Origin: Methanobacteriota archaeon
GTDB taxonomy: Archaea; Halobacteriota; Methanomicrobia; Methanomicrobiales; Methanospirillaceae
Assembly (NCBI GenBank): GCA_029547605.1
Contig: JAKPPB010000020.1
Span: forward strand, 62,001 to 126,000
Direction: 5' to 3'
Length of the DNA: 64,000 nt
Shown: in pieces, positions 1-64,000 of the stretch
Numbering within the stretch: the first letter of the stretch is position 1
Layout of the letters: each line of letters opens with the position of its first letter
The notes under the pieces: model-generated
What the model saw: only the letters and a program-made list of their open reading frames with translations
Databases searched by the model: none
Told to the model about the DNA's origin: nothing
Translations under genes and position numbers: made by a program

Positions 1-27
1 TAAGCTACGGGCCCCTGGAAGAAAAAA

Positions 28-100
28 CGCCGCCAACAGGACTCGAACCTGTGACATGCTGGTTAACAGCCAGCCACTCTACCAACTGAGTTATGGCGGC
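28..100 (-). tRNA. tRNA-Asn (GTT)
   Basis: On the minus strand the 73 nt fold into a full cloverleaf: the seven-base acceptor strands (94-100 with 29-35) pair perfectly, there is a D-arm and a TTCGAGT-type T-loop, and the anticodon loop reads CTGTTAACC, giving anticodon GTT. The discriminator base is G and no CCA is encoded. No intron is visible. Confidence 0.96.
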
Positions 101-197
101 ACACCCGATGTGCCAATATAGGTTGCCGCCGCCGGTGTTAAAGGTAGCGGAATTCCGGGCCCCGGGGCAGCGGAGGGCCGGGGGAGTGTCTGCCACG

Positions 198-488
198 TCA
201 GCCACCCTGGTGCTTCATGCTCTCGAGGAGCGCGATCATCTCACCGAGTTCCTGGTCCAGGCCGGCGAGGAGTACCTCACTCTGGGGGGTCGCCACCGCC
301 CCGGATGGAGATGCACGGATGTATCCGAGCTGCTCCAGTACCCGAAGAGAGTAGCGGATCCTGTGGAAAGGTAGGTCCATCAGCTCGGAGAGCTTCATAA
401 TCCCGATCGGCTGGTGCGCAACCACGGTCCGCAGCACCTGGATGTGCCTGTGCATCAGCTCGATCTCGCCCTTCACCTTCTCAATCAT
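198..488 (-). CDS. small winged-helix transcriptional regulator
   Basis: A 96-residue protein, nearly all of it one winged helix-turn-helix domain. The stretch around residues 20-65 has the pattern of a helix-turn-helix followed by a wing: 'IGIMKLSELMDLP', then 'IRYSLRVLEQLGYI'. This resembles archaeal ArsR/MarR-like regulators. The reading frame is open further upstream, but the ATG at 488 overlaps the stop of the preceding membrane-protein gene as ATGA, the usual sign of translational coupling, so I take this start. The effector and target genes are unknown. Co-transcription with a two-helix membrane protein suggests that the pair acts together, but that is inference. Confidence 0.75.
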   Translation of the reverse strand: MIEKVKGEIELMHRHIQVLRTVVAHQPIGIMKLSELMDLPFHRIRYSLRVLEQLGYIRASPSGAVATPQSEVLLAGLDQELGEMIALLESMKHQGG

Positions 489-742
489 GGGCTCTGCTCC
501 CTGGCAGGTTCCTGCGAGGCCTGGGCATCGAGCCATCTTTTGGTGGTAACATACTGCCTCCTGAAATAGACCGCAAGCCCGAGGGCCATGAGGAGAAGCG
601 CTGCGCCAACGGGAACTGCAAGAGGCTCCTTCAGTTTCAGGAGAGCAATTACACCAAGCGCGACCAGGAGGATTATCCCGTTGAGAAGGATCGCCAGGCG
701 GTAAAATTTCCACTTTAACTGCTCTTTGGTGGCCTCGTCCAT
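485..742 (-). CDS. small two-helix membrane protein
   Basis: An 85-residue protein with a charged N-terminus (residues 1-13), two hydrophobic segments at about 17-36 and 41-60, and a charged C-terminal tail ending in Glu/Pro-rich sequence. Both ends are therefore probably on the cytoplasmic side. I recognise no family. It is the first gene of a two-gene minus-strand unit with the winged-helix regulator, overlapping it by four bases, and it is divergent from the peptidase genes at 804. The start at 742 is the only ATG at the head of the frame and gives a compact N-terminus. Confidence 0.7.
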   Translation of the reverse strand: MDEATKEQLKWKFYRLAILLNGIILLVALGVIALLKLKEPLAVPVGAALLLMALGLAVYFRRQYVTTKRWLDAQASQEPAREQSP

Positions 743-803
743 TACAGAAATGTCAGCACTCTCATAAAAGTACTTGTGGGATCGGCTCCAATAAGAACGG
801 CAT

Positions 804-1931
804 ATGGATGCGCTCGAAGAGGCGATCCTGAAGAGCGGATCGGCGGCCTATATTGCCTTTGGGTCATCGCAGGACGCCGATATGCGCTACCTCACCAAGT
901 TCTCCACGACTGATCCCATAGTATATATCAAAAAACCCGGGGAGCAGGGAGTGGTCGTGGTATCGCAGATGGAGTATGAGCGGGCAAGGAGAGAATCGAC
1001 CGCTGCGGTAATGTCCAGGTCTGAGGCGGGGCTCTTTGAGATACTGAAAGAGGAGAAGGACCGCTGGAGGGCTCTTGCAAGGATGGTCGCGGGGCTCGTG
1101 CAGGGGGCGGTGCTGGTCCCTCCCCACTTGCCGTATGCACTCGCAAAGGAACTCTCGGCCCTGATCCCTGTCGAAATTGACAGGACTGCCCTTGTCACGA
1201 TGCGGGGAAGAAAAAGCGAGGAAGAGATCGGGATGATCAGGCAGGTGCAGGTGGCTACCGAAGAGGCCATGCAAACCGGTATCGCAATGATCAGGAAAGC
1301 CAGGATAAGGAGAGGGTTCCTGTCCCGGGGCGCGGTTCCCCTCACTTCCGGGATGGTCCGGGCAGCCATGCACCAGGTCCTCCTCAGGAAGGGGTGCACT
1401 CCCGCCGATACCATCGTTGCCTGCGGTGAAGAGACCGCATTCCCCCATATAAGGGGAGAGGGGGCATTGAGGGCAGATGAACCGATCGTCATCGATATCT
1501 TCCCAAGAGACGATCAGACGGGGTACTACAGCGACATGAGCCGGACAGTCTGCAGGGGAGAGCCCGCTCCCGAGATCCGCGAGATGTTCCAGGCGGTAAG
1601 AGAGGCACAGGATCTCGCAGCATCGCGGATACTCCCCGGCGTGACCGGCGAAGAGGTCTACAGGGCAGTAGTTGACTTCTTTGAGGACCTGGGATACGGG
1701 ACCGGGAACTCGGGGTTTGTCCATAACCTCGGGCACGGCGTCGGCCTCGAGGTCCATGAAGCCCCGAGCCTCGGGCCCTCTGGGGAAGTGCTCATGAAAG
1801 GAAATGTGGTCACAAACGAGCCCGGACTCTATCTCCCCGGGACCGGCGGTGTCCGGCTTGAGAACATAGGGGTCATCGAGGAGAAGGGGTTTATCACGCT
1901 GACCAGCTTCCCCCGCGAGCTGGAACCATGA
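804..1931 (+). CDS. pepQ: M24 family Xaa-Pro-type metallopeptidase
   Basis: A 375-residue cytoplasmic peptidase of the M24B (Xaa-Pro dipeptidase/aminopeptidase) family. The N-terminal ~130 residues form a creatinase-like domain. The C-terminal 'pita-bread' fold shows the five metal ligands in order: Asp in 'VIDIFPRDDQ', Asp in 'YYSDMSRT', His in 'NLGHGVGLEVHE', Glu in 'TNEPGLYLPG' and Glu in 'VRLENIGV'. It cleaves peptides next to proline or is a related dipeptidase; exact specificity cannot be read from sequence. It overlaps the next gene, another M24 peptidase, by four bases (ATGA), so the two form a peptide-processing pair. Confidence 0.88.
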   Translation: MDALEEAILKSGSAAYIAFGSSQDADMRYLTKFSTTDPIVYIKKPGEQGVVVVSQMEYERARRESTAAVMSRSEAGLFEILKEEKDRWRALARMVAGLVQGAVLVPPHLPYALAKELSALIPVEIDRTALVTMRGRKSEEEIGMIRQVQVATEEAMQTGIAMIRKARIRRGFLSRGAVPLTSGMVRAAMHQVLLRKGCTPADTIVACGEETAFPHIRGEGALRADEPIVIDIFPRDDQTGYYSDMSRTVCRGEPAPEIREMFQAVREAQDLAASRILPGVTGEEVYRAVVDFFEDLGYGTGNSGFVHNLGHGVGLEVHEAPSLGPSGEVLMKGNVVTNEPGLYLPGTGGVRLENIGVIEEKGFITLTSFPRELEP

Positions 1932-2815
1932 GGCATGAGATGAAAGACGAAGTGATGGACATGTACATCGAGGCGGGGCGGATAGCCTCGGCGATACGTG
2001 AAAAGGGTGCGGGTGAGATCAGGGTGGGGGCCTCCTACCTCTGTGTGGTGGAGAAGATCGAGGGGTGGGTGCAGGATGCCGGGGCCGGCCTTGCGTTTCC
2101 CCTCAATGTCTCCCTCAACGAGGACGCGGCGCATGACACCGCATCCAGGGACGACGACAGGGCCTTTTCAGAAGGTGACGTCGTCAAGCTCGACCTCGGC
2201 GTGCACCTGGACGGCTATATTGCTGACACCGCGGTGACCGTCGACCTCGGAGACCACCCCCTCCTCCTCGAGGCGTCGGCCTGCGGCCTCAACGCCGCGA
2301 TATCGATAGTCGCTCCAGGCGTAACCGTGGGAGAACTCGGGTCGGCAATTCACGGAGAGATAGTAGCACGGGGGTTTCGGCCGATCGCAAACCTCACCGG
2401 CCACGGGCTCGAAAGGTACAGGATCCATACCCCTCCGAACATACCAAACATCCGCCAGAATGGGGGAGCGGTCCTTGAGGAGGGGATGGTCTTTGCCATC
2501 GAACCCTTTGCCAGTACCGGGACCGGCCATGTTTCCGAAAAACACCGCACCGAGATTTACCAGCAACTCACATTAAAGCCGGTGAGGCTGCCATCTGCCC
2601 GCAGGGTGCTTGAGGAGGTGCGGCCGCGCAAGGGGTTGCCGTTCTCCAGGAGATGGTTGTCCGGGGAGAAACTCGACCTTGCCCTCTCGACTCTTGCCCG
2701 GTTAGAGGTAATACGGGCCTACCCGGTCCTCTCAGATGTCGCCGGGTCCCTCGTTTCCCAGGCAGAGCATACCCTGATTGTCACGAGTGAAGGGTGCCTG
2801 GTCACCACCGCATGA
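1928..2815 (+). CDS. map: methionine aminopeptidase, type II
   Basis: A 295-residue M24A protease that removes initiator methionine from new proteins. Metal ligands are visible: Asp in 'DLGVHLDGYIADTAV' (two), His in 'GHGLERYRIH', Glu in 'AIEPFAST' and Glu in 'SQAEHTLIV'. The ~60-residue helical insertion between the last two His/Glu motifs ('RRVLEEVRPRKGLPFSRRW') is the hallmark of type II enzymes of archaea and eukaryotes. The length is normal for archaeal MAP. The ATG overlaps the stop of the upstream M24 peptidase, so the two are probably translated together. Confidence 0.95.
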   Translation: MRHEMKDEVMDMYIEAGRIASAIREKGAGEIRVGASYLCVVEKIEGWVQDAGAGLAFPLNVSLNEDAAHDTASRDDDRAFSEGDVVKLDLGVHLDGYIADTAVTVDLGDHPLLLEASACGLNAAISIVAPGVTVGELGSAIHGEIVARGFRPIANLTGHGLERYRIHTPPNIPNIRQNGGAVLEEGMVFAIEPFASTGTGHVSEKHRTEIYQQLTLKPVRLPSARRVLEEVRPRKGLPFSRRWLSGEKLDLALSTLARLEVIRAYPVLSDVAGSLVSQAEHTLIVTSEGCLVTTA

Positions 2816-2859
2816 GATACCCTTAAACAATCTCAGGAAAAATAGTAAAAGTTACAGAA

Positions 2860-4137
2860 ATGGCTGCTGATGACGAGACCCTCAAGCTCATGGAGATCCT
2901 CCTCACTGCAGAACTCTTCAATACCCACCAGGACCTCGATGCCAATGACCTGACCCCCGAATGCAGGAACCTTTTTGCGATCAACGGCACAGGGGAGGTG
3001 AAGCGGCCCCTCCACGTGAGCGAGGGGATGGTCAGGAGGAGCCTTGGGATCGACGATGCCTGCCGGAAGATGGAACAGACGCCGGTGGTCACCTGCGAGG
3101 AGTTCGGCCAGCGCATCAGGCTGACAGCGCTTGAGCCCGCCGCGCGGTGGTTCCTCAAAAAGGGCGGGCTGCGTTACATCGAGAAGAACCCCGCCCTCGC
3201 CTACTTCTTCGAGCGGTTCGAGTCCACGAACGTCTCCTATGAGAAGGCACGCCAGGAGAACCCTCCCGTCGAGGACACCAGGGTATTTCTCCAGTCACGG
3301 CTTGCGAAGGTTACCTCCGACGACGAGCGGCTGAAGAGTGCGCTCGACCTTGTCATCCTGAGCGCGCCCGAGGAAGTAGAGCAGGACTATGACGACCTGG
3401 TCTGCACTCCGGAACAGGTGAATATCATCAGAAAGGTCCAGGTCGCAAGAAAGCACCGTGAGGTGCTCCGGCGGCACCGGATCCACGAGGTCGGAAAACT
3501 CCTCTTCGTGGGCCCTCCGGGCACCGGCAAGACGTCTCTTGCCCTTGCCCTCGCCCGGAAACTCCACCTCCCCCTGCTCGAGGTCCGTCTCTCCATGATC
3601 ACCTCCCAGTACCTCGGGGAGACTTCGAAGAACATCGACCGGATTTTTGACCTTGCCAAGGCCCTCTCTCCCTGCATCCTCTTCATCGACGAGTTCGACT
3701 TCGTGGCAAAGAGCAGGGTCGCCGACGATCACGGCGCGATGAAGCGGGCGGTCAATTCGCTCTTGAAGAACATCGACCAGGTGAGCCTGGTCCGGCACGG
3801 GGTGCTCCTGATAGGGGCCACGAACCACCCCCAGCTCCTCGATGAAGCGGCATGGCGGAGATTTGACGAGGTGGTCGAGTTCGGGCTTCCTGACAGGGAG
3901 ATGCGCCGGTCAATCCTTGAGAAGGTCTCTTCAGGCATGCAGTGCACCTACGACCTGCCGGGCCTCGCAGACCAAACAGAAGGGTTCTCGGGGGCCGATC
4001 TCCGCATCATGATCAAGGAGGCGCTCCTCTCCGCGCTGATGGAACGGCGTGATACAATCAACGCAACCGATATCGAGCGCGGCATCGCGGTGGTGAAGAA
4101 CAGGGACACCATTCGTTCCCAGAACTGGTTGTCATAG
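2860..4137 (+). CDS. AAA family ATPase with uncharacterised N-terminal domain
   Basis: A 425-residue protein with one AAA module in its C-terminal half. Walker A 'GPPGTGKTSLALALA' lies at about residue 217 and Walker B 'ILFIDEFDF' at about 272. The sensor-1 segment 'LLIGATNHPQLLDEAAWRRFDEV' (about 308-330) and a sensor-2 region 'GFSGADLRIMIKEAL' follow. The first ~180 residues look helical and match no domain I know. It resembles archaeal single-module AAA proteins that remodel or unfold clients, but the substrate is unknown. It is not PAN (no coiled coil) and not CDC48 (only one module). It precedes a PhnP-like hydrolase by one base and is probably co-transcribed with it. Confidence 0.85.
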   Translation: MAADDETLKLMEILLTAELFNTHQDLDANDLTPECRNLFAINGTGEVKRPLHVSEGMVRRSLGIDDACRKMEQTPVVTCEEFGQRIRLTALEPAARWFLKKGGLRYIEKNPALAYFFERFESTNVSYEKARQENPPVEDTRVFLQSRLAKVTSDDERLKSALDLVILSAPEEVEQDYDDLVCTPEQVNIIRKVQVARKHREVLRRHRIHEVGKLLFVGPPGTGKTSLALALARKLHLPLLEVRLSMITSQYLGETSKNIDRIFDLAKALSPCILFIDEFDFVAKSRVADDHGAMKRAVNSLLKNIDQVSLVRHGVLLIGATNHPQLLDEAAWRRFDEVVEFGLPDREMRRSILEKVSSGMQCTYDLPGLADQTEGFSGADLRIMIKEALLSALMERRDTINATDIERGIAVVKNRDTIRSQNWLS

Positions 4138-4138
4138 G

Positions 4139-4858
4139 ATGAGGGTTGTCCTCCTGGGAACGGGTGACGCGATCGGGACACCCCGGATAGGGTGTTCCTG
4201 CACACAGTGCACCCATGCATATGACCATGGCCTGCAGAGGCTCCGGACCTCCCTGCTCGTTGAATATGGGGGCCACCACATCCTGGTTGACACCGGCCCC
4301 GATCTCCGCCAGCAGCTCCTTGCCTCGGGGTCTCCGCACATCGATGCCGTGCTCTGGACACACGGGCACTATGATCACTTCATGGGATTCGGGGAGTTCT
4401 ACAGGGTCCAGAAAGTACCGGTCGCGTACGCGCCTCCGCCGGTGATGGACTATTGCGGTGGGATCTTCAGGTTCCTTGGTGGAGAGCGCCACCCCGTGCC
4501 TGCCTATTCCCGGTTCTCCCTCTTTGGGCTCTCATGCACGTTCCTCCCCGTCACACACCCCCCTGCATACACCTGCGGGGTGCTTCTCGAGGCCGACGGC
4601 GTGCGCATAGGATACACCTCTGACACGAATTCGCAGTTGCCGGGCGAGACTGCCCGGATGCTCAAGGGGGTGGATCTCCTCTTCGTGGACGCACTCCTCC
4701 CATCTCACCTCCACGTCCCCAAGCACATGAACTACCAGGAAGCATGCGACCTTGCAGGTACGCTCGATGCAGGGGATTACAGATGCGTGCATCAGAGCCA
4801 TCACCTCCCCTGGGGCCTCCCGCACCTGGGATGCGACAACGAGACCTTCTCATTCTGA
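4139..4858 (+). CDS. PhnP-like metallo-beta-lactamase fold hydrolase
   Basis: A 239-residue metallo-beta-lactamase fold protein. The metal site motif HxHxDH is seen as 'THGHYDH' near residue 74. Further His residues occur at 'PVTHPPAY', Asp in 'YTSDTNSQ' and His in 'HQSHHLPWG'. The N-terminus 'GTGDAIGTPRIGCSCTQC' carries a Cys-rich CxCxxC loop, as in PhnP, which binds an extra zinc. PhnP is a cyclic phosphodiesterase; in archaea close relatives are annotated only as MBL-fold hydrolases, so the substrate is uncertain. It starts one base after the AAA ATPase stop, indicating an operon. Confidence 0.85.
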   Translation: MRVVLLGTGDAIGTPRIGCSCTQCTHAYDHGLQRLRTSLLVEYGGHHILVDTGPDLRQQLLASGSPHIDAVLWTHGHYDHFMGFGEFYRVQKVPVAYAPPPVMDYCGGIFRFLGGERHPVPAYSRFSLFGLSCTFLPVTHPPAYTCGVLLEADGVRIGYTSDTNSQLPGETARMLKGVDLLFVDALLPSHLHVPKHMNYQEACDLAGTLDAGDYRCVHQSHHLPWGLPHLGCDNETFSF

Positions 4859-4912
4859 CCGGACGACCGGTGATCTCCCCGGATTGAAGCGCTTATACAA
4901 GGTCGCACGCAT

Positions 4913-4945
4913 ACCTATATAGTCCTCTGCCACCCATTTATAAGT
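4913..4945 (+). promoter_or_regulatory. probable promoter of rpoL
   Basis: The 89-base gap before rpoL holds two TATA-like elements, 'acctatatag' near 4912-4921 and 'atttataag' near 4935-4943. The first lies about 27 bases before the start codon, the usual archaeal distance for a leaderless or very short-leader transcript. This is sequence pattern only. Confidence 0.4.
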
Positions 4946-4947
4946 GG

Positions 4948-5223
4948 ATGAATATAAAGATCCTTGAACTCGAGAAGGACAAGGCAAGACTCCTCATCCA
5001 GGGGGAGGGCCACACCTTCATGAATGTCCTCACCGAGGAGATTTTAAAGGATCCTGACGTGGACGTGGCGAAATACCTCATCAAGTTCCAGTTCTCGGAC
5101 CCGGAACTTCTCGTCACCACGAATGGAAAAAAAGCACCGCTTGACGCGGTCTCTGATGCCTGCCGGAGGATATCGGGGTCATGCGACGAACTCCTGGAGA
5201 GCCTCTCCAGAAGGGGCGCGTGA
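4948..5223 (+). CDS. rpoL: DNA-directed RNA polymerase subunit L
   Basis: A 91-residue protein of the RpoL/Rpb11 family, which pairs with subunit D to start assembly of archaeal RNA polymerase. Characteristic sequence is 'EGHTFMNVLTEEIL' (residues ~20-33), followed by 'YLIKFQFSDPELLVTT'. The length is typical. It begins with ATG 14 bases after a TATA-like sequence and stands alone on the plus strand, converging with the aIF2 beta gene. Confidence 0.95.
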   Translation: MNIKILELEKDKARLLIQGEGHTFMNVLTEEILKDPDVDVAKYLIKFQFSDPELLVTTNGKKAPLDAVSDACRRISGSCDELLESLSRRGA

Positions 5224-5366
5224 TCTCTCATTCGCACATTAAAGAAAACGGATTCTCCCTTCTTTTAGGGGGTGGCTCCTGTTGCCCCCGTAGCCGGTTT
5301 CCCCGAATTATTAGAATGCCATGCCGGTGTATGGTGGGAGAGAGCCCACTGATGGTTATTCAATCG

Positions 5367-5395
5367 GAAAAATGAAAAAAATGCTCGTTTTTTGA
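5367..5395. terminator. bidirectional terminator between rpoL and aIF2 beta genes
   Basis: In the 292-base convergent gap the sequence has an A-run (about 5375-5380), then 'tgctcg', then a T-run (5388-5393). It is a short self-complementary element giving oligo-U on both strands, suited to termination of both convergent genes. I see nothing else in 5224-5515. Confidence 0.4.
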
Positions 5396-5515
5396 AAACT
5401 TTAGGTAACTCTGCCCTTCACTATCCCTGTCCTAGACTCCTGCTTCACTTGGAGATTCATGCATTTTATGGAAAGATATTGTGTGAGGGAGAGATGCCCG
5501 GTAAACACCGGGAGG

Positions 5516-6136
5516 TCAGGCAAGCACCCTCTCTGTGAACACGATCGAGCCTGAGACGCGGGTGATCCTGACCTTGACTTTCTGCCCGGGCTTTCCGCCG
5601 GGAATATAAAGGATATACCGTCCCATTCTGACGACGCCGTCCCCCCTGCGGCTTACTGACTGGACCTCGACATCGAGGACTGCTCCTTCAGAGATCTCGT
5701 TCGTGACAGGCTCTGTCCTGGCCTTCCTCTTCCTCACCGGCCGGTGCCCTCCGCAGGCATCGCAGCGAAGGAGGAGGACGCGCTCATCTTTTACGAGTCG
5801 AGTGTCGGGTTTTCCGCATTCGGAGCATATCACATAGTCTTCCACGTATCCCTTCACCAGGGTGTTGATCAGTGTCGGTTCGAATTTCCCATTGAAGATC
5901 GCCCGCGAACCGTCAATCTTGCCGGCAGTTCCGAGTTCTCCGAGGAGAAACTTCATCAGGTGATCTTTGTCCCGGCGGACGGTGTCGGCAATCTCGGAAA
6001 AGTTCTCGAGAACTGTGGTCTTCCCTTCAATGTATGATCGTGCTTCCGGTACTGTGAACCGCTCCACCGATTCTGTAGGCTCGGTCACGTGGGAGTAGGC
6101 TTTCTTCAGGAGTGTCTCGTACGGCTCAACCATCAT
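5516..6136 (-). CDS. eif2b: translation initiation factor aIF2 subunit beta with C-terminal TRAM domain
   Basis: A 206-residue protein. Residues ~1-140 are aIF2 beta: an N-terminal helix, the core domain with '[27 protein letters not shown]', and a zinc ribbon with CxxC pairs 'CSECGKP' and 'CDACGG'. Residues ~148-206 form a TRAM-like RNA-binding beta-barrel ('[20 protein letters not shown] ... [12 protein letters not shown]'). aIF2 carries Met-tRNAi to the small ribosomal subunit; the beta subunit joins gamma, encoded at 41860. The TRAM extension makes it longer than the ~135-140-residue minimal form. Two ATGs in tandem (6136, 6133) are possible starts. Confidence 0.95.
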
Positions 6137-6440
6137 ACATATATAAGGCGTCCTGGTGTAAAAAATGCCACCTCATGGAGCTTGTCTCTGGTCTCCTTCA
6201 GCATTTTTCCAGAGGACCTCCCCCCTTCCCGATGCACGGCAACCGGTGACCCCTGTCTCCGGGTATTGCCAGACACTACAACCTGGCGTGTATCATGCAT
6301 ACTTCCCCGGCAGGCCGTCTTGATCCTTCCGGGAGGGGGCTCTCCCCCCAGAGAGAGCCATGCATTGCCATTCCCTCCACCTTCCGCTGATATGGTGTAG
6401 GAATGCATGCGCGTTTGCAGGAAAAATGAAGGAATCGGAG
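6137..6440. other. intergenic region between ilvC and aIF2 beta genes
   Basis: These 304 bases between two minus-strand genes hold no convincing gene. A TATA-like 'cttatatatg' (minus strand, 6138-6147) abuts the aIF2 beta start, and a T-rich stretch lies near 6160-6170; either could be part of its promoter. Near 6340 there is a GC-rich inverted element 'gagggggctctcccccc'. Confidence 0.4.
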
Positions 6441-7445
6441 TTATTGTTTCTGGAACTGGGGCATCATGGCCCGGACCTCTTTTCCCACCTGCTCGATCAG
6501 GTGCTCTTCGTCTGCCCTCGTGAGGGCGTTGAAGACGGGCCTGTTCACCATGTTCTCGAGCATCCATTCCCTGGCAAACTCGCCGCTCTGGATCTCTTTG
6601 AGGATCTCCTGCATCGCAAGGTATACCTCAGGGCCGATCACTCGGGGACCGCGGGTGAGGTCGCCATACTGGGCGGTATTGCTGATGGAGTTGCGCATCC
6701 TGGTAAACCCTCCTTCGTAGATGAGGTCAACGATCAGCTTGGTCTCGTGAAGGACTTCGAGGTATGCCATCTCCGGGGCGTAACCCGCGTCAACCAGGGT
6801 CTCGAATCCGGCCTTTATGAGTGAGGTGATCCCGCCGCACAGCACCACCTGTTCGCCAAAGAGGTCGGTCTCAGTCTCCTCGCGGAACGTGGTCTCGAGC
6901 ACAACTGCCCGGGTGGCCCCGATGCCCTTGGCATAAGCGAGCGCGATCTGCTGGGCGTTGCCGGTGTAGTTCTGGTGGATGGCGATCAGCGCGGGAACGC
7001 CCTTCCCCTCCTCAAAGGTCCTCCTGACCATATGCCCAGGGCCCTTCGGGGCCACCATTATGACGTCCACGTCAGGCGGGGGGACGATCTGCCCGAAATG
7101 TATGTTGAACCCATGGGAGAACATCAGGCACTTCTTCTCCGAGAGGTGGGGGCGGATCTCGGCCTGGTAGATGGCTCCCTGGTGCTCGTCCGGGACGAGG
7201 ACCTGCACGACCTGAGCCGCTTTGACGGCCTCCGCAACAGGATAGACCTTGAACCCGTCGGCGGACGCTGCCTGCCAGGACCGCCCGGGCCGAAGACCAA
7301 TCACGACGTCAAGACCGCTGTCGCGGAGGTTGAGGGCCTGTCCCCTGCCCTGAGACCCATACCCGATCACTGCAATACGCTTCCCCTTCAGAACGTCAAG
7401 GTCCGCATCGGTATCATAATATTTTTCCATCATATGCTGATCCAT
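6441..7445 (-). CDS. ilvC: ketol-acid reductoisomerase
   Basis: A 334-residue class I (short) ketol-acid reductoisomerase, which converts acetolactate or acetohydroxybutyrate to the dihydroxy acid in valine, leucine and isoleucine synthesis. The Rossmann motif '[20 protein letters not shown]' is at about residues 25-44, with a following Arg/Ser-containing loop that fits NADPH use. The knotted C-terminal domain has the acidic metal ligands, for example in '[16 protein letters not shown]'. It stands alone, with no ilvB/N or leuA beside it. It is divergent from mptA across a ~110-base AT-rich promoter gap. Confidence 0.96.
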
Positions 7446-7556
7446 CAGATATCAGTAACAGAGCACTTAAATATTATATTGAAAAATTACATTCCACATC
7501 ATTCCTGGGAGCGATGCGCTATTCCCAATACCCTAAAAATAAAATCCGGGCGTGAT

Positions 7557-8492
7557 TTGCCAGATATTCAGTCCACTCTCCCGGATATACGGATCAATCT
7601 CACCAGGGTTGGCGTAAAGAACGTCAAGAAGCTCGTGGAAGTCTCCAGGCCCGAGAAGAGACCGGTCATTTTCATCTCCAACTTCGACGTCTTCGTGGAC
7701 CTCCCCGGGAGCCTCAAGGGGGCCAACCTTTCGAGGAACTTCGAAGTCATCGACGAGGTGCTCCAGCAGGCCATCGACGGTGACGTGAAAGAGATCGAAA
7801 ACCTCTGCAGCGTGGTGGCAAGAAAACTCCTCGACCGGCATGAGTATGCCGACCGCACCGAGGTGCTGATGAACAGCCAGTTCATGGTCAAGCGTGAGAC
7901 TCCGGTCTCCCACACCAGTTGCCACGAGGTGGTCAAGGTCCATGCCCGGGCAGTCGCACGGAGAACTTTCCGCGAGCCCATCGTGAGGAAGAGTATCGGA
8001 GCCGAGGTGACGGGAATGACCGCATGCCCATGTGCCCAGGACATCATGAAGGAGCGGGCGATGACGGTCCTCCAGAACCTGGAGATCCCCAAAGAGAAGA
8101 TCGAGGCATTCCTTGGTGAAGTGCCGATGGCTACCCACAACCAGCGCGGCCGCGGGTTCCTCTGCATAGAGATCGACGACGACCAGCACGTCAAGCTCGA
8201 GAAGATAATACGCATCCTCAAGGAGTCAATGAGCTCCTCCATCTTCGAACTGCTCAAGCGCGGTGACGAGAGTTATGTCGTACTCAGCGCCCACAAGAAC
8301 CCCCGCTTCGTTGAAGACTGCGTCAGGGAGATTGCAAAGAAAGTACTCGCCGAGTTCAAGGAACTGCCCGGTGACTCACTGATCACCATCAAGCAGACCA
8401 ACGAGGAGAGCATCCACCAGCACGACGCCTATGCCGAGCGCCAGGCGACGATGGCGGAGTTATACGTGGAGTTGAACGGCGAACATCCCTAG
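7557..8492 (+). CDS. mptA: GTP cyclohydrolase MptA (type IV)
   Basis: A 311-residue FolE2/MptA-family enzyme that opens GTP to 7,8-dihydroneopterin 2',3'-cyclic phosphate, the first step to the C1 carrier methanopterin. The family signature 'INLTRVGVKNVKKLVEV' lies near the N-terminus and the conserved Cys motif 'TACPCAQD' near residue 157; conserved His residues follow ('MATHNQRGRG'). The frame is open far upstream, but homology begins with 'PDIQST', so I take the TTG at 7557, preceded by GGCGTGA. No ATG or GTG lies in frame nearby. MptA is Fe(II)-dependent in studied methanogens. Confidence 0.92.
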   Translation: MPDIQSTLPDIRINLTRVGVKNVKKLVEVSRPEKRPVIFISNFDVFVDLPGSLKGANLSRNFEVIDEVLQQAIDGDVKEIENLCSVVARKLLDRHEYADRTEVLMNSQFMVKRETPVSHTSCHEVVKVHARAVARRTFREPIVRKSIGAEVTGMTACPCAQDIMKERAMTVLQNLEIPKEKIEAFLGEVPMATHNQRGRGFLCIEIDDDQHVKLEKIIRILKESMSSSIFELLKRGDESYVVLSAHKNPRFVEDCVREIAKKVLAEFKELPGDSLITIKQTNEESIHQHDAYAERQATMAELYVELNGEHP

Positions 8493-8957
8493 ACAGGCAA
8501 AGCGCAGGGCATGGCGAAACGGGGAAGTGAAGGGGCCCTGCATCCTGCGAAACATACGAAATAATCACTCTTTTCCAACCAGGGAAACCATATGAAGGCC
8601 TGGCCGCCCCCGGGATTGTCACTTCCCAACCTCCGAAAAAAGCGCGCGCTTTTTCTGAAAAAACCCGAGGGAAAAAGCTCAAATTGACGGCTTTTTTCCC
8701 GCACTGTGCGGGAAATTTTTTCCACATTCTGAATGCACTGCATTGCAAAATATTCCAAATACCCTTTATTTTCTGATTAGAGGCCAATTATAACCTAAAA
8801 CCAACACACCGATCATCTGCACAGGAGATAAATACAGGAAGACTGCCACATTCACACTGAACGTACTCTGTACGGTCAAACATCTCTCCATGAGAGGTGC
8901 GTGTGGAATTACACCGGTATCGCAAAGAGAACACGAGAATACCATGAGGCGATAATA
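8493..8957. other. long regulatory gap upstream of frhADGB
   Basis: These 465 bases contain no convincing gene. They hold two terminator-like hairpins (see 8636-8720), then AT-rich DNA with TATA-like elements 'caattataacc' (8785-8794) and 'gataaatac' (near 8827). A transcript from the first would have a leader of about 140 bases before the frhA start. Short ATG-initiated frames here are not supported. Confidence 0.5.
8636..8720 (+). terminator. tandem terminator hairpins after mptA
   Basis: A perfect palindrome of A5, then GCGCGCGC, then T5 (8637-8654) is followed by a six-pair hairpin with stem CCCGCA/TGCGGG and a three-base loop (8698-8712), leading into a T6 tract (about 8716-8721). Both have the form of U-tailed terminators and would insulate frh from mptA. 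Confidence 0.55.
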
Positions 8958-10325
8958 TTGTCGAAAATTGTAGAGATCTCTCCAACCACGAGGCATGAGG
9001 GGCACTCAAAGCTCGTCCTGAAGGTGGACGATGCGGGTATCGTCGAGCGTGGTGACTGGCTCTCTATCACCCCCGTCAGGGGCGTAGAGAAGCTGGCCAT
9101 CGGGAAGACGATGGACCAGGTCCCGAAGATCGCATCCCGCGTGTGTGGTATCTGCCCGATCGCCCACACTCTTGCCGGAATCGAGTCGATGGAAGGCTCA
9201 ATACGCTGCGAGATCCCAAAAGATGCAAAACTCCTTCGCATCATCCTCCAGTGTGCTAACCGGCTTCACAGTATCGCGCTGCATAACATCCTGATCCTTC
9301 CCGACTTCTACCTGCCCGGGACCGACACCAAGATCAATCCCTTTTCCCCACAGGAGCCAGTCAGATCCGTTGCCAAGCGTATCCAGAGGCTTCGCGAGAT
9401 CGGCCAGACCATTGGCCAGATTGCGGGTGGAGAGGCAGTACATCCAAGCAACCCCAGGGTAGGAGGCATGTACAAAGCCTGTACCCAGCAGGCAAAGACG
9501 AAGATGTACGACCTTGCAAAGGAAGGTCTTGTCCTCGCCCACGAGCAGATGGACCTGATGCTCGCTATCATCAACAACATGAAGAAACGCGACTGGGTCG
9601 AGGTTGGGGGAAAACAGATCCCGCTCCCGAAGACTCTCGGGTATCATAACCAGGGCTACATGGCAGCCCACCCCGTCTATGCAAGCTCGAACCTCGATGA
9701 GTGCCCTGGATGGGACCCCAAGCGCTGGACCGATGTCCGCCCGTGGGACTGGTACATGGGCGAAGGAGAGGTCAGCCTTGCAGACCCAAGCTATCCAATC
9801 GGTGGAACCTCGCCGGTAGGGACAAAGGTCAACCCCCAGATGGAAGCCTGCACCGGTGTGCCGCTGTATGACGGTGCTCCCGTCGAGGTCGGTCCTCGTG
9901 CCCGTCTTGTCACCTTCAAGAACTTTGACGAGAAGGGGACATGGGGGCAACATATCGCCAGGCAGCTGGAGTATACCGACTCTTTATATGCCATGATCAA
10001 TGCACTTGACGAATACAACCCGAATGGAAAGGTACTTGCCGACCACATCCCTCAGGGTGACGGGTCACTCGGGTGGGCTGCGAACGAGGCGCCTCGCGGG
10101 TGCGATGTCCATCTGGCGAAAGTCAAGGATGGCAGGGTCCTCTACTACGAGATGCTCGTGCCCACCACCTGGAACTTCCCCACCTGCAGCCGCGCACTCA
10201 CCGGAGCTCCCTGGCAGGTGGCCGAGATGGTTGTCCGTGGCTATGACCCATGTGTGTCATGTGCCACTCACATGATCGTGGTCGACGAAGACAAGAGGAT
10301 AGTCGCCCAGAAACTCATCCAGTGA
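8958..10325 (+). CDS. frhA: coenzyme F420-reducing [NiFe]-hydrogenase, subunit alpha
   Basis: A 455-residue large subunit of the F420-reducing hydrogenase, which holds the NiFe centre and oxidises H2. The N-terminal nickel motif is 'RVCGICPIAHT' (Cys63, Cys66). The C-terminal motif is 'DPCVSCATH' (Cys432, Cys435, His438). The 17 residues after His438 would be removed by the FrhD protease once nickel is in place. All ligands are Cys, so this is not a selenoprotein. The frame is open upstream with an ATG-less extension, but family similarity begins with 'SKIVEISPTTRHEG'. The TTG at 8958 has GAGG eight bases before it, so I chose it. Confidence 0.96.
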   Translation: MSKIVEISPTTRHEGHSKLVLKVDDAGIVERGDWLSITPVRGVEKLAIGKTMDQVPKIASRVCGICPIAHTLAGIESMEGSIRCEIPKDAKLLRIILQCANRLHSIALHNILILPDFYLPGTDTKINPFSPQEPVRSVAKRIQRLREIGQTIGQIAGGEAVHPSNPRVGGMYKACTQQAKTKMYDLAKEGLVLAHEQMDLMLAIINNMKKRDWVEVGGKQIPLPKTLGYHNQGYMAAHPVYASSNLDECPGWDPKRWTDVRPWDWYMGEGEVSLADPSYPIGGTSPVGTKVNPQMEACTGVPLYDGAPVEVGPRARLVTFKNFDEKGTWGQHIARQLEYTDSLYAMINALDEYNPNGKVLADHIPQGDGSLGWAANEAPRGCDVHLAKVKDGRVLYYEMLVPTTWNFPTCSRALTGAPWQVAEMVVRGYDPCVSCATHMIVVDEDKRIVAQKLIQ

Positions 10326-10335
10326 GATCTCTCGC

Positions 10336-10872
10336 ATGCTGTATCCCGAGATTGTGATTGCAGGGTGTGGAAATCCTCTCTTTGCGGATGACGGATTCGG
10401 TCCTGCCGTAGTGGAAGCTCTCTCCCACATCACACTTCCCGACAATGTCAAAGCCGAAGATGCGGGCCTCGGTGGTCCGCATTTCATCTTTACTCTTCTT
10501 GATCCTGAGAAGACCCGAAAATTGATCATTGTCGATATTGCAGATTTCGGGGGAGAACCTGGAGAACTGAGAACATTCAGAGTCGAAGATCTTCCTCCTG
10601 GAAGTTACCGTGACGCCCATTCCTGGGACCTTACCGAGCCACTTCACAGGTTGAAAGATTCCATTGATATCACCATCATCGGATGTCAGCCAAAGCGAGT
10701 GAGTGCCCCTGAATTTGAGATAGGGCTCACTGATGAGATTCAACAAGCGATACCCAGGGCTGTACGTGAAGTGCTCGCCCTGATCGGAGTGGATTATGGG
10801 ACTACTCTCGAGAATCTTCGGAACGAAGAGCGCCAGTTCGGAACCGAAGGCAAAGCCTGCGGTGAAATCTGA
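10336..10872 (+). CDS. frhD: F420-hydrogenase maturation protease
   Basis: A 178-residue HycI/HoxM-type endopeptidase that trims the C-terminus of FrhA after nickel insertion. The N-terminal signature 'IAGCGNPLFADDGFGPAVVEAL' holds the conserved Glu/Asp nickel-sensing residues, and 'IVDIADFGGEPGELRTF' and 'AHSWDLTEPL' follow. It sits in the standard A-D-G-B order, ten bases after frhA. The last ~75 bases overlap a possible longer frhG start (see frhG). Confidence 0.93.
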   Translation: MLYPEIVIAGCGNPLFADDGFGPAVVEALSHITLPDNVKAEDAGLGGPHFIFTLLDPEKTRKLIIVDIADFGGEPGELRTFRVEDLPPGSYRDAHSWDLTEPLHRLKDSIDITIIGCQPKRVSAPEFEIGLTDEIQQAIPRAVREVLALIGVDYGTTLENLRNEERQFGTEGKACGEI

Positions 10873-10915
10873 CGTGGAGAAAAAGGCTGAAACGATTAAA
10901 AAGGAGGAAAAGCCT

Positions 10916-11677
10916 GTGGCAGACAAGATTACAGTTGGCCACGTGCACATGAGCGGATGCACGGGCTGTCTGGTATCCTTAGCAGACAACTATGGTGGAT
11001 TGTTAACCATACTTGACAAATACGCCGACCTTGTCTATGGCCTGACCCTCGCCGATGTGCGGCACATCCCTAAAATGGACGTGGCACTCGTCGAGGGGTC
11101 AGTGTGTATCCAGGACAAGTTGTCAGTACATGAGATCAAAGAGGCCCGCGAAAAAGCGGCAGTAGTGGTTGCAGTGGGCGGCTGTGCGTGTTATGGCAAC
11201 ATTACCCGCTTCGGCCGTGGTGGCCAGCCAAACCAGCCCCAGCACGAGTCCTATCTCCCGATAGGAGACCTGATCAAGGTAGATGTCTATATCCCCGGGT
11301 GCGCACCCACCCCGCAGCTGATCAGGAACGTCTGCGTGATGGCGTACCTGCTCCTCAAGGGCAACAAAGACCAGCAGGAGCTGGCCAAGAAATACCTGAC
11401 CCCGCTGATGCAACTCGCAGACCGCGGGACAGAGGCCTGCGGCTGCGACCTGATGTATGACGTGGTCAACCAGGGCCTCTGCATGGGATGCGGATCGTGC
11501 GCCGCGGCATGCCCTGTCAGGGCAATCACCCACGAATACGGGAAGCCCAACGTGAACCGGGAGATGTGCATCAAGTGCGGTGCCTGCTATGCCCAGTGTC
11601 CGAGGAGCTTCTTCAACTTTGATGTGATCCCCGAATTCGAGGGCATCATGGATGCCATTGATGCGGCACTCAAATGA
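10916..11677 (+). CDS. frhG: coenzyme F420-reducing hydrogenase, subunit gamma
   Basis: The electron-transfer small subunit with three [4Fe-4S] clusters. The proximal-cluster motif 'SGCTGCLVSL' (Cys15, Cys18) and 'GGCACYGNITRFG' are followed by 'PGCAPTPQLI'. Two ferredoxin-type motifs near the C-terminus are 'CMGCGSCAAACPV' and 'CIKCGACYAQCPR'. I chose the GTG at 10916 (253 residues) because AAGGAGGAAAA stands eight bases before it and the family homology begins there. An ATG at 10796 in the same frame would add 40 residues, a short hydrophobic start followed by a Lys/Glu/Pro-rich stretch, overlapping frhD by 77 bases; it has a weaker GGAG six bases upstream. Confidence 0.9.
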   Translation: MADKITVGHVHMSGCTGCLVSLADNYGGLLTILDKYADLVYGLTLADVRHIPKMDVALVEGSVCIQDKLSVHEIKEAREKAAVVVAVGGCACYGNITRFGRGGQPNQPQHESYLPIGDLIKVDVYIPGCAPTPQLIRNVCVMAYLLLKGNKDQQELAKKYLTPLMQLADRGTEACGCDLMYDVVNQGLCMGCGSCAAACPVRAITHEYGKPNVNREMCIKCGACYAQCPRSFFNFDVIPEFEGIMDAIDAALK

Positions 11678-11687
11678 GGTGAGAGAG

Positions 11688-12566
11688 ATGGCAGGAGAAC
11701 TCGGAAAATACAAACTCTGTGTTTCGGCACGCAGCGCTGACAAGGCCATCCTGAAGAAGGCACAGGACGGGGGTATTGTCACCCAGCTCTTCAAGTTCGC
11801 ACTTGAAGAGGGTATCATCGACGGCGCCATTGTTGCAGGACCAGGCGACGAGCCCTGGAGGCCCCGCCCGTTCATCGCCACCACCGTCGAGGAGCTGATG
11901 AGCTCGAGCGGCACCAAGTACAACATCAGCCCCCAGGTGTCATGGATCAAGGAGGCAACCCGCAGTTACGGTCTCGACAAGATCGGCATCGTGGGGACCC
12001 CCTGCCAGATGCAGGCGGTCAGGAAGGGCCAGCTCTACCCCGTCGGGCTGCGGGACGTTCCCGACAAGATCAAGCTCGCTATCGGCATCTTCTGCATGGA
12101 GAACTTCTCGTACCAGAGCGTAAAGCAGCTCGTCGAGGACCATGCGGCAATGAAGATGGAAGCGGTCAAGAAGATGGAGATCGGCAAGGGCAAGTTCTGG
12201 GTCTACGGGCAGCGCGGACAGGTCGTCCAACTCCCCCTCAAGGTGACCCACAAGTACGAACAGCCCGGCTGCCATGTCTGCCTTGACTACGTGGCAAACC
12301 TCGCGGACGTCTCGACCGGATCCGTCGGAAGCCCCGACGGCTGGAGCACAGTCTTTGTCCGGACCCGCAATGGCGACGACATCTGGTCGAAGGCAATCGC
12401 GGCAGGATGCTTCGAGACGAAGCCCATCGAGCAGGTGAAACCCGGCCTCGAACTCGTGACCAAACTTGCGACCGAAAAGATCACCAAGAACCAGAAGACT
12501 GTCGAGGAGAGGGCCAAGTTCGGCGTGAACAAGGGCCTGCGGAACCCCTACCTGGGACCGAAATAA
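11688..12566 (+). CDS. frhB: coenzyme F420-reducing hydrogenase, subunit beta
   Basis: A 292-residue FrhB/FdhB-family flavoprotein carrying FAD and one [4Fe-4S] cluster, the site where F420 is reduced. Recognisable segments are 'AQDGGIVTQLFKFALEEGIIDGAIV', 'SSSGTKYNISP', 'GIVGTPCQMQAVRK' and the Cys-rich stretch 'YEQPGCHVCLDYVANLADVSTGSVG'. The start ATG at 11688 follows GGTGAGAG. An upstream in-frame start would overlap frhG and adds residues that do not look conserved. It is the last gene of the operon, with a T-rich end behind it. Confidence 0.95.
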   Translation: MAGELGKYKLCVSARSADKAILKKAQDGGIVTQLFKFALEEGIIDGAIVAGPGDEPWRPRPFIATTVEELMSSSGTKYNISPQVSWIKEATRSYGLDKIGIVGTPCQMQAVRKGQLYPVGLRDVPDKIKLAIGIFCMENFSYQSVKQLVEDHAAMKMEAVKKMEIGKGKFWVYGQRGQVVQLPLKVTHKYEQPGCHVCLDYVANLADVSTGSVGSPDGWSTVFVRTRNGDDIWSKAIAAGCFETKPIEQVKPGLELVTKLATEKITKNQKTVEERAKFGVNKGLRNPYLGPK

Positions 12567-12600
12567 TTTATTTTTTCTTCCTCTGTACGGTTCTTTTTAA
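12567..12600 (+). terminator. T-rich terminator after frhB
   Basis: Directly after the frhB stop the sequence reads 'aatttattttttcttcc', then a second 'ttctttttaacc'. Such oligo-T tracts are the usual archaeal termination signal. Confidence 0.5.
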
Positions 12601-13039
12601 CCGGCTGTATTAATTATCGTTCATCTCATTCAGGCTATTGTGAGCGCAAATCCTCAATCACGATGGTATCTCCCGGGCTTGACCACACAAAGAGAGAGAC
12701 CAAAAATCATGCGCAACTATGATTGCGGAAACTTTGATATGTTCCAGATACCCCTGCCCGCAGGTAATCGCGTACAGGGTGATGCGGCAGGGGAAAAGGG
12801 CATCTTGACCGGGGGATCCAAAGAGTTGGGATTCTCCCCCTCCCGTCATTTATAAAACAAATACCCGACATTGCCCACATAGGATATCGCATATTGGAGG
12901 AGGATGCCTCTCCCGCCTAACTGAAAACAACGGTACTCAGATCTCGCTGAATTTCCCAAATCACTTCAAACGGATTCGCAGTCATCGGAAAGGGTTTATC
13001 GGGAGGCGTCCATACGTTCTCTTACCAGAGGTAATTGTA
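12601..13039. other. intergenic region downstream of the frh operon
   Basis: About 440 bases with no supported gene. Short frames on both strands (for example near 12640-12850) lack ribosome sites and known motifs. The last ~60 bases hold a likely promoter (AT-rich 'gggtttatcg' near 12990) and the ribosome site of the inhibitor gene. Confidence 0.4.
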
Positions 13040-13678
13040 ATGATCATGTCAAGATACCATGTTCTGATTCTCGGTGCAGCACTGCTCTGCCTCCTGGCCG
13101 TATTCATGGCCGGGTGCACCCAGCCGCCGGCAGGAAACGGGAGTCCGACTCCTACACCCACCGCACCGGTTGCAGCTGCACAGTCGTTTGATGAGAAGAG
13201 TGATGGGAAACAGGTGACTGCGTCCCTTGGCTCCACGTTCTCGCTCCAGCTCGCCGAGAACCCCACTACAGGCTACTCGTGGAACCTCTCTCATTCCACC
13301 GGGCTCAGGCTGATCAAGGATGAATTCCTCCCGCCGTCCACGCAACTGGTGGGGGCAGGTGGAACCCACCTGTGGGTATTCGAAGCTGCAGAGAAGGGAA
13401 ACCAGTCTGTGCACGGAGAATACCGGCGGCCCTGGATCCCTGCGGGAACGGTGGTGTTCCAGGACCTTGAGGGAGGGTTTTACGGCATTGCCGGTGACGA
13501 TGGCAGTGACTATCTCCCGCTCAACCTTGACGCACAATACAGGATCGACGGCCTCAGGGTCGCCTTCGAATCAGAGCCGGCGGGTGACGTCGCCACCATC
13601 TACATGTGGGGAACACCTGTGAACCTTACCTACATTGAGGCCCCCCAAACCTATGACCTCCATGTCATGGTGACCTGA
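13040..13678 (+). CDS. chagasin-type (I42) cysteine-protease inhibitor, predicted lipoprotein
   Basis: A 212-residue secreted protein. Residues ~5-24 are a hydrophobic signal segment ending in 'AVFMAGC', a lipobox-like site, then a Pro/Thr-rich linker. All three chagasin loops are present: 'NPTTGYSW' (about residue 75), 'GAGGTHLWVF' (about 111) and 'RRPW' (about 132). In this family these loops plug the active site of papain-type proteases. The ~75 residues after RRPW are an extension beyond the ~110-residue chagasin core and are unassigned. GAGGT stands eight bases before the ATG. No papain-like protease is seen in this window. Confidence 0.85.
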   Translation: MIMSRYHVLILGAALLCLLAVFMAGCTQPPAGNGSPTPTPTAPVAAAQSFDEKSDGKQVTASLGSTFSLQLAENPTTGYSWNLSHSTGLRLIKDEFLPPSTQLVGAGGTHLWVFEAAEKGNQSVHGEYRRPWIPAGTVVFQDLEGGFYGIAGDDGSDYLPLNLDAQYRIDGLRVAFESEPAGDVATIYMWGTPVNLTYIEAPQTYDLHVMVT

Positions 13679-13772
13679 TCCGGCCAACCCATCTCGCTTT
13701 TTCCATTCCTGGGGTCAGGCAGGAGGCCGATGGCCAATCCCCTCCTTCCGCCTCCGTGTGCCGGCCATTGGA

Positions 13773-14288
13773 CTATTCTCCCCCCTGGATAAGCCCAAGG
13801 AGCGCGGGAAGCGTCCTGGCCCATGCGCGGACCAGATCGGCGTCGCAAAAGTCCCCTCCGGGAATGCCCGCAAGAGACAGGATCGCACGGTCGGCCGGGC
13901 TTACCCGTTCAGGGTCCACCTTTCCCGGGAAGAAGGCCGCGTCGCGGGGTGCAATGAAGAGGCTGATGTCCGAAAGCGCTGCCTCTCCCGCCTGCAGGGA
14001 GGGCCGAGTCAGCTCTTTCAACGAATACCCGACAGAGAAGACTGCCACGGGCATCCTTCCCAGTGGAATCCTCTCCCTCGATACCAGTTCACGGGCTTCG
14101 GCGAGCCACTTGCCCATGTAGAGTGCACTCCCAATCACTGCCGCATCGTACGCTGCCGGATGTAGTTCTTTTCCTGCCGGCAGGCAGTCTGCGATAAACC
14201 CCGCGCCCCGAAGTTCGTCTGCGATCCACCCGGCAATCTCCCGTGTTGACCCGTAGCGGCTGGCATAACAGACCAGGACCGATCGCAT
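13773..14288 (-). CDS. flavodoxin-domain protein (HemG-like)
   Basis: A 171-residue flavodoxin. The phosphate-binding loop of FMN is 'YASRYGSTREIA' at residues ~8-19, and 'AVIGSALYMGKW' (about 52-63) is the segment found in HemG/menaquinone-dependent protoporphyrinogen oxidase relatives. In methanogens such proteins are generally electron carriers or oxidoreductases of unknown partner. The frame is open 15 codons further upstream, but GGAGG lies five bases before the ATG at 14288 and homology starts there. It is divergent from the DUF2124 gene. Confidence 0.82.
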   Translation of the reverse strand: MRSVLVCYASRYGSTREIAGWIADELRGAGFIADCLPAGKELHPAAYDAAVIGSALYMGKWLAEARELVSRERIPLGRMPVAVFSVGYSLKELTRPSLQAGEAALSDISLFIAPRDAAFFPGKVDPERVSPADRAILSLAGIPGGDFCDADLVRAWARTLPALLGLIQGGE

Positions 14289-14388
14289 CCTTCCCTCCTG
14301 CCCACCTGCCGCCGCGACTCCCCCGCCTGACATGTCTCTCTCCTCCCTTCCTTGTTGTGTGCCGGGAGTGCCCCCCCCAGCTCACTCA

Positions 14389-14438
14389 GTACCTATATAT
14401 TCATATGCACTGCGAATGTTATTCATTCTCATAGGAGG
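14389..14438 (+). promoter_or_regulatory. promoter and ribosome site of the DUF2124 gene
   Basis: A TATA-like 'acctatatattc' lies at about 14390-14401. A strong GGAGG (14434-14438) stands eight bases before the ATG at 14447, which decides between that start and the out-of-frame ATG at 14443. Confidence 0.5.
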
Positions 14439-14446
14439 AGAAATGC

Positions 14447-14929
14447 ATGAAGCAGAAAGAAGTGTTTCAGGGAGTCCCGGGAATGCTCCGCCCATTCAAG
14501 GAGTTCATCGAGAAGAAGGGCATGAAGGCCGGCGACCAGGTGGTGTATTACGGGTGCCCGGGGACATGCACCCCATTCGTCGAACTCCTGGGCTTTGCGG
14601 TACGGAGCCTCGAACTTTCACAGGTCTTCGTTCCTTACGTTGACGAATCCAAGGCTCAGAAACTCGCGCTCGTTCCTGACATCGGGATGCAGGCAAAAGG
14701 TGCGGCGAAGATCGCAAATCCGGCAGCGGTGGTGGTCATGGGAGGCCTCTCGATGCCGAATGTCCCCGTCACCGTGGACCAGGTGAAATCAGCAATCACA
14801 AAGTACCCGGATGCTGCAACCATCGGGATCTGTTTTATGAACATGTTCGAAAAGGCAGGATGGCTCAAGTCCATCGAATTCGACCTCCTGATCGACGCCT
14901 CGATCGACCCGGTCAACGTGTGGAGGTAA
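14447..14929 (+). CDS. DUF2124 family protein
   Basis: A 160-residue soluble protein that I place in DUF2124 (COG4017), a family limited mainly to methanogens and of unknown function. It has a conserved 'YYGCPGTCTPF' near residue 34, with two closely spaced cysteines. 'AAVVVMGGLSMPNVPV' (about residue 86) and 'IGICFMNMFEKAGW' also suggest a Rossmann-like alpha/beta fold. There is no signal peptide or membrane segment. It stands alone with its own promoter and a strong ribosome site. Confidence 0.75.
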   Translation: MKQKEVFQGVPGMLRPFKEFIEKKGMKAGDQVVYYGCPGTCTPFVELLGFAVRSLELSQVFVPYVDESKAQKLALVPDIGMQAKGAAKIANPAAVVVMGGLSMPNVPVTVDQVKSAITKYPDAATIGICFMNMFEKAGWLKSIEFDLLIDASIDPVNVWR

Positions 14930-15002
14930 AGAAGGGCGGGATGGATTTTTCTCCCTCCAAACGCCGGCACCCTGTAACGATCCGCCACGGGAAGGACTCT
15001 TT

Positions 15003-15491
15003 CTACAAATCCCGCACCAGGGTCTCGACAAACGCAACGAGCGCAGGCATCGCCCGGGCGCGCTCACTTGCGCAGATCTCATACACCTGGGAATTTTCAA
15101 ACGCGGCACGGAGTGTCCCGGGACATGCACCGGCAAGGTCGCACTTGTTCAGCATGACTGCAAGGGGGATATTCTTCTTTGCGAGGGTGTCGTAGAGGTT
15201 CATTGTAAACTCGTCGGCTGCAACACTGCAGTCGACGAGGAGGATCGCGGCGTCCATCCCCCGTGAGATGATCTCCCTCACAAACTCGAACCTCTCCTGT
15301 CCCGGTGTCCCGAAGAGGTGGACCTGCAAGGAGTGGATCTCCACCCTGCCATAGTCGAGTGCCACGGTGGTATCGCCCTCGTTGGTGTGCGCCTCGACAT
15401 GTCGTGCGTCAGGGTCTACTGCCTGGATGAACGACGACTTTCCGGCATTGTATGCCCCGAAGACCACGATCTTCAGCTTTCCTCCTGCCAT
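15003..15491 (-). CDS. small Ras/MglA-like GTPase
   Basis: A 162-residue single-domain GTPase. G1 is 'GAYNAGKSSF' (residues ~12-21), a Thr of switch I lies in 'NEGDTTVALDYG', G3 is 'FGTPGQERF' (about 60-68) and G4 is 'LNKCDLAG' (about 113). The G3 form with Gln after Gly matches Ras/Arf and the prokaryotic COG2229/MglA-type group. No Roadblock/LC7 partner gene is next to it, though such GTPases usually have one. It converges with the DUF2124 gene. Confidence 0.85.
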   Translation of the reverse strand: MAGGKLKIVVFGAYNAGKSSFIQAVDPDARHVEAHTNEGDTTVALDYGRVEIHSLQVHLFGTPGQERFEFVREIISRGMDAAILLVDCSVAADEFTMNLYDTLAKKNIPLAVMLNKCDLAGACPGTLRAAFENSQVYEICASERARAMPALVAFVETLVRDL

Positions 15492-15708
15492 TCAGGGGAT
15501 CTATTCACCCCCTGGTTTTTTACCGTTTCTATGTGGATCCCCGCAATCGTGGGAGAAGCGAAAAACCCGCAAGAGAAGCATCACATCAACGATCACTCTT
15601 CAGGGATACCCCGCACCCGATGACATTGCGCATCTATAGGGGGGCATTCCCGGTGAGCTGGTCCAGAACATCCTTCTGCCTTCACGATCAAATACTGATG
15701 AGAGAGTC

Positions 15709-16188
15709 ATGACTGGAAAGAACGAGCCACTCCCAGGAACCCGCGTGACCATGGAGACAACCCATGGCACCATTGAGATAGAGCTATTCGAAGACATGCC
15801 CGTGACCGCGGGGAACTTTGCATCCCTTGTCAAGAAGGGATTTTATGACGGGATTATATTCCACCGGGTCATCAACGGGTTCATGATACAGGGAGGCGAC
15901 CCTACGGGAACCGGCAGGGGCGGCCCCGGGTATACCATACGGGACGAGTTCAGGGCCGGGAGGAAGAATGACAGGGGCACACTTTCGATGGCAAACGCCG
16001 GGCCCAATACAGGAGGGAGCCAGTTCTTCATCAACCTCGTCAACAACCACTACCTTGACGGGAAGCATCCAGTATTCGGCCGTGTGACTGCCGGGATGGA
16101 CGTGGTGGACAGGATCGCGAGCGTAAAGACCGACCGGAACGACCGCCCCCTCCAGCCCGTCACCATCATACGGGCAACCTTATTATGA
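15709..16188 (+). CDS. cyclophilin-type peptidyl-prolyl cis-trans isomerase
   Basis: A 159-residue cytoplasmic cyclophilin that speeds rotation of Xaa-Pro bonds during folding. The catalytic Arg lies in '[17 protein letters not shown]' (about residue 53). The binding-pocket segments '[17 protein letters not shown]' (about 92-108) and '[18 protein letters not shown]' follow. It has the short bacterial/archaeal form without a signal peptide. Confidence 0.95.
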
Positions 16189-16703
16189 GGACTCCCGCGA
16201 TTGCATGCGGGTTTACATTCCTCGATTTTTTAGCTCTTCGCTGTTTTGTATAGGGAGACTGGATTGAGCTGAATCTCTGCGATACCTACTCATATAGGGG
16301 AACGCCTCAGGGGTGCCCCCTCAAAGCCTGGGATATCCATCCCAGGGAAGAATCGTGAAGAGAGGGTTTTTCGCTTTCTGGTGTTGGTAGGATTGGTGAA
16401 CCGGATACATTTTGTGGGGGCTATCCGCCCCCACACCCCCACATGCGATGCACGCCGCCGCCCCCGAAGGACGCCCCGGCGGCGGTTCGGTAACTGAATT
16501 AACATGCAGACAACAATCTCGATTCAGTCTCCCCACACAAAACAACAGGCAGGCGAAGAGAGAGAAAACCCACAACGAATGCCGGGGGCATCAGGACACT
16601 CCATACCAGGGAGCACAGCGCCACAAATCCCGTTGAGGAATCAACCTCACCAGGAGAGATGCAGGAAAGAGAGAGAATCGGGGTGGGTGGAAAAAAGGTA
16701 AGT
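16189..16703. other. intergenic region with three GC-rich hairpins
   Basis: Convergent gap of 515 bases between cyclophilin and EF-2. No gene is supported. Three inverted repeats lie close together: 16327-16346 (seven pairs, CCTGGGA/TCCCAGG), 16414-16434 (GTGGGGG/CCCCCAC around a seven-base loop) and 16455-16485 (CCGCCGCC/GGCGGCGG). They may be a REP-like repeat or 3'-end structures. A T-run on the minus strand just after the EF-2 stop (about 16691-16696) could terminate that operon. Confidence 0.5.
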
Positions 16704-18896
16704 TCAGGCCAGGTAGTCCGCCGGGGTTGGCATTTGCTCCTTGAGGCCCTTTCTCTTCCGGATGGAGGTCACGACCTCCTTCATCAGGTTGCTCGGCACG
16801 AGTTCGAAACCTGCAAACTCGGTGCTCCACATCGCCCGGCCTTCGGTGGCGGAACGGATATCTCCGGCAAACCCGAAGAGCTCGGCAACGGGGGCTTTGC
16901 CGACGACCGTGACGGTGTCTCCCTCGCTCTGGATATCGTATACCTGCCCGCGCCTCCCCTGGATCTGGGCAGTGGCGTTCCCCATCTGATCGGTGGGGAC
17001 CGTGATCTGGATCTTCTGGACGGGCTCAAGGAGGGTGTCGCCTGCCATCAGCATCCCTGCCTTCACAGCCGCCCTCACTGCGGGGATGACCTGGGCCGGG
17101 CCCCTGTGGATGGCATCCTCGTGGAGCTTTACGTCCACGAGCTTGATCTTCAGGTTCTGGACCTTCTCGTCTGCGAGCGGGCCGCCATCGAGTGCTTCGT
17201 GGAGGCCCTCGATGATCAGTTCCATCGTCTCGTTCAGGTACTGGATACCCTTGGTCATGTCGATGAACATGGTGTGGCCATAGATGTCTTTGACATTCTT
17301 TGCCTCGTCCTTGTCCATGCCTGCAGCGATCAGGGCGTCACGACGCTCAAGCTGCGACTGGTTCATCGAGACCTGCCCATTCTTGATCAGTTCCACGATG
17401 GCGTCCGGCAGGACTTCGAGTTCCAGGTAGAACCGGTTGTGCCGGTTGGGGGACTTCCCTTCGACAGGGCCCGCCTTCTGCGTCACTGTCTCGCGGTACA
17501 CGACGATCGGCTCGGAGGTGATAATCTCCACACCTTTGTCCCTCTTGATGCGGCCTGTGACGATCTCCAGGTGAAGCTCTCCCATCCCCGAGATGAGGTG
17601 CTCCCCCGTCTCCTCGTTGATGTTGACCTGGAGGGTAGGGTCCTCCTTCGCGACCTGGCGGAGGACCTCGACGAGTTTCGGGAGGTCCTTCATGTTCTTG
17701 GCCTCTACCGCAACGGTCATCACAGGTTCACTGTAGTGCTTCAGGGACTCAAAAGGCGTCATGTCCTGCAGGGTGGTGACAGTGGACCCGACGATCGCGT
17801 CCTTTAAGCCCGTCACAGCAGCGATGTTCCCCGCGGTGATCTCCTCTACTTCGACCCTGGTAGGCCCCATGAAGATCCCCACCTGCTGGAGCCGGTTGAC
17901 CTTCTTTGCAGTCCCCATGACGTAGAGTTCGGTGCCGCGCCTGATCCGCCCGGAAAACAGCCTTCCGGTGGCAACTTCCCCTGCATGAGGATCGAACGAG
18001 ATATCGGTGATCATCAGAGTGGCGGGGCCGTTCGGGTCGCATTCGAGCATCGCTTTTCCTTCAGGCGTATTTGCATCCCCATGCCATATCACCTTGATAC
18101 GCCGCTTCTGCGAGTCTTTCGGGTTCGGCAGGTGCTTTACTACCATGTCGAGGACCACTTCACAGAGAGGACTCCTCTTCGCGAGGTTCTTCATGTCGCC
18201 GGTCCTGCAGCTCTCGTATACCTCTTTGAACGAGACCCCGCTCTTCTTCATAAAGGGGACCGAGACTGCCCAGTTGTAGAGTGCAGACCCGAAGGCAACA
18301 GTTCCCTGGGATGCATCGAGTTTCCAGCCTGCATTGTAAGCTTCCTCATTCATCCCCTTGATCAGCTTGTTGACCTTGTCGATGACCCGGCCCAGGCGGA
18401 TCTGCATCTCCATCTCATCCACCTTGAGCTCATTGATCAGGCGGTCGACCTTGTTGATGAAGAGGACCGGGCGGACACCTTCCTTGAGGGCCTGCCGGAG
18501 CACCGTCTCTGTCTGGGGCATCGTCCCTTCCACCGCATCGACCAGCACCACTGCACCGTCAACGGCCCTCATCGCGCGGGTGACGTCGCCCCCGAAGTCA
18601 ACGTGGCCCGGGGTGTCGATCATGTTGATCAGGAACTCCTGGCCTTCGTACTCGTGGACCATGGAGACGTTGCTCGCATCGATCGTGATGCCGCGGGCCT
18701 GCTCCTCCTCGTCAGAGTCCATGAAGAGCTGCTTTCCCGCAAGCTCTTCCGAGATGATCCCCGCTCCCGCAAGGAGGTTGTCGGAGAGGGTGGTCTTGCC
18801 GTGGTCGATATGGGCAACGATGCCAATATTCCGGATGTGTACCGGATCACTCATCAGTTCAGTGACTTTCTCGATTGATTTTTTGCCTCGGGCCAT
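16704..18896 (-). CDS. fusA: translation elongation factor EF-2
   Basis: A 730-residue translocation GTPase. G1 is '[15 protein letters not shown]' (about residues 27-41), G2 'ARGITIDAS', G3 'DTPGHVDF' and G4 'INKVDRLI'. The diphthamide loop near residue 600 reads '[17 protein letters not shown]', keeping the His that is modified to diphthamide in archaea and eukaryotes. The frame also allows a GTG four codons upstream; I use the ATG at 18896, with GGTG about seven bases before it. It follows rpsL and rpsG on the minus strand, the classic str-operon arrangement. Confidence 0.97.
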
Positions 18897-18928
18897 CAAA
18901 AACACCACAAAAAAGTGAATATTGTTCC

Positions 18929-19510
18929 TTATCTTGCGGACTTCGCAATGCGCTCGCGTTCTTCCTTCTTGTTCACCGAGTATGCCTTGACGTCACCCTT
19001 CGAAGCGGCGATCAACTCGTCTGCAAGGCACGCGGCGACCGGCTTCTTGCTCTTGTGGGCTGCCTTGGAGACTGCCTCGGAGATGAAATAGAGGGAGGTG
19101 TTTACCCTCCGGATCGGTGCCGTGTCCACCGATTTCGGGACATTGATCCCGCCGTACTTCAGCCTGACCGTCTCTTCGCGCTGACCCGTGTTGGCAATCG
19201 CCTCGACGAGAACCTGGACCGGGTTCTTCTTGGTCTTCTTGTGGACGATCTCGAATGCGTCGCGCACGATGCGGGTGGCCAGCTGCTTGTTGCCGGTGTT
19301 CATCTCGGACTGCATCAGCCGGTTGATGAGTCGCTCGACGATGAGCATGTTGGCCTTGTTGAACTCCTGGCGGGTGAATTTACCGGTTGAATGAGGGACG
19401 ATCACGGGATTGAGGCTGATATACCTGACAAGGCTCGGGTCGGTCACCTGCACCTCGCCAAGGTCCCACTTGTTGAAGAGGAGCCGGGTTGCGGGTTCTG
19501 TCTGTGTCAT
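18929..19510 (-). CDS. rpsG: ribosomal protein S7
   Basis: A 193-residue small-subunit protein that nucleates assembly of the 16S 3' domain. Typical archaeal S7 segments are '[24 protein letters not shown]' at the N-terminus and '[23 protein letters not shown]' near residue 115. It lies six bases after rpsL and 32 bases before fusA, so the three are probably one transcript. Confidence 0.96.
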
Positions 19511-19516
19511 TCCAGA

Positions 19517-19945
19517 TCACCTGCGTGGCTTCTCTTTGCGGCCGATGACCATCTCGTGGAGTGAGACATTGTTCACCTTGGTGACGACATACCGGACACC
19601 CGGGATGTCTCCCATGGACCTCCCCAGTCTTCCCCCGATCCCCTCGATCTCGACCTCGTCGTGTTCATCGATGAAGTTGATGGCGCCGTCACCGACGGCG
19701 AATGCCGTGACCTGCCTGCCGTTCTTGATCAGCTGCACTCTCACGCACTTGCGGATTGCCGAGTTCGGCTGCTTGGCCTCTACACCAATCTTCTCGAGCA
19801 CGATCCCGCGTGCCTGCGGAGCGCCCTCGAGGGGGTCTGACTTGAGGTTGACCCCGCCCTGGCTCCGCACGAACTTCGGGTCGCTCCAGCGGAACTTCTT
19901 TGCGTCCTTGAGCAGCTTCCTTGCTGCGAATTTACCCTTTCCCAT
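19517..19945 (-). CDS. rpsL: ribosomal protein S12
   Basis: A 142-residue decoding-centre protein. The conserved segments '[25 protein letters not shown]' (about residues 58-82) and '[20 protein letters not shown]' are clear. It is the first gene of the S12-S7-EF-2 unit, with a TATA element about 55 bases before its start. Confidence 0.97.
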
Positions 19946-20000
19946 GAAATACCCTCATGTACCAGTTCATCTGTGGTGGACTCGGTTTCACCCAGTGTGG

Positions 20001-20010
20001 TATATATAAA
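20001..20010 (-). promoter_or_regulatory. TATA element of the rpsL-rpsG-fusA operon
   Basis: On the minus strand the sequence reads TTTATATATA, a near-ideal archaeal TATA box. It would place the transcription start near 19975, about 30 bases before the rpsL ATG. Confidence 0.6.
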
Positions 20011-20021
20011 CGCGCGGTGGC

Positions 20022-20090
20022 GACTTATATATTATGGAGGAGTCCCCGATTGCCTGTATTGGTTGCATCGCATTGCTAATAATATTATAT
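20022..20090 (+). promoter_or_regulatory. two TATA-like elements upstream of queD
   Basis: On the plus strand 'acttatatatt' (20023-20033) and 'aatattatat' (20081-20090) precede queD. The second lies ~24 bases before the ATG and would give a nearly leaderless transcript; the first would leave a leader of ~55 bases. Confidence 0.4.
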
Positions 20091-20113
20091 CCCGTTCCCG
20101 CCAACCTTCTCTC

Positions 20114-20527
20114 ATGATCTGCCGCATTTACAAGGAGGTGCAGTTCGATGCAAGCCACAGGTTGCTGCATTACAAGGGGAAATGCGCCTGCCTGCACGGG
20201 CACCGATGGAAGGTGGAGGTGTGGATGGAGGGGCAGGTGGACGGGCGGACCGGCATTCTGGTGGACTACAATACCATAAAAAATGTCATCGGGCGGTACG
20301 ATCACCAGATCATCCTCAACGAAGGAGACCCCATGGTCCAGGCAATTACCGCATTCCACCCGGTCATCACGACCCCTGGTGAGCCCACAAGCGAACTGCT
20401 CGCATCCCTGATTGCCGGCATGCTCAACGAAGAGTGCCGCGTTCTGGGCCTCGACGCGAGGGTGATCCGGATCCGTGTCTGGGAATCCCCTTCCTGCCAT
20501 GCAGAAGTGAACTATGAAAGTCAGTGA
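20114..20527 (+). CDS. queD: 6-carboxytetrahydropterin synthase-type protein
   Basis: A 137-residue member of the PTPS/QueD family, which turns 7,8-dihydroneopterin triphosphate into 6-carboxy-tetrahydropterin on the way to preQ0. The zinc ligands His15 ('DASH'), His28 and His30 are present. The catalytic CxxxHGH motif appears as 'CACLHGH' from Cys24, the QueD form. The order queD-queE-queC, with queD overlapping queE by 14 bases, shows that it serves 7-deazaguanine synthesis, in archaea for archaeosine at position 15 of tRNA. The frame is open upstream, but family homology begins at this ATG. Confidence 0.93.
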   Translation: MICRIYKEVQFDASHRLLHYKGKCACLHGHRWKVEVWMEGQVDGRTGILVDYNTIKNVIGRYDHQIILNEGDPMVQAITAFHPVITTPGEPTSELLASLIAGMLNEECRVLGLDARVIRIRVWESPSCHAEVNYESQ

Positions 20528-21122
20528 GGTGTTCAGGAGCGTCCAGGGTGAGGGGAAACGGCAGGGGAGACCATGCACTTTCATCAGGTTTGCCGGCTGC
20601 AACCTCAGCTGTTCCTGGTGCGACACTCCCTACGCCCGCTCTGGCGGAACCGAGATGGACGAGGAGGAGATCGCCTCGCGGGTGCATGAACTCGGAGGCA
20701 CCTACCTCTGCATCACCGGGGGAGAGCCTCTCCTCCAGGGTCGCCCGCTCCTCTCCCTCCTCATGTCCCTCCATGCCGAAGGGTACCTCATCGACATAGA
20801 GACGAACGGCACAATCGATTTTTCCTCGTTCCAGGATTACGCAGGTATCTGTATGGACGTGAAGTGTCCCTCTTCGGGGGAGGAGAGCGATCTCTCGCTC
20901 CTCTGCGGGATCACGCAGGAGGACTCGGTAAAGTTCGTGGTCAGCGACCTCGCGGACTGCGAATACGCCGCCAGGGTGCTTGAGTCGCACCCCGTCAGGG
21001 GAGAGGTCTTCTTCTCCCCGGTCGAGGGGTCAGACGCATATGCCATCGCATCCTTCCTGATCGACCGGGATCTTCCCGCGAGGCTGCAGCTGCAGCTCCA
21101 TAAGACCCTGGGGGTGCGCTAG
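20514..21122 (+). CDS. queE: 7-carboxy-7-deazaguanine synthase
   Basis: A 202-residue radical SAM enzyme that contracts 6-carboxy-tetrahydropterin to 7-carboxy-7-deazaguanine. The cluster motif CxxxCxxC is 'CNLSCSWC' (Cys29, Cys33, Cys36), with 'SVQGEGKRQGRPC' before it and the SAM-binding 'ITGGEPLLQ' at about residue 65. The small size and truncated barrel fit QueE. It lies between queD and queC. Confidence 0.94.
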   Translation: MKVSEVFRSVQGEGKRQGRPCTFIRFAGCNLSCSWCDTPYARSGGTEMDEEEIASRVHELGGTYLCITGGEPLLQGRPLLSLLMSLHAEGYLIDIETNGTIDFSSFQDYAGICMDVKCPSSGEESDLSLLCGITQEDSVKFVVSDLADCEYAARVLESHPVRGEVFFSPVEGSDAYAIASFLIDRDLPARLQLQLHKTLGVR

Positions 21123-21125
21123 ACC

Positions 21126-21797
21126 ATGAGAGCGGTGTGCCTCCTCTCCGGAGGGATGGACTCGGCTACCCTCGCCTACCTCGCTCGCGAGAGGGGCTTT
21201 TCGATCCTCGCACTCCATTTCAATTACGGCCAGCGCACCGAGAAGAAGGAACGCGCCTGCGCACAGACCATTGCAGGACTGCTCGGCGCCGAGGAGTTCC
21301 GGGAGGTCGACCTCGCCTATCTCTCGGCATTCGGGGCGAGCAGCCTGACAGACCATACGCTCCCAGTCGATTGCTACCGCTCTGACCGGGATGGTATCCC
21401 CAACACCTATGTCCCGTTCCGGAACGGAAATCTCCTCGCGATCGCCACCAGTTATGCAGAGGCGCGTGGCGCAGAGGCCATATTCATCGGCGTCCAGTCC
21501 CAGGATTACAGCGGGTACCCTGACTGCCGCCCCGCCTTCATCGAGGCGTTCCAGACGGCTATCGACACGGGGACGAGGACGGGGACCACCATCAGGATTC
21601 ATACCCCGTTCATCCGGATGAGCAAGAGGGAGATACTCGTGGAGGGTTCCCGCATGAAAGTTCCCTATGAGCACACATGGTCGTGCTACCAGGACGAGGA
21701 AGTGGCCTGTGGAAGGTGCGGGGCATGCCATTTCCGCAAAGAGGCGTTCTCTTTGGTCGGGATGAAAGATCCTATCCCGTACCGGGAGGAGACATGA
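21126..21797 (+). CDS. queC: 7-cyano-7-deazaguanine (preQ0) synthase
   Basis: A 223-residue PP-loop ATPase that converts 7-carboxy-7-deazaguanine and ammonia to preQ0. The ATP motif 'LLSGGMDSATLAYLA' is at residues ~6-20, 'HFNYGQRTEKKE' at ~35, and the zinc-binding cysteines lie in 'CYQDEEVACGRCGACHFR' near the C-terminus. Its stop overlaps the ATG of the Nudix gene (ATGA). Confidence 0.95.
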   Translation: MRAVCLLSGGMDSATLAYLARERGFSILALHFNYGQRTEKKERACAQTIAGLLGAEEFREVDLAYLSAFGASSLTDHTLPVDCYRSDRDGIPNTYVPFRNGNLLAIATSYAEARGAEAIFIGVQSQDYSGYPDCRPAFIEAFQTAIDTGTRTGTTIRIHTPFIRMSKREILVEGSRMKVPYEHTWSCYQDEEVACGRCGACHFRKEAFSLVGMKDPIPYREET

Positions 21798-22303
21798 CTG
21801 ATATTTACAGGGGGAAGAGGTTGTGGGTAGACAGAAAGGAGTACAACCTTCCATCCGGATCCCGGGTCGAGAAAGTGGCAGTGCACCCCGGGAATGCGGT
21901 CGTCATCCTGCCATTCAGGGCAGATGGCTCCTGCTATCTCATCCGGCAGTACCGGTTCGTGATCGGGAAGTACATCCTTGAGGCCCCTGCAGGAACCCTC
22001 AATCCCGGTGAAGACCCTGTTGCCGCGGCACACCGTGAGCTAATCGAGGAGACAGGGTTCCAGGCAGAGACGCTCATCCCACGCGGCACCCTCTATACCA
22101 CCCCCGGGTTCTCAGACGAGGTTCTTTTCCTCTACGAGGCCCATGGGCTCTCTCCCTCCTGCCTGTATCAAAAAGACGAGGACGAGATCATCGAGCTTGT
22201 CAGGGTAAAATGGGAGGATCTCCCTGAAATGATCAGGGACGGCAGGATCTGTGACGCCAAGACGATCAGTATCATCTGCCGCTGCATCGGTGAATCGCGG
22301 TGA
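21794..22303 (+). CDS. Nudix hydrolase, ADP-ribose pyrophosphatase-like
   Basis: A 169-residue Nudix protein. The Nudix box GX5EX7REUXEEXGU is intact as 'GTLNPGEDPVAAAHREL' followed by 'IEETGF' (about residues 73-95). The preceding 'RQYRFVIGKYILEAPAG' is typical of ADP-ribose/ADP-sugar pyrophosphatases. The substrate is inferred from family only. The ATG overlaps the queC stop and the stop overlaps the next gene's GTG start, so it is embedded in the operon. Confidence 0.88.
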   Translation: MTDIYRGKRLWVDRKEYNLPSGSRVEKVAVHPGNAVVILPFRADGSCYLIRQYRFVIGKYILEAPAGTLNPGEDPVAAAHRELIEETGFQAETLIPRGTLYTTPGFSDEVLFLYEAHGLSPSCLYQKDEDEIIELVRVKWEDLPEMIRDGRICDAKTISIICRCIGESR

Positions 22304-23184
22304 GATCCCCGCTCTTGGCCCCCTGCCTTGTCCTTGCCCTTCTCTTGGTGTTGCCGGGATGCCTGGAGGAGCGCGAAATGCCCCGGGGAGACTACGCGGT
22401 AAATGAGTCCGGCTGGCTCTCCCTGGATTGCCCGGTATGCACCGCAGAGGAAACGTCGTGTTCAAGAGATGAAGGGTTCACATTCACCAGGATAGTATTC
22501 CACACTGGGGAAGGAGACGTATACGCCTTCGCTGCGCTCCCTGACGCCCCTGTGGCAGCCTTCGTGCTTGCCCCTGGTGCAGGAGTCAGGAAGGAAGGGC
22601 ACCGCGACAGGGCAGGGGCATTCGCCCGGTCCAATTATGCGTTCATCGTCCTTGACATGCGGGGAAATGGCGGCGAGACAGGGGGTTATCCAATGGACCT
22701 TGCGCGTGACTACCAGAGATTCCTTGACCATGAATGGCCCGAGTACTATCTCTCGGTATGCGATATCCAGTGCGCGAGGGCTTACTTGCAGGAGAAGAAT
22801 CATGTACCTGTATATGCCATGGGCGAGAGCAACGGGGGGCGGTATGCGGCCATTGCCGCTGCACTGGATCCGGGGTTCGCGGGGTTCATCGGTGTCTCGA
22901 CATCGGGGTTCTCAAGAGCCGGTGATTCATACACAGGCAATGCGCGCCGGTTCCTCCTCTCTGTCGACCCCGAGGCCTGCGCGGAACGCATGGCGAACCG
23001 GAGCAGCTGGGTCCTCCACTCTCCTGGGGACACAGTCATTCCCTTCGCCGATGGGCAGGCATTATACAGGGCGCTGCCTGAACCGAAATCATTCTTTCCC
23101 TTCAACGGCACCCACGGGCTCAACGAAGAGGCAGACGCACGGATACTCGGGGAATGTGCGCAAATTTATGGCCCTGCGGGTTGA
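22300..23184 (+). CDS. alpha/beta hydrolase, predicted lipoprotein
   Basis: A 294-residue predicted extracytoplasmic hydrolase. The N-terminus is a signal sequence with a lipobox-like end ('LLLVLPGCLEE', Cys about residue 21). The core has an oxyanion segment 'FVLAPGAGVRKEGH', the Ser nucleophile elbow 'MGESNGG' (about residue 170), a candidate acid in 'HSPGDTVIPF' and a catalytic His in 'NGTHGLNEE'. The substrate is unknown. It starts with GTG overlapping the Nudix stop. A secreted hydrolase is an unexpected member of an otherwise cytoplasmic tRNA-linked operon. Confidence 0.8.
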   Translation: MRSPLLAPCLVLALLLVLPGCLEEREMPRGDYAVNESGWLSLDCPVCTAEETSCSRDEGFTFTRIVFHTGEGDVYAFAALPDAPVAAFVLAPGAGVRKEGHRDRAGAFARSNYAFIVLDMRGNGGETGGYPMDLARDYQRFLDHEWPEYYLSVCDIQCARAYLQEKNHVPVYAMGESNGGRYAAIAAALDPGFAGFIGVSTSGFSRAGDSYTGNARRFLLSVDPEACAERMANRSSWVLHSPGDTVIPFADGQALYRALPEPKSFFPFNGTHGLNEEADARILGECAQIYGPAG

Positions 23185-23203
23185 TTCGTATTGAAGCTTT
23201 GAT

Positions 23204-24496
23204 ATGTCCACAGAGAAGGAGATGACCGGGTCCCAGGAGATGGACGAAGGCCGGAGGCGCTACGAGTTCAAGAAGACACTCGAGCGGCTCATGGCCAAGC
23301 AGGGAAGCGGAACCGAGCTCATCTCGCTCTACATACCACCTGACAAGCAGATCCATGACGTGACCGCGCAGCTCCGGGACGAGTTTGGGCAGTGCGCGAA
23401 CATCAAGAGCAAGCAGACTCGCACCAATGTCCAGAGCGCCATCTCCTCGATCCTCTCGCGGCTCAAGTATTATAAGAACCCGCCGCCCCATGGCATGGCG
23501 GTCTTCTGCGGCACTGTCCAGCTGCAGGGGGACAGGACCGACCTCGAATGCACCATCATCGAGCCTCCCGAGCCCCTGAACCTCTACATGTACCGGTGCA
23601 GCTCAAACTTCGAGCTCGAGCCGCTCAAGCAGATGCTCGAGGAGAAGAGCGTGTACGGGCTTCTCGTGCTTGACCGGCGCGAGGCGTACTGGGGGTTCCT
23701 CCGCGGCAACCGGATCGAGCCGATAGGGGGCGCCACCTCCACAGTCCCGGGCAAGCAGAGGAAGGGGGGGCAGTCAAGCGTTCGTTTCGCGAGGCTGCGC
23801 GAGATCGCCATCAATGACTTCTACACAAAGGTCGGTGAAAGGGCAAGCGACATCTTCCTGGCCGAGAAGGACTTCTTCGAGCGTTTCAAGGGCGTCCTCA
23901 TCGGGGGTCCGAGCCCCACGAAGGAGGAGTTTGAGGCGGGCCAGTACCTCCATCACGAGATCCAGAAACGGATCATCGGCCTCTTTGACGTGGCCTATAC
24001 CAACGAGAGCGGGCTATCCGAGCTCGTTGACGCCGCAAAAGACGCCCTGAAGGGGATGGAGGTGATCAAGGAGAAGGAGTTCATGAACCGGTTCTTAAAA
24101 GAACTTGTCAGGGAGAACGGTCTTGCCGCATACGGCGAAGAGAGTATCAGGAAGAACCTCAATGTCGGTTCAGTCGATATCCTCCTCCTCTCCGCATCTC
24201 TCCGGAAGTCAAGGGTCAGCGTCAGGTGCCAGGCCTGCGGCCATGCAGAGGAGCGGACCATCCAGCTCGAGCCGGGAAAGACCGTCCAGGACCTGCTCTC
24301 TTCCCAGACATGCCGGAAGTGCAGTGGGCCCCTTGTCGTGGACCAGGAGGTCGATATCATCGAGGAACTGACGCGGCTTGCCGACCAGACCAGCACGAGG
24401 GTTGAGATCATCTCTGACGACTTCGAGGAGGGCTCGATCCTCTATACCGCGTTCGGGGGAATCGCTGCGATCCTCCGCTACCGGACAGGGTACTGA
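23204..24496 (+). CDS. prf1: peptide chain release factor aRF1
   Basis: A 430-residue class 1 release factor that reads all three stop codons and frees the peptide. The stop-recognition motifs NIKS (residues 66-69) and YxCxxxF ('YRCSSNF', 129-135) and the hydrolysis motif GGQ (187-189, in 'RKGGQSS') are all present. A zinc-ribbon-like segment with CxxC pairs ('CQACGHAEE', 'CRKCSG') lies near residue 350, as in archaeal aRF1. It is three bases before argS. Confidence 0.97.
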   Translation: MSTEKEMTGSQEMDEGRRRYEFKKTLERLMAKQGSGTELISLYIPPDKQIHDVTAQLRDEFGQCANIKSKQTRTNVQSAISSILSRLKYYKNPPPHGMAVFCGTVQLQGDRTDLECTIIEPPEPLNLYMYRCSSNFELEPLKQMLEEKSVYGLLVLDRREAYWGFLRGNRIEPIGGATSTVPGKQRKGGQSSVRFARLREIAINDFYTKVGERASDIFLAEKDFFERFKGVLIGGPSPTKEEFEAGQYLHHEIQKRIIGLFDVAYTNESGLSELVDAAKDALKGMEVIKEKEFMNRFLKELVRENGLAAYGEESIRKNLNVGSVDILLLSASLRKSRVSVRCQACGHAEERTIQLEPGKTVQDLLSSQTCRKCSGPLVVDQEVDIIEELTRLADQTSTRVEIISDDFEEGSILYTAFGGIAAILRYRTGY

Positions 24497-24499
24497 ACC

Positions 24500-26164
24500 A
24501 TGCTTTCTACGCTCTACAATACAATCGAGGGTGCCCTCAGGGAAGTGACCGGCCGGGACGAGGTGTTCCTGGTGGAGGGGGGTGCACACGCAGACCTCGC
24601 GAGCACGGTCGCATTCGGGCTTGCGAAGCAGGAGAGAAAATCTCCAGTGGAGATAGCACGGGATCTTGCCGCGAGGCTTGCGAAGCGGGACGACTTTACA
24701 GAGATCTCAGTGGAGGCCCTTGGCCCGTACCTGAACTTTCACTTCAGCAGGGCTGTCATAGAACGGGCGCTCCTGGAAGCCACCCTGCCAGGCTACGGGA
24801 CGCTGCCGCGCAAGGAGGAGCGAGTTGTCCTCGAACACACCAGCGCGAACCCGAACGGCCCACTTCATGTCGGGCACATAAGGAATACTATACTCGGCGA
24901 TACCCTTGCCAGGAGCTTCCGGAAGGCAGGGTATCCCCTCGAGGTCCAGTACTATGTCAACGACATGGGCCGGCAGATCGCCATCGTGGTATGGGGCTTT
25001 TCCACCCTCAAAGACACACCGGTCCATGGAGAGAAAGGGGACCACCACGTGGCAAGAATTTACATCGCGGCCAACAGGGCGCTCGAAGCGAGGCCTGAAT
25101 CCGTTGCGGAAGTTGACCGCCTGATGCAGCAGGTCGAGAATGGTGACCAGGCTACGGTCGCTCTCTTCAGGAAGGCCGTCACTCTCTGCCTGGACGGGTT
25201 CACAGTCACCCTCCAGCGTCTTGGCGCACGCCACGACCGGTTCGTGTGGGAGAGCGACTTCATCAGGAACGGTGATACCGCGAGGGTCCTGGCCAAGGTC
25301 TCTCACATGGAGGAGTGCCACGAAGACGGGAAACTCTGGCTCGACCTCTCGGCCTCGGGCTTCGAGAAGGAGTACGTACTCCGGAGGAGCGACGGGACCT
25401 CAGTCTATGCCGCCCGCGATCTCGCCTACCATACCTGGAAGGGCAGGAACTTCGACAGGGTGATCGACGTGCTCGGCGCCGACCACAAGCTGATTGGTGC
25501 GCAGCTGATCGCAACACTCCGTCTCCTCGGCGAAAAGACACCCGAGATTGTCCACTTCGAGTTTGTATCCCTCCCGGAAGGGTCGATGAGCACGCGTGCC
25601 GGTAAATTCGTGTCGGCGGACGAGCTCCTTGACGAGGTGGAGAGGCGTGCGATGGAAGAGGTGACAACCCGGAGGCCCGAGCTGCCGGAGACCGAGCGCC
25701 GGGCCATCGCCAGGTCCGTTGCCCTTGCCGCCATCCGGTACGATATTGTGAGGATATCCCCTGAAAAGAGCACGGTCTTTGACTGGAAGGAAGCGCTCGA
25801 CTTCGAGCGCCAGAGTGGCCCCTATATCCAGTACGCTCATGCCCGGGCCTGCAGCATCCTCGAGAAGGCGGGCGAGTTCGAGGAATGCATCATGCTCGAG
25901 AACGAGCACGAAATGGCACTCGCCAGGCAGATCATCCGGTTCCCCATGGTCATCGAAAGCGTGGTCCGCGAGCTCAAACCGCACCTCCTCGCGGCATACG
26001 CAAGGGAACTCGCCGACCTCTTCAATGCCTTCTACCACTTCGAGCCGGTACTCAAGAGCGAAGGCATGACGCGGCGCTCACGGCTGACCCTGGTGAGGGC
26101 GACCCAGAATACCCTTGCAGAGGCGCTGCAGACACTGGGTATCGATGCACTCAGGACCATGTGA
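24500..26164 (+). CDS. argS: arginyl-tRNA synthetase
   Basis: A 554-residue class I synthetase. The N-terminal Add-1 domain recognises the tRNA elbow. The HIGH motif appears as 'HVGH' (about residue 122, after 'SANPNGPL') and the KMSKS equivalent as 'MSTR' (about 363), as expected since ArgRS often lacks the canonical Lys. The C-terminal DALR anticodon domain ends in '[16 protein letters not shown]'. It overlaps the start of taw1 by about 20 bases. Confidence 0.96.
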   Translation: MLSTLYNTIEGALREVTGRDEVFLVEGGAHADLASTVAFGLAKQERKSPVEIARDLAARLAKRDDFTEISVEALGPYLNFHFSRAVIERALLEATLPGYGTLPRKEERVVLEHTSANPNGPLHVGHIRNTILGDTLARSFRKAGYPLEVQYYVNDMGRQIAIVVWGFSTLKDTPVHGEKGDHHVARIYIAANRALEARPESVAEVDRLMQQVENGDQATVALFRKAVTLCLDGFTVTLQRLGARHDRFVWESDFIRNGDTARVLAKVSHMEECHEDGKLWLDLSASGFEKEYVLRRSDGTSVYAARDLAYHTWKGRNFDRVIDVLGADHKLIGAQLIATLRLLGEKTPEIVHFEFVSLPEGSMSTRAGKFVSADELLDEVERRAMEEVTTRRPELPETERRAIARSVALAAIRYDIVRISPEKSTVFDWKEALDFERQSGPYIQYAHARACSILEKAGEFEECIMLENEHEMALARQIIRFPMVIESVVRELKPHLLAAYARELADLFNAFYHFEPVLKSEGMTRRSRLTLVRATQNTLAEALQTLGIDALRTM

Positions 26165-27038
26165 TGCCCTGCGCCGCCAGGGGTACCAGTTCTTCTCTCC
26201 GGAGTCTTCGGCCGCACTGAAGCCCTGCCTGTGGTGCAAGAGGGCGCTTCGGGGAGGCGAAATGTGCTACAAGCACCAGTTCTACGGGATTGCCAGCCAC
26301 CGCTGTGTCCAGATGACCCCGACGCTCCGGTGCAACCAGCGGTGCCTCTTCTGCTGGAGGTCGTTCGAGCATGAGTATCCCGGGGAGAGGGATCTCTCGC
26401 CCGAGGAGATCCTCATGCGGGTTGCAGCGCTCCAGAAAAAGGCGCTCTCCGGGTACAAACCTTCTCCTTACGTCACCCCGGAACGGTTCGCCGAAGCCCT
26501 CGACCCAAGGCACGTGGCTGTATCCCTTTCAGGTGAGCCCACGCTCTATCCCCATCTCCCCGCGCTCATAGACCTCTTCTCCCGCGAGGGCTTCTCGACG
26601 TTTCTTGTCACCAATGGAACCCGACCCGATGTCGTTGCACGGTGCAGACCGTTCCAGACTTATGTCTCGCTCACCGCTCCCGACGCCGGGACGTACAGGA
26701 AAGTGTGCCGGCCCCTCGAAGACACCTGGGAAGACGTCCAGGAGAGCCTCTCCCTGCTGGGAACACGCCGCTCGGCAATACGCATCACACTCGTCAAGGG
26801 GTACAACGACTTCTCCCCCGGCTCATATGCGCGGATGATCCAGGATTCGGGGGCGACGTTTGTGGAAGTGAAGGGATATATGTTTCTCGGATACAGTAGA
26901 AAGAGATTGGAAAGAGGGAATATGCCGACCTTTGCCCATGTGAAGGAGTTTGCAGAGCACATTGCCGCGGCATGCGACTACGAGGTCAGGGACGAGAACC
27001 CTGCGAGCCGGGTGGTCTGCATGGGGAGGGGGCAATGA
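26145..27038 (+). CDS. taw1: 4-demethylwyosine synthase (TYW1)
   Basis: A 297-residue radical SAM enzyme that builds the tricyclic base of wyosine derivatives at G37 of tRNA-Phe. The motif CxxxCxxC is 'CNQRCLFC' (Cys63, 67, 70). A second set of N-terminal cysteines ('PCLWCKRAL', '[12 protein letters not shown]') can hold the extra cluster. '[21 protein letters not shown]' is characteristic of archaeal TYW1. Homology starts at 'DALRRQGYQ', so the ATG at 26145, inside the end of argS, fits best; the more upstream start gives unrelated residues. The stop overlaps the sepS ATG (ATGA). Confidence 0.93.
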
Positions 27039-28627
27039 GGTTCGACCCGGAGGAGTACAGGAAAAAGTCCCGCGAGCATTTCGAGCGCGCATGGCACGAG
27101 GGGCCTTCGGTCCTCACGACTCCGGCGTTCAGCGACCGGTACCCGAGGTGTTCCTACCGCCGTGCCGCCGCGCACCCCATCTGCGAGATGGTGAACCGTC
27201 TGAGGGAGACATACCTATCCCTTGGGTTCACCGAGGCCTGCAATCCCGTCATCATCGATGAGCAGGACGTGTACCGGCAGTTCGGGCCTGAGGCGAGCGC
27301 AGTCCTTGACAGGGTCTTCTACCTCGGGGGGCTCGAGCGGCCCAACCAGGGGATCGGACGCGAGGAGCTGGAAGGGATAAGCCGCATCACGGGCAAGGCG
27401 GTCGAGTCTTCTGCCGAGGAGCGGCTCAGGGAGATCCTGCAGCAGTACAAGAAGTCTGCGATCGACGGCGACGACCTGATCCATGCGACATCCGAAGCAC
27501 TCGGAATAGATGACGGGCAGACTGTTGAGATCTACGAGAAGGTCTTCTCGGCTTTCCGCGATCTCGTGCCCCGCTCATCCCGGAGCACCCTGCGCAGCCA
27601 CATGACCAGCGGGTGGTTCCTCACCCTCGCGGCATTGTGGGAGAAGTCGCCCCTTCCCCTGAAGCTCTTCTCTGTCGATCGCTGCTTCCGCCGCGAGCAG
27701 GAGGAGGGGCCTACCCGCCTTATGAGTTACCACTCCGCTTCCTGCGTGATCGCAGGCGAGGACGTCACGAACGAGGAGGGAAAAGCAGTCTCCCAGGCAC
27801 TCCTCTCGGCCTTCGGGTACACCGACTTCCGTTTTCGCCCGGACGAGAAGCGCTCCAAGTACTACATGCCTGACTCGCAGACCGAGGTCTATGCCCGCCA
27901 CCCGGTGCACGACTGGGTGGAGGTGGCAACCTTCGGGATGTATTCTCCATCCGCGCTTGGGGAATACGGGATCGGCATCCCGGTAATGAACCTTGGCCTG
28001 GGCGTCGAGCGCCTCGCGATGATCGCGTATAACTCCCAGGATATCCGGCAGCTCACCTATCCCCAGTTTTACCCGCAACCGCTCACCGACTTCGAGATTG
28101 CCAGGGCGGTCTTCGTTCGCGAGGAGCCGGTCTCTGCCGAGGGGCGGGCGCTTGCTTTTGCGATCGCCCGCACTGCGAGAGAGCATGCCGCAGAGATGGG
28201 CCCCTGCGCGTTTATCGCCTATGAGGGACTTCTTCACGGGGCCAAGGTCAGGGTGACGGTTGAAGAGCAGGAGAGCGGTGCAAGACTGTGCGGGCCGGCA
28301 TGTGGCAATGAGGTCTTCGTCCACCAGGGTTCGGTGCTCGGGGTCCCAGACACCCCCCAGTGGGCCGTGGTGAGGAAGGAAGGGACATCTGCCGGGATTT
28401 CTTACCTTGATGCGGTCAGTGCACTCGCGGCCTCCCGGATTGAGGCAGCGGCACGGTGCAGCCTGGGCACGCATGTCCAGGTCAAGATGGCCAAGCTCCC
28501 AAGCGATGTCAACCTGCGCATCGCGGAGTATGCGATGCGGTTCATCACCGACCAGAAGAAGAAGGTGGACGTCCGGGGGCCGGTCTTCCTCTCTGTCCGA
28601 TCGGAAGTGCCGGACCGCGGGGCCTGA
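27035..28627 (+). CDS. sepS: O-phosphoseryl-tRNA(Cys) synthetase (SepRS)
   Basis: A 530-residue class II synthetase that loads O-phosphoserine onto tRNA-Cys; SepCysS then converts it to Cys-tRNA. Typical segments are the N-terminal '[17 protein letters not shown]', '[14 protein letters not shown]' (about residue 190), motif 2 '[13 protein letters not shown]' (about 215) and motif 3 '[13 protein letters not shown]' (about 318). The ATG overlaps the taw1 stop. No sepCysS gene and no cysteinyl-tRNA synthetase gene is in the window. This is the normal route to cysteine in many methanogens. Confidence 0.96.
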
Positions 28628-29115
28628 AGGCGTAATAATTCCCTCTTCGCATACTCCCCGAGGGCCGACGCGGCATCCCCCGGTGCCCCCTCTCTCTCTG
28701 GAACTCCCAGGGCGTTGTCTGTGCTCCCCGCACCTCATCCCCCCATAATCTTTCTTGGGCGGGATCCGGATACCTGAACCCGAAGGCACTCCCTTCCCTG
28801 TGATGGTCGGGATGCGGCAACCCTTGCTTTCCCCATTTCTGCGCTTCCATACCTATGCCGCGGCAAGTCACGAGTTCCTTATGGATGTGGCCGCACTGCT
28901 GGTGACTGCGTGAAGAGAGAACCCGAAAAGAGCAATGGGGAGTTGCCGGGTTCCTCTGATATCCCTTGGTTTTAGAGGGCTGCAGAGGGAGGCTCTGAGA
29001 GCCTCCACGTCACATCATCTGCAATGAGGGGGATATAAGGACCCGCCGTGAGGGGTGAAAGTGATCACCGACGGAGTCCGATCACTTCACGTCATTTACC
29101 ACCCTAACTTACGCC
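28628..29115. other. intergenic region with several inverted repeats
   Basis: These 488 bases have no supported gene. Inverted repeats on the plus strand are GAACCCG/CGGGTTC (about 28919-28957), GAGGCT/AGCCTC (about 28989-29005) and GTGATC/GATCAC (about 29057-29083), the last two just before rlmH. They could be an untranslated leader, terminator structures of the long operon or a small RNA. I do not recognise SRP RNA or RNase P RNA here. Confidence 0.4.
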
Positions 29116-29595
29116 ATGCAGGTGCGGATCGTCGGGGTGGGAAAGGTCAGGGAGCGTTACCTCCAGGAAGGGATCAGGGAGTATCTCGCACGGATCCGCC
29201 CTTACTTCAGGGTAGAGGTCATCGACGTGCGCGACGAAAAGGTCCCCTCTGAATCCACCCATGGAGAAAATGCCCTCATCCTGGAGAGGGAGGGGGAGCG
29301 ACTGCTCTCGGCTGCACAGGGGAGCGGGGTGATAATCCTCCTCGACATCGCAGGTGAACCCTGGAGCAGCATTGACCTTGCCGAACGTATCCGTGCATGG
29401 GTAATGGGAGGCCATTCCACCGTGTCGTTTCTCATTGGCGGCCCCCTCGGAGTCTCTGAGGAGGTGAGAAGCGAGGCACATCACACCGTCTCGCTCTCGC
29501 GCATGACCTTTCCCCACCAGATGGTCCGCCTCATTCTCCTCGAACAGATCTATCGTGCGGCAAGGATCCAGCATGGCGACCCATACCACAAGTAG
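29116..29595 (+). CDS. rlmH: RlmH-type rRNA methyltransferase
   Basis: A 159-residue SPOUT-fold (trefoil-knot) methyltransferase of the RlmH/YbeA family, which in bacteria methylates N3 of pseudouridine 1915 in 23S rRNA. The SAM-binding knot has 'FLIGGPLGVSEEV' (about residue 110) and 'VSLSRMTFPHQMVRLILLEQIYRA', and the protein ends with the conserved 'GDPYHK'. The length is standard. It is known from a subset of archaea. It stands alone and converges with the radical SAM gene nine bases downstream. Confidence 0.93.
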   Translation: MQVRIVGVGKVRERYLQEGIREYLARIRPYFRVEVIDVRDEKVPSESTHGENALILEREGERLLSAAQGSGVIILLDIAGEPWSSIDLAERIRAWVMGGHSTVSFLIGGPLGVSEEVRSEAHHTVSLSRMTFPHQMVRLILLEQIYRAARIQHGDPYHK

Positions 29596-29604
29596 GACCG
29601 GGGT

Positions 29605-30726
29605 TCAGGGGATAATCTCGCACCCGTTGTAGCGGGTATGGGAGAAATCTTCCTCGCGGACCAGGCCTTCTCCGATGCACTTCCTGATGCGGGGGAGGGC
29701 ATCCTGCAACCCGACCATGAGGTTTTTTACCGAATCGCACACGGCAACCCGCATCTCCTCAGGCCAGGGCCTGATAATCTGGGAGTAGAGGCACCTCCCT
29801 CCGCAGAACCCCACAATCGGGCAGCGTGTGCACTCGCTCTCCACCCCGATGAGGGGGAGGTGGAGAGGGTGTGCGCGTGAGATGTGGCCGGCGTAGTACT
29901 CCGTCATCCCGATCATCACGGGGCAGGGCCCGATGTGGCCGTCGGTCATGATGGTGTAGTTTGAGTGCCCGGCACCGCACCTGAGCCCACTCTCCCTTGC
30001 ATTGAGCATGTCCCATGCGGGCTGGAGGAATGGATACCAGCGTGCAACACCTTCACCCGCCGCCATCCTCTCCACCCAGTCATGGATCAGCAGGCGTATG
30101 CCTGGATTGTAGCACTCGTCGAGCCACTTCCGGAATTCTCGCATCCCGGCATCCCCGGAAAATTCTGCATCGAGCTGCCAGTGGATCGACCGGAAAGAGT
30201 GGTCCGGGTTTTTCGAGAGGTACTGCACCTCCTCTGCGATATCCACGTCTTCTCCAACCGTCATCCTTGCAATCAGTTCTCCGGAGAAGCCATTCCTGTT
30301 CAGGAACCCGATATTCTCCATGACCCTGCGGTAGGTCCCCCTCCCCCTGTGCCTGTCCGTGGTATCGGAGCAGCCGTCAAGCGAGACCAGGACGGTCTCA
30401 AAACGCCGCAGGTAATCCGGCGGCAGGGAGGGAAGGAGCAGCCCGTTGGTCTGTATCATGAACCTGCAGGGTGGGGCATGGTCCATGATCTCAATGATGA
30501 GTTCCGGCCTGAGCAGGGGTTCCCCGCCATAGAACGTGAGGCAGGGGTCAGGGTCCTTTCCGAGGAATGAATAGAGGTCATCGAGGTCGATGCACAGATC
30601 CGGAGGGAGCCGGTCGTCCACTGTTACATCCCTCCCGCACCAGTCGACCCCGCCCGAGAGGATCTTTCCCCGGCAGTAGGTGCAGCAGAGGTTGCAGTCG
30701 TCGGTAAGGATAAGGTGGAAGAACAT
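29605..30726 (-). CDS. radical SAM/SPASM-type protein, putative peptide-modifying
   Basis: A 373-residue radical SAM enzyme. CxxxCxxC is 'CNLCCTYC' (Cys11, 15, 18), with 'LTFYGGEPLLRPELI' (about residue 77) as the SAM-binding strand. The C-terminal third has a SPASM-like cysteine set: 'LRCGAGHSNYTIM', 'HIGPCPVMIG' and 'ECTRCPIVGFCGGRC'. This matches archaeal proteins described as putative peptide-modifying radical SAM enzymes (AF1577 type); the substrate is unknown. The frame opens 16 codons earlier, overlapping the TPR gene, but homology begins at 'MFFHLILTDDC'. No precursor-peptide gene is obvious nearby. Confidence 0.82.
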   Translation of the reverse strand: MFFHLILTDDCNLCCTYCRGKILSGGVDWCGRDVTVDDRLPPDLCIDLDDLYSFLGKDPDPCLTFYGGEPLLRPELIIEIMDHAPPCRFMIQTNGLLLPSLPPDYLRRFETVLVSLDGCSDTTDRHRGRGTYRRVMENIGFLNRNGFSGELIARMTVGEDVDIAEEVQYLSKNPDHSFRSIHWQLDAEFSGDAGMREFRKWLDECYNPGIRLLIHDWVERMAAGEGVARWYPFLQPAWDMLNARESGLRCGAGHSNYTIMTDGHIGPCPVMIGMTEYYAGHISRAHPLHLPLIGVESECTRCPIVGFCGGRCLYSQIIRPWPEEMRVAVCDSVKNLMVGLQDALPRIRKCIGEGLVREEDFSHTRYNGCEIIP

Positions 30727-30752
30727 GGGGGATTTCAGAGGAGAGAGGATGA

Positions 30753-31583
30753 TCAGCGGCCCTTCCGGCGGCACCGGCAGGCAAGGTAGGGTCCGATCGC
30801 CAGGATTCCGATGGCAAGCGGTACACAGAGGGGAGAGAGTGGCACAGGCATCTCCCCTTCAGGAGTCTCTGTCACGTAGATAGGGGTGTTGAGAAGTTCT
30901 GGTGACCCCTTTGCCCTGAAAAGAGTCTCATTCACATACTCGATCCCCTTGACTGCCCGTTCGTACTTGGGATTGATGGCGATCGCTTCCTGGTATGCCT
31001 CGGCGGCCTCATGGTAACGGCCGAGCCGGGTGAGGGCATCCCCCTTGTTTGTCCAGAGGGTCGCATCATACTTCGCTTCGTTCGGGTTCCGCCTCATTTC
31101 CCTCTCTGCAAGGCGGATCACCTCGGTGTATCCCGCCATGGCCTGATCGGGTTTTCCCATCATTTGCAGGCAGACTCCCTTTTGCAGCAGGGCATACAGG
31201 TCATTCGCATTGATGGCAAGCGCCCTGTCAAAGGCTTCTATCGCCGCATTGTACTCTTCCTGCGCAAAAAGGGCATCCCCCTTGTTCCTCCATGCCGCCG
31301 AGTAATAGGGGTCGAGTTCAAGTGCCCTCTGGAATGCCGCGACCGCATCAGGGTACCTTCCCACGCTCATCTTTGCCTTTCCGAGCCTGTTCCAGGTACC
31401 ACTGCTGTAGGGATCGAGGGCAATGGCCTCGTTGTAGAGTTCGATCGCCTCCATGTATCTCTCCTGGATCACAAGGTCATCCGCTCTCTTGGAGAGGGAC
31501 GATGCCACCTCTGAGGGGTTGTCAGCGTATGCAGGGATGAGAATGCAGGAGACTGTAAGCACTGCTGCCAGTATTGCTTTCAT
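30753..31583 (-). CDS. secreted, membrane-anchored TPR protein
   Basis: A 276-residue protein with an N-terminal signal peptide ('AILAAVLTVSCILIPAYA', residues ~3-20). At least five tetratricopeptide repeats span about residues 30-225 (for example 'GTWNRLGKAKMSVGRYPDAVAAF' split around residue 64-86). A C-terminal hydrophobic segment (about 252-270) is followed by 'CRCRRKGR'. The repeats would lie outside the membrane with the tail as anchor or stop-transfer. TPRs bind other proteins; the partner is unknown. It lies 26 bases upstream of the radical SAM gene on the same strand, so they may be co-transcribed. The ATG at 31583 is chosen because the signal peptide starts there. Confidence 0.8.
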   Translation of the reverse strand: MKAILAAVLTVSCILIPAYADNPSEVASSLSKRADDLVIQERYMEAIELYNEAIALDPYSSGTWNRLGKAKMSVGRYPDAVAAFQRALELDPYYSAAWRNKGDALFAQEEYNAAIEAFDRALAINANDLYALLQKGVCLQMMGKPDQAMAGYTEVIRLAEREMRRNPNEAKYDATLWTNKGDALTRLGRYHEAAEAYQEAIAINPKYERAVKGIEYVNETLFRAKGSPELLNTPIYVTETPEGEMPVPLSPLCVPLAIGILAIGPYLACRCRRKGR

Positions 31584-32247
31584 CCTTCTACTACCCCTGG
31601 ATACGGAAGACCGCATACTCGATGATATATTGCCTCCATGCGCTTAAGATGATAACGAATCCACAGAAAATTTCTTTAATACCTTTCTGGTCTTATCAAT
31701 AATCTTATTCATCGCCTCCCATTCTGTGTGCCGAATAAACAGATATGCTGTGCTGACTGTTCCTCCGTCTCTTCCAATGAGTTATCACTGCATATACTAT
31801 TGACCCAATGACAAATTCAGGGGATGAGACCCGCCCGCTTCCCCTCCCAATACATCTTAACGCTGCAGATATGACCATTCTCAATGCACTTGTCAAGCGT
31901 CCTGCCACGCCCAACTGTCCTGAGCGTTTGACATGGCTCGTTCCCTCACAGATTTACCTTGTCGTCGGGCATCTCGCAATAAAGTTGCTTGAAGAACAAT
32001 CGGGAGGGCAGACTGATCGATGCGGTCTTAGTACAATGCACGCAGGTTTCCAGAGTCGCTCCTTTGGGGCAGTGGCTCTTTACCTGTTACCTGGTGTACT
32101 CGGTGCCTCTCCCTATGTTCATCATCAGGAATACCTTGCCCACTCTCCTTTCGCAATATGACAATGGAAAATGATGGGTTTGACGGAGACTGCCACCATT
32201 TATTGCCCAATGGGTTTTTTAGCATACAGGAGGCTGGGATCTTTAGT
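31584..32247. other. intergenic region of reduced GC, no convincing gene
   Basis: 664 bases between two minus-strand genes. The only long frame is a plus-strand one of 117 codons (31808-32161). It has no ribosome site and no recognisable domain; a second overlapping frame (31989-32174) has similar hydrophobic content. Either could be a decayed gene, but I cannot support one. The lower GC begins here and continues through the kinase gene. Confidence 0.4.
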
Positions 32248-34107
32248 TCACGCGTTGGGAAGGGTGAAATAAAAAATAGATCCTTTACCAAATTCCGACT
32301 CTACCCAGATACGCCCCCCATGCCGCTCGATTATCTTTTTGCAAAGTGCGAGTCCAAGCCCCGTTCCCGGATACATGTCTCTGCGGTGAAGACGTTCAAA
32401 AAGAACAAAGATTTTGTTGTAGTATTCTTCTTGGATTCCAATTCCATTATCCCTTACGGCAAACTGCCAATACCCATCCCTTTGAACAGCTGATACATGT
32501 ATTTCCGGGACGGTTCCCTCTCTGCAGAACTTAATGGCGTTATCGATAATATTCTGGAAAACCTGAGTGATCTGCATTGAATCCCCCTTAACGATTGGGA
32601 GTTGTTCATGAGTGATAACAGCATGTGTCTCTTGTATTGCCAATTCAAGATTATTTTTGGCTTTTCTAAGAACTTTTTCCATGTCAACGGGATTGAATTG
32701 TTCTCCCCGGACCCCTACACGAGTATATACACGTAGGTCGTCTAAAAGTTGGCTCATTTGAAGGCCGGAGTTTTCAACGACCTTCATATACTTTTGAATC
32801 AGGGGATCCTTCCCATCTTTGCAGCGGTCGATGAGTAACTGAGAATATGCGACAATACCTCGAAGTGGTTCTTGTAAATCATGAGCTGCAATGTTCACAA
32901 ATAGTTCCAGATCTTCGTTACTCCGCTTGAGGCTTTCAGCGAACTCTTTTAATTTTTGTTCCTCCTTTTTCCGACTCGTAATATCCCTGAAAATTGCACC
33001 AATACGAAAACCGCGCTGGCTAGGAATCCTGAATATACTCTGCTCGATGTATTTGATTTCTCCCCTCGGAGTTCGGATCTGCCCATCAAAAAGCCGAGTG
33101 AAGCGCTGATTGTTGCTGTCAGCGAATAGTTGGGCCCAGAGTCTCCTGTAATACGCCGAAGGATCGGGTCCAGCCCATTCGTTGGTGACATTGCGTGCCT
33201 GAATTTCCCATGCAGGTACCCCAATTACATCCTTCGCGGCAAGACCAGTAATTATCTCTGCACCCTTATTCCACCTGGCAACCCGTCCTTCTTCATCAGT
33301 GATGATAATTCCATCCGGGGAGTTCTCCATCAAGTTTTGTATTTCTCGCTCCTGTTCCTTTAACGCCTCTTCTATGAGGATCCTCCCTGTGATATCGCGA
33401 GCCGTGATGGCGATCTGCAGGACTTCTCCTTGGCTGGATAGAATAGGATTCGCAAGAGAATCGTAGTATTTGTCTCCATATTTCTCCTCGAACCGAACTG
33501 TCCGTTTCGATCGAATTGCCTGGTCAAAATATTTTCTTCGATTTGCCGTCCATTCAGCAGGCATCAGATCCCAAATACACAATCCCAGGATGTCCTGGGG
33601 GGATTGTTCCAAAATTGCCGCAAAATTATCGTTAATATTTAAAATAGTACCTTCGACATCGAGGATAACTCCCATTTCTATCGGAGAGTTGATGAGCGCT
33701 CGTTCCGTCGCACACTTTTCTTTGAGGATCTCGTCAACTCGTTTGCGATGGGTAATATCCCGCATATGCACCTGGATCGCAGGCCTGCCCTTGAAAATCA
33801 CAAAGTTTGCATGCACTTCCACCTCGATCCTCTCGCCATTCGTCAAAAAAAGGGGTGCAATGAGAGGGGGTAGATATTGCCCCTTCAGAAGTTTTTTGCT
33901 GTCCCTGTGACCGACTTTTGCGATATTCTCCGATAGGTGGGCAAATGCAGACTTTTTCGTCGCTTCTTCGAGCGATGAATCTCCGACAAGAACGAGGGCA
34001 GCTGGGTTGGCATAAAGTATCTTTCCGTCAAGGTCGTGAACAACGATTGCATCAGAAGAATGTTCGACGAGAACTTTAAAGTTCAAATTTTCTTCGTTAT
34101 CCTGCAT
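32248..34107 (-). CDS. PAS-domain sensor histidine kinase
   Basis: A 619-residue soluble kinase with no membrane segment. Three PAS domains lie at about residues 8-120, 132-250 and 262-385 ('SPDGIIITDEEGRVARWNKGAE' is in the third). A HisKA dimerisation domain has its phospho-acceptor at His409 ('NIAAHDLQEPLRG'). The HATPase domain has an N-box Asn near 523 ('IIDNAIKF'), G1 'VRDNGIGI' and G2 'PGTGLGLALCKKIIERHGG'. It senses a cytoplasmic signal through PAS; the ligand is unknown. No response regulator is adjacent, so it is an orphan here, and the GC content is lower than in neighbouring genes. Confidence 0.93.
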   Translation of the reverse strand: MQDNEENLNFKVLVEHSSDAIVVHDLDGKILYANPAALVLVGDSSLEEATKKSAFAHLSENIAKVGHRDSKKLLKGQYLPPLIAPLFLTNGERIEVEVHANFVIFKGRPAIQVHMRDITHRKRVDEILKEKCATERALINSPIEMGVILDVEGTILNINDNFAAILEQSPQDILGLCIWDLMPAEWTANRRKYFDQAIRSKRTVRFEEKYGDKYYDSLANPILSSQGEVLQIAITARDITGRILIEEALKEQEREIQNLMENSPDGIIITDEEGRVARWNKGAEIITGLAAKDVIGVPAWEIQARNVTNEWAGPDPSAYYRRLWAQLFADSNNQRFTRLFDGQIRTPRGEIKYIEQSIFRIPSQRGFRIGAIFRDITSRKKEEQKLKEFAESLKRSNEDLELFVNIAAHDLQEPLRGIVAYSQLLIDRCKDGKDPLIQKYMKVVENSGLQMSQLLDDLRVYTRVGVRGEQFNPVDMEKVLRKAKNNLELAIQETHAVITHEQLPIVKGDSMQITQVFQNIIDNAIKFCREGTVPEIHVSAVQRDGYWQFAVRDNGIGIQEEYYNKIFVLFERLHRRDMYPGTGLGLALCKKIIERHGGRIWVESEFGKGSIFYFTLPNA

Positions 34108-34333
34108 CTATACGTCCTTGAATTTTTCATAGCAATAAACACTGAATGAGTTTGGTTATATTAACCTGACTGTGTTGCATCCTATATACCGTAGGGGATC
34201 TATCTTAAAAATTTCAATGATCCCACCAAATGACATCATCGGTATTTGATACAGATTTTTTTTATTTGGGGTCAATCATTTGGTGAGAAGAAAATGTTGA
34301 GACGTGCGCATTATCTGATACGCGTGTTTTGTA

Positions 34334-34407
34334 TGGGCTCGAGGAGATTCGAACTCCTGACCTCCGCCGTGTGAAGGCGACGTCATAACCAGCTAGACCA
34401 CGAGCCC
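34334..34407 (-). tRNA. tRNA-Val (CAC)
   Basis: On the minus strand the 74 nt form a cloverleaf with acceptor strands GGGCTCG/CGAGCCC, a TTCGAAT T-loop and anticodon loop TTCACAC, giving anticodon CAC. The discriminator is A and there is no encoded CCA. It lies only three bases downstream of tRNA-Gly, so the two are probably one transcript. Confidence 0.96.
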
Positions 34408-34410
34408 GAG

Positions 34411-34481
34411 TGCATCGACCGGGAATTGAACCCGGGCTATAGGCTTGGAAGGCCTAAGTCATGCCACTAGACCATCGATGC
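34411..34481 (-). tRNA. tRNA-Gly (TCC)
   Basis: On the minus strand the 71 nt form a cloverleaf with acceptor strands GCATCGA/TCGATGC, a TTCAATT T-loop and anticodon loop CTTCCAA, giving anticodon TCC. The discriminator is A. It precedes tRNA-Val by three bases in the direction of transcription. Confidence 0.96.
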
Positions 34482-34628
34482 AGTGCGCCCTTTCATTATG
34501 AAGATAATCGGTATTATGTTTTGTGTTCTTCGCCGTCACGCGGTTGCAGGCGTCGCCCCGGTGAAGTGGAACGAAGAAACGGGGTTCGGAAAGAGGCTAT
34601 CGGAGGGGAAAAGGAATCAGGGGACTTT

Positions 34629-35507
34629 TTAGTATCCCCTTATCTCCATCTCCACCTTCTCGAGGGCGGCGATCCGCTTTTCGAGAGGGGGGTGCGTGGA
34701 GAAGAGCTCCATCAATGTGCTGCCGGAGAGTGCAGGGATGATAAAGAAGGCATTGGCGCTCTCGACCACCCGCTTCTGCTCCGCCGGGACGCGGTCCATC
34801 CTCCCGCTGATCTTTTCGAGTGCAGTGATAAGATCGGCGGGCCTCCCAGTGAGGTAGGCGCTCCCCCGGTCCGCCGCGAACTCCCGGTAGCGGGAGAGCG
34901 CCATGATCAGGAGTTGTGCCACGAAATACACGATGATGGCGACGATCCCTGCGATTATCCAGGGATTGTCGTTCCTCCTCGAGAAAAGGCTCGCGAAGAG
35001 GAAGTTGTTCATGATCAGCGCTGCAAGCATGGCCACGAAACTGGCGATGGTCAGGGTCAGGACATCCCGGTTCTTCACGTGCGCGAGTTCATGCGCGAGG
35101 ACTGCCTCGAGCTCGCGGGGCGTCAGCAGCCTCATGATGGAGTCGGTTACCGCCACCACGGCGTGCTTTGGGCTCCGGCCGGTCGCAAACGCATTTGGAA
35201 CGGGGGTCTGCATGATGGCAACTCTTGGCTTGGGGATACCCGCGTCGGCGGCGAGTTTCTCCACCATGCGGTGCAGTTCGGGATACTCCTCTGGCGCGAT
35301 CACGCGGGCCCTCGTGCTCCAGAGCACCAGCTTGTCCGAGAAGAAGTACTGGATGAATGCCATCCCAAATACCAGGAGCACAAGGAACGGAAGTCCCACG
35401 CCCAGCCATGAGAGGACGGCCAGGAAGACCAGGTACACTAAAAACAGCAGGAACAGGGTCAACCAGATCCGCAGCGTGAGTCCGAAGTCGCGCTTCCATA
35501 CTTTCAT
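34629..35507 (-). CDS. htpX: membrane zinc metalloprotease HtpX
   Basis: A 292-residue M48 peptidase of the HtpX type, which degrades damaged membrane proteins. Two hydrophobic segments at about 14-36 and 38-58 anchor the N-terminus, and two more (about 150-170 and 185-207) follow the active site. The zinc motif is 'LAHELAHVKNRD' (about residue 138) and the third ligand Glu lies in 'YREFAADRGSA' (about 214). It is divergent from thi4 across ~190 bases. Confidence 0.94.
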   Translation of the reverse strand: MKVWKRDFGLTLRIWLTLFLLFLVYLVFLAVLSWLGVGLPFLVLLVFGMAFIQYFFSDKLVLWSTRARVIAPEEYPELHRMVEKLAADAGIPKPRVAIMQTPVPNAFATGRSPKHAVVAVTDSIMRLLTPRELEAVLAHELAHVKNRDVLTLTIASFVAMLAALIMNNFLFASLFSRRNDNPWIIAGIVAIIVYFVAQLLIMALSRYREFAADRGSAYLTGRPADLITALEKISGRMDRVPAEQKRVVESANAFFIIPALSGSTLMELFSTHPPLEKRIAALEKVEMEIRGY

Positions 35508-35695
35508 AATGTTTATTTTTCTGTAACCGACGACATAAACATTCTCTCCCGGGCAGGAGGAAAACCCGGAAATGGAGATGATACGGAAAGAAATTCACCC
35601 TTCACACGCCAATACCTTCTGATGCCGGGCGGCGCGCCGGAACGATATGGCGCATATTTACGGGTGCAGAGGTACAAAGTATGTGATACGATACC

Positions 35696-36475
35696 ATGGA
35701 GCTTGACGAGATCACGATAAGCAGGGCAATTCTCTCCACCCAGATGGAGAGGCTCATGGAGTTTTTGGAGATGGACGTGGCGGTGGTGGGAGGAGGCCCT
35801 TCAGGCCTCACCGCTGCCGCCCTCCTCGGAGAAGAGGGGTTCCGGGTAGGCCTGGTCGAAAAGAAGCTCTCCATCGGCGGCGGGATGTGGGGAGGGGGGA
35901 TGATGTTTCCCCGCATCGTGGTCCAGGAACAGGCAAGTCGGCTCCTTGATCGGTTTGGCATCAAATATTCTCCCTACAGTGAGGGATATTACGTGGCCGG
36001 CTCGGTGGAGGCGGTCTCGAAGCTGACCGCCTCCGCGTGCGATGCAGGCGTCGAGTTCTTCAACCTCTTCTCGGTCGAGGACGTGATGATCAGGGGCGAC
36101 CGCCGTCTCTCAGGGCTGGTCGTGAACTGGACCCCGGTGGAGATGGCGGGCCTCCACGTCGACCCGCTCACCGTGGGATGCAGGATCGCAGTCGACGCCA
36201 CCGGACACGACGCGGTCCTCGCCCGGCTCGTCGAGAGGAAAGGAGGGGACGTGAAGGTAAGGGGGGAGGGGTTCATGTGGGCCGACCGTGCGGAATCTGA
36301 GATCCTCTCCCACACGAGGGAGATATTCCCGGGTCTCGTGATCTGTGGTATGGCCGCAAACGCGGTCGCCGGGGAGCACCGCATGGGCCCGGTCTTCGGC
36401 GGGATGCTCCTCTCGGGCGAGCGGGCCGCGGCGATTGCCGCCTCTGCACTCCGGCAGGAGAAAAACCCAGCATAA
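35696..36475 (+). CDS. thi4: sulfide-dependent ADP-thiazole synthase (Thi4)
   Basis: A 259-residue Thi4 family enzyme that makes the thiazole precursor of thiamine from NAD and glycine. The dinucleotide motif 'VAVVGGGPSGLTAAALL' is at about residues 28-44, with 'GGGMWGGGMMFPRIVVQ' at about 61-77. Where yeast Thi4 has the sulfur-donor Cys205, this protein has His154 ('GLHVDPLT'). That change marks the archaeal, catalytic, sulfide-using form that does not sacrifice its own cysteine. No other thiamine genes are adjacent. The ATG start gives the standard length. Confidence 0.93.
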   Translation: MELDEITISRAILSTQMERLMEFLEMDVAVVGGGPSGLTAAALLGEEGFRVGLVEKKLSIGGGMWGGGMMFPRIVVQEQASRLLDRFGIKYSPYSEGYYVAGSVEAVSKLTASACDAGVEFFNLFSVEDVMIRGDRRLSGLVVNWTPVEMAGLHVDPLTVGCRIAVDATGHDAVLARLVERKGGDVKVRGEGFMWADRAESEILSHTREIFPGLVICGMAANAVAGEHRMGPVFGGMLLSGERAAAIAASALRQEKNPA

Positions 36476-36506
36476 CCTTTTTTCCCGTTTCCGGCAACCC
36501 TACTGT

Positions 36507-37157
36507 ATGAGCACGATCGATCCGGATACTCTCCCGGATGTCGCCTGTGGCCTTCTCTTCCACCTGCTAAACAGGGAGCTGCAGGACCAGGGGATCTTCC
36601 TCTTCTCCCTGGTAGAGGAGCGGATCGACTTCCGTGACCGTTTCCTGGCCCTGTTCGGGCGCTTTTGCGGGGATTACCCCGAACTGGGGGAGGCGCTCCT
36701 TCAAAAATACGGGAGCGCGGACCAGGTCTACGAGCTCATCTGCCAGGGAGAAGGGGTGATGCCCGGCAAGACCACCACCATGCACTGGATCGTCCAGGAT
36801 GCACCCGACGTGCACCCCGATGCTATCGAAGACGAGCTCGCCGGCAAGTGGCTCATCTTCCTCCCCCCCGAAGAGGTCGACTCCGCCTGGACCAAGGTCC
36901 GCGATGCGACCTGCAGGAACGAGCTTGGGATATCCGCAAAGGTCAGCACCGCCAGGCCGAACCCGGACTCGCGGGACAACCGGAAGGTGATCTACGTCTA
37001 CACCGCCGACTGGCAGGACGAGGCTGACGTGATGCGTGTCCGGCAGAGGCTTCGCGAACTCGGGTTTGAGGACCGCCTGGGGTACAAGCGGAATATCGAG
37101 ACCTATAAGGGGGAATACAGCGAGAAGGGAAAAAAAGTGACGTTCTATTCGGCCTGA
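36507..37157 (+). CDS. Bles03-like (DUF1917) protein
   Basis: A 216-residue soluble protein. The C-terminal ~125 residues ('GKWLIFLPPEEVDSAWTKV', 'LGISAKVSTARPN', 'VIYVYTADWQDEADVMRV') look like the Bles03/DUF1917 domain, which some annotations call a putative phosphothreonine lyase domain; its biochemical function is not established. The N-terminal ~90 residues are an extra helical region. The ATG at 36507, about 31 bases after thi4, fits the domain start, and the two may share a transcript. Confidence 0.65.
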   Translation: MSTIDPDTLPDVACGLLFHLLNRELQDQGIFLFSLVEERIDFRDRFLALFGRFCGDYPELGEALLQKYGSADQVYELICQGEGVMPGKTTTMHWIVQDAPDVHPDAIEDELAGKWLIFLPPEEVDSAWTKVRDATCRNELGISAKVSTARPNPDSRDNRKVIYVYTADWQDEADVMRVRQRLRELGFEDRLGYKRNIETYKGEYSEKGKKVTFYSA

Positions 37158-37171
37158 ATGTGGAGGACGGG

Positions 37172-37318
37172 TTATGCCTTCCTTTCCTTGTTCTTGGGCC
37201 GGAGATTCTGGTATCCGCACTTGCGGCACCGGGTTGCGCGCATGGCGTTTCTTGCGTTGCAACGCATGCATATCTTCACATTGAGCAGTTTTGCTTCAGC
37301 TTCCGGAAATCGTGCCAT
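37172..37318 (-). CDS. rpl40e: ribosomal protein L40e
   Basis: A 48-residue zinc-ribbon ribosomal protein. The four Cys are arranged as '[20 protein letters not shown]' (residues 17-36), the exact L40e pattern, with a basic tail. A much longer frame opens upstream, but the ATG at 37318 gives the full family length. It overlaps nothing and lies ~70 bases downstream of the XTPase gene on the same strand. Confidence 0.93.
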
Positions 37319-37388
37319 TTCAGAACACCATTTTTTAGTCTTTAAATAAAGGCACTGCAGACACAAAAAGATTGTGTGTCGGGAAGGG

Positions 37389-37943
37389 TTAAGGCTCCTC
37401 CCGCATCCTCGCTTCGAGCCAGTCCCGAAGCGCCGAGAGCGCCCGCGCCCGGTGCGAGACCCTGCTCTTCTCTCCGAGGCCGAGTTCAGCGAGGGTCCTT
37501 CCCTCCCATTCGAAGATGGGGTCATATCCAAACCCCTCTCTTCCCCTGGGAGGGACCAGCATGCCGTCAATCCTGCCCCGGAACACCGAGATGCCACGCC
37601 CGTCTGCGAATGCGACCGCGGTCTCAAACCAGGCGCGTTTATCCGGCACCCCTTCCATCAGGCGGAGAATGCCAGGGTTCCCAATGGTCTTCTGGACATA
37701 TGCGGCATACGGACCCGGAAAGCCTCCGAGCGCCGGGATGCAGAAGGCAGTGTCGTCTGTCAGGAGCGGCCGGTGCAGTATGCCATAGGCATATTCCGCC
37801 TTCTTTGCCGCGATCGTCCCCACGTCATCGTCCCTGACTTCGGGGCAGTCGAGTGGGACGCACTCTACCTCCGCCATGCCGGAAAAGAATTGTGCGATCT
37901 CCTGCGCCTTGTGCGGGTTTCCGGTGACCACCGCGAACTTCAC
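37389..37943 (-). CDS. XTP/dITP pyrophosphatase (HAM1 family)
   Basis: A 184-residue house-cleaning NTPase that removes deaminated purine nucleotides. The substrate loop '[16 protein letters not shown]' is at residues 5-20, and '[24 protein letters not shown]' (about 60-83) and '[21 protein letters not shown]' are family hallmarks. The ATG overlaps the Kae1-Bud32 stop by four bases, so it is part of that operon, an association common in archaea. Confidence 0.94.
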
Positions 37944-39535
37944 AGGTATCGCCCCCTCTGCCCGATCTCGTGCTCGCGCGCGAGCACCTCGTCGGCGCCG
38001 CTGAACGTGGACCGGTATCCTTCACAGAATGCCTGCCTGAGCGAGTGGTACGTGTCCGTGGTGCTCTCGAGGGTCTGGAAAAGGACGTGCAGATCGACAC
38101 CTCGTGCCTCGATCTCGCTGGACACCATGGAGAGACCAAAGTCGATCAGGACGCACTGTGTATCACGCATGATCATGTTGCTGGTCGTCAGGTCACCATG
38201 AACAATTCCTGCAGAATGGAGCCGGCCCACTGTCTCTCCTGCAAGGCGGAGGGTATCGTCACAAAGAGTCTCCTTTAAAAGCTGCCCCCGCACATTCTCC
38301 ATCACGATCGTATCCGGTGTCACGTCACTGATCACTGGGGTCGGCACCCCGGCACGCCGCGCCATGGAGATCAGCCGCGCCTCGGCCCTCGTCCTCTCTC
38401 CGATGAGCCGGAGGTCAAGGGTGTCCTGGCGGTACCGCTTGCGCACCCTGCGTTTCTCTACGTGGTCCCCGTCAGTGGTGACCACCGCTTCCGCACCCCG
38501 GGCTGTGGCCGGGTCCCCCGCCGCTTCAATCCGTTTCAGCCCTTCCTGCGATCCGTTTCTCCATGTGACCTCAACCTGGTCGGAACGAAACCCCGGGTTG
38601 ACGCGGGTCTCCCCTGGGTCCATGGCGCACCCGGCCTTGAGCATGATCCTCCCGGTGTACGCGATCATGGCGCCGTTGTCCCCCATGTATTTCGGCGGGG
38701 GGACATGGAGCGTTGCACCCCTCTCCCTGCACATGATCGAGAGCATCTCCTGGAGCCGCCGGTTCACTCCCACTCCACCGACAAGGAGCACTTCGTCCTT
38801 CCCTGAGTGCGCGAGGGCACGCTCCGTCACCTCCACACACATGGCAAACGCTGTCTCCTGGAGGCTGAAGCAGACGTCCTCGATCGGGGCACCCTGCTGC
38901 TCCCTGGCCGCACTCACAAGGCCCGAGAATGCGAGGTCCATCCCCTTGACAGTATAGGGGAGATCGACGTACGACCCGTCCCCGGCCAGTGCCTCGATTG
39001 CCGGGCCGCCTGGGTGCGGGAGGCCACGGCTCCGGGCGAACTTGTCGAGGGCGTTGCCAAGGCCGATATCAAGGGTCTCTCCAAAGATCCTGTAGCGGCC
39101 GTTCAGGTACCCGATCACCTGGGTATTTGCACCGCTCGCGTAGAGCACCACGGGGTCGTCGCACCCGGTTGCAAACCGGCCTATCTCCACGTGCGCCACG
39201 CAGTGGTTCACCCCGACAAGCGGCACGTCAAGCGAGATCGCAAGCGCCCTCGCCGCGGTCGCGACCGTGCGCAGGCACGGGCCAAGGCCCGGTCCCATGG
39301 AGAAGGCAACACCCGAGATCCCCGAAGGGTCAGTGAGCACCCTGCCGATCACGTTCTTCATCTCGGAGGCGTGATGCTGCGCAGCTTCCCGCGGGTGGAT
39401 CCCTCCCTGGGGGGGCTGGTACGGTTTCGAGTACAGGGCGACGAGATCTTCTTCAAAAAGAGCGGCACTGAGGTTCCAGGCAGTGCCTTCTATCCCCAGG
39501 ACCTGCCCAAGAGCAGGTGTTTCTCTCCTGTTCAT
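37940..39535 (-). CDS. kae1: Kae1-Bud32 fusion: tRNA t6A synthase and kinase
   Basis: A 531-residue fusion. Residues ~10-330 are Kae1/TsaD, which transfers threonylcarbamoyl to A37 of ANN-decoding tRNAs; the metal ligands His111 and His115 are seen in 'NHCVAHVEI', with 'YASGANTQVIGY' and 'GGVGVNRRLQEM' further on. Residues ~340-531 are the small atypical kinase/ATPase Bud32, with 'GIVHGDLTTSNMI' and 'LIDFGLSMV'. Natural fusion of these two KEOPS subunits is known in several archaea. The other KEOPS genes (Pcc1, Cgi121) are not in this window. Confidence 0.96.
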   Translation of the reverse strand: MNRRETPALGQVLGIEGTAWNLSAALFEEDLVALYSKPYQPPQGGIHPREAAQHHASEMKNVIGRVLTDPSGISGVAFSMGPGLGPCLRTVATAARALAISLDVPLVGVNHCVAHVEIGRFATGCDDPVVLYASGANTQVIGYLNGRYRIFGETLDIGLGNALDKFARSRGLPHPGGPAIEALAGDGSYVDLPYTVKGMDLAFSGLVSAAREQQGAPIEDVCFSLQETAFAMCVEVTERALAHSGKDEVLLVGGVGVNRRLQEMLSIMCRERGATLHVPPPKYMGDNGAMIAYTGRIMLKAGCAMDPGETRVNPGFRSDQVEVTWRNGSQEGLKRIEAAGDPATARGAEAVVTTDGDHVEKRRVRKRYRQDTLDLRLIGERTRAEARLISMARRAGVPTPVISDVTPDTIVMENVRGQLLKETLCDDTLRLAGETVGRLHSAGIVHGDLTTSNMIMRDTQCVLIDFGLSMVSSEIEARGVDLHVLFQTLESTTDTYHSLRQAFCEGYRSTFSGADEVLAREHEIGQRGRYL

Positions 39536-39625
39536 GTGATGATGGCGGGGATTTCTGTGTCACCGTATATAAAGAGAGGAACAGGGCACGCGGGTATTAT
39601 CCGAACGAAAATGCCTGCGGCATTT

Positions 39626-39814
39626 TCATGCAGCCTTCTTGAACTCGGTATACCCGCACTTTCCGCATGCTGCCCGGTCCGCGTGGTCGGCAAGGATCAC
39701 TCCCGGGCCGCACCTGGGGCAGTACTTCCTGGAGAACGAGACCTTCCCCCCCTCCACCTTGTAGTATGCGCCCCTCCTGACCGACGCAGCCTTCGCCTTC
39801 TTCTTTGCCGCCAT
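39626..39814 (-). CDS. rps27ae: ribosomal protein S27ae
   Basis: A 62-residue small-subunit protein with a C4 zinc ribbon, 'CPRCGPG' and 'CGKCGY', and a Lys-rich N-terminus ('[10 protein letters not shown]'). Full family length. It starts two bases after rps24e and is followed by the Kae1-Bud32 gene, the conserved archaeal order. Confidence 0.94.
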
Positions 39815-39816
39815 TC

Positions 39817-40113
39817 TCAGGCACCCTCTTCTTTTTGCTTGGGCATTCCCCTGTTCATGAGATAGGCGCGCTCGATCTGGTTGCGCCGCTCCTCGCTGTC
39901 ATAGACCCTTGCGCGGCCGGTGCAAGCGGTCATGCCAAAGCTCGTCTTCAGCGAGTCCACCACCACCCGGTTCTCCTGGACATTCATCAGTGCAGCGATC
40001 TTTCCGAGTATCTGCTTCCTGGAAGGAGTCGGGCCGTCGAATCGGAGCGAGAAGTCGAGTTCCCGCCGCCCGAGAAGTTCGTTCCTGGTATCCCTGGTGA
40101 CCTCAAATTCCAT
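39817..40113 (-). CDS. rps24e: ribosomal protein S24e
   Basis: A 98-residue small-subunit protein. It has the N-terminal '[18 protein letters not shown]', the central '[16 protein letters not shown]' and the conserved '[15 protein letters not shown]'. The length and its place before S27ae are as in other archaea. Confidence 0.95.
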
Positions 40114-40188
40114 CGGTATCCTCTTATTATACGCAGTAAAGTTATTTATATTCTATCTCGTGGCCGTACCCTTGGGAAAAAACCGCCA

Positions 40189-40683
40189 TTATCCCCCGGA
40201 TTCTTCTATAAAGCAGCCAAGGAGCGATTTCGCGGTCCCCCTGGCCTCTTCATCGATCTCCCTGACGACGACTCCCTGGGACGGCTGGCCATACAGAATC
40301 AACCCCCCTTCCGGGGCAACGAGGACAAGGGGAATGACTGCCAGGTCCTCCTCGCCATCCACGAATACAAGTGCGGGGGGACAGGCAACTGCTTTCGCTA
40401 ATGCCTCTACCAGCATTTCCGTGATGGTGCCCGGGGGGTTCCTTGCATGAAAGACCCTGGGAAATACTTCAGGGGCCCGCCCGCAGGGAGACCTCATCGT
40501 GTGGCCGTCGATCACTGCCACGTCGGGGATAATGCCCATCGAGAGCACGTTCCCGGTCACGACGTCGCCTACCGTGTAGATGCGTCTCCCCTGAAGCGTA
40601 TCAGCGAGATCGGCAATATCCGGGACGAGTGTGCCAAAAGGTGAACGGAAAAGGTGGCGGTGGCTCTCGGGGAGGCGGAGCAT
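40189..40683 (-). CDS. GTP-dependent dephospho-CoA kinase (DUF359)
   Basis: A 164-residue protein of the former DUF359 family, shown in Thermococcus to phosphorylate dephospho-CoA with GTP, the last step of CoA synthesis. Family segments are 'LFRSPFGTLVPDIADL', 'VGDVVTGNVLSMGIIPDVAVIDGHTMR' (about residues 40-66; first part conserved GDVVT) and 'VDGEEDLAVIPLVLVAPEG'. The ATG overlaps the Spt4 stop as ATGA; longer upstream frames are not homologous. It lies in the rpoE'-spt4-S24e-S27ae cluster. Confidence 0.88.
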   Translation of the reverse strand: MLRLPESHRHLFRSPFGTLVPDIADLADTLQGRRIYTVGDVVTGNVLSMGIIPDVAVIDGHTMRSPCGRAPEVFPRVFHARNPPGTITEMLVEALAKAVACPPALVFVDGEEDLAVIPLVLVAPEGGLILYGQPSQGVVVREIDEEARGTAKSLLGCFIEESGG

Positions 40684-40895
40684 CAGCGGACCTTCAGCGC
40701 ATACCTGCCGGGAAGGGTGATGTTCATCTTCCTGGCAACCTCGGAGCGCTTGGGGTCGATGATGACAAGGTACCCCGCCCAGTCGGTAGAGAGGTTCGCG
40801 CTCCCGCAGACGGCGCAGGCCTCGCCTTCCACGACCCTGTGGCATTCCCTGCAGACATGGACCAGTTTCTTCCTAACGGCCGCCACGCTCGCCAC
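40683..40895 (-). CDS. spt4: transcription elongation factor Spt4 (RpoE'')
   Basis: A 70-residue zinc protein that binds Spt5 and clamps RNA polymerase on DNA. The four cysteines form 'CRECHRV' (residues ~15-21) and 'CAVCGSANLS' (about 27-36), and 'GYLVIIDPKRSEVA' follows. It starts inside the end of rpoE' (23-base overlap) and its stop overlaps the next start, so it is tightly coupled. Confidence 0.94.
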   Translation of the reverse strand: MASVAAVRKKLVHVCRECHRVVEGEACAVCGSANLSTDWAGYLVIIDPKRSEVARKMNITLPGRYALKVR

Positions 40896-41466
40896 CCCTC
40901 TCCTTCTCTTTCTCCTTCTCCTTTAACATGTCTTCCTCGAGCCACCGCGCGGTCCCAAGGCCCGACTGGCGCATGGTCAGGCCGATTTTGCTGTCTCTTG
41001 GCTCCCGCTCGTTCAGGGAGAGGGTGACCACCCGCACGCGGACCGGTTCGCCGACCCCGATGAACCGCTTGGACTCCTGGCAGATCAGCCGCGCATTCTT
41101 CTCGTCGTAATTGATGTATTCGTCTGAGATCTGACTCACGTGGAGCATCGCATCGATGGGGCCGAGGCTCACGAATGCGCCAAAACTGGTCGTCTCCACC
41201 ACAAGCCCCTCGAGAACCTCCTGGAGGGCGAGGCGAAGCACCACCGCCTCGAAGTCCACGTCGTAGTAGACCGCGCCGTCGCCGGGGACGATCTCCCCCT
41301 CTCCAATCTTCTGTACCTTCGTGATGGCGATGAAGATCCCTATCTCCTTGTCAATACTCCCCTCGAGGTGCTCCTGCAGCACGTCTAGGATAACTCTCGT
41401 GAGGTCCTCGCCAAGCCTGTTGGGAGGTACCCGTACCTTGTCCGCCAGTTGCATCTTGTAATACAT
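40873..41466 (-). CDS. rpoE1: DNA-directed RNA polymerase subunit E' (Rpb7-like)
   Basis: A 197-residue stalk subunit. The N-terminal RNP-like domain has 'MQLADKVRVPPNRLG' and 'GSIDKEIGIFIAITKV', and the S1 RNA-binding domain spans residues ~80-165 ('VETTSFGAFVSLGPIDAMLHVSQI'). With subunit F it forms the stalk that binds emerging RNA. The C-terminal tail is unusually rich in Lys/Glu and Gly/Arg ('KEKEKEKERGGERGGR'), encoded where spt4 begins. Confidence 0.95.
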   Translation of the reverse strand: MYYKMQLADKVRVPPNRLGEDLTRVILDVLQEHLEGSIDKEIGIFIAITKVQKIGEGEIVPGDGAVYYDVDFEAVVLRLALQEVLEGLVVETTSFGAFVSLGPIDAMLHVSQISDEYINYDEKNARLICQESKRFIGVGEPVRVRVVTLSLNEREPRDSKIGLTMRQSGLGTARWLEEDMLKEKEKEKERGGERGGR

Positions 41467-41482
41467 GCGCCGCTCTCTCCCG

Positions 41483-41863
41483 CTATCTCCTCATTATATC
41501 AAGTTTTTTCTGCTGCATAAGGGTGATCACCGGTATTCCGAGTGCGAGGAGCGTGTCACGGAGGCCCCGGTCGTTCGTGAATACCATGCACCCGTGCTCC
41601 CCTGCGAACCGGGCGATCTTCTCATCGACGGTCCCGTCAAGGTACCCGCTCTCCTTCTCCACGCATTTCTGGGAGAGGAGAAGGGCAGAACGGGCAGCGC
41701 TCCCCCCTCTTCCGCGGCCCCTGGAGAGTCCTTCCAGCTCCTGGAGCACTTCTGTCAGTATCAATGGTTCATATGCCCCAATAAGGTTTCTCAACTCTTC
41801 AAAGATGTCAACCCTGAACTGGAAGGGGATCATCAGGGAATTGGTATCGAAGAGGACCTTCAC
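41483..41863 (-). CDS. PIN-domain RNase-like protein (Fcf1/COG1412 type)
   Basis: A 126-residue single PIN domain. Acidic active-site residues are seen in 'VLFDTNSLMIPF' (Asp at ~6), Glu in 'TEVLQELEGL' (about 44) and Asp in 'VFTNDRGLRDTLLALG' (about 98-108). Archaeal relatives in this gene cluster are annotated as Fcf1/Utp24-like, in eukaryotes an 18S rRNA processing nuclease; the archaeal role is inferred. It starts at GTG 41863, overlapping the aIF2 gamma stop by four bases; the longer upstream frame is not homologous. Confidence 0.85.
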   Translation of the reverse strand: MKVLFDTNSLMIPFQFRVDIFEELRNLIGAYEPLILTEVLQELEGLSRGRGRGGSAARSALLLSQKCVEKESGYLDGTVDEKIARFAGEHGCMVFTNDRGLRDTLLALGIPVITLMQQKKLDIMRR

Positions 41864-43095
41864 TCGGTCAGCACGCCCATCCCAATCAGACGCCATCTCC
41901 CTCCCAGCTGGCGGCTGATGGCGATCCTTGCCCCGATCTCTGCACATACCGGCCGCTTCAGGGTGACCTCCACGATGTCCTTCTTGGTGTTGACCACGAC
42001 CCCGACCGTGACTGCTGTTCCCACCGAGAGCATCAGGGGCTCATGGTGCTTGAGCGGCTCAATCTGCATCTCGCTGCTCACACCCACCACCCGCTCCATC
42101 AGTGTGACCCGGAACCGCGCCTTCTCCCATACAGGGGGGAGTTTTCCGGGGTGTCCGGCGACCTGCCCCGCAAGGGCGTCGCTCTTTGTCAGCGCAGGGT
42201 CTAGTTTCGTACCGATCCCGAGGAGGCCTCCCGGTGTCGCCTCAACCACTTTCTTTGACCCGGCGTTGATTGTGGTGATCTTGGTCTCGATCGGCTCCCA
42301 GCGTATCCTGTTCTCAGCCTGGACCTGTCTCCCCGGCCTGATCTCGATATCCTCCGCCTCTTTCAGCACTCCCCGGATCAGCGAGCCGCCAATCACCCCT
42401 CCCTTGAGGTCGCGCCAGCTGGAGCCTGGCTTGTTGATGTCAAACGAACGCGCCAGGAGCATCATTGGATCCGCATTCGGGTCACGGTCAGGGATTGGGA
42501 CAGTCTGGTCGAGGGCCTGGACGAGGGCACCCATGTTGATGACCTTCTGCGCGGAGACCGGGATGATTGGCGCGTTCTCGGCGATGGTCCCCTTCACGAA
42601 GCTCTTGATCTGCTCATAGTGCTTCAGCGCTTCCTTCTGGGGCACCACGTCGATCTTGTTCTGGACGATCACGATCTTCCTGATTCCCACGAGCTCAAGC
42701 GCCATCAGGTGCTCCTTCGTCTGGGGCTGCGGGCAGGTCTCGTTGGCGGCAATGACGAGCATTGCCCCGTCCATCAGCGCAGATCCCGAGAGCATTGTCG
42801 CCATGAGCGTCTCGTGGCCCGGTGCATCCACGAAGGAGACAGAACGGAACGGAACCGCCTTGCTGCCGCACACGGGGCACTCCGGCTTCGTCCCGAAGGC
42901 CTCGGCTCCCTCGCAGCGTTCGCAGCGGTAGAATGTGGCATCTGCATATCCCAGGCGGATGGAGATCCCCCGCTTGATCTCCTCGCTGTGCCGGTCTGTC
43001 CAGGACTCGGTAAGGCCATATACCAGTGTCGTCTTCCCATGGTCCACGTGCCCGACTACGCCGATATTCACGCTGGGAATAGTTACGTCATGCAA
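41860..43095 (-). CDS. eif2g: translation initiation factor aIF2 subunit gamma
   Basis: A 411-residue EF-Tu-like GTPase that binds Met-tRNAi. G1 is 'GHVDHGKTTLVYGL' (about residues 14-27), G3 'DAPGHETLM', G4 'QNKIDVV' and G5 'PVSAQK'. The zinc-binding knuckle has 'CERCEGAEAF' and 'CPVCGS' at about residues 58-77. It heads the informational cluster on the minus strand; its partner beta subunit is encoded at 5516-6136. Confidence 0.97.
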   Translation of the reverse strand: MHDVTIPSVNIGVVGHVDHGKTTLVYGLTESWTDRHSEEIKRGISIRLGYADATFYRCERCEGAEAFGTKPECPVCGSKAVPFRSVSFVDAPGHETLMATMLSGSALMDGAMLVIAANETCPQPQTKEHLMALELVGIRKIVIVQNKIDVVPQKEALKHYEQIKSFVKGTIAENAPIIPVSAQKVINMGALVQALDQTVPIPDRDPNADPMMLLARSFDINKPGSSWRDLKGGVIGGSLIRGVLKEAEDIEIRPGRQVQAENRIRWEPIETKITTINAGSKKVVEATPGGLLGIGTKLDPALTKSDALAGQVAGHPGKLPPVWEKARFRVTLMERVVGVSSEMQIEPLKHHEPLMLSVGTAVTVGVVVNTKKDIVEVTLKRPVCAEIGARIAISRQLGGRWRLIGMGVLTE

Positions 43096-43244
43096 TGCCG
43101 ATCAAACCTCCCTGATCTATATAAGAACAATCCTACTTAATACCCTGCGAGTGGCGGTATTCATTGATGAGGTGTTGTTTTTTTGGCCCTTCACGATGCC
43201 CGGCCCCGGATTCGGCCACCCTGGTTCCTTCTGTTGAGGGGCTT

Positions 43245-44135
43245 TCAGGGTTCGTCCCCATCTCCCGCCGGGATACGCACTCTCCTGTAATGCGGAGGAT
43301 AGGGGAGGAGCCCGCATTCCCTGAGGGGGTCCCTGATGATCACCGACCCGTCCTCCCGGCCCGCGACGGTGAGATAGGAGTAATACGCGACCCTCTGCAC
43401 TTCCGGGTCCCCGGAGTGCCTCTCGATACATCCCGGCCCGACTCCGTCGTGCCTTGGGAATGACGCCAATTTCCGGTGTAGTTTCGATGGGCCTGCGGAA
43501 TAGACCTCAAAGAAGTCTTCCGACTCCCGGATTACAAGCCACTTCAGGGGGTTGAGCGTGGGGATGGCAAGTCCCGGGTGCCTTGAGATGACCGCTGCTC
43601 TCAAAACCGCGTGTGCCAGGATAAAAACTGCGATGAATCCCATGTAGACGGGCAGCGTGCTCATGCCGGCATGGCCCGAGAGGTACGCCAGGAGAACGCA
43701 GACACTCGTCCCGAACAGCACGAGGCTTGGTCCCGGGAATACCCCCGCGGAATACTTCCTGGTCCGTGCAGGGTACAGGAGGGGGATCCCGGGAAACGCA
43801 AGGGCATCGAGGGCAAGGTGCGTGAGTGCCCCTGCGAAGGCAAGTGCCCATCCGAAGGCCAGTACCTGCGTTCCGGCATACCCCTGGCCTGCCATGATCT
43901 GCCATGCCTGGAACCCGGCGGCGACTCCTCCTGCAATTGCTGCGGCTCCCGGGATGCTGTGAGTGAACCCCCCATGTGAGAAGACAAAGAGACGGGGGTC
44001 GCGGTCAGACAACCTCCTGTGAAGAATGTCGCTGTCAGGAAGTATTGCACCGAGCACCGCGAAGAGGAGCGGAAAGCCCGGGAAAGGTCCATGGAAAAGA
44101 AAGATTGCGACCAGTCCGTGGGTGATGCTATCCAC
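43245..44135 (-). CDS. membrane-bound metal-dependent hydrolase (DUF457/YdjM-like)
   Basis: A 296-residue membrane protein. The N-terminal 'DSITHGLVAIFLF' and 'GAILPDSDIL' and the motif 'SHGGFTHSIPGAAAI' supply the His/Asp residues typical of the DUF457/YdjM family, predicted metal-dependent hydrolases; 'HLALDALAFPGIPLLYP' is a further family segment. Several transmembrane segments fill residues ~1-180, followed by a soluble C-terminal domain of ~110 residues that I cannot assign. No substrate is known. It lies 74 bases downstream of the PP2C-like gene on the same strand. Confidence 0.82.
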   Translation of the reverse strand: MDSITHGLVAIFLFHGPFPGFPLLFAVLGAILPDSDILHRRLSDRDPRLFVFSHGGFTHSIPGAAAIAGGVAAGFQAWQIMAGQGYAGTQVLAFGWALAFAGALTHLALDALAFPGIPLLYPARTRKYSAGVFPGPSLVLFGTSVCVLLAYLSGHAGMSTLPVYMGFIAVFILAHAVLRAAVISRHPGLAIPTLNPLKWLVIRESEDFFEVYSAGPSKLHRKLASFPRHDGVGPGCIERHSGDPEVQRVAYYSYLTVAGREDGSVIIRDPLRECGLLPYPPHYRRVRIPAGDGDEP

Positions 44136-44209
44136 AATTTCCCCCGTGGCGGATCAAAGAGAGGGCGCTGCTGCCCAGGGTCAGGGAGCCGTGGGCTGGA
44201 TCCGGCGTT

Positions 44210-44866
44210 TTATGTGCCCGGCTGCCTGACCAGCACGACCGTGAGGTTGTCATTGCTCCCGTTCTGGAACGCTTCGTACACGAGTTTCCGGCATGCGTCC
44301 TCGAGGTCATCTCCCCTCTCCTTCACGATCCCGTATATGCGGGCCTCTTCCACGAACTGGCTGATCCCGTCTGAACAGAGGATCAGGAATCCCGGGGGGA
44401 GAATCGCCTCGTGCATCCCGGCCCCCGGGTCATGGAGGACCGGCTCCACCGGTTCATCGCCGGTTTCGGGCCCCGTGCCCCCCAGGGGAGCGTGGGGCAT
44501 GAAAAAGACCTTCCGCTGCCCCGGGCTGCTCACCAGGCACTCTCCGGCAGGCCCTACCAGCGCAATCGTCACGGCAACCGCGGGCGGATCGCTCTCGGGA
44601 CTCGCGTTCTGGAAGTGGAAGAGGGCCTCGTCTGCGCAGGCAAGCAAGGACTCAGCGATTTCAACCAGGGACCCGTGGCATCCTCCCCCTCCTTCACGCA
44701 AGGAATTGACCGCCACCTCCGCGGCGCTCGGCCCGGTGGAAGGCCCGCCCATTCCTTCCGCCACGGCAAAGATGCATATGCTGTCTTTCTCCATGGCAAG
44801 GCAGGCGTCCTCGTTCCTCTCCCGCAGGCCTTTATCGGAGTGTGTGAAATATGAAAGGGTGGACAT
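44210..44866 (-). CDS. divergent PP2C-family protein phosphatase
   Basis: A 218-residue protein related to bacterial-type PP2C Ser/Thr phosphatases. Motif 1 is 'GLRERNEDAC' (about residue 14). The metal motif normally reading DGMGG is here 'AEGMGG' (about 36), with Glu for Asp. The usual GDSR strand is replaced by 'SSPGQRKVFFM'. The later motifs 'LILCSDGISQFV' and 'GSNDNLTVVLV' are canonical. It could be an active but altered phosphatase or a regulatory pseudo-enzyme. The frame opens 33 codons upstream, but homology begins at 'MSTLSYFTHSD'. No partner kinase is adjacent. Confidence 0.82.
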   Translation of the reverse strand: MSTLSYFTHSDKGLRERNEDACLAMEKDSICIFAVAEGMGGPSTGPSAAEVAVNSLREGGGGCHGSLVEIAESLLACADEALFHFQNASPESDPPAVAVTIALVGPAGECLVSSPGQRKVFFMPHAPLGGTGPETGDEPVEPVLHDPGAGMHEAILPPGFLILCSDGISQFVEEARIYGIVKERGDDLEDACRKLVYEAFQNGSNDNLTVVLVRQPGT

Positions 44867-44966
44867 GCATTCATCCACACAATCGGCCCGGAGACCTATA
44901 AAAATACCGAATGCCTGCATCTCAAAAGGGTTGTTGTGGGATACGGTAGCATGAAGTAGCACCATA

Positions 44967-45015
44967 AGATCCCATTCTTCCGAAGTTTTAAGTACTTATA
45001 TATGTGAGATCCCAT
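44967..45015 (+). promoter_or_regulatory. nikR promoter with flanking 9-base direct repeats
   Basis: The sequence AGATCCCAT occurs at 44967-44975 and again at 45007-45015, 40 bases apart, on either side of a TATA-like 'acttatatatg' (44994-45004). The spacing, close to four helical turns, and the position around the TATA box fit an operator for autoregulation by NikR or another repressor. It does not match the bacterial NikR operator. Confidence 0.45.
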
Positions 45016-45033
45016 GTGGAGAGGATAAAAACC

Positions 45034-45456
45034 ATGACAATCGATACCGAACTCTCGAGGATCGGGATATCGCTTCCGAAAAACCTTCTCGATAAATTCG
45101 ACGAGATAATTAATTACCGAGGGTACTCGTCCCGCTCAGAGGGTATCCGGGACGCCATCCGGAATTACATCACCTATTACAAGTGGATGTCGGACGTCAA
45201 GGGGGAGCGCCAGGGCGTGATCACCATGATCTACGACCATGACCAGAGGAACCTCCTCGCGACCCTCACCGACATCCAGCACGAGTTCATGGGGATCATC
45301 CAGGCATCTCTCCACTCTCACGTGACCCATGACAGGTGCCTTGAGGTGGTGCTGGTCAGGGGTGACGGGTCAGAACTCAAGAGCCTTGCGGAGCGGCTCA
45401 TGTCCCAGAAGGGGGTCGAGTCGGTGAAACTGACCACCATCCCGGTGAACGACTAG
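45034..45456 (+). CDS. nikR: nickel-responsive regulator NikR
   Basis: A 140-residue ribbon-helix-helix repressor. Residues ~8-50 are the DNA-binding part ('LSRIGISLPKNLLDKFDE', 'YSSRSEGIRDAIRNYI'). The C-terminal ACT-like domain keeps all four high-affinity nickel ligands with the spacing of E. coli NikR: His83, His94, His96 and Cys102 ('QHEFMG', 'LHSHVTHDRCLEV'). It would control nickel uptake, which matters for hydrogenase and methyl-CoM reductase. GGAGAGG precedes the ATG at 45034, so the in-frame ATG-less extension upstream is not used. Direct repeats surround its TATA box. Confidence 0.93.
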   Translation: MTIDTELSRIGISLPKNLLDKFDEIINYRGYSSRSEGIRDAIRNYITYYKWMSDVKGERQGVITMIYDHDQRNLLATLTDIQHEFMGIIQASLHSHVTHDRCLEVVLVRGDGSELKSLAERLMSQKGVESVKLTTIPVND

Positions 45457-45746
45457 CCTCCCCCCTCACAGCTCTGGTCAGTGTGGGAGATTGCCTCCTG
45501 GAACGCGGTCGCAGAGAGAAGTTCCCGCTCTTTTTTCACCCGCTCCTCCAGATCCTCCTTTGTGCCCCTGGAACGCTCACCCGCAACCCCCGCAGGGACC
45601 AGCTGGTCGACGCGGTAGCGCAGGTGGGTCGAGTCCAGTTCCGCGAATACCCGACCCATCTCGTTTTGCAGGGCGACCACGCGGCCGGTGGTCCCCGTCC
45701 TCGGGTAACGCACCCGCATCCCTATCTCCACTTCGTCAGCCTGCAT
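45453..45746 (-). CDS. DUF2098 family protein
   Basis: A 97-residue protein of a small-domain family found in methanogens and of unknown function. The N-terminal ~55 residues look like a small beta-barrel ('EIGMRVRYPRTGTTGRVVAL', 'FAELDSTHLRYRVDQLVP'), and the C-terminal ~40 are a charged helix. It converges with nikR, their ends overlapping by four bases, and is divergent from ycaO with ~55 bases between starts. Confidence 0.72.
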   Translation of the reverse strand: MQADEVEIGMRVRYPRTGTTGRVVALQNEMGRVFAELDSTHLRYRVDQLVPAGVAGERSRGTKEDLEERVKKERELLSATAFQEAISHTDQSCEGGG

Positions 45747-45801
45747 ACACTCTTCCCCGTGCTTGGAAACTATAAATTTCTTCCCGGCGTTACGGGTATT
45801 G

Positions 45802-46977
45802 ATGGAATGTGAACTGAACCGTGTCGAGAAGCGTTTCTTCCAGGGGACTCACCGGGCGCGTACCCCGGCAGAGACCGTAAAGGTTGCCCGCCCGCTGATG
45901 AAGTCCATCGGGGCCGGCCCGGTCAGAGAGATCACCGGGAGCGACCGCGTGGGAATACCCTGCTGCATTGCCTCCCGCCGCAGGGTGCCCAGGGGGGGGA
46001 CGGGGGTGCATTCTGGGATGGGGGTGGACCTTCCCCTCGCGAGGGTCTCTGCAATGATGGCGGCAATCGAGCGGTTCTCTGGAGAGTATCACGGGGACCG
46101 GATGGAATTTTCCAGTTACGACGAGATTGGGATCGAAGGGGCTGTCGACCCCGAGTCGCTGATCCTCCCACGGCCGCTCGAGAGGGGGGTGAAGCTGCAC
46201 TGGACACCCGCCGCAGACATCATGCACTGCGAGCCGGTCATGGTCCCAAGCAATGCAGTCTTTTTTCCCTACGATACGCTTGGAATGACCATGCCACTCT
46301 TCATGAGCGACCCTTCAGGCCTTGCCAGCGGAAATGTGCGCGAGGAGGCGATCCTCCACGGGCTCCTCGAGCTCCTGGAGCGGGACGCGATGAGCCGTGC
46401 GGAGCGCAGGAGGGACATGGGAACGCGGCTTGAGATCGACACCGAAGGACCGTCCCGGGTTCTCATTGAGAAGTTTGCTGCTGCGGGGATCGCCATCCAC
46501 CTCTGGCTCCTCGAAGGAAAGACGAGAGTCCCGGTCGTCGCAGCAGCCGCAGACGACCAGGCCGTAAAAGACCCCGCGCTCCTCATGATGGGTTCGGGAT
46601 GCCACCCCGACCCCGAGATCGCGGCAGCCAGGGCGCTGACAGATGTGGCATTCAGCCGTGCCGCGTATCTCCGCGAAAGGACGACCGAATCCCCCCGCGA
46701 GATGCTCCTTGCACGGGCCGGGTACGACAGGATGAAGCGGATTAACAGGGAGTGGTTTGCCGATGCCCCGGCGACCCCGATCTCCTCTCTCCCTGATGTG
46801 AGTTCCCAATGGATCGACGAGGACATCTCGCTCATCCTTGAAGACCTCCGTTCACGCGTTGACCGGGTGTGCGTGGTCGATCTCCCAAGGACACCGGTTC
46901 CCGTCGTCAGGGTGGTGGTCCCCGGCCTCGAGGTCTCGCACCTTCACAAGGACAGGGTCGCAGTGAGGAAAGGATAG
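45802..46977 (+). CDS. ycaO: YcaO-type protein (McrA thioglycine formation, methanogenesis marker)
   Basis: A 391-residue YcaO-domain protein. The ATP-binding acidic segments are visible in 'MMAAIERFSGEYHG' (about residues 85-98) and 'ILHGLLELLERDAMSR' (about 185-200), and 'GSGCHPDPEIAAARALTDVAFSRAA' follows near 275. In methanogens YcaO works with TfuA to convert a backbone amide glycine of methyl-CoM reductase subunit A to thioglycine. No tfuA gene is adjacent here. The ATG at 45802 starts the homologous region; an in-frame extension of 13 codons upstream is unlikely. Confidence 0.88.
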   Translation: MECELNRVEKRFFQGTHRARTPAETVKVARPLMKSIGAGPVREITGSDRVGIPCCIASRRRVPRGGTGVHSGMGVDLPLARVSAMMAAIERFSGEYHGDRMEFSSYDEIGIEGAVDPESLILPRPLERGVKLHWTPAADIMHCEPVMVPSNAVFFPYDTLGMTMPLFMSDPSGLASGNVREEAILHGLLELLERDAMSRAERRRDMGTRLEIDTEGPSRVLIEKFAAAGIAIHLWLLEGKTRVPVVAAAADDQAVKDPALLMMGSGCHPDPEIAAARALTDVAFSRAAYLRERTTESPREMLLARAGYDRMKRINREWFADAPATPISSLPDVSSQWIDEDISLILEDLRSRVDRVCVVDLPRTPVPVVRVVVPGLEVSHLHKDRVAVRKG

Positions 46978-46992
46978 CGCTCGCACGACCCT

Positions 46993-47973
46993 TCAGATCA
47001 TCACTCTCTTGAGGAGCCTGGCGACCCTCTTTGTACTCTCCCGCGGGGGTGTCTCCGGCATCTCCGGCGACCTCCCCTCTTTCAGCACGGCAAGGATCTG
47101 GGCGATCGCGTCCCCAAGCGAGGGGCCATACCCTCCTTCGAGGACCAGTGCCAGGGGTCCGGGGCTCGCGTCCCTGATGATTGCAGCAAGGAGCCCGAAA
47201 TCTTCCGGAGAGAGCCGCATCGACCCCTTGGGGTCGTCGTCCAGGGGGTCCTGGCCCGCCGATACGATCACCACGTCCGGGTGGAAATGGGAGAGTGCGT
47301 CTGCAAACACCTCTGAGAAGATGAGGGCGTAATCGCCGATCCCTCCCCCGGCGGAAAGGGGGGCGTTCAGCGTAAGACCCCTTCCCCTCCCCTCTCCGAT
47401 CTCGTCGATCCAGCCGCTCCAGGGGAAGACGTTCTGCTGGTGGATCGAACAGAAGAGAACACGGTCGCTCTGGTAGAATATCTTCTGGGTGCCGTTCCCG
47501 TGGTGGAGGTCCCAGTCGACGATGGCGACCCGGTCGACCTGTTCCAGGGCCCAGGCCGCCGCCACCGCTGCGTTGTTGAAGAGGCAGAACCCCATTGCCC
47601 GGTCCGGCTCGGCATGGTGGCCAGGGGGGCGTACCAGGGCAAAGCAGTGCTCACCCTCCAGCGCAAGTCGTGTTGCGGCGATCGCCGACCCGGCCGCGTA
47701 GAGCGCAACCTGGTAGGAGTCTTCGGTGATGTAGGTGTCCATGTCCAGGTAGCGCCGGCCTCCGTACCCGCACAGTTCCTCGATCATCCGGATGTGCCGG
47801 GGGTGGTGCACGCGTGCCAGGTCGTCGTACGTCGCCTCTTCGACGGGCCTGACGGAAAAGTGCGGCGGGATGCACTCCATTGCCCGGGTCAGGCGCCGGC
47901 TGTTCTCATCGTGCCAGCCCAGGTCGTGGCGGGTGAACTCATCTCCAAAAATGACGGAGCACCGGGGTGCCAT
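46993..47973 (-). CDS. histone deacetylase family hydrolase
   Basis: A 326-residue arginase-fold hydrolase of the class II HDAC/acetylpolyamine amidohydrolase family. The active site shows 'VRPPGHHAEPDRAMGFCLFNNAA' (His-His pair near residue 121), zinc ligands in 'DWDLHHGNG' (about 152-160) and Asp in 'SAGQDPLDDDP' (about 235), with 'LEGGYGPSLG' near the end. The substrate may be acetyl-lysine, polyamines or another amide. It is immediately downstream of aglB, with one stop and one start adjacent (47973/47974), so they are likely co-transcribed. Confidence 0.9.
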   Translation of the reverse strand: MAPRCSVIFGDEFTRHDLGWHDENSRRLTRAMECIPPHFSVRPVEEATYDDLARVHHPRHIRMIEELCGYGGRRYLDMDTYITEDSYQVALYAAGSAIAATRLALEGEHCFALVRPPGHHAEPDRAMGFCLFNNAAVAAAWALEQVDRVAIVDWDLHHGNGTQKIFYQSDRVLFCSIHQQNVFPWSGWIDEIGEGRGRGLTLNAPLSAGGGIGDYALIFSEVFADALSHFHPDVVIVSAGQDPLDDDPKGSMRLSPEDFGLLAAIIRDASPGPLALVLEGGYGPSLGDAIAQILAVLKEGRSPEMPETPPRESTKRVARLLKRVMI

Positions 47974-50643
47974 TCACCCGACCTGCAGTCCCCGCATGAC
48001 CGCTTCTTCGGGGACGTCGATCTCCCTTCCGGTGCCCTCGATCCGGTACCTGCCCACTGCCTTCACGTCGTAGGGGTTACCTGTGGTCGAGTAGGGGACG
48101 ATGAACTCCCCGTCAATGCTTGCCTGCCGGTACGTGAACTTTCTCCCTGTGTTGCCCACCAGGTCAAGGGCGATGATTCCATTGCCCTGGATCCGAGCGC
48201 CCGGCACGTACTCGAACACCTTCACGTACCTGATGTCCCAGCCTGCACCTGGCGGGACGACGTTGGTGGGGGACTCGTGCACCAGGCGATAGTGCCGAAG
48301 CGCAGGGACCATGTCGATGGGGGTGAGGAGGTTCGAGGAGAGGACCATCGCCCTCGTTCCGGGTGCCGCCTTCTGGTTGTATGCATCAGCGGCCGCCCTT
48401 GCAACCGCAGTCTCCATCAGCTGCGCCACCTTTGCAACCGGGTAGGAAGACAGCCTGTCGTCCACCTCTACGTAGTAAGCCTGCCCTCCTGTGATCATTG
48501 AGCCGTCGAAGTTATGGAGCCGGGCAATCATGGTGTTGAAATACGATGCATCATAGAGAGAGACTGCGCTGTAGGCACCCTGGGGGCCTTCTTCCGGTGC
48601 AAGCACGGTCTTGACATAGGGGGACTGGCCCGCGCTCGAGTTGTACCAGGTCGCCATCGCCCAGAACTTTCCGCTCGACATCTCGATGTCGGTGACGACG
48701 TAGCGGGTTCCCTTTGCATCCGCGATGCGATTGCTTTCATCCTCTGACTGGGACATGAAATAGGCCGCTGCTCCATCGGGGCCATACACTCCCGCCTGGA
48801 AGGGATTTGCATTTGGGATCCTCTTTGCGATATAGGTGATCAGGTGGCCATAGTCCCACCAGGACATGACACCATACGACTCCGCGGGATACTCGAACGT
48901 GTCCTTATCGTAGATGCGGAGATACTCGACGCCCGGATCAGGGGTATCCGTCTCCATCCACTCCAGGGACTCCCTCCAGTCAGGGTTCATCCGGATGCCT
49001 CCCGAAGACGCAACGGCATACTCGTACTGGACTGATCCCACAGCAAAGAGGAGGGCACATGCACAGAAAAATGCGGCGACGAGGATGTGCACGTACCTGA
49101 TGCGGCTTTTCGGTACTGCCTTTTTCGAAGCCTGCTCTGGCTTTTCAGCGCCTTTTTGTGCCTGTTCCGGTTTCTTCCCGGCCTTCTTTCCCTTTCCTTT
49201 CTCGGCCTTGAGAGTGGCTTTTGGCTCTTCTTTTAGGGGTTCCCCATCGGGCTCTTTCTTTGGCTCCCTTGCGGTCACCCTCCTGCCCATCGCGCAGATG
49301 TCGGGCCATGCCCGGTTAAGGAAGAAACCAAGGCAGATACCCCCAAGGAGAGCGATGTTCACGGCAAGGTAATACTCGTAGCGTACCTGCCGGAACGCGG
49401 CGACAATGATGAACATGGACCAGACGAGGACAAATATGTGCTCAGGCCGGTATTCCTTCCAGCTCCTGTACAGGAGGACGAGTGCGCCTGCCGCCATCAG
49501 GATCAGGCCGAAGTTGAATACTCCCCACGCCTCTTCGATCGACCATGGCCGGGCCTCCTGGACAGTCTTTGCAAATGGATTGAATCCGAAGAACACCTCG
49601 ATGCCGTTAATAAAAGATCCGTACATTCCGGGAACGAAGAGGAACAGGCCCAGGAACGCGATAAAGCCAAGGCCGATAATCGAGATCGGGTAGAGGATCC
49701 TGCTCTTTCCTTTTAAATACCGGGCAAGCAGATAGAGAACCCAGGTCCCTACGACAAGGAGCATGTATGAGACCGGGTGGACAAGGGTATAAAGATAGAA
49801 ACCGAACCCCTCGTCGAACCCGCTGGAAATGATGCTGACCGCGAAAGAGAGGACCGCTGCAAGACCGAATGAGAAGGTATTGAGGAGGACGAGGTACTCC
49901 CCAGCTTTTCCATGGTAAAAATCGACAACGCTTATGAAAATTGTTGAAAGCGCGACGATGAACGCAAACAGAATCATCGTCGACATGGTGAGGAATCCAA
50001 GGAAATAGCTGATTCCCGCAAGAGATGAGAGAAGTATTGCACTCATCCATGTTTCTTTATTTTTAAAGTCGACAGTATGCTCCCTGAAATAGACAAGAGC
50101 ATAGATGTACGCAATGCAGAAGAGGGTACTGAACAACACTTCCGCAATGTGGTGGTCCAGGTATCCTGCAAGTGCCCTAAAGAAGTATTGTCCTCCGACA
50201 ACTGCAATCAGGAATGCTGCGAAGAGCCCTGCTTTCCAATCGGAAATTTTACGGACAAGAATGAACATGACGGGGACCATTATGGCCGCCATCAGCGGGG
50301 GGATCCACAATGCAACAGAAGTTATCTCATTCCTATTTGCGGCGCCGGCTATCATCACGAAAGTCGTCGTAATCCAGGTGAAGAGGGGGCCCCATGGGAC
50401 ATCCTGGCCGAATGGATACAGGGACATCGCTTCAAACCATGAATATGCAGGATAGTTCGCAAGCATCTGCTCGACCTGGCGGAGGTTGTACATCGGGTCG
50501 TCTGATGCGACGATGTTGAGGATATCTGTATTCAGGGTAAGGAGGGGGAGTACCCGGATCCAGAGGGTGAAGATAGTCAGAAATAAAATTATTGTGCATA
50601 AAATGACCAATTGGTAATTTTTCAGCCCATTGAATTTGTTCAT
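47974..50643 (-). CDS. aglB: oligosaccharyltransferase AglB (STT3 family)
   Basis: An 889-residue membrane enzyme that moves a lipid-linked oligosaccharide onto Asn of N-X-S/T sites outside the cell. About a dozen transmembrane segments fill residues 11-460, with the first external-loop acidic motif 'VASDDPMYN' (Asp48-Asp49). A Lys/Glu/Pro-rich loop (about 445-510) follows, then one more membrane segment and a soluble domain with the signature 'WWDYG' near residue 594. The Lys-rich insertion before the last membrane segment is longer than I would expect. It stands at the edge of the AT-rich glycan island. Confidence 0.96.
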   Translation of the reverse strand: MNKFNGLKNYQLVILCTIILFLTIFTLWIRVLPLLTLNTDILNIVASDDPMYNLRQVEQMLANYPAYSWFEAMSLYPFGQDVPWGPLFTWITTTFVMIAGAANRNEITSVALWIPPLMAAIMVPVMFILVRKISDWKAGLFAAFLIAVVGGQYFFRALAGYLDHHIAEVLFSTLFCIAYIYALVYFREHTVDFKNKETWMSAILLSSLAGISYFLGFLTMSTMILFAFIVALSTIFISVVDFYHGKAGEYLVLLNTFSFGLAAVLSFAVSIISSGFDEGFGFYLYTLVHPVSYMLLVVGTWVLYLLARYLKGKSRILYPISIIGLGFIAFLGLFLFVPGMYGSFINGIEVFFGFNPFAKTVQEARPWSIEEAWGVFNFGLILMAAGALVLLYRSWKEYRPEHIFVLVWSMFIIVAAFRQVRYEYYLAVNIALLGGICLGFFLNRAWPDICAMGRRVTAREPKKEPDGEPLKEEPKATLKAEKGKGKKAGKKPEQAQKGAEKPEQASKKAVPKSRIRYVHILVAAFFCACALLFAVGSVQYEYAVASSGGIRMNPDWRESLEWMETDTPDPGVEYLRIYDKDTFEYPAESYGVMSWWDYGHLITYIAKRIPNANPFQAGVYGPDGAAAYFMSQSEDESNRIADAKGTRYVVTDIEMSSGKFWAMATWYNSSAGQSPYVKTVLAPEEGPQGAYSAVSLYDASYFNTMIARLHNFDGSMITGGQAYYVEVDDRLSSYPVAKVAQLMETAVARAAADAYNQKAAPGTRAMVLSSNLLTPIDMVPALRHYRLVHESPTNVVPPGAGWDIRYVKVFEYVPGARIQGNGIIALDLVGNTGRKFTYRQASIDGEFIVPYSTTGNPYDVKAVGRYRIEGTGREIDVPEEAVMRGLQVG

Positions 50644-50779
50644 GGTAGTTACCTTGAATATTATTGGATTATTCTAAGCATATTAGTATTTATTAATCAA
50701 TATCAGAGTAAAATCATAGAAATATTTTGGATAAAATGAGATAACTACTAATTATCCGAATACATACTTCAATTAATTA
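50644..50779. promoter_or_regulatory. divergent AT-rich promoter region, composition boundary
   Basis: 136 very AT-rich bases between aglB (minus) and the glycosyltransferase gene (plus), with several TATA-like stretches in both directions, for example 'tattagtatttatta' near 50680-50695. Base composition changes here from GC-rich (aglB side) to strongly AT-rich. Confidence 0.45.
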
Positions 50780-51976
50780 ATGCATGGAATTGATAACCCC
50801 CCCGTTTCACATAGGAAAAAAGTCTTATTCCTCGCTTCATGGTTTCCAAATAAAGAGGATAGATATTCAGGCATTTTTATTAAAAGACATGCTCAAGCAG
50901 TTTCAAAATATTGTGCTGTCTCAGTCCTTTACATTCACTTTACTAAAAATAATATCCCTAAAGAAATTGACATTCATATCGAAGATGGTATTACTATAAT
51001 ACGGATTTATATCGGAGGAATAGGACAAAAGTCCATTATTCTAAAAATTCTCTCGTTTATTTTTTGGAAAAACGGAATCTTTTTTGTTTTAAAAGGATTA
51101 AAAAAAGTTTTCAAATGTACTGGAACCCCGGATATTGTCCACCTCAATGTCATTTTACCCGCGGGGATGTTAGCCTTATTTTTAAAATATTTTTTCCAAA
51201 TACCCTATGTTATAACAGAGCATACGAATCCATTCAGCATTTTTCTATCTAACCCCATAAAGCGATTCTTATCGAAATTAATTCTGAAAAATTCTAAACA
51301 TATAATGCCAGTCTCAATTTTTTTACAAAATTCAATAAATTCATTCTATAGAACGTATAAATATTCTGTAATCCCAAATGTAGTAAATACCGACTTATTC
51401 ACACCAAAAGGTGAAATCCGGAAAATTAATGATAAAAAAGTAATGCTACACGTTTCAAGATTAAATGACCAATTAAAAAACATTTCTGGCATTTTGGATG
51501 CTGTTTGGTTGCTTTCGAAAGGGAGAGATGATTTTGTATTAATTATTATTGGTGATGGGAATGATAGGGAGAGATTAGAATTAAAAGCTAATCAGTTGGA
51601 AATTAATCGAAAATTTGTGTTTTTTTTGGGAAATAAAACTGATGAAGAACTTGCATGCTATATGCGTAATTCAAATTTTTTTATATTGAATAGCAGAGAA
51701 GAAACGTTTTGTGTGGTTTGTATTGAGGCATTATCTTCAGGAATTCCTATTATCGCCACTAAATGCGGAGCTCCGGAAGAGTACATTACATCTCAAATGG
51801 GTCTCCTTATTCCTGTAGATGATTCGGTAGCGCTTGTAGATTCATTAAATTATATGCTTGATAATTATCAAAAATATTCACCTGATGAATTACATAATAC
51901 TATAAAAATAAAATTTGGATCTGACTTTGTTGGTAATCAATATTATTCTATATATTTATCAATAATTGAAAAATGA
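50780..51976 (+). CDS. family 4-like (GT-B) glycosyltransferase
   Basis: A 398-residue GT-B enzyme with no clear membrane segment. The N-terminal half has 'VLFLASWFPNKEDRYSGIFIKRHAQAV', seen here in part near residues 14-40, and 'HLNVILPAGMLALFLK' (about 117). The C-terminal half has the nucleotide-sugar motifs 'MLHVSRLNDQLKNISGILDAV' and the E-x7-E segment 'EETFCVVCIEALSSGIPIIA' (about 309-328). It would add a sugar during glycan assembly; donor and acceptor are unknown. The gene is AT-rich and overlaps the end of the converging capsule-type gene by 18 bases. Confidence 0.88.
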   Translation: MHGIDNPPVSHRKKVLFLASWFPNKEDRYSGIFIKRHAQAVSKYCAVSVLYIHFTKNNIPKEIDIHIEDGITIIRIYIGGIGQKSIILKILSFIFWKNGIFFVLKGLKKVFKCTGTPDIVHLNVILPAGMLALFLKYFFQIPYVITEHTNPFSIFLSNPIKRFLSKLILKNSKHIMPVSIFLQNSINSFYRTYKYSVIPNVVNTDLFTPKGEIRKINDKKVMLHVSRLNDQLKNISGILDAVWLLSKGRDDFVLIIIGDGNDRERLELKANQLEINRKFVFFLGNKTDEELACYMRNSNFFILNSREETFCVVCIEALSSGIPIIATKCGAPEEYITSQMGLLIPVDDSVALVDSLNYMLDNYQKYSPDELHNTIKIKFGSDFVGNQYYSIYLSIIEK

Positions 51977-53386
51977 AGAAGTATTATTGATGTGATTTTT
52001 AATAAATTTTGATAGCATCTCAACGTTGCCGTTTTTATAAAAATCTTGATAATTGAAAACAATCGATGAATTTAGCAAGTCTAATGTTGATTTGCAAAGA
52101 TAATTCGAAATATCATTTTTACAACAATTTTGAATTTCTACATTAGTCAATATTGAAAAAAGGTCATTTAAAGTTTCAATATGAATAACACCCGGAAAAT
52201 GATTATAGAATGGTTTACCAAGCGTAATTACGTTTTTATTAAAAAATAATGCTTCAAATCCTACTGTTGAATTAATTGTTAGAATTATATCACAATTATT
52301 AAAAACTTCCTTAGAACTTACAAATGGATCAAACAGAAAAACATTTGGAATTTGGGATAAATTAAACATTTGATTATAGTCATATTGCCCAATATACCCA
52401 GGGTGTTCTTTAATTATTAGACCATAATTAATAGGTAAATTTTTTGCAATATTTCTTATTAATTCATACTGATTATACCCTTCCGGAAATTTTAATAATA
52501 TTTGAGCGTCTTCTGTAAAATGTAAAGGATAATAGATATATTTTCTATTTTCACTAAGTGGTTTTTGAATAGATTTGTAAAAATTTTTTATTTTATTTGT
52601 TTTATATTTTTTTAAAAAAAATTGCTGAGAGACTTTAAGAACGTTGATATTTGTATGTGATGAATAAAATGTTCTTTGATTTTCTTTGTTAAATTTTGCT
52701 ATTTTACATATTTTTCTGATAAGATTAAGAGGATTAATATATTTACGAAAATCAATTTGATTTATTGCATCTGAATCAAAATAAACCTTAGATTGTTTTA
52801 CAAGTCTAGAATAGTGCTCAAAATCTGCTTTTTCTAAATTTGAAAATTTTATTTTCTGTTCCGTAAAGCTACCAAAAAAATCCGTAGTTAATGTAATCCC
52901 ATAATATGGAATGATACTTACTAGATAACTTTTACCTCCCTTTCTTTTTAATATTAAATAAGGAATAATATTATATAATCGATCTTCTCCGAAGGTAAAA
53001 AAAAGATATATCGGATTTTTTGTAAGTATTTCATTAATATTATTAAATATTCGAATGAATTCATTTAACGCTTTATTTTTATTTTTAACATAGAATGAAT
53101 AGAATTCGGGATCAGAAAATATAATTTTCTCAATAGGATATCCTAAAAAATTCTCGATTCTAGATAATTCTTCATATGAAATTTCTGAAGAAATTTTTTT
53201 GTTGTTTTTATTAAAAATACCAAAATATTTTATTTTTTCATTTCGCAGTTTTTTTTGAATAGTTGGTGTACTTGGTCCAATAAAATAAATATCAAAATCA
53301 TTACTGAATACAGGGATCAATTCTTCGAAGAAAGTCAAAGTATTGTACAAATCACCTTGAGATAATAGAATAGTTATCTTTTCCAA
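51959..53386 (-). CDS. capsule polysaccharide synthesis-type protein
   Basis: A 475-residue protein, the most AT-rich gene in the window, coded largely by A/T-ending codons. The C-terminal half resembles the capsule-synthesis/KpsS-like GT-B domain: 'YIYYPLHFTEDAQILLK', 'YGLIIKEHPGYIGQYDY', 'DPFVSSKEVFNNCDIILTIN' and 'STVGFEALFFNKNVITLGK' (about residues 290-410). The N-terminal ~250 residues are weakly conserved and unassigned. It probably transfers a sugar onto a surface glycan. It is the only minus-strand gene in the island, converging with the upstream glycosyltransferase and divergent from pseB. Confidence 0.7.
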   Translation of the reverse strand: MEKITILLSQGDLYNTLTFFEELIPVFSNDFDIYFIGPSTPTIQKKLRNEKIKYFGIFNKNNKKISSEISYEELSRIENFLGYPIEKIIFSDPEFYSFYVKNKNKALNEFIRIFNNINEILTKNPIYLFFTFGEDRLYNIIPYLILKRKGGKSYLVSIIPYYGITLTTDFFGSFTEQKIKFSNLEKADFEHYSRLVKQSKVYFDSDAINQIDFRKYINPLNLIRKICKIAKFNKENQRTFYSSHTNINVLKVSQQFFLKKYKTNKIKNFYKSIQKPLSENRKYIYYPLHFTEDAQILLKFPEGYNQYELIRNIAKNLPINYGLIIKEHPGYIGQYDYNQMFNLSQIPNVFLFDPFVSSKEVFNNCDIILTINSTVGFEALFFNKNVITLGKPFYNHFPGVIHIETLNDLFSILTNVEIQNCCKNDISNYLCKSTLDLLNSSIVFNYQDFYKNGNVEMLSKFIKNHINNTSSFFNY

Positions 53387-53488
53387 TTTGTCACCTACTA
53401 CCTAATTTTATTTAAGCACTATTAATATCATTTAATCATCGTTTTAAAAAAATATAAATGATTTCAGGGTGTATTAAGAAAAGAGAAA

Positions 53489-54463
53489 ATGTCTGCATTT
53501 TTTGATGGGAAAACAATTTTGATAACAGGAGGCACCGGTTCCTTTGGTCGCATGTTTACCTCCTTACTATTAAAAGAATCAAATCCTGAAAGCATCCGCA
53601 TTTTTTCAAGAGGGGAGTATCTACAATGGGAAATGGAGCAACTGTTTGATGACGAGCGCCTCAGATTCTTTATTGGAGATGTTCGTGATAAAGACCGTCT
53701 ATATCGCGCTTCAGCAGATGCTGATATTATTGTCCATGCTGCAGCACTCAAACAGGTTCCTGCTGCGGAATACAACCCTATCGAAGCAATTAAAACAAAT
53801 ATTGATGGAGCAAGTAACGTCATTGACGCCGCGATTGACAATGAAGTTCAGAGGGTTATGGCAATAAGTACAGATAAGGCAGTCCATCCGGTCAATCTTT
53901 ACGGCGCAACAAAAATGGTCGCTGAAAAATTATTCGTCCAAGGTAATTCCTATGCTGGTGCGAGAAATACAAGATTTGCATGTACTCGTTATGGGAATGT
54001 CGTTGGAAGCAGAGGAAGCATTATCCCGCTTTTCCTGAAACAGAAAGAGAATGGTATCCTCACTATTACGGACCAGAGGATGACACGGTTCTGGTTGACC
54101 CTGGAGCAAGGGGCTGAATTTGTGATGAAATGTATTGAATTAATGAAGGGTGGAGAGATATTTATTCCAAAAATCCCGAGTATGCGAATTATCGATCTTG
54201 CAAAAACAATCGCTCCAGATGCCAAATTAAAAGATATAGGTATCCGACCTGGAGAGAAATTGCATGAAGTCCTCATAACTGAAGATGAGGCTCGTCATGC
54301 AAGAGATTTTGGGCGATATTATGTTATTGAGCCCGAGCTAAAATATTGGCAGGAGACGCCTATTAATGGGGGTAAGAAATTACCGGATGGATTCCGATAT
54401 ACAAGTGATATGAATAAGGACTGGATATCTTCAGATGACTTGCAGAGAATGATAAATATTTAA
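53489..54463 (+). CDS. pseB: UDP-GlcNAc 4,6-dehydratase (inverting), PseB type
   Basis: A 324-residue short-chain dehydrogenase/reductase of the PseB/FlaA1 type. The NADP-binding motif is 'TILITGGTGSFGRMF' (about residues 9-23) and the catalytic segment 'AISTDKAVHPVNLYGATKMVAEKL' is split around residues 124-147, with Asp, Lys and Tyr as in PseB. It makes UDP-2-acetamido-2,6-dideoxy-beta-L-arabino-hexos-4-ulose, the entry step to pseudaminic acid. It starts the plus-strand run of nine or more nonulosonate genes and is followed by the methylase after 22 bases. Confidence 0.92.
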   Translation: MSAFFDGKTILITGGTGSFGRMFTSLLLKESNPESIRIFSRGEYLQWEMEQLFDDERLRFFIGDVRDKDRLYRASADADIIVHAAALKQVPAAEYNPIEAIKTNIDGASNVIDAAIDNEVQRVMAISTDKAVHPVNLYGATKMVAEKLFVQGNSYAGARNTRFACTRYGNVVGSRGSIIPLFLKQKENGILTITDQRMTRFWLTLEQGAEFVMKCIELMKGGEIFIPKIPSMRIIDLAKTIAPDAKLKDIGIRPGEKLHEVLITEDEARHARDFGRYYVIEPELKYWQETPINGGKKLPDGFRYTSDMNKDWISSDDLQRMINI

Positions 54464-54485
54464 AATGTCAATTTATTGAGCATTA

Positions 54486-55106
54486 ATGAAAAATTTTTCA
54501 ACGCAACAGGAAGATTTCTGGGCTGGTTCGTTTGGTAATGAATATATCAGCCGTAATGCGGATAATCACCTGATTGCATCAAATATTTCCCTTTTTTCAA
54601 AAATATTCAATAAAATTGGAAAAATTCATAACGTTATTGAATTTGGGCCAAACATTGGACTCAACCTTTTCGCTATACATCAACTATTGCCAGATGTTGC
54701 ATTATCTGGGGTGGAAATAAATGAAAAAGCTGTGGAACAATTAAAACAATTAGATTTTGTGAATGTATTTCATGAATCTATACTGGAATTTTCAACCGAT
54801 TTTCAATGGGATTTTGTTTTCACTAAAGGTGTTCTTATTCACATTAATCCAGATTATCTTAATAATGTCTACGAAATTATGTTTAAAACATCAAAAAAAT
54901 ATATTTGTATTATAGAATATTATAATCCGAGTCCTGTCGAAATACCCTATAGAGGACACAGAGACCGCTTATTTAAAAGAGATTTCGCGGGAGAATTGAT
55001 GGGCTATTTTAATAGCCTGGAATTAATTGATTACGGATTTATTTACCACAATGATATTAATTTTCCACAAGATGACCTAACATGGTTTTTATTGAAGAAG
55101 AGTTAG
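54486..55106 (+). CDS. pseudaminic acid biosynthesis-associated methylase
   Basis: A 206-residue class I SAM-dependent methyltransferase. The SAM motif I is 'VIEFGPNIGLNLFAI' (about residues 49-63), motif II includes 'LSGVEINEKAV' (about 73), and 'WDFVFTKGVLIHINPDYL' holds motif IV (about 107-124). The N-terminal 'TQQEDFWAGSFGNEYISRN' is typical of the family found next to pseudaminic acid genes. Its target position on the sugar is not known. Confidence 0.85.
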   Translation: MKNFSTQQEDFWAGSFGNEYISRNADNHLIASNISLFSKIFNKIGKIHNVIEFGPNIGLNLFAIHQLLPDVALSGVEINEKAVEQLKQLDFVNVFHESILEFSTDFQWDFVFTKGVLIHINPDYLNNVYEIMFKTSKKYICIIEYYNPSPVEIPYRGHRDRLFKRDFAGELMGYFNSLELIDYGFIYHNDINFPQDDLTWFLLKKS

Positions 55107-55139
55107 AAATCCGTGATGTAATCGATGATTGGTGGATAT

Positions 55140-56294
55140 ATGAATTATTGTAGAAGATGTGTATTGCCTGATACGAAACCTGATCTAAAATTAGACGATT
55201 CAGGCATTTGCAGTGCATGCCGGAGCTATGAACGAAGGGCTCATATCGATTGGAATCTCAGAAAAGAGGAGCTTTTATCAATTTTAGAGAAATATAGGTC
55301 TAAAAGTGGGGAGAATTGGGATTGCATCATCCCTGTAAGTGGTGGAAAAGACAGTCATTTTCAAGTCCTAAAAATGCTCGAATATGACATGACCCCCCTT
55401 TGTGTTACCGCAACAACTTGTGATCTCTCAGAAATTGGCAGAAGAAATATTGAAAATATTAAGAATCTTGGTGTCGATTACCTTGAATTCTCTCCTGATA
55501 AAAAAATTCGCAGAATTTTAAACAGGATAGGTTTGTATCAGGTAGGAGATATTTCATGGCCTGAACACGTGTCAATATTTACTATCCCTATACAAGTGGC
55601 AGTCCGTTATAATATTCCCCTTATAATCTGGGGTGAAAACTCCCAAAATGAATATGGTGGACCTGCAGGTGCAAGTGAAAATAATATCCTCAATAGAAGG
55701 TGGCTTGAAGAGTTTGGTGGAATGCTGGGGCTCCGTGTCTCTGATCTGGTTGGATTAAACGGTATAAGGAAAAAAGATCTCCTTCCATATATTTATCCTC
55801 CAGATTCGGAACTGAAGAGGGGCCAAGTAACAGGCCTATTTCTCGGCTATTATCTTCCATGGGACGGGTACTCAAATGCATTGATTGCCCAGGCACATGG
55901 TTTTACAACACTCTCAAAGACTGTTGAGGGTTCATGTGTCAATTATGAAAATTTAGATAATCATCAGACGGGAATTCACGATTATTTTAAATTTCTTAAA
56001 TTTGGTTTTAGTCGTGCTTCAGATATTACATCCCTCCATATAAGAAGAGGGAGATTATCCCGACAAGATGCATGTAAAATTGTCCGGTTACATGATGGCA
56101 AATTTCCGTGGACCTATCTCTCAAAACCGATAGAAGAGATATTGAGGCCCCTGAATATTAATCTTGAAGAATTTATAAAAATTTGTGACAAATTTACAAA
56201 TAAGAAAATTTTCCTGAAAGACTCGTTAGGAAATCTGAAAAAAGATGATCATGGTAATCTTACGAAAATCAAGTACGCCGAGGAGGAGGTATAA
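55140..56294 (+). CDS. pseA: N-acetyl sugar amidotransferase (PseA/WbpG type)
   Basis: A 384-residue PP-loop ATPase. The N-terminus has a zinc knuckle with Cys4, Cys7, Cys24 and Cys27 ('CRRC', 'CSAC'), and the ATP loop 'IPVSGGKDSHF' begins at residue 64. In Campylobacter and Pseudomonas relatives it turns an N-acetyl group into an acetamidino (amidine) group using ammonia delivered by HisH/HisF-like partners, which here are the next two genes. The ATG at 55140 starts the conserved 'MNYCRRCVLPD'; five further codons upstream are possible but less likely. Confidence 0.9.
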   Translation: MNYCRRCVLPDTKPDLKLDDSGICSACRSYERRAHIDWNLRKEELLSILEKYRSKSGENWDCIIPVSGGKDSHFQVLKMLEYDMTPLCVTATTCDLSEIGRRNIENIKNLGVDYLEFSPDKKIRRILNRIGLYQVGDISWPEHVSIFTIPIQVAVRYNIPLIIWGENSQNEYGGPAGASENNILNRRWLEEFGGMLGLRVSDLVGLNGIRKKDLLPYIYPPDSELKRGQVTGLFLGYYLPWDGYSNALIAQAHGFTTLSKTVEGSCVNYENLDNHQTGIHDYFKFLKFGFSRASDITSLHIRRGRLSRQDACKIVRLHDGKFPWTYLSKPIEEILRPLNINLEEFIKICDKFTNKKIFLKDSLGNLKKDDHGNLTKIKYAEEEV

Positions 56295-56307
56295 ATAGCA
56301 GTTTACT

Positions 56308-56925
56308 ATGGTCCGAATAGGTATCATTGATTATGGAATGGGAAATATAAATTCAATTAAAAATGCCGTAGAGAGAAATAGGGGAATACCAATTGTAATT
56401 AATACAGAACAAGAGATAGCATCTGTTGATAAAATAATTCTCCCGGGTGTTGGTTCTTTTTATGAGGGTATAGAAAATTTAAAACGTTTATATTTATTGG
56501 AACCTATTCGGTCAATTTTTTCTGACAGCATACCAATATTAGGGATTTGTCTTGGAATGCAATTGCTTGGAACACTTGGAGAAGAGGGGGGTGTCAACCG
56601 CGGCCTGAATTTAATCGAGGGCATTACGAGACGATTGCACCCACGAGACAATTCTGAGAGAATCCCCCATATCGGATGGAATGAGGTTAATATCATAAAA
56701 TATAATCCATTATTTCATAATATTCCTGATGGGTCTGATTTCTATTTTGTCCATAGTTATCATTTCATACCAGATAATTCGGATTTTATCATTGGGATTA
56801 CGCCATACTGTGGATTATTTACATCCGTCGTTCATAAAAAAAATATATTTGGTGTTCAATTTCATCCAGAAAAAAGCGGCATATTGGGTGCAATAATGAT
56901 TGATAATTTTATAAACAGGATTTAG
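56308..56925 (+). CDS. hisH: HisH-type glutaminase paralogue for sugar amidotransferase
   Basis: A 205-residue class I glutamine amidotransferase. The nucleophile Cys lies in 'ILGICLGMQLLG' (about residue 80), and the His-Glu pair in 'VQFHPEKS' (about 188). It releases ammonia from glutamine. HisH normally pairs with HisF in histidine synthesis; here the pair stands between pseA and pseC with no other his gene, so it most probably feeds ammonia to the PseA-like enzyme. HisF follows after two bases. Confidence 0.88.
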   Translation: MVRIGIIDYGMGNINSIKNAVERNRGIPIVINTEQEIASVDKIILPGVGSFYEGIENLKRLYLLEPIRSIFSDSIPILGICLGMQLLGTLGEEGGVNRGLNLIEGITRRLHPRDNSERIPHIGWNEVNIIKYNPLFHNIPDGSDFYFVHSYHFIPDNSDFIIGITPYCGLFTSVVHKKNIFGVQFHPEKSGILGAIMIDNFINRI

Positions 56926-56927
56926 AA

Positions 56928-57707
56928 ATGCTGAAAATAAGGATCATTCCAACATTATTATGGAAAGACGCAGGTATAGTGAAGGGAGTGGGTTTTGACA
57001 GTTGGAGAAGGGTAGGGCCGGTCCTTCCTGCACTCAAAGTATATACCATGCGAGAAGTCGATGAAATTATTCTCCTCGATATTAATGCAACAAATGAGAA
57101 CCGAGAACCGGATTATCATTCAATTTCAGAATATTGTGAAGAGTGTAACATCCCCCTCACAATCGGTGGTGGAATTAGAGATTCCACATCAATCAAGAAA
57201 TTATTAAGATCTGGTGCCGATAAAATTTCAATTAACTCGGCGGCCTATGAAAATCCTGATATTATTTCGGAAGCAGCCAGGTATTTTGGCTCCCAGTGTA
57301 TTGTGTGTAGTATAGATGTACGAGAACATGTAGACGGCAGTTACGAATGTTATAAAAATTGCGGTACATTACCAACAGGTAAAGATCCGGTTGAATGGGC
57401 CCAACGAATGGAGTCGAAGGGAGCAGGCGAGATACTTCTTACATCAATCAATAGAGATGGGACAATGAGTGGATATGATATTAAATTAATTCGATCAGTA
57501 TCAGATGTGATATCAATCCCTGTTATTGCATCTGGCGGTGCAGGTAATCCTGATCATATTTACCAAGCAATATCAATTGGCAAGGCTTCTGCTGCTGCTG
57601 CCGCAAGTATTTTTCATTTCACGGAACAGACTCCCCTTGAAATTAAGGCATTCCTTGCAGCAAAACACTTACCGGTGAGAATGATAAAGAATACAGTTAT
57701 TATATAA
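56928..57707 (+). CDS. hisF: HisF-type barrel paralogue lacking catalytic Asp11
   Basis: A 259-residue (beta/alpha)8 barrel. Phosphate-binding loops 'TIGGGIRDSTSIKKLL' (about residue 81) and 'VIASGGAGNPDHIYQA' (about 204) and the Asp of 'CSIDVREHVDG' (equivalent to Asp130) are present. However, the N-terminal 'RIIPCLDVKDG' of true HisF is here 'RIIPTLLWKDAG': position 11 is Leu instead of the general-acid Asp. Loss of Asp11 argues against imidazole-glycerol-phosphate synthase activity and for a role as scaffold and ammonia channel to the sugar amidotransferase. Confidence 0.88.
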   Translation: MLKIRIIPTLLWKDAGIVKGVGFDSWRRVGPVLPALKVYTMREVDEIILLDINATNENREPDYHSISEYCEECNIPLTIGGGIRDSTSIKKLLRSGADKISINSAAYENPDIISEAARYFGSQCIVCSIDVREHVDGSYECYKNCGTLPTGKDPVEWAQRMESKGAGEILLTSINRDGTMSGYDIKLIRSVSDVISIPVIASGGAGNPDHIYQAISIGKASAAAAASIFHFTEQTPLEIKAFLAAKHLPVRMIKNTVII

Positions 57708-57726
57708 TTACCAATCAAAAACGGTG

Positions 57727-58929
57727 ATGTATATTTCATTCCCCAATCTCCTTGCAATAAACGGAGGCACTCCAGTCAGGGAAACACTTCTTCCTTATGG
57801 CCATCAATGGATCGATCGTTCGGATATAAACGCTGTAATGGACGTTTTATCATCCGAATGGTTAACAACAGGGCCTCTTGTCAATAAATTTGAAACCTGC
57901 TTTTCAGAATTCACTAATTCCAAGAATGCCGTTGCAGTAAGCAGTGGAACGGCAGCACTTCACTCAGCAATATTTGCCGCGGGAATAAAAAAGGGAGACG
58001 AAGTAATCGTTCCCGCAATTACTTTTGTTGCAACAGCAAACTGCGTTCTCTATCTAGGGGGTATACCAGTATTCGCAGATATTGAACCAGATACTCTGCT
58101 TATCGACCCCGATGTCATTCAGAGTCTTATTACTCCAAAAACCAAGGCGATCATCGCCATGGATTACGCAGGGCAACCTTGTGATTATGGCGCCTTGAGA
58201 GATATTGCAGAAGACCATGATCTTATTCTAATTGCCGATGCTTGCCACTCTCTCGGAGGCAAACACCATAATAAAATGGTTGGATCGCTCGCAGATCTGA
58301 ATGTATTTAGCTTCCATCCGGTAAAGGCTATTACTACCGGAGAGGGAGGCATGATTACGACGGATAATGACGAATTGGCAAAAAAAATGCGAATTTTTCG
58401 AAATCATGGCATTTCTACTGATCACAGAGAACGACAGATAAAGGGGTCCTGGAATTATGAAATGATTGAGCTTGGATTCAATTATCGGATCACAGATTTT
58501 CAATGTGCACTCGGAATATCTCAATTAAAAAAATTGCCTCGATGGATCGAGCGAAGAAATTTCATTGCACTGGAATATATTAATTGTCTAAAAGAACTTC
58601 CAGAAATCGTTCCTTTAATAACTAAATCCAATAATATTAATGCATATCATCTCTTTGTAATTATACTAGAATCTGGTAAATTAGAAAATCAGCGAGATTA
58701 TATTTTCAAAGCACTTCGTGCCGAGGGTATAGGGGTAAACGTTCATTATTCACCGGTATATTACCATCCATATTATCAAATCTCTTTAAAGTATTCACGA
58801 GGAATGTGTCCTAAAGCTGAAAATATTTTCCCGCGGCTCTTATCACTTCCCATTTATCCGGCCATGCAAGAACGGGATCTCAACGACGTAAGAACAGCAT
58901 TGAGAAAAGTCACCGACGCTGTATTATGA
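57727..58929 (+). CDS. pseC: PseC-type sugar aminotransferase
   Basis: A 400-residue DegT/DnrJ/EryC1/StrS family PLP enzyme. The PLP-binding motifs are 'AVSSGTAALHSAIFAAG' (about residue 73), 'IADACHSLGG' (about 165) and the Schiff-base Lys in 'FHPVKAITTGEGG' (about 199). It aminates C4 of the PseB product. A GTG directly before the ATG is an alternative start. The stop overlaps the next gene's ATG by four bases. Confidence 0.9.
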   Translation: MYISFPNLLAINGGTPVRETLLPYGHQWIDRSDINAVMDVLSSEWLTTGPLVNKFETCFSEFTNSKNAVAVSSGTAALHSAIFAAGIKKGDEVIVPAITFVATANCVLYLGGIPVFADIEPDTLLIDPDVIQSLITPKTKAIIAMDYAGQPCDYGALRDIAEDHDLILIADACHSLGGKHHNKMVGSLADLNVFSFHPVKAITTGEGGMITTDNDELAKKMRIFRNHGISTDHRERQIKGSWNYEMIELGFNYRITDFQCALGISQLKKLPRWIERRNFIALEYINCLKELPEIVPLITKSNNINAYHLFVIILESGKLENQRDYIFKALRAEGIGVNVHYSPVYYHPYYQISLKYSRGMCPKAENIFPRLLSLPIYPAMQERDLNDVRTALRKVTDAVL

Positions 58930-59654
58930 GGATTATTGCGATTATTCAGGCGAGAATGGGAAGTTCAAGATTACCGGGTAAAGCTTTGAAAGATTTAATT
59001 GGTGAGCCAATGCTTGTCCATATCCATAACAGGGTATGTCAGAGCACATTGATAAATGACATCATAATCGCCACAACAGAGTCGGAAAAGGATGATATCA
59101 TTGTTGATTTATGCCACGATAAAAAATGGTTATTTTTTCGGGGGAGCGAAAATGATGTTTTGGATCGATATTATCAAGCGGCAAGAATCTTCAATGGGGA
59201 TATTATCGTAAGGATCACATCCGATTGTCCAATCATTGATGCATCAATAATTGATAATATACTGAAAAAATATTTAGACCAACCTAAAGCTCCTGATTAT
59301 GCCTCAAATGTCTATCCAGTGAGAACATTCCCACAAGGCCTTGATACAGAGGTTTTTAGTTTTCAAGCTTTAGAAAGAGCATGGAAAGAAGATAATAATC
59401 CAGTATTAAGAGAACATGTGACACAATATATCATAAAAAATCCGAACATATTCAATATAATCTGTGTTACGAATCCAATTGATTTTTCATGCCATCGATG
59501 GACAGTTGATACTATTGAAGATTTTACCCTCATTAAAGCAATTTATGAACATTTTGGTCATGACAGATTTTCATGGACTGCAGTCCTGAATTTTCTCACC
59601 CAAAATCCCCAGTTATCAGAGATAAACAAGCATATTCCCCAGAAGGTGATCTGA
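58926..59654 (+). CDS. SpsF-type cytidylyltransferase, probable CMP-sugar synthase
   Basis: A 242-residue protein of the SpsF/COG1861 nucleotidyltransferase family. The nucleotide-binding N-terminus is 'IIAIIQARMGSSRLPGKAL' (residues 3-21), with 'DVLDRYYQAARIFNGDIIVRITSDCP' split at about residues 79-104, and 'HRWTVDTIEDFTLI' near 190. Members of this family stand in for PseF, which activates the finished nonulosonate with CTP. It ends with UGA directly followed, in the same frame, by the PseG coding sequence, so the two proteins may derive from one fused gene. Confidence 0.82.
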   Translation: MRIIAIIQARMGSSRLPGKALKDLIGEPMLVHIHNRVCQSTLINDIIIATTESEKDDIIVDLCHDKKWLFFRGSENDVLDRYYQAARIFNGDIIVRITSDCPIIDASIIDNILKKYLDQPKAPDYASNVYPVRTFPQGLDTEVFSFQALERAWKEDNNPVLREHVTQYIIKNPNIFNIICVTNPIDFSCHRWTVDTIEDFTLIKAIYEHFGHDRFSWTAVLNFLTQNPQLSEINKHIPQKVI

Positions 59655-61172
59655 ATCAATCTCGATAGGAACAAGACAATTATCTTTCGGGCTGATGCAG
59701 ACTCTGATATAGGAACCGGGCACCTCATGCGATGCCTTGCCGTTGCCCAGACATGGATCGATCTTGGAGGTACTGCAATACTGGCCACCAAACCTGGTTC
59801 TTTTCAAATCGAAAACAGATATCACGCAGAAAATATCTGTGTTGAACATATCCTTTCAATTCCCGGATCAATTGAGGATGCAAACGAAATTATAAAATTA
59901 TCTGAAAAAAATTCATCAAAATGGGTTATAATCGATGGGTATCATTTCCACGTAAAGTTCTTCAAATCATTAAAGAATGCCGGATTAAAAACAATTTTTA
60001 TTGATGATTTCGGCCAGATAACCACAGATTGTATAGATATAATTGTGAATCCAAATATTTATGCAAAATCTTTATTCTCAAAAAATCACATGAATAATTC
60101 AGCCTTATTATTGGGCCCTGAATATTATCCAATTAGAAGGGAGTTTTTTAGAGCAAGGAACTTTTCTAGGGATTTCTCTATTAGAACAATTCATATTCTG
60201 ATCACAATGGGTGGTGCCGATCCGAAAAATATTACATGGCAAATAATAAAAGCGCTCGATTGTTGTGATCTTTCTGACATCGAAATCATAGTTCTTGTCG
60301 GACCCCAGAATAAACATTATGAAAAATTAAAGGACGATATTAAAAAAATTAATTCATCGATTCGTTTGATTCAAAATCCAAGAGATATTCCAGAATTAAT
60401 GATTTGGGCTGACATCGGAATAAGTTCCGCGGGGACGACCACGTATGAACTGGCATTTATGAGACTCCCTTCATTCATTATTAAGATCGCAGAAAACCAG
60501 CTTTTTAACATCAATACTTATTCAAAACTTGGAGTTTTCGAAATAATAAATAATTCAGATCTCGCAGATCCTAGCATATTATGCAGAAAAATCCAGCAAT
60601 GGATTGAAAACCCAGGTTTTCGAGAGCAAACATCATCCAAACTTTCAGATATTATTGATGGGTACGGATCTGAACGAATTTTTGCGAATATTGAGGATTC
60701 GGTTGTGTTGAGACCAGTCCATAAAGATGACTGTTACAGGATTTGGCAGTGGGCAAATGACCCTGATGTTCGAGCATCTTCATTCAATTCTTTACCTATA
60801 TCCCTTGAAGACCATAAGAAGTGGTTTTTCGAAAAGATTGGAGATAAAAATTGTTTGTTCTTTATAGTTACATTACACACTATTCCAATCGCTCAACTGC
60901 GTTTTGATCTTGAAGGTCATTCAGCCAAGATCTCATTCATGATAGATAAGGATTTCAGAGGGAAAGGATATGGTGAACAGATTATCAGACTTGCATGTCG
61001 GTACCTTTTCCGTAAATTCAATATAGAATGTATCCATGCCTATGTTTTGCAGAGCAATTCAATATCGATAAAAACTTTTACAAAATCTGGATTTCATTTT
61101 CTCGCTACTGAGAGGATACATAATCACAAAGCAATTCATTTCGTTCTTGAAAAAGATGATTATTATGTCTGA
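59655..61172 (+). CDS. PseG-PseH fusion: UDP-sugar hydrolase and N-acetyltransferase
   Basis: About 505 codons. Residues 1-340 are PseG, a GT-B-fold hydrolase that frees 2,4-diacetamido-2,4,6-trideoxy-altrose from UDP. Its essential loop 'RADADSDIGTGHLMRC' is at residues 12-27 (His23 matches the catalytic His17 of C. jejuni PseG), and 'MGGADPKNITW' and 'SAGTTTYELAFM' follow. Residues ~350-500 are a GNAT domain like PseH ('LRPVHKDDCYRIWQWANDP', 'KDFRGKGYGEQII'), which acetylates N4. No ATG, GTG or TTG precedes the first Met (59727), which lies after His23. Translation must start at a rare codon (ATC 59655 or ATT 59679) behind the strong AGGTGATC at 59644-59651, or arise by read-through. Confidence 0.8.
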   Translation: MNLDRNKTIIFRADADSDIGTGHLMRCLAVAQTWIDLGGTAILATKPGSFQIENRYHAENICVEHILSIPGSIEDANEIIKLSEKNSSKWVIIDGYHFHVKFFKSLKNAGLKTIFIDDFGQITTDCIDIIVNPNIYAKSLFSKNHMNNSALLLGPEYYPIRREFFRARNFSRDFSIRTIHILITMGGADPKNITWQIIKALDCCDLSDIEIIVLVGPQNKHYEKLKDDIKKINSSIRLIQNPRDIPELMIWADIGISSAGTTTYELAFMRLPSFIIKIAENQLFNINTYSKLGVFEIINNSDLADPSILCRKIQQWIENPGFREQTSSKLSDIIDGYGSERIFANIEDSVVLRPVHKDDCYRIWQWANDPDVRASSFNSLPISLEDHKKWFFEKIGDKNCLFFIVTLHTIPIAQLRFDLEGHSAKISFMIDKDFRGKGYGEQIIRLACRYLFRKFNIECIHAYVLQSNSISIKTFTKSGFHFLATERIHNHKAIHFVLEKDDYYV

Positions 61173-62217
61173 AAAAATATATATTGGAAACAAGGAAATT
61201 TCTGTTGAATCCCCGGTATATTTTGTTGCAGAGCTATCTGCGAATCATAACCAAAAATTAGAGGATGCGTTGGCCCTCATTAAAGCTGCAAAAGAATCAG
61301 GGGCTGATGCAGTAAAAGTGCAGACTTATACCCCAGATACAATTACCTTGTGTTGTAATAGCGAATTATTTAAAATTCAAAGCGGATCGATATGGGATGG
61401 GCAGTTTTTATACGATCTATATAAAGAAGCGCAGACACCATGGGAGTGGCATGAAGAACTGATGCATTATGCTCAAAAGAATGAATTGGATTTCTTTTCA
61501 TCTCCCTTTGATAAAACAGCAGTTGAATTTCTTGAACATCTCAATGTTCCCGCCTATAAAATTGCATCTTTTGAGCTGGTTGACTTACCATTAATAGAAC
61601 GTGTTGCAGCAACAGGGAAACCTGTGATTCTCTCTACTGGCATGGCGACCTTCGAAGAAATAGATGAAGCAATCAGAACCGTTCTTTCAACTGGCAATGA
61701 AAAGATTGTTCTTCTCAAATGTACGAGTGCATATCCCGCGTCTGCAGGCGATATGAACTTGAGAGTGATACCATACCTGATAAAAAAATACGGTTTTCCT
61801 GTAGGTCTTTCAGACCATACACTTGGATATTCCATTCCAGTAGTTGCTGTTGCACTGGGCGCATGTATGGTTGAGAAGCATCTCACTCTATCGCGAACCA
61901 TAAAGGGTCCCGATAGTGCATTTTCATTAGAGCCTCATGAATTTAAAAAGATGGTTGATTTTACAAGATCTGCACAAAAATCATTAGGAGAGGTCACTGA
62001 TGAACTCTCTGAATCTGAAAAGCGCAATCTTATCTTTAGACGTTCACTTTTCGTTGTTGAAGATATGAAAGCTGGGGAAGTATTCACTGAAAAGAATGTT
62101 CGATCCATCAGACCAGGACACGGTCTGGCTCCGAAGTATCTTCCATCAATTATTGGAAAAAGAGCTTCGAGGAATATAAAAAAAGGATCGCCTTTAAATT
62201 TTTTTGATATTGCATGA
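61165..62217 (+). CDS. pseI: pseudaminic acid synthase
   Basis: A 350-residue NeuB-family enzyme that condenses phosphoenolpyruvate with the six-carbon sugar to form the nine-carbon acid. The barrel shows 'FVAELSANHNQKLEDAL' (about residue 20), 'DAVKVQTYTPDTITL' (about 48), 'SSPFDKTAVEFL' and 'LSDHTLGYSIPVVAVALGACMVEKHLT', seen around residues 214-240. A C-terminal antifreeze-like SAF domain begins near residue 285 ('RRSLFVVEDMKAGEV', 'IRPGHGLAPKYLPSIIGK'). The form matches PseI rather than LegI or NeuB. The ATG at 61165 overlaps the end of pseGH by eight bases. Confidence 0.92.
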   Translation: MSEKIYIGNKEISVESPVYFVAELSANHNQKLEDALALIKAAKESGADAVKVQTYTPDTITLCCNSELFKIQSGSIWDGQFLYDLYKEAQTPWEWHEELMHYAQKNELDFFSSPFDKTAVEFLEHLNVPAYKIASFELVDLPLIERVAATGKPVILSTGMATFEEIDEAIRTVLSTGNEKIVLLKCTSAYPASAGDMNLRVIPYLIKKYGFPVGLSDHTLGYSIPVVAVALGACMVEKHLTLSRTIKGPDSAFSLEPHEFKKMVDFTRSAQKSLGEVTDELSESEKRNLIFRRSLFVVEDMKAGEVFTEKNVRSIRPGHGLAPKYLPSIIGKRASRNIKKGSPLNFFDIA

Positions 62218-62310
62218 TCATTTACAAAATTTTACAGCACAATCATCTAAAAATTAATTGATACCAAAGCAAAAATCACATCAATTGACGAAATTGAGTT
62301 GATAGCTTAA

Positions 62311-64000
62311 ATGTGTGGTATACTGTGTCTTATCGGATTTAAGGGTAGACTAAATAATTCAGTTGATTTGATTGTCTCGCATCGTGGACCTGATTTTCAG
62401 TTTAGTAAAATAATTTTTAATGATGTTATCCTTAGCCACTCCCGCCTCTCCATCATCGACCTATCCCCCGCCGGTCATCAGCCAATGAGCTATGCCAATG
62501 ACCGCTACTGGATGGTGTATAATGGTGAAGTGTATAATTACCGCGAACTTCGGGAAGAGCTGGAAGCACTTGGGCACCGGTTCAAATCACACACCGATAC
62601 TGAGGTAGTCCTTGCCTCATATGCACAGTGGGGAAAGGAATGCCTGCATCGATTTAACGGGATGTGGGCGTTTATTATCCTTGATACGAAAACAGGCATG
62701 GTCTTCGCATCACGTGACCGATTCGGGGTGAAACCACTCTATTATTGGTACTCTCCAGAAGGATTCCTTTCATTTGCTTCTGAAATCAAACAGTTCACGG
62801 TTCTTCCCGGGTGGTCATCGGTGCTGAATGGGCAAAGAGCACATGATTTTTTGACCTTCGGCCTTATCGATCATACTCGCGAAACTCTGTTTAAAGGTGT
62901 CTTCCAGATCAGAGGTGGCGAAGCAGTCGTATTCTCTGCTCTCAATGTGCCGGAGACCCTTCCCGTTTATCATTGGTATAATCTTAAATTGGAAAGATTC
63001 CAGGGAAATCGTGAAGAGGCAGCGAAAAAATTCAGGGATCTTCTTACCGATGCAGTAAGGCTCCGATTGAGGTCTGATGTTCCTATTGGTTCCTGTCTGT
63101 CCGGAGGACTTGATTCATCCTCGATAGTTTGCCTTGTAAATGATATTCTGAGAGAACACGGTGATGAATCGGTTCAGAAAACATTCTCTGCATTTTCGCG
63201 CGAGATGAGAGTTGACGAGAGCCAGTATATTAAAGAAGTTGTCTCCTGCAGAAATATCGAATCACTATCCGTCTATCCGGAAATGGAGGACCTCTTTAAA
63301 GATCTTGATAAGATAATCTGGCATCAGGATGAGCCGTTTGATTCGACCAGCATCTTCGCCCAGTGGAAAGTGTTCAAACTTGCCTCACAGCATCATGTCA
63401 AGGTAATGCTCGATGGTCAGGGCGCCGATGAGATACTCGGGGGATATCATTATTTCTTCGGGATTCATTTTGCAGGATTGTTCATCAAATTAAAAATCCT
63501 GACCCTGCTTCAGGAAGTGCAGGCAGCACGGCAGAGACATGGATACCGTGTGACAAATAACATTGGCCAAATAATTTATTATACGCTACCAGGGATACTA
63601 AGGGGTTTCTGTGAGCGAATTCTCCCCCATCGTTCAGATGCAGAAGCCTGGTTTAACCTTGATTTAATATCAAAATGTCCCGTTTCATCTCCATTCGCTG
63701 ATGTCTCCTGCGACGATCCCTTCACCGATCAGTGCTATAACCGGCTCCTGACAACCAATCTCCCTGCTCTGCTCCATTGGGAGGACCGAAATTCCATGGC
63801 ATTCTCGATCGAGTCCCGCGTTCCTTTCCTTGATTACCGGCTCGTCGAATTTTCACTCAGTCTACCAGCGGAACATAAGATTCACCAAGGTATTACCAAG
63901 AAAGTATTAAGAGATGCAATGACAGGCCTTCTGCCGGAAAAAATACTCAATCGTAAAGATAAACTCGGATTTGCAACACCTGAAGAGGAATGGATGCGCA
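62311..64000 (+). CDS. asnB: asparagine synthase (glutamine-hydrolysing)-like protein, 3' end cut by window
   Basis: 563 codons are visible and the frame is still open at the window edge. Cys2 right after the initiator Met ('MCGILCLIGF') is the glutaminase nucleophile, fixing the start. 'SHRGPD', 'RLSIIDLSPAGHQPM' and 'YNGEVYNYRELREEL' complete the glutaminase domain. The synthase PP-loop 'SCLSGGLDSSSIVCL' lies near residue 267, and 'LDGQGADEILGGYHY' near 369. In glycan clusters such enzymes often amidate sugar acids or peptides rather than make Asn. The first ~125 bases are AT-rich; from about 62438 the sequence is markedly GC-richer. Confidence 0.93.
   Translation, partial: MCGILCLIGFKGRLNNSVDLIVSHRGPDFQFSKIIFNDVILSHSRLSIIDLSPAGHQPMSYANDRYWMVYNGEVYNYRELREELEALGHRFKSHTDTEVVLASYAQWGKECLHRFNGMWAFIILDTKTGMVFASRDRFGVKPLYYWYSPEGFLSFASEIKQFTVLPGWSSVLNGQRAHDFLTFGLIDHTRETLFKGVFQIRGGEAVVFSALNVPETLPVYHWYNLKLERFQGNREEAAKKFRDLLTDAVRLRLRSDVPIGSCLSGGLDSSSIVCLVNDILREHGDESVQKTFSAFSREMRVDESQYIKEVVSCRNIESLSVYPEMEDLFKDLDKIIWHQDEPFDSTSIFAQWKVFKLASQHHVKVMLDGQGADEILGGYHYFFGIHFAGLFIKLKILTLLQEVQAARQRHGYRVTNNIGQIIYYTLPGILRGFCERILPHRSDAEAWFNLDLISKCPVSSPFADVSCDDPFTDQCYNRLLTTNLPALLHWEDRNSMAFSIESRVPFLDYRLVEFSLSLPAEHKIHQGITKKVLRDAMTGLLPEKILNRKDKLGFATPEEEWMR

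Follow-up and report, generated by a model that had tools for sequence, protein, structure and literature searches.

A probable AUC start codon directly after an in-frame stop in a pseudaminic-acid-type operon of Methanospirillaceae, and candidate near-cognate starts in cas8e and rpoB''

The PseG-PseH fusion protein of a Methanospirillaceae archaeon is probably translated from an AUC codon that directly follows the UGA stop of the upstream SpsF-like cytidylyltransferase gene, with initiation coupled to upstream termination and of low efficiency. The same codon, Shine-Dalgarno (SD) sequence, and spacing recur in a second genus. Candidate non-canonical starts are also present elsewhere in genomes of the order. 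With somewhat less confidence, it is likely that Methanomicrobiales accept near-cognate AUU, AUC, AUA, and CUG codons behind a well-placed strong SD in several chromosomal genes (rpoB'', which codes for a core subunit of RNA polymerase, with CUG order-wide; cas8e, with AUU, AUA, or AUC; and pseG, with AUC), that this sets low expression, and that gene finders restricted to ATG, GTG, and TTG miscall all of these N termini. The window (the whole stretch of DNA analyzed, 64,000 nucleotides) derives from a 2.26-Mb draft genome in 128 contigs. Its relatives place it among the methanogens of the order Methanomicrobiales, and the related genomes searched include deposits named Methanoregula and Methanoregulaceae.

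The spsF-pseG junction

The operon, judged by its gene content, is of the pseudaminic-acid type and codes for PseB, a sugar amidotransferase, HisH- and HisF-like proteins, PseC, a cytidylyltransferase, a PseG-PseH-like protein, and PseI, which lies downstream of pseGH (TIGR03586, 493.8 bits versus a cut-off of 340.25). The region from 55125 to 57707 contains an N-acetyl sugar amidotransferase of the WbuX family followed by the HisH- and HisF-like genes, all within the pseudaminic acid cluster; the HisH/HisF-like names come from reading the sequence, and the presence of these genes with the amidotransferase suggests an amidino-modified sugar. All junctions from pseC to pseI are tight, with a 4-nt ATGA overlap of the pseC stop and spsF start (58926-58929) and the ATGTCTGA overlap between pseGH and pseI. 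A genome search found a single PseG in the source genome.

Table 1. Features of the pseudaminic-acid-type cluster and of the spsF-pseG junction (window coordinates)
Feature	Position	Strand	Evidence or remark
PseB (UDP-GlcNAc 4,6-dehydratase, inverting)	53489..54463	+	TIGR03589, 511 bits (cut-off 407.75)
PseC aminotransferase	57724..58929	+	TIGR03588, 456.3 bits (cut-off 423.5)
SpsF/PseF-like cytidylyltransferase	58926..59654	+	PF02348, 130.6 bits; ends ..INKHIPQKVI-TGA
Shine-Dalgarno AGGTGATC, 8-nt match to anti-SD GATCACCT	59644..59651	+	Pairing energy -13.4 kcal/mol; aligned spacing 8
TGA stop of SpsF	59652..59654	+	Sequence; in frame with PseG
ATC, proposed PseG-PseH start codon	59655..59657	+	Same SD/stop distance in L038/L100; position of the relatives' ATG
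PseG-PseH fusion protein gene, 505 codons	59655..61172	+	TIGR03590, residues 8-285; TIGR03585, residues 352-492
GTGH-loop His codon, CAC	59721..59723	+	Aligned with His17 of C. jejuni PseG (3hbm)
First canonical in-frame start, ATG	59727..59729	+	Sequence
pseGH end/pseI start overlap ATGTCTGA, 8 nt	61165..61172	+	Sequence

The junction reads CAG AAG GTG ATC TGA ATC AAT, and the pseGH frame is open throughout in the phase of the SpsF stop, with no ATG, GTG, or TTG until a position already past the GTGH loop. The initial annotation had placed the stop, the same-phase frame, and the first canonical start at these coordinates, and had read PseG-conserved sequence, including the catalytic-histidine loop, ahead of the first ATG; both readings are borne out. 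TIGR03590 (PseG) matches with 192.8 bits, above its cut-off of 153.55; in the protein read from the ATC, the match begins at residue 8, which is 17 codons upstream of the first canonical start. Within the 24 residues before that ATG, seven columns are conserved in at least 85% of 76 relatives, and all seven are kept here. The structure of Campylobacter jejuni PseG (3hbm) aligns over the first strand and the GTGH loop, of which G20, G22, and H23 are retained, and a start at 59727 would remove both the first beta strand and this loop. Together, the profile match, the structural alignment, and the conserved columns require that translation begin before 59727. The C-terminal part of the protein is called only a PseH-like acetyltransferase, because TIGR03585 (PseH) scores 60 bits, under its cut-off of 93.1, while PF13302 shows a clear GNAT domain.

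The eight-base anti-SD match that the initial annotation had noted next to the stop also holds. The source assembly yielded no 16S gene, and the anti-SD was therefore taken from the 16S gene of a Methanoregula genome (GGATCACCTCCT). Stretches totaling about 0.78 Mb served as the sample of the source genome. Of 56 unambiguous ATG starts, 5% reach the pairing energy of this site, as do 0.4% of random 20-mers from the genome. The ATC follows the aligned GGAGG at a distance of 8 nt. In unambiguous ATG starts, positions -14 to -7 are purine- and G-rich, and pseG has GGTG at -10 to -7. Part of the SD match may reflect coding constraint, since AAGGTGAT doubles as the coding sequence for the QKV end of SpsF. 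Genome-wide, AUH triplets are not enriched behind SD-like words, and neither are ATG, GTG, or TTG in the same test. The stop-to-ATC distance of 0 nt and the position of the SD inside spsF agree with the layout of termination-reinitiation pairs, which have a stop-start distance of about -8 to +10 nt and an SD in the upstream gene.

We infer from the sequence that the ribosome uses the AUC, that the protein carries an N-terminal methionine, and that its translation is coupled to that of SpsF with a low yield. A ribosome finishing SpsF would be retained at the junction because AGGUGAUC pairs over eight bases with the 3' end of 16S rRNA, and this pairing would put the AUC into the P site, where initiator Met-tRNA would start despite the third-position mismatch. 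Translation of PseG-PseH would then be coupled to that of SpsF and would probably be weak relative to an AUG start, so that the hydrolase/acetyltransferase would be kept low relative to its neighbors.

PseG relatives and alternative explanations

The comparison covered about 95 archaeal and bacterial PseG loci; besides the window, one of them (L038, the same as L100) has no canonical PseG start. A scan of named genomes with a single PseG protein gave no match, whereas an alignment-based scan did. L038 belongs to another genus (Methanoregula sp. C8_metabat.bin.12, contig JAUYTV010000040.1), where PseG (L038:1024-2526) has a frame open over 501 codons and the junction reads CAA AAG GTG ATA TAG ATC CCA. 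Both junctions have a common layout of AAGGTGAT, 4 nt, and then ATC, with SpsF and PseG in the same phase, but the stop is TGA in one and TAG in the other, the flanking codons differ, and the two PseGs are about 30% identical. The residues following the stop are also unlike (INLDRNKT in the window, IPEP in Methanoregula). The window ATC falls at the position of the relatives' ATG (MKSLIIRADAS, MSNLIIRADAS, MNPLVIRADAG), and that of Methanoregula gives a PseG N terminus of the usual length (MPEPLIVF). In the Methanoregula PseG, the RADA/GTGH motif, which is conserved in the others, carries R-to-H and T-to-G changes.

Other PseG genes of the order that adjoin spsF (L033, L037, L005, and L044) are in another phase and have their own ATG, which in L033 is 8 nt past the SpsF stop. 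The window SpsF groups with the SpsF proteins of Methanoregula and L033 (support 91/80), and its C terminus is where SpsF relatives end (..QKxx). The initial annotation had suggested that a recently split fusion gene would account for the shared phase, a suggestion that finds no support here: the SpsF C terminus is the usual one, and the nearest pairs are separate, with PseG in another phase and with an ATG. By itself a shared phase is a 1-in-3 event, and it follows automatically from a start codon placed directly after a stop. The comparison with relatives proposed earlier, in search of fusions or an ATG at this position, turned up separate, ATG-started genes in the nearest pairs, and one fusion elsewhere in the order: L009 (G041:C6, 691-2526), a natural SpsF-PseG fusion of 612 codons.

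The two ATC-started PseGs are weakly sister to each other (75/42), a grouping confounded by their long branches (1.81 and 1.63, versus a median of 0.53). A single origin of both ATC starts is nevertheless likely; had this codon arisen twice behind the same SD, function would be indicated even more strongly. The ATC junction in a second genus, with a different stop, argues at once against a sequencing error, against recoding specific to UGA, and against a fusion that split recently. Of the options raised initially, it is the AUC start that the comparison supports, since codon, SD, and spacing are the same in the second genus and other non-canonical starts occur in the order.

The main rival is that some ribosomes read the UGA (UAG in Methanoregula) as sense, making an SpsF-PseG-PseH fusion that would be the sole source of PseG. 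This is not absurd given L009, in which a member of the order has a true SpsF-PseG fusion with a linker of similar length, and the two reading frames share their phase in both genomes. It is nonetheless unlikely: the stops differ between the genomes, read-through would need no SD at this place, SpsF ends at its usual C terminus, and there is no conservation in the residues right after the stop. Moreover, searches for tRNA-Sec and PylS gave no match over the family cut-off in the source genome, the Methanoregula genome, or a third genome (G004). Read-through of the UGA, as offered in the initial annotation, is accordingly disfavored.

Less probable still is gene decay, in which the PseG start codon has been lost and expression is weak or absent in both lineages. 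The long branches of both PseGs would fit this, as would their retention of fewer strongly conserved columns (59 and 62 of 75, versus 67 to 72 in four relatives), but both frames are intact and the key motif residues are kept in the window PseG. In addition, this is the one PseG found in the genome, it sits beside PseB, PseC, and PseI, and the SD with its ATC is kept in two genera. The long branches also fit low expression, with relaxed constraint another possible reading.

A sequence or assembly error, with a true base that gives ATG, GTG, or TTG at 59655, is very improbable. The genome is a draft and a single-base difference would yield a normal start, but the same ATC junction recurs in a genome of another genus that was assembled independently, and non-canonical starts occur in many genomes of the order; this option of the initial annotation is accordingly judged unlikely. 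Least credible is a start at a downstream non-canonical codon (ATT at 59679 or ATC at 59682, giving M-I-F-R-A-D), which would provide a PseG N terminus of the usual length but would be more than 25 nt from the SD, while the ATC after the Methanoregula stop already gives that length.

Candidate non-canonical starts in cas8e and rpoB''

A search for frames with late canonical starts returned mostly antisense or chance frames, and cas8e (cse1) alone stood out. In the source genome (G000:C20:3154; L177:3154-4806), PF09481 matches from model position 1 at residue 9 of the frame, and no canonical start precedes the one at residue 19. The start region reads GGGGGGTGATCC-ATT-ATT, and its counterparts in two congeners, 91% and 69% identical, read GGGGGGTGATCC-ACC-ATT and GGAGGTGATCC-ACC-ATT (loci among L197-L199). 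The AUU that is kept in these two congeners lies 9 nt after GGAGG in a near-perfect SD (-19 kcal/mol), and cas8e of the source genome thus appears, from these alignments, to begin at AUU. In other genera of the order, some loci have ATA, ATC, or ATT behind the cas8e SD and others have ATG. SD energies range from -9.7 to -19.4 kcal/mol in the non-canonical group, versus mostly -4 to -10.5 kcal/mol, with one at -15.6, in the ATG group.

Comparison of 274 gene pairs with a congener for further non-canonical starts gave one clear case, rpoB'' (G000:C3, minus strand, near 60261; loci compared, L287-L346); most of the other candidates were set aside as upstream read-in, since their substitution patterns were those of non-coding sequence. 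Nearly all Methanomicrobiales loci read have CTG as the codon preceding (I/L)DRSVLS, behind GGAG/GGGG-CTGATC, and two members of the order have TTG. Sister lineages of the phylum have GTG at this position in five loci and ATG in one, and haloarchaea-like loci differ in length at the start region. The contrast of CTG in the order with GTG or ATG in the sister lineages marks this position as the rpoB'' start, with CTG as its form in the order, and rpoB'' appears, on these alignments, to start at CUG across Methanomicrobiales. An ATT had been considered as the rpoB'' start and was dropped once additional genomes revealed a CTG one codon upstream that hardly varies. Three loci (L301, L306, and L308) have an ATG or TTG inside an SD-like word upstream, a possible alternative start for them. 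One genome contains two identical-scoring rpoB'' matches 15.7 kb apart (G103:C1:274081 and 289801), perhaps a duplication or an assembly artefact.

Relation to known initiation and reinitiation systems

Archaeal start codons are listed as AUG, GUG, and UUG (PMC7531240), and as of 2021, non-canonical events in archaea had been demonstrated only for elongation and termination (PMC8211752). No report of near-cognate starts in Methanomicrobiales or of CUG starts in archaea was found in the open-access literature, outside which most subscription journals lie. Near-cognate starts with a strong SD are known in bacteria, and their apparent occurrence in archaea would be new to the literature searched. 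If true, conserved initiation at AUC, AUU, or CUG would mean that SD pairing can compensate for a P-site mismatch in an initiation system of eukaryote-like type (aIF1/aIF1A/aIF2), and gene models throughout an order of methanogens would probably misplace the N termini of conserved genes such as rpoB'' and cas8e. The pseG, cas8e, and rpoB'' starts provide concrete test sequences for archaeal near-cognate initiation.

In Staphylococcus aureus, AUU and AUA starts with an extended SD yield about 10% of AUG (PMC13009471), and for Escherichia coli AUU is reported to reach some 0.3% of the AUG level (Hecht et al., cited through PMC10666635). Because such starts are weak in both species, PseG would be expected at a low level; the AUC is carried by only two loci, and its yield could be very low. 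The S. aureus genes infC, cvfC1, ccpN, and citZ (PMC13009471) resemble pseG in having a near-cognate AUN codon, a strong or extended SD at the right spacing, and conservation across species. They were tested by ribosome profiling and reporters (PMC13009471), whereas the proposed pseG start is archaeal, is an AUC directly after an upstream stop, and is deduced here from sequence comparison.

Archaeal termination-reinitiation operates over very short distances only (PMC10666635) and is often SD aided (PMC6728339). The pairs described (PMC6728339, PMC10666635) share with spsF-pseG an abutting stop and start, an SD in the upstream gene, and a tight operon, but they have canonical starts (ATGA, TGATG), whereas pseG has an AUC right after the stop and hence the shared phase. 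Among the relatives, L009 likewise has a cytidylyltransferase followed in frame by PseG, although with no stop between the domains and with a PseG of a different subfamily. L033, L037, L005, and L044 match the window in gene order and in the SpsF C terminus, and differ from it in that PseG has its own ATG and lies in another phase.
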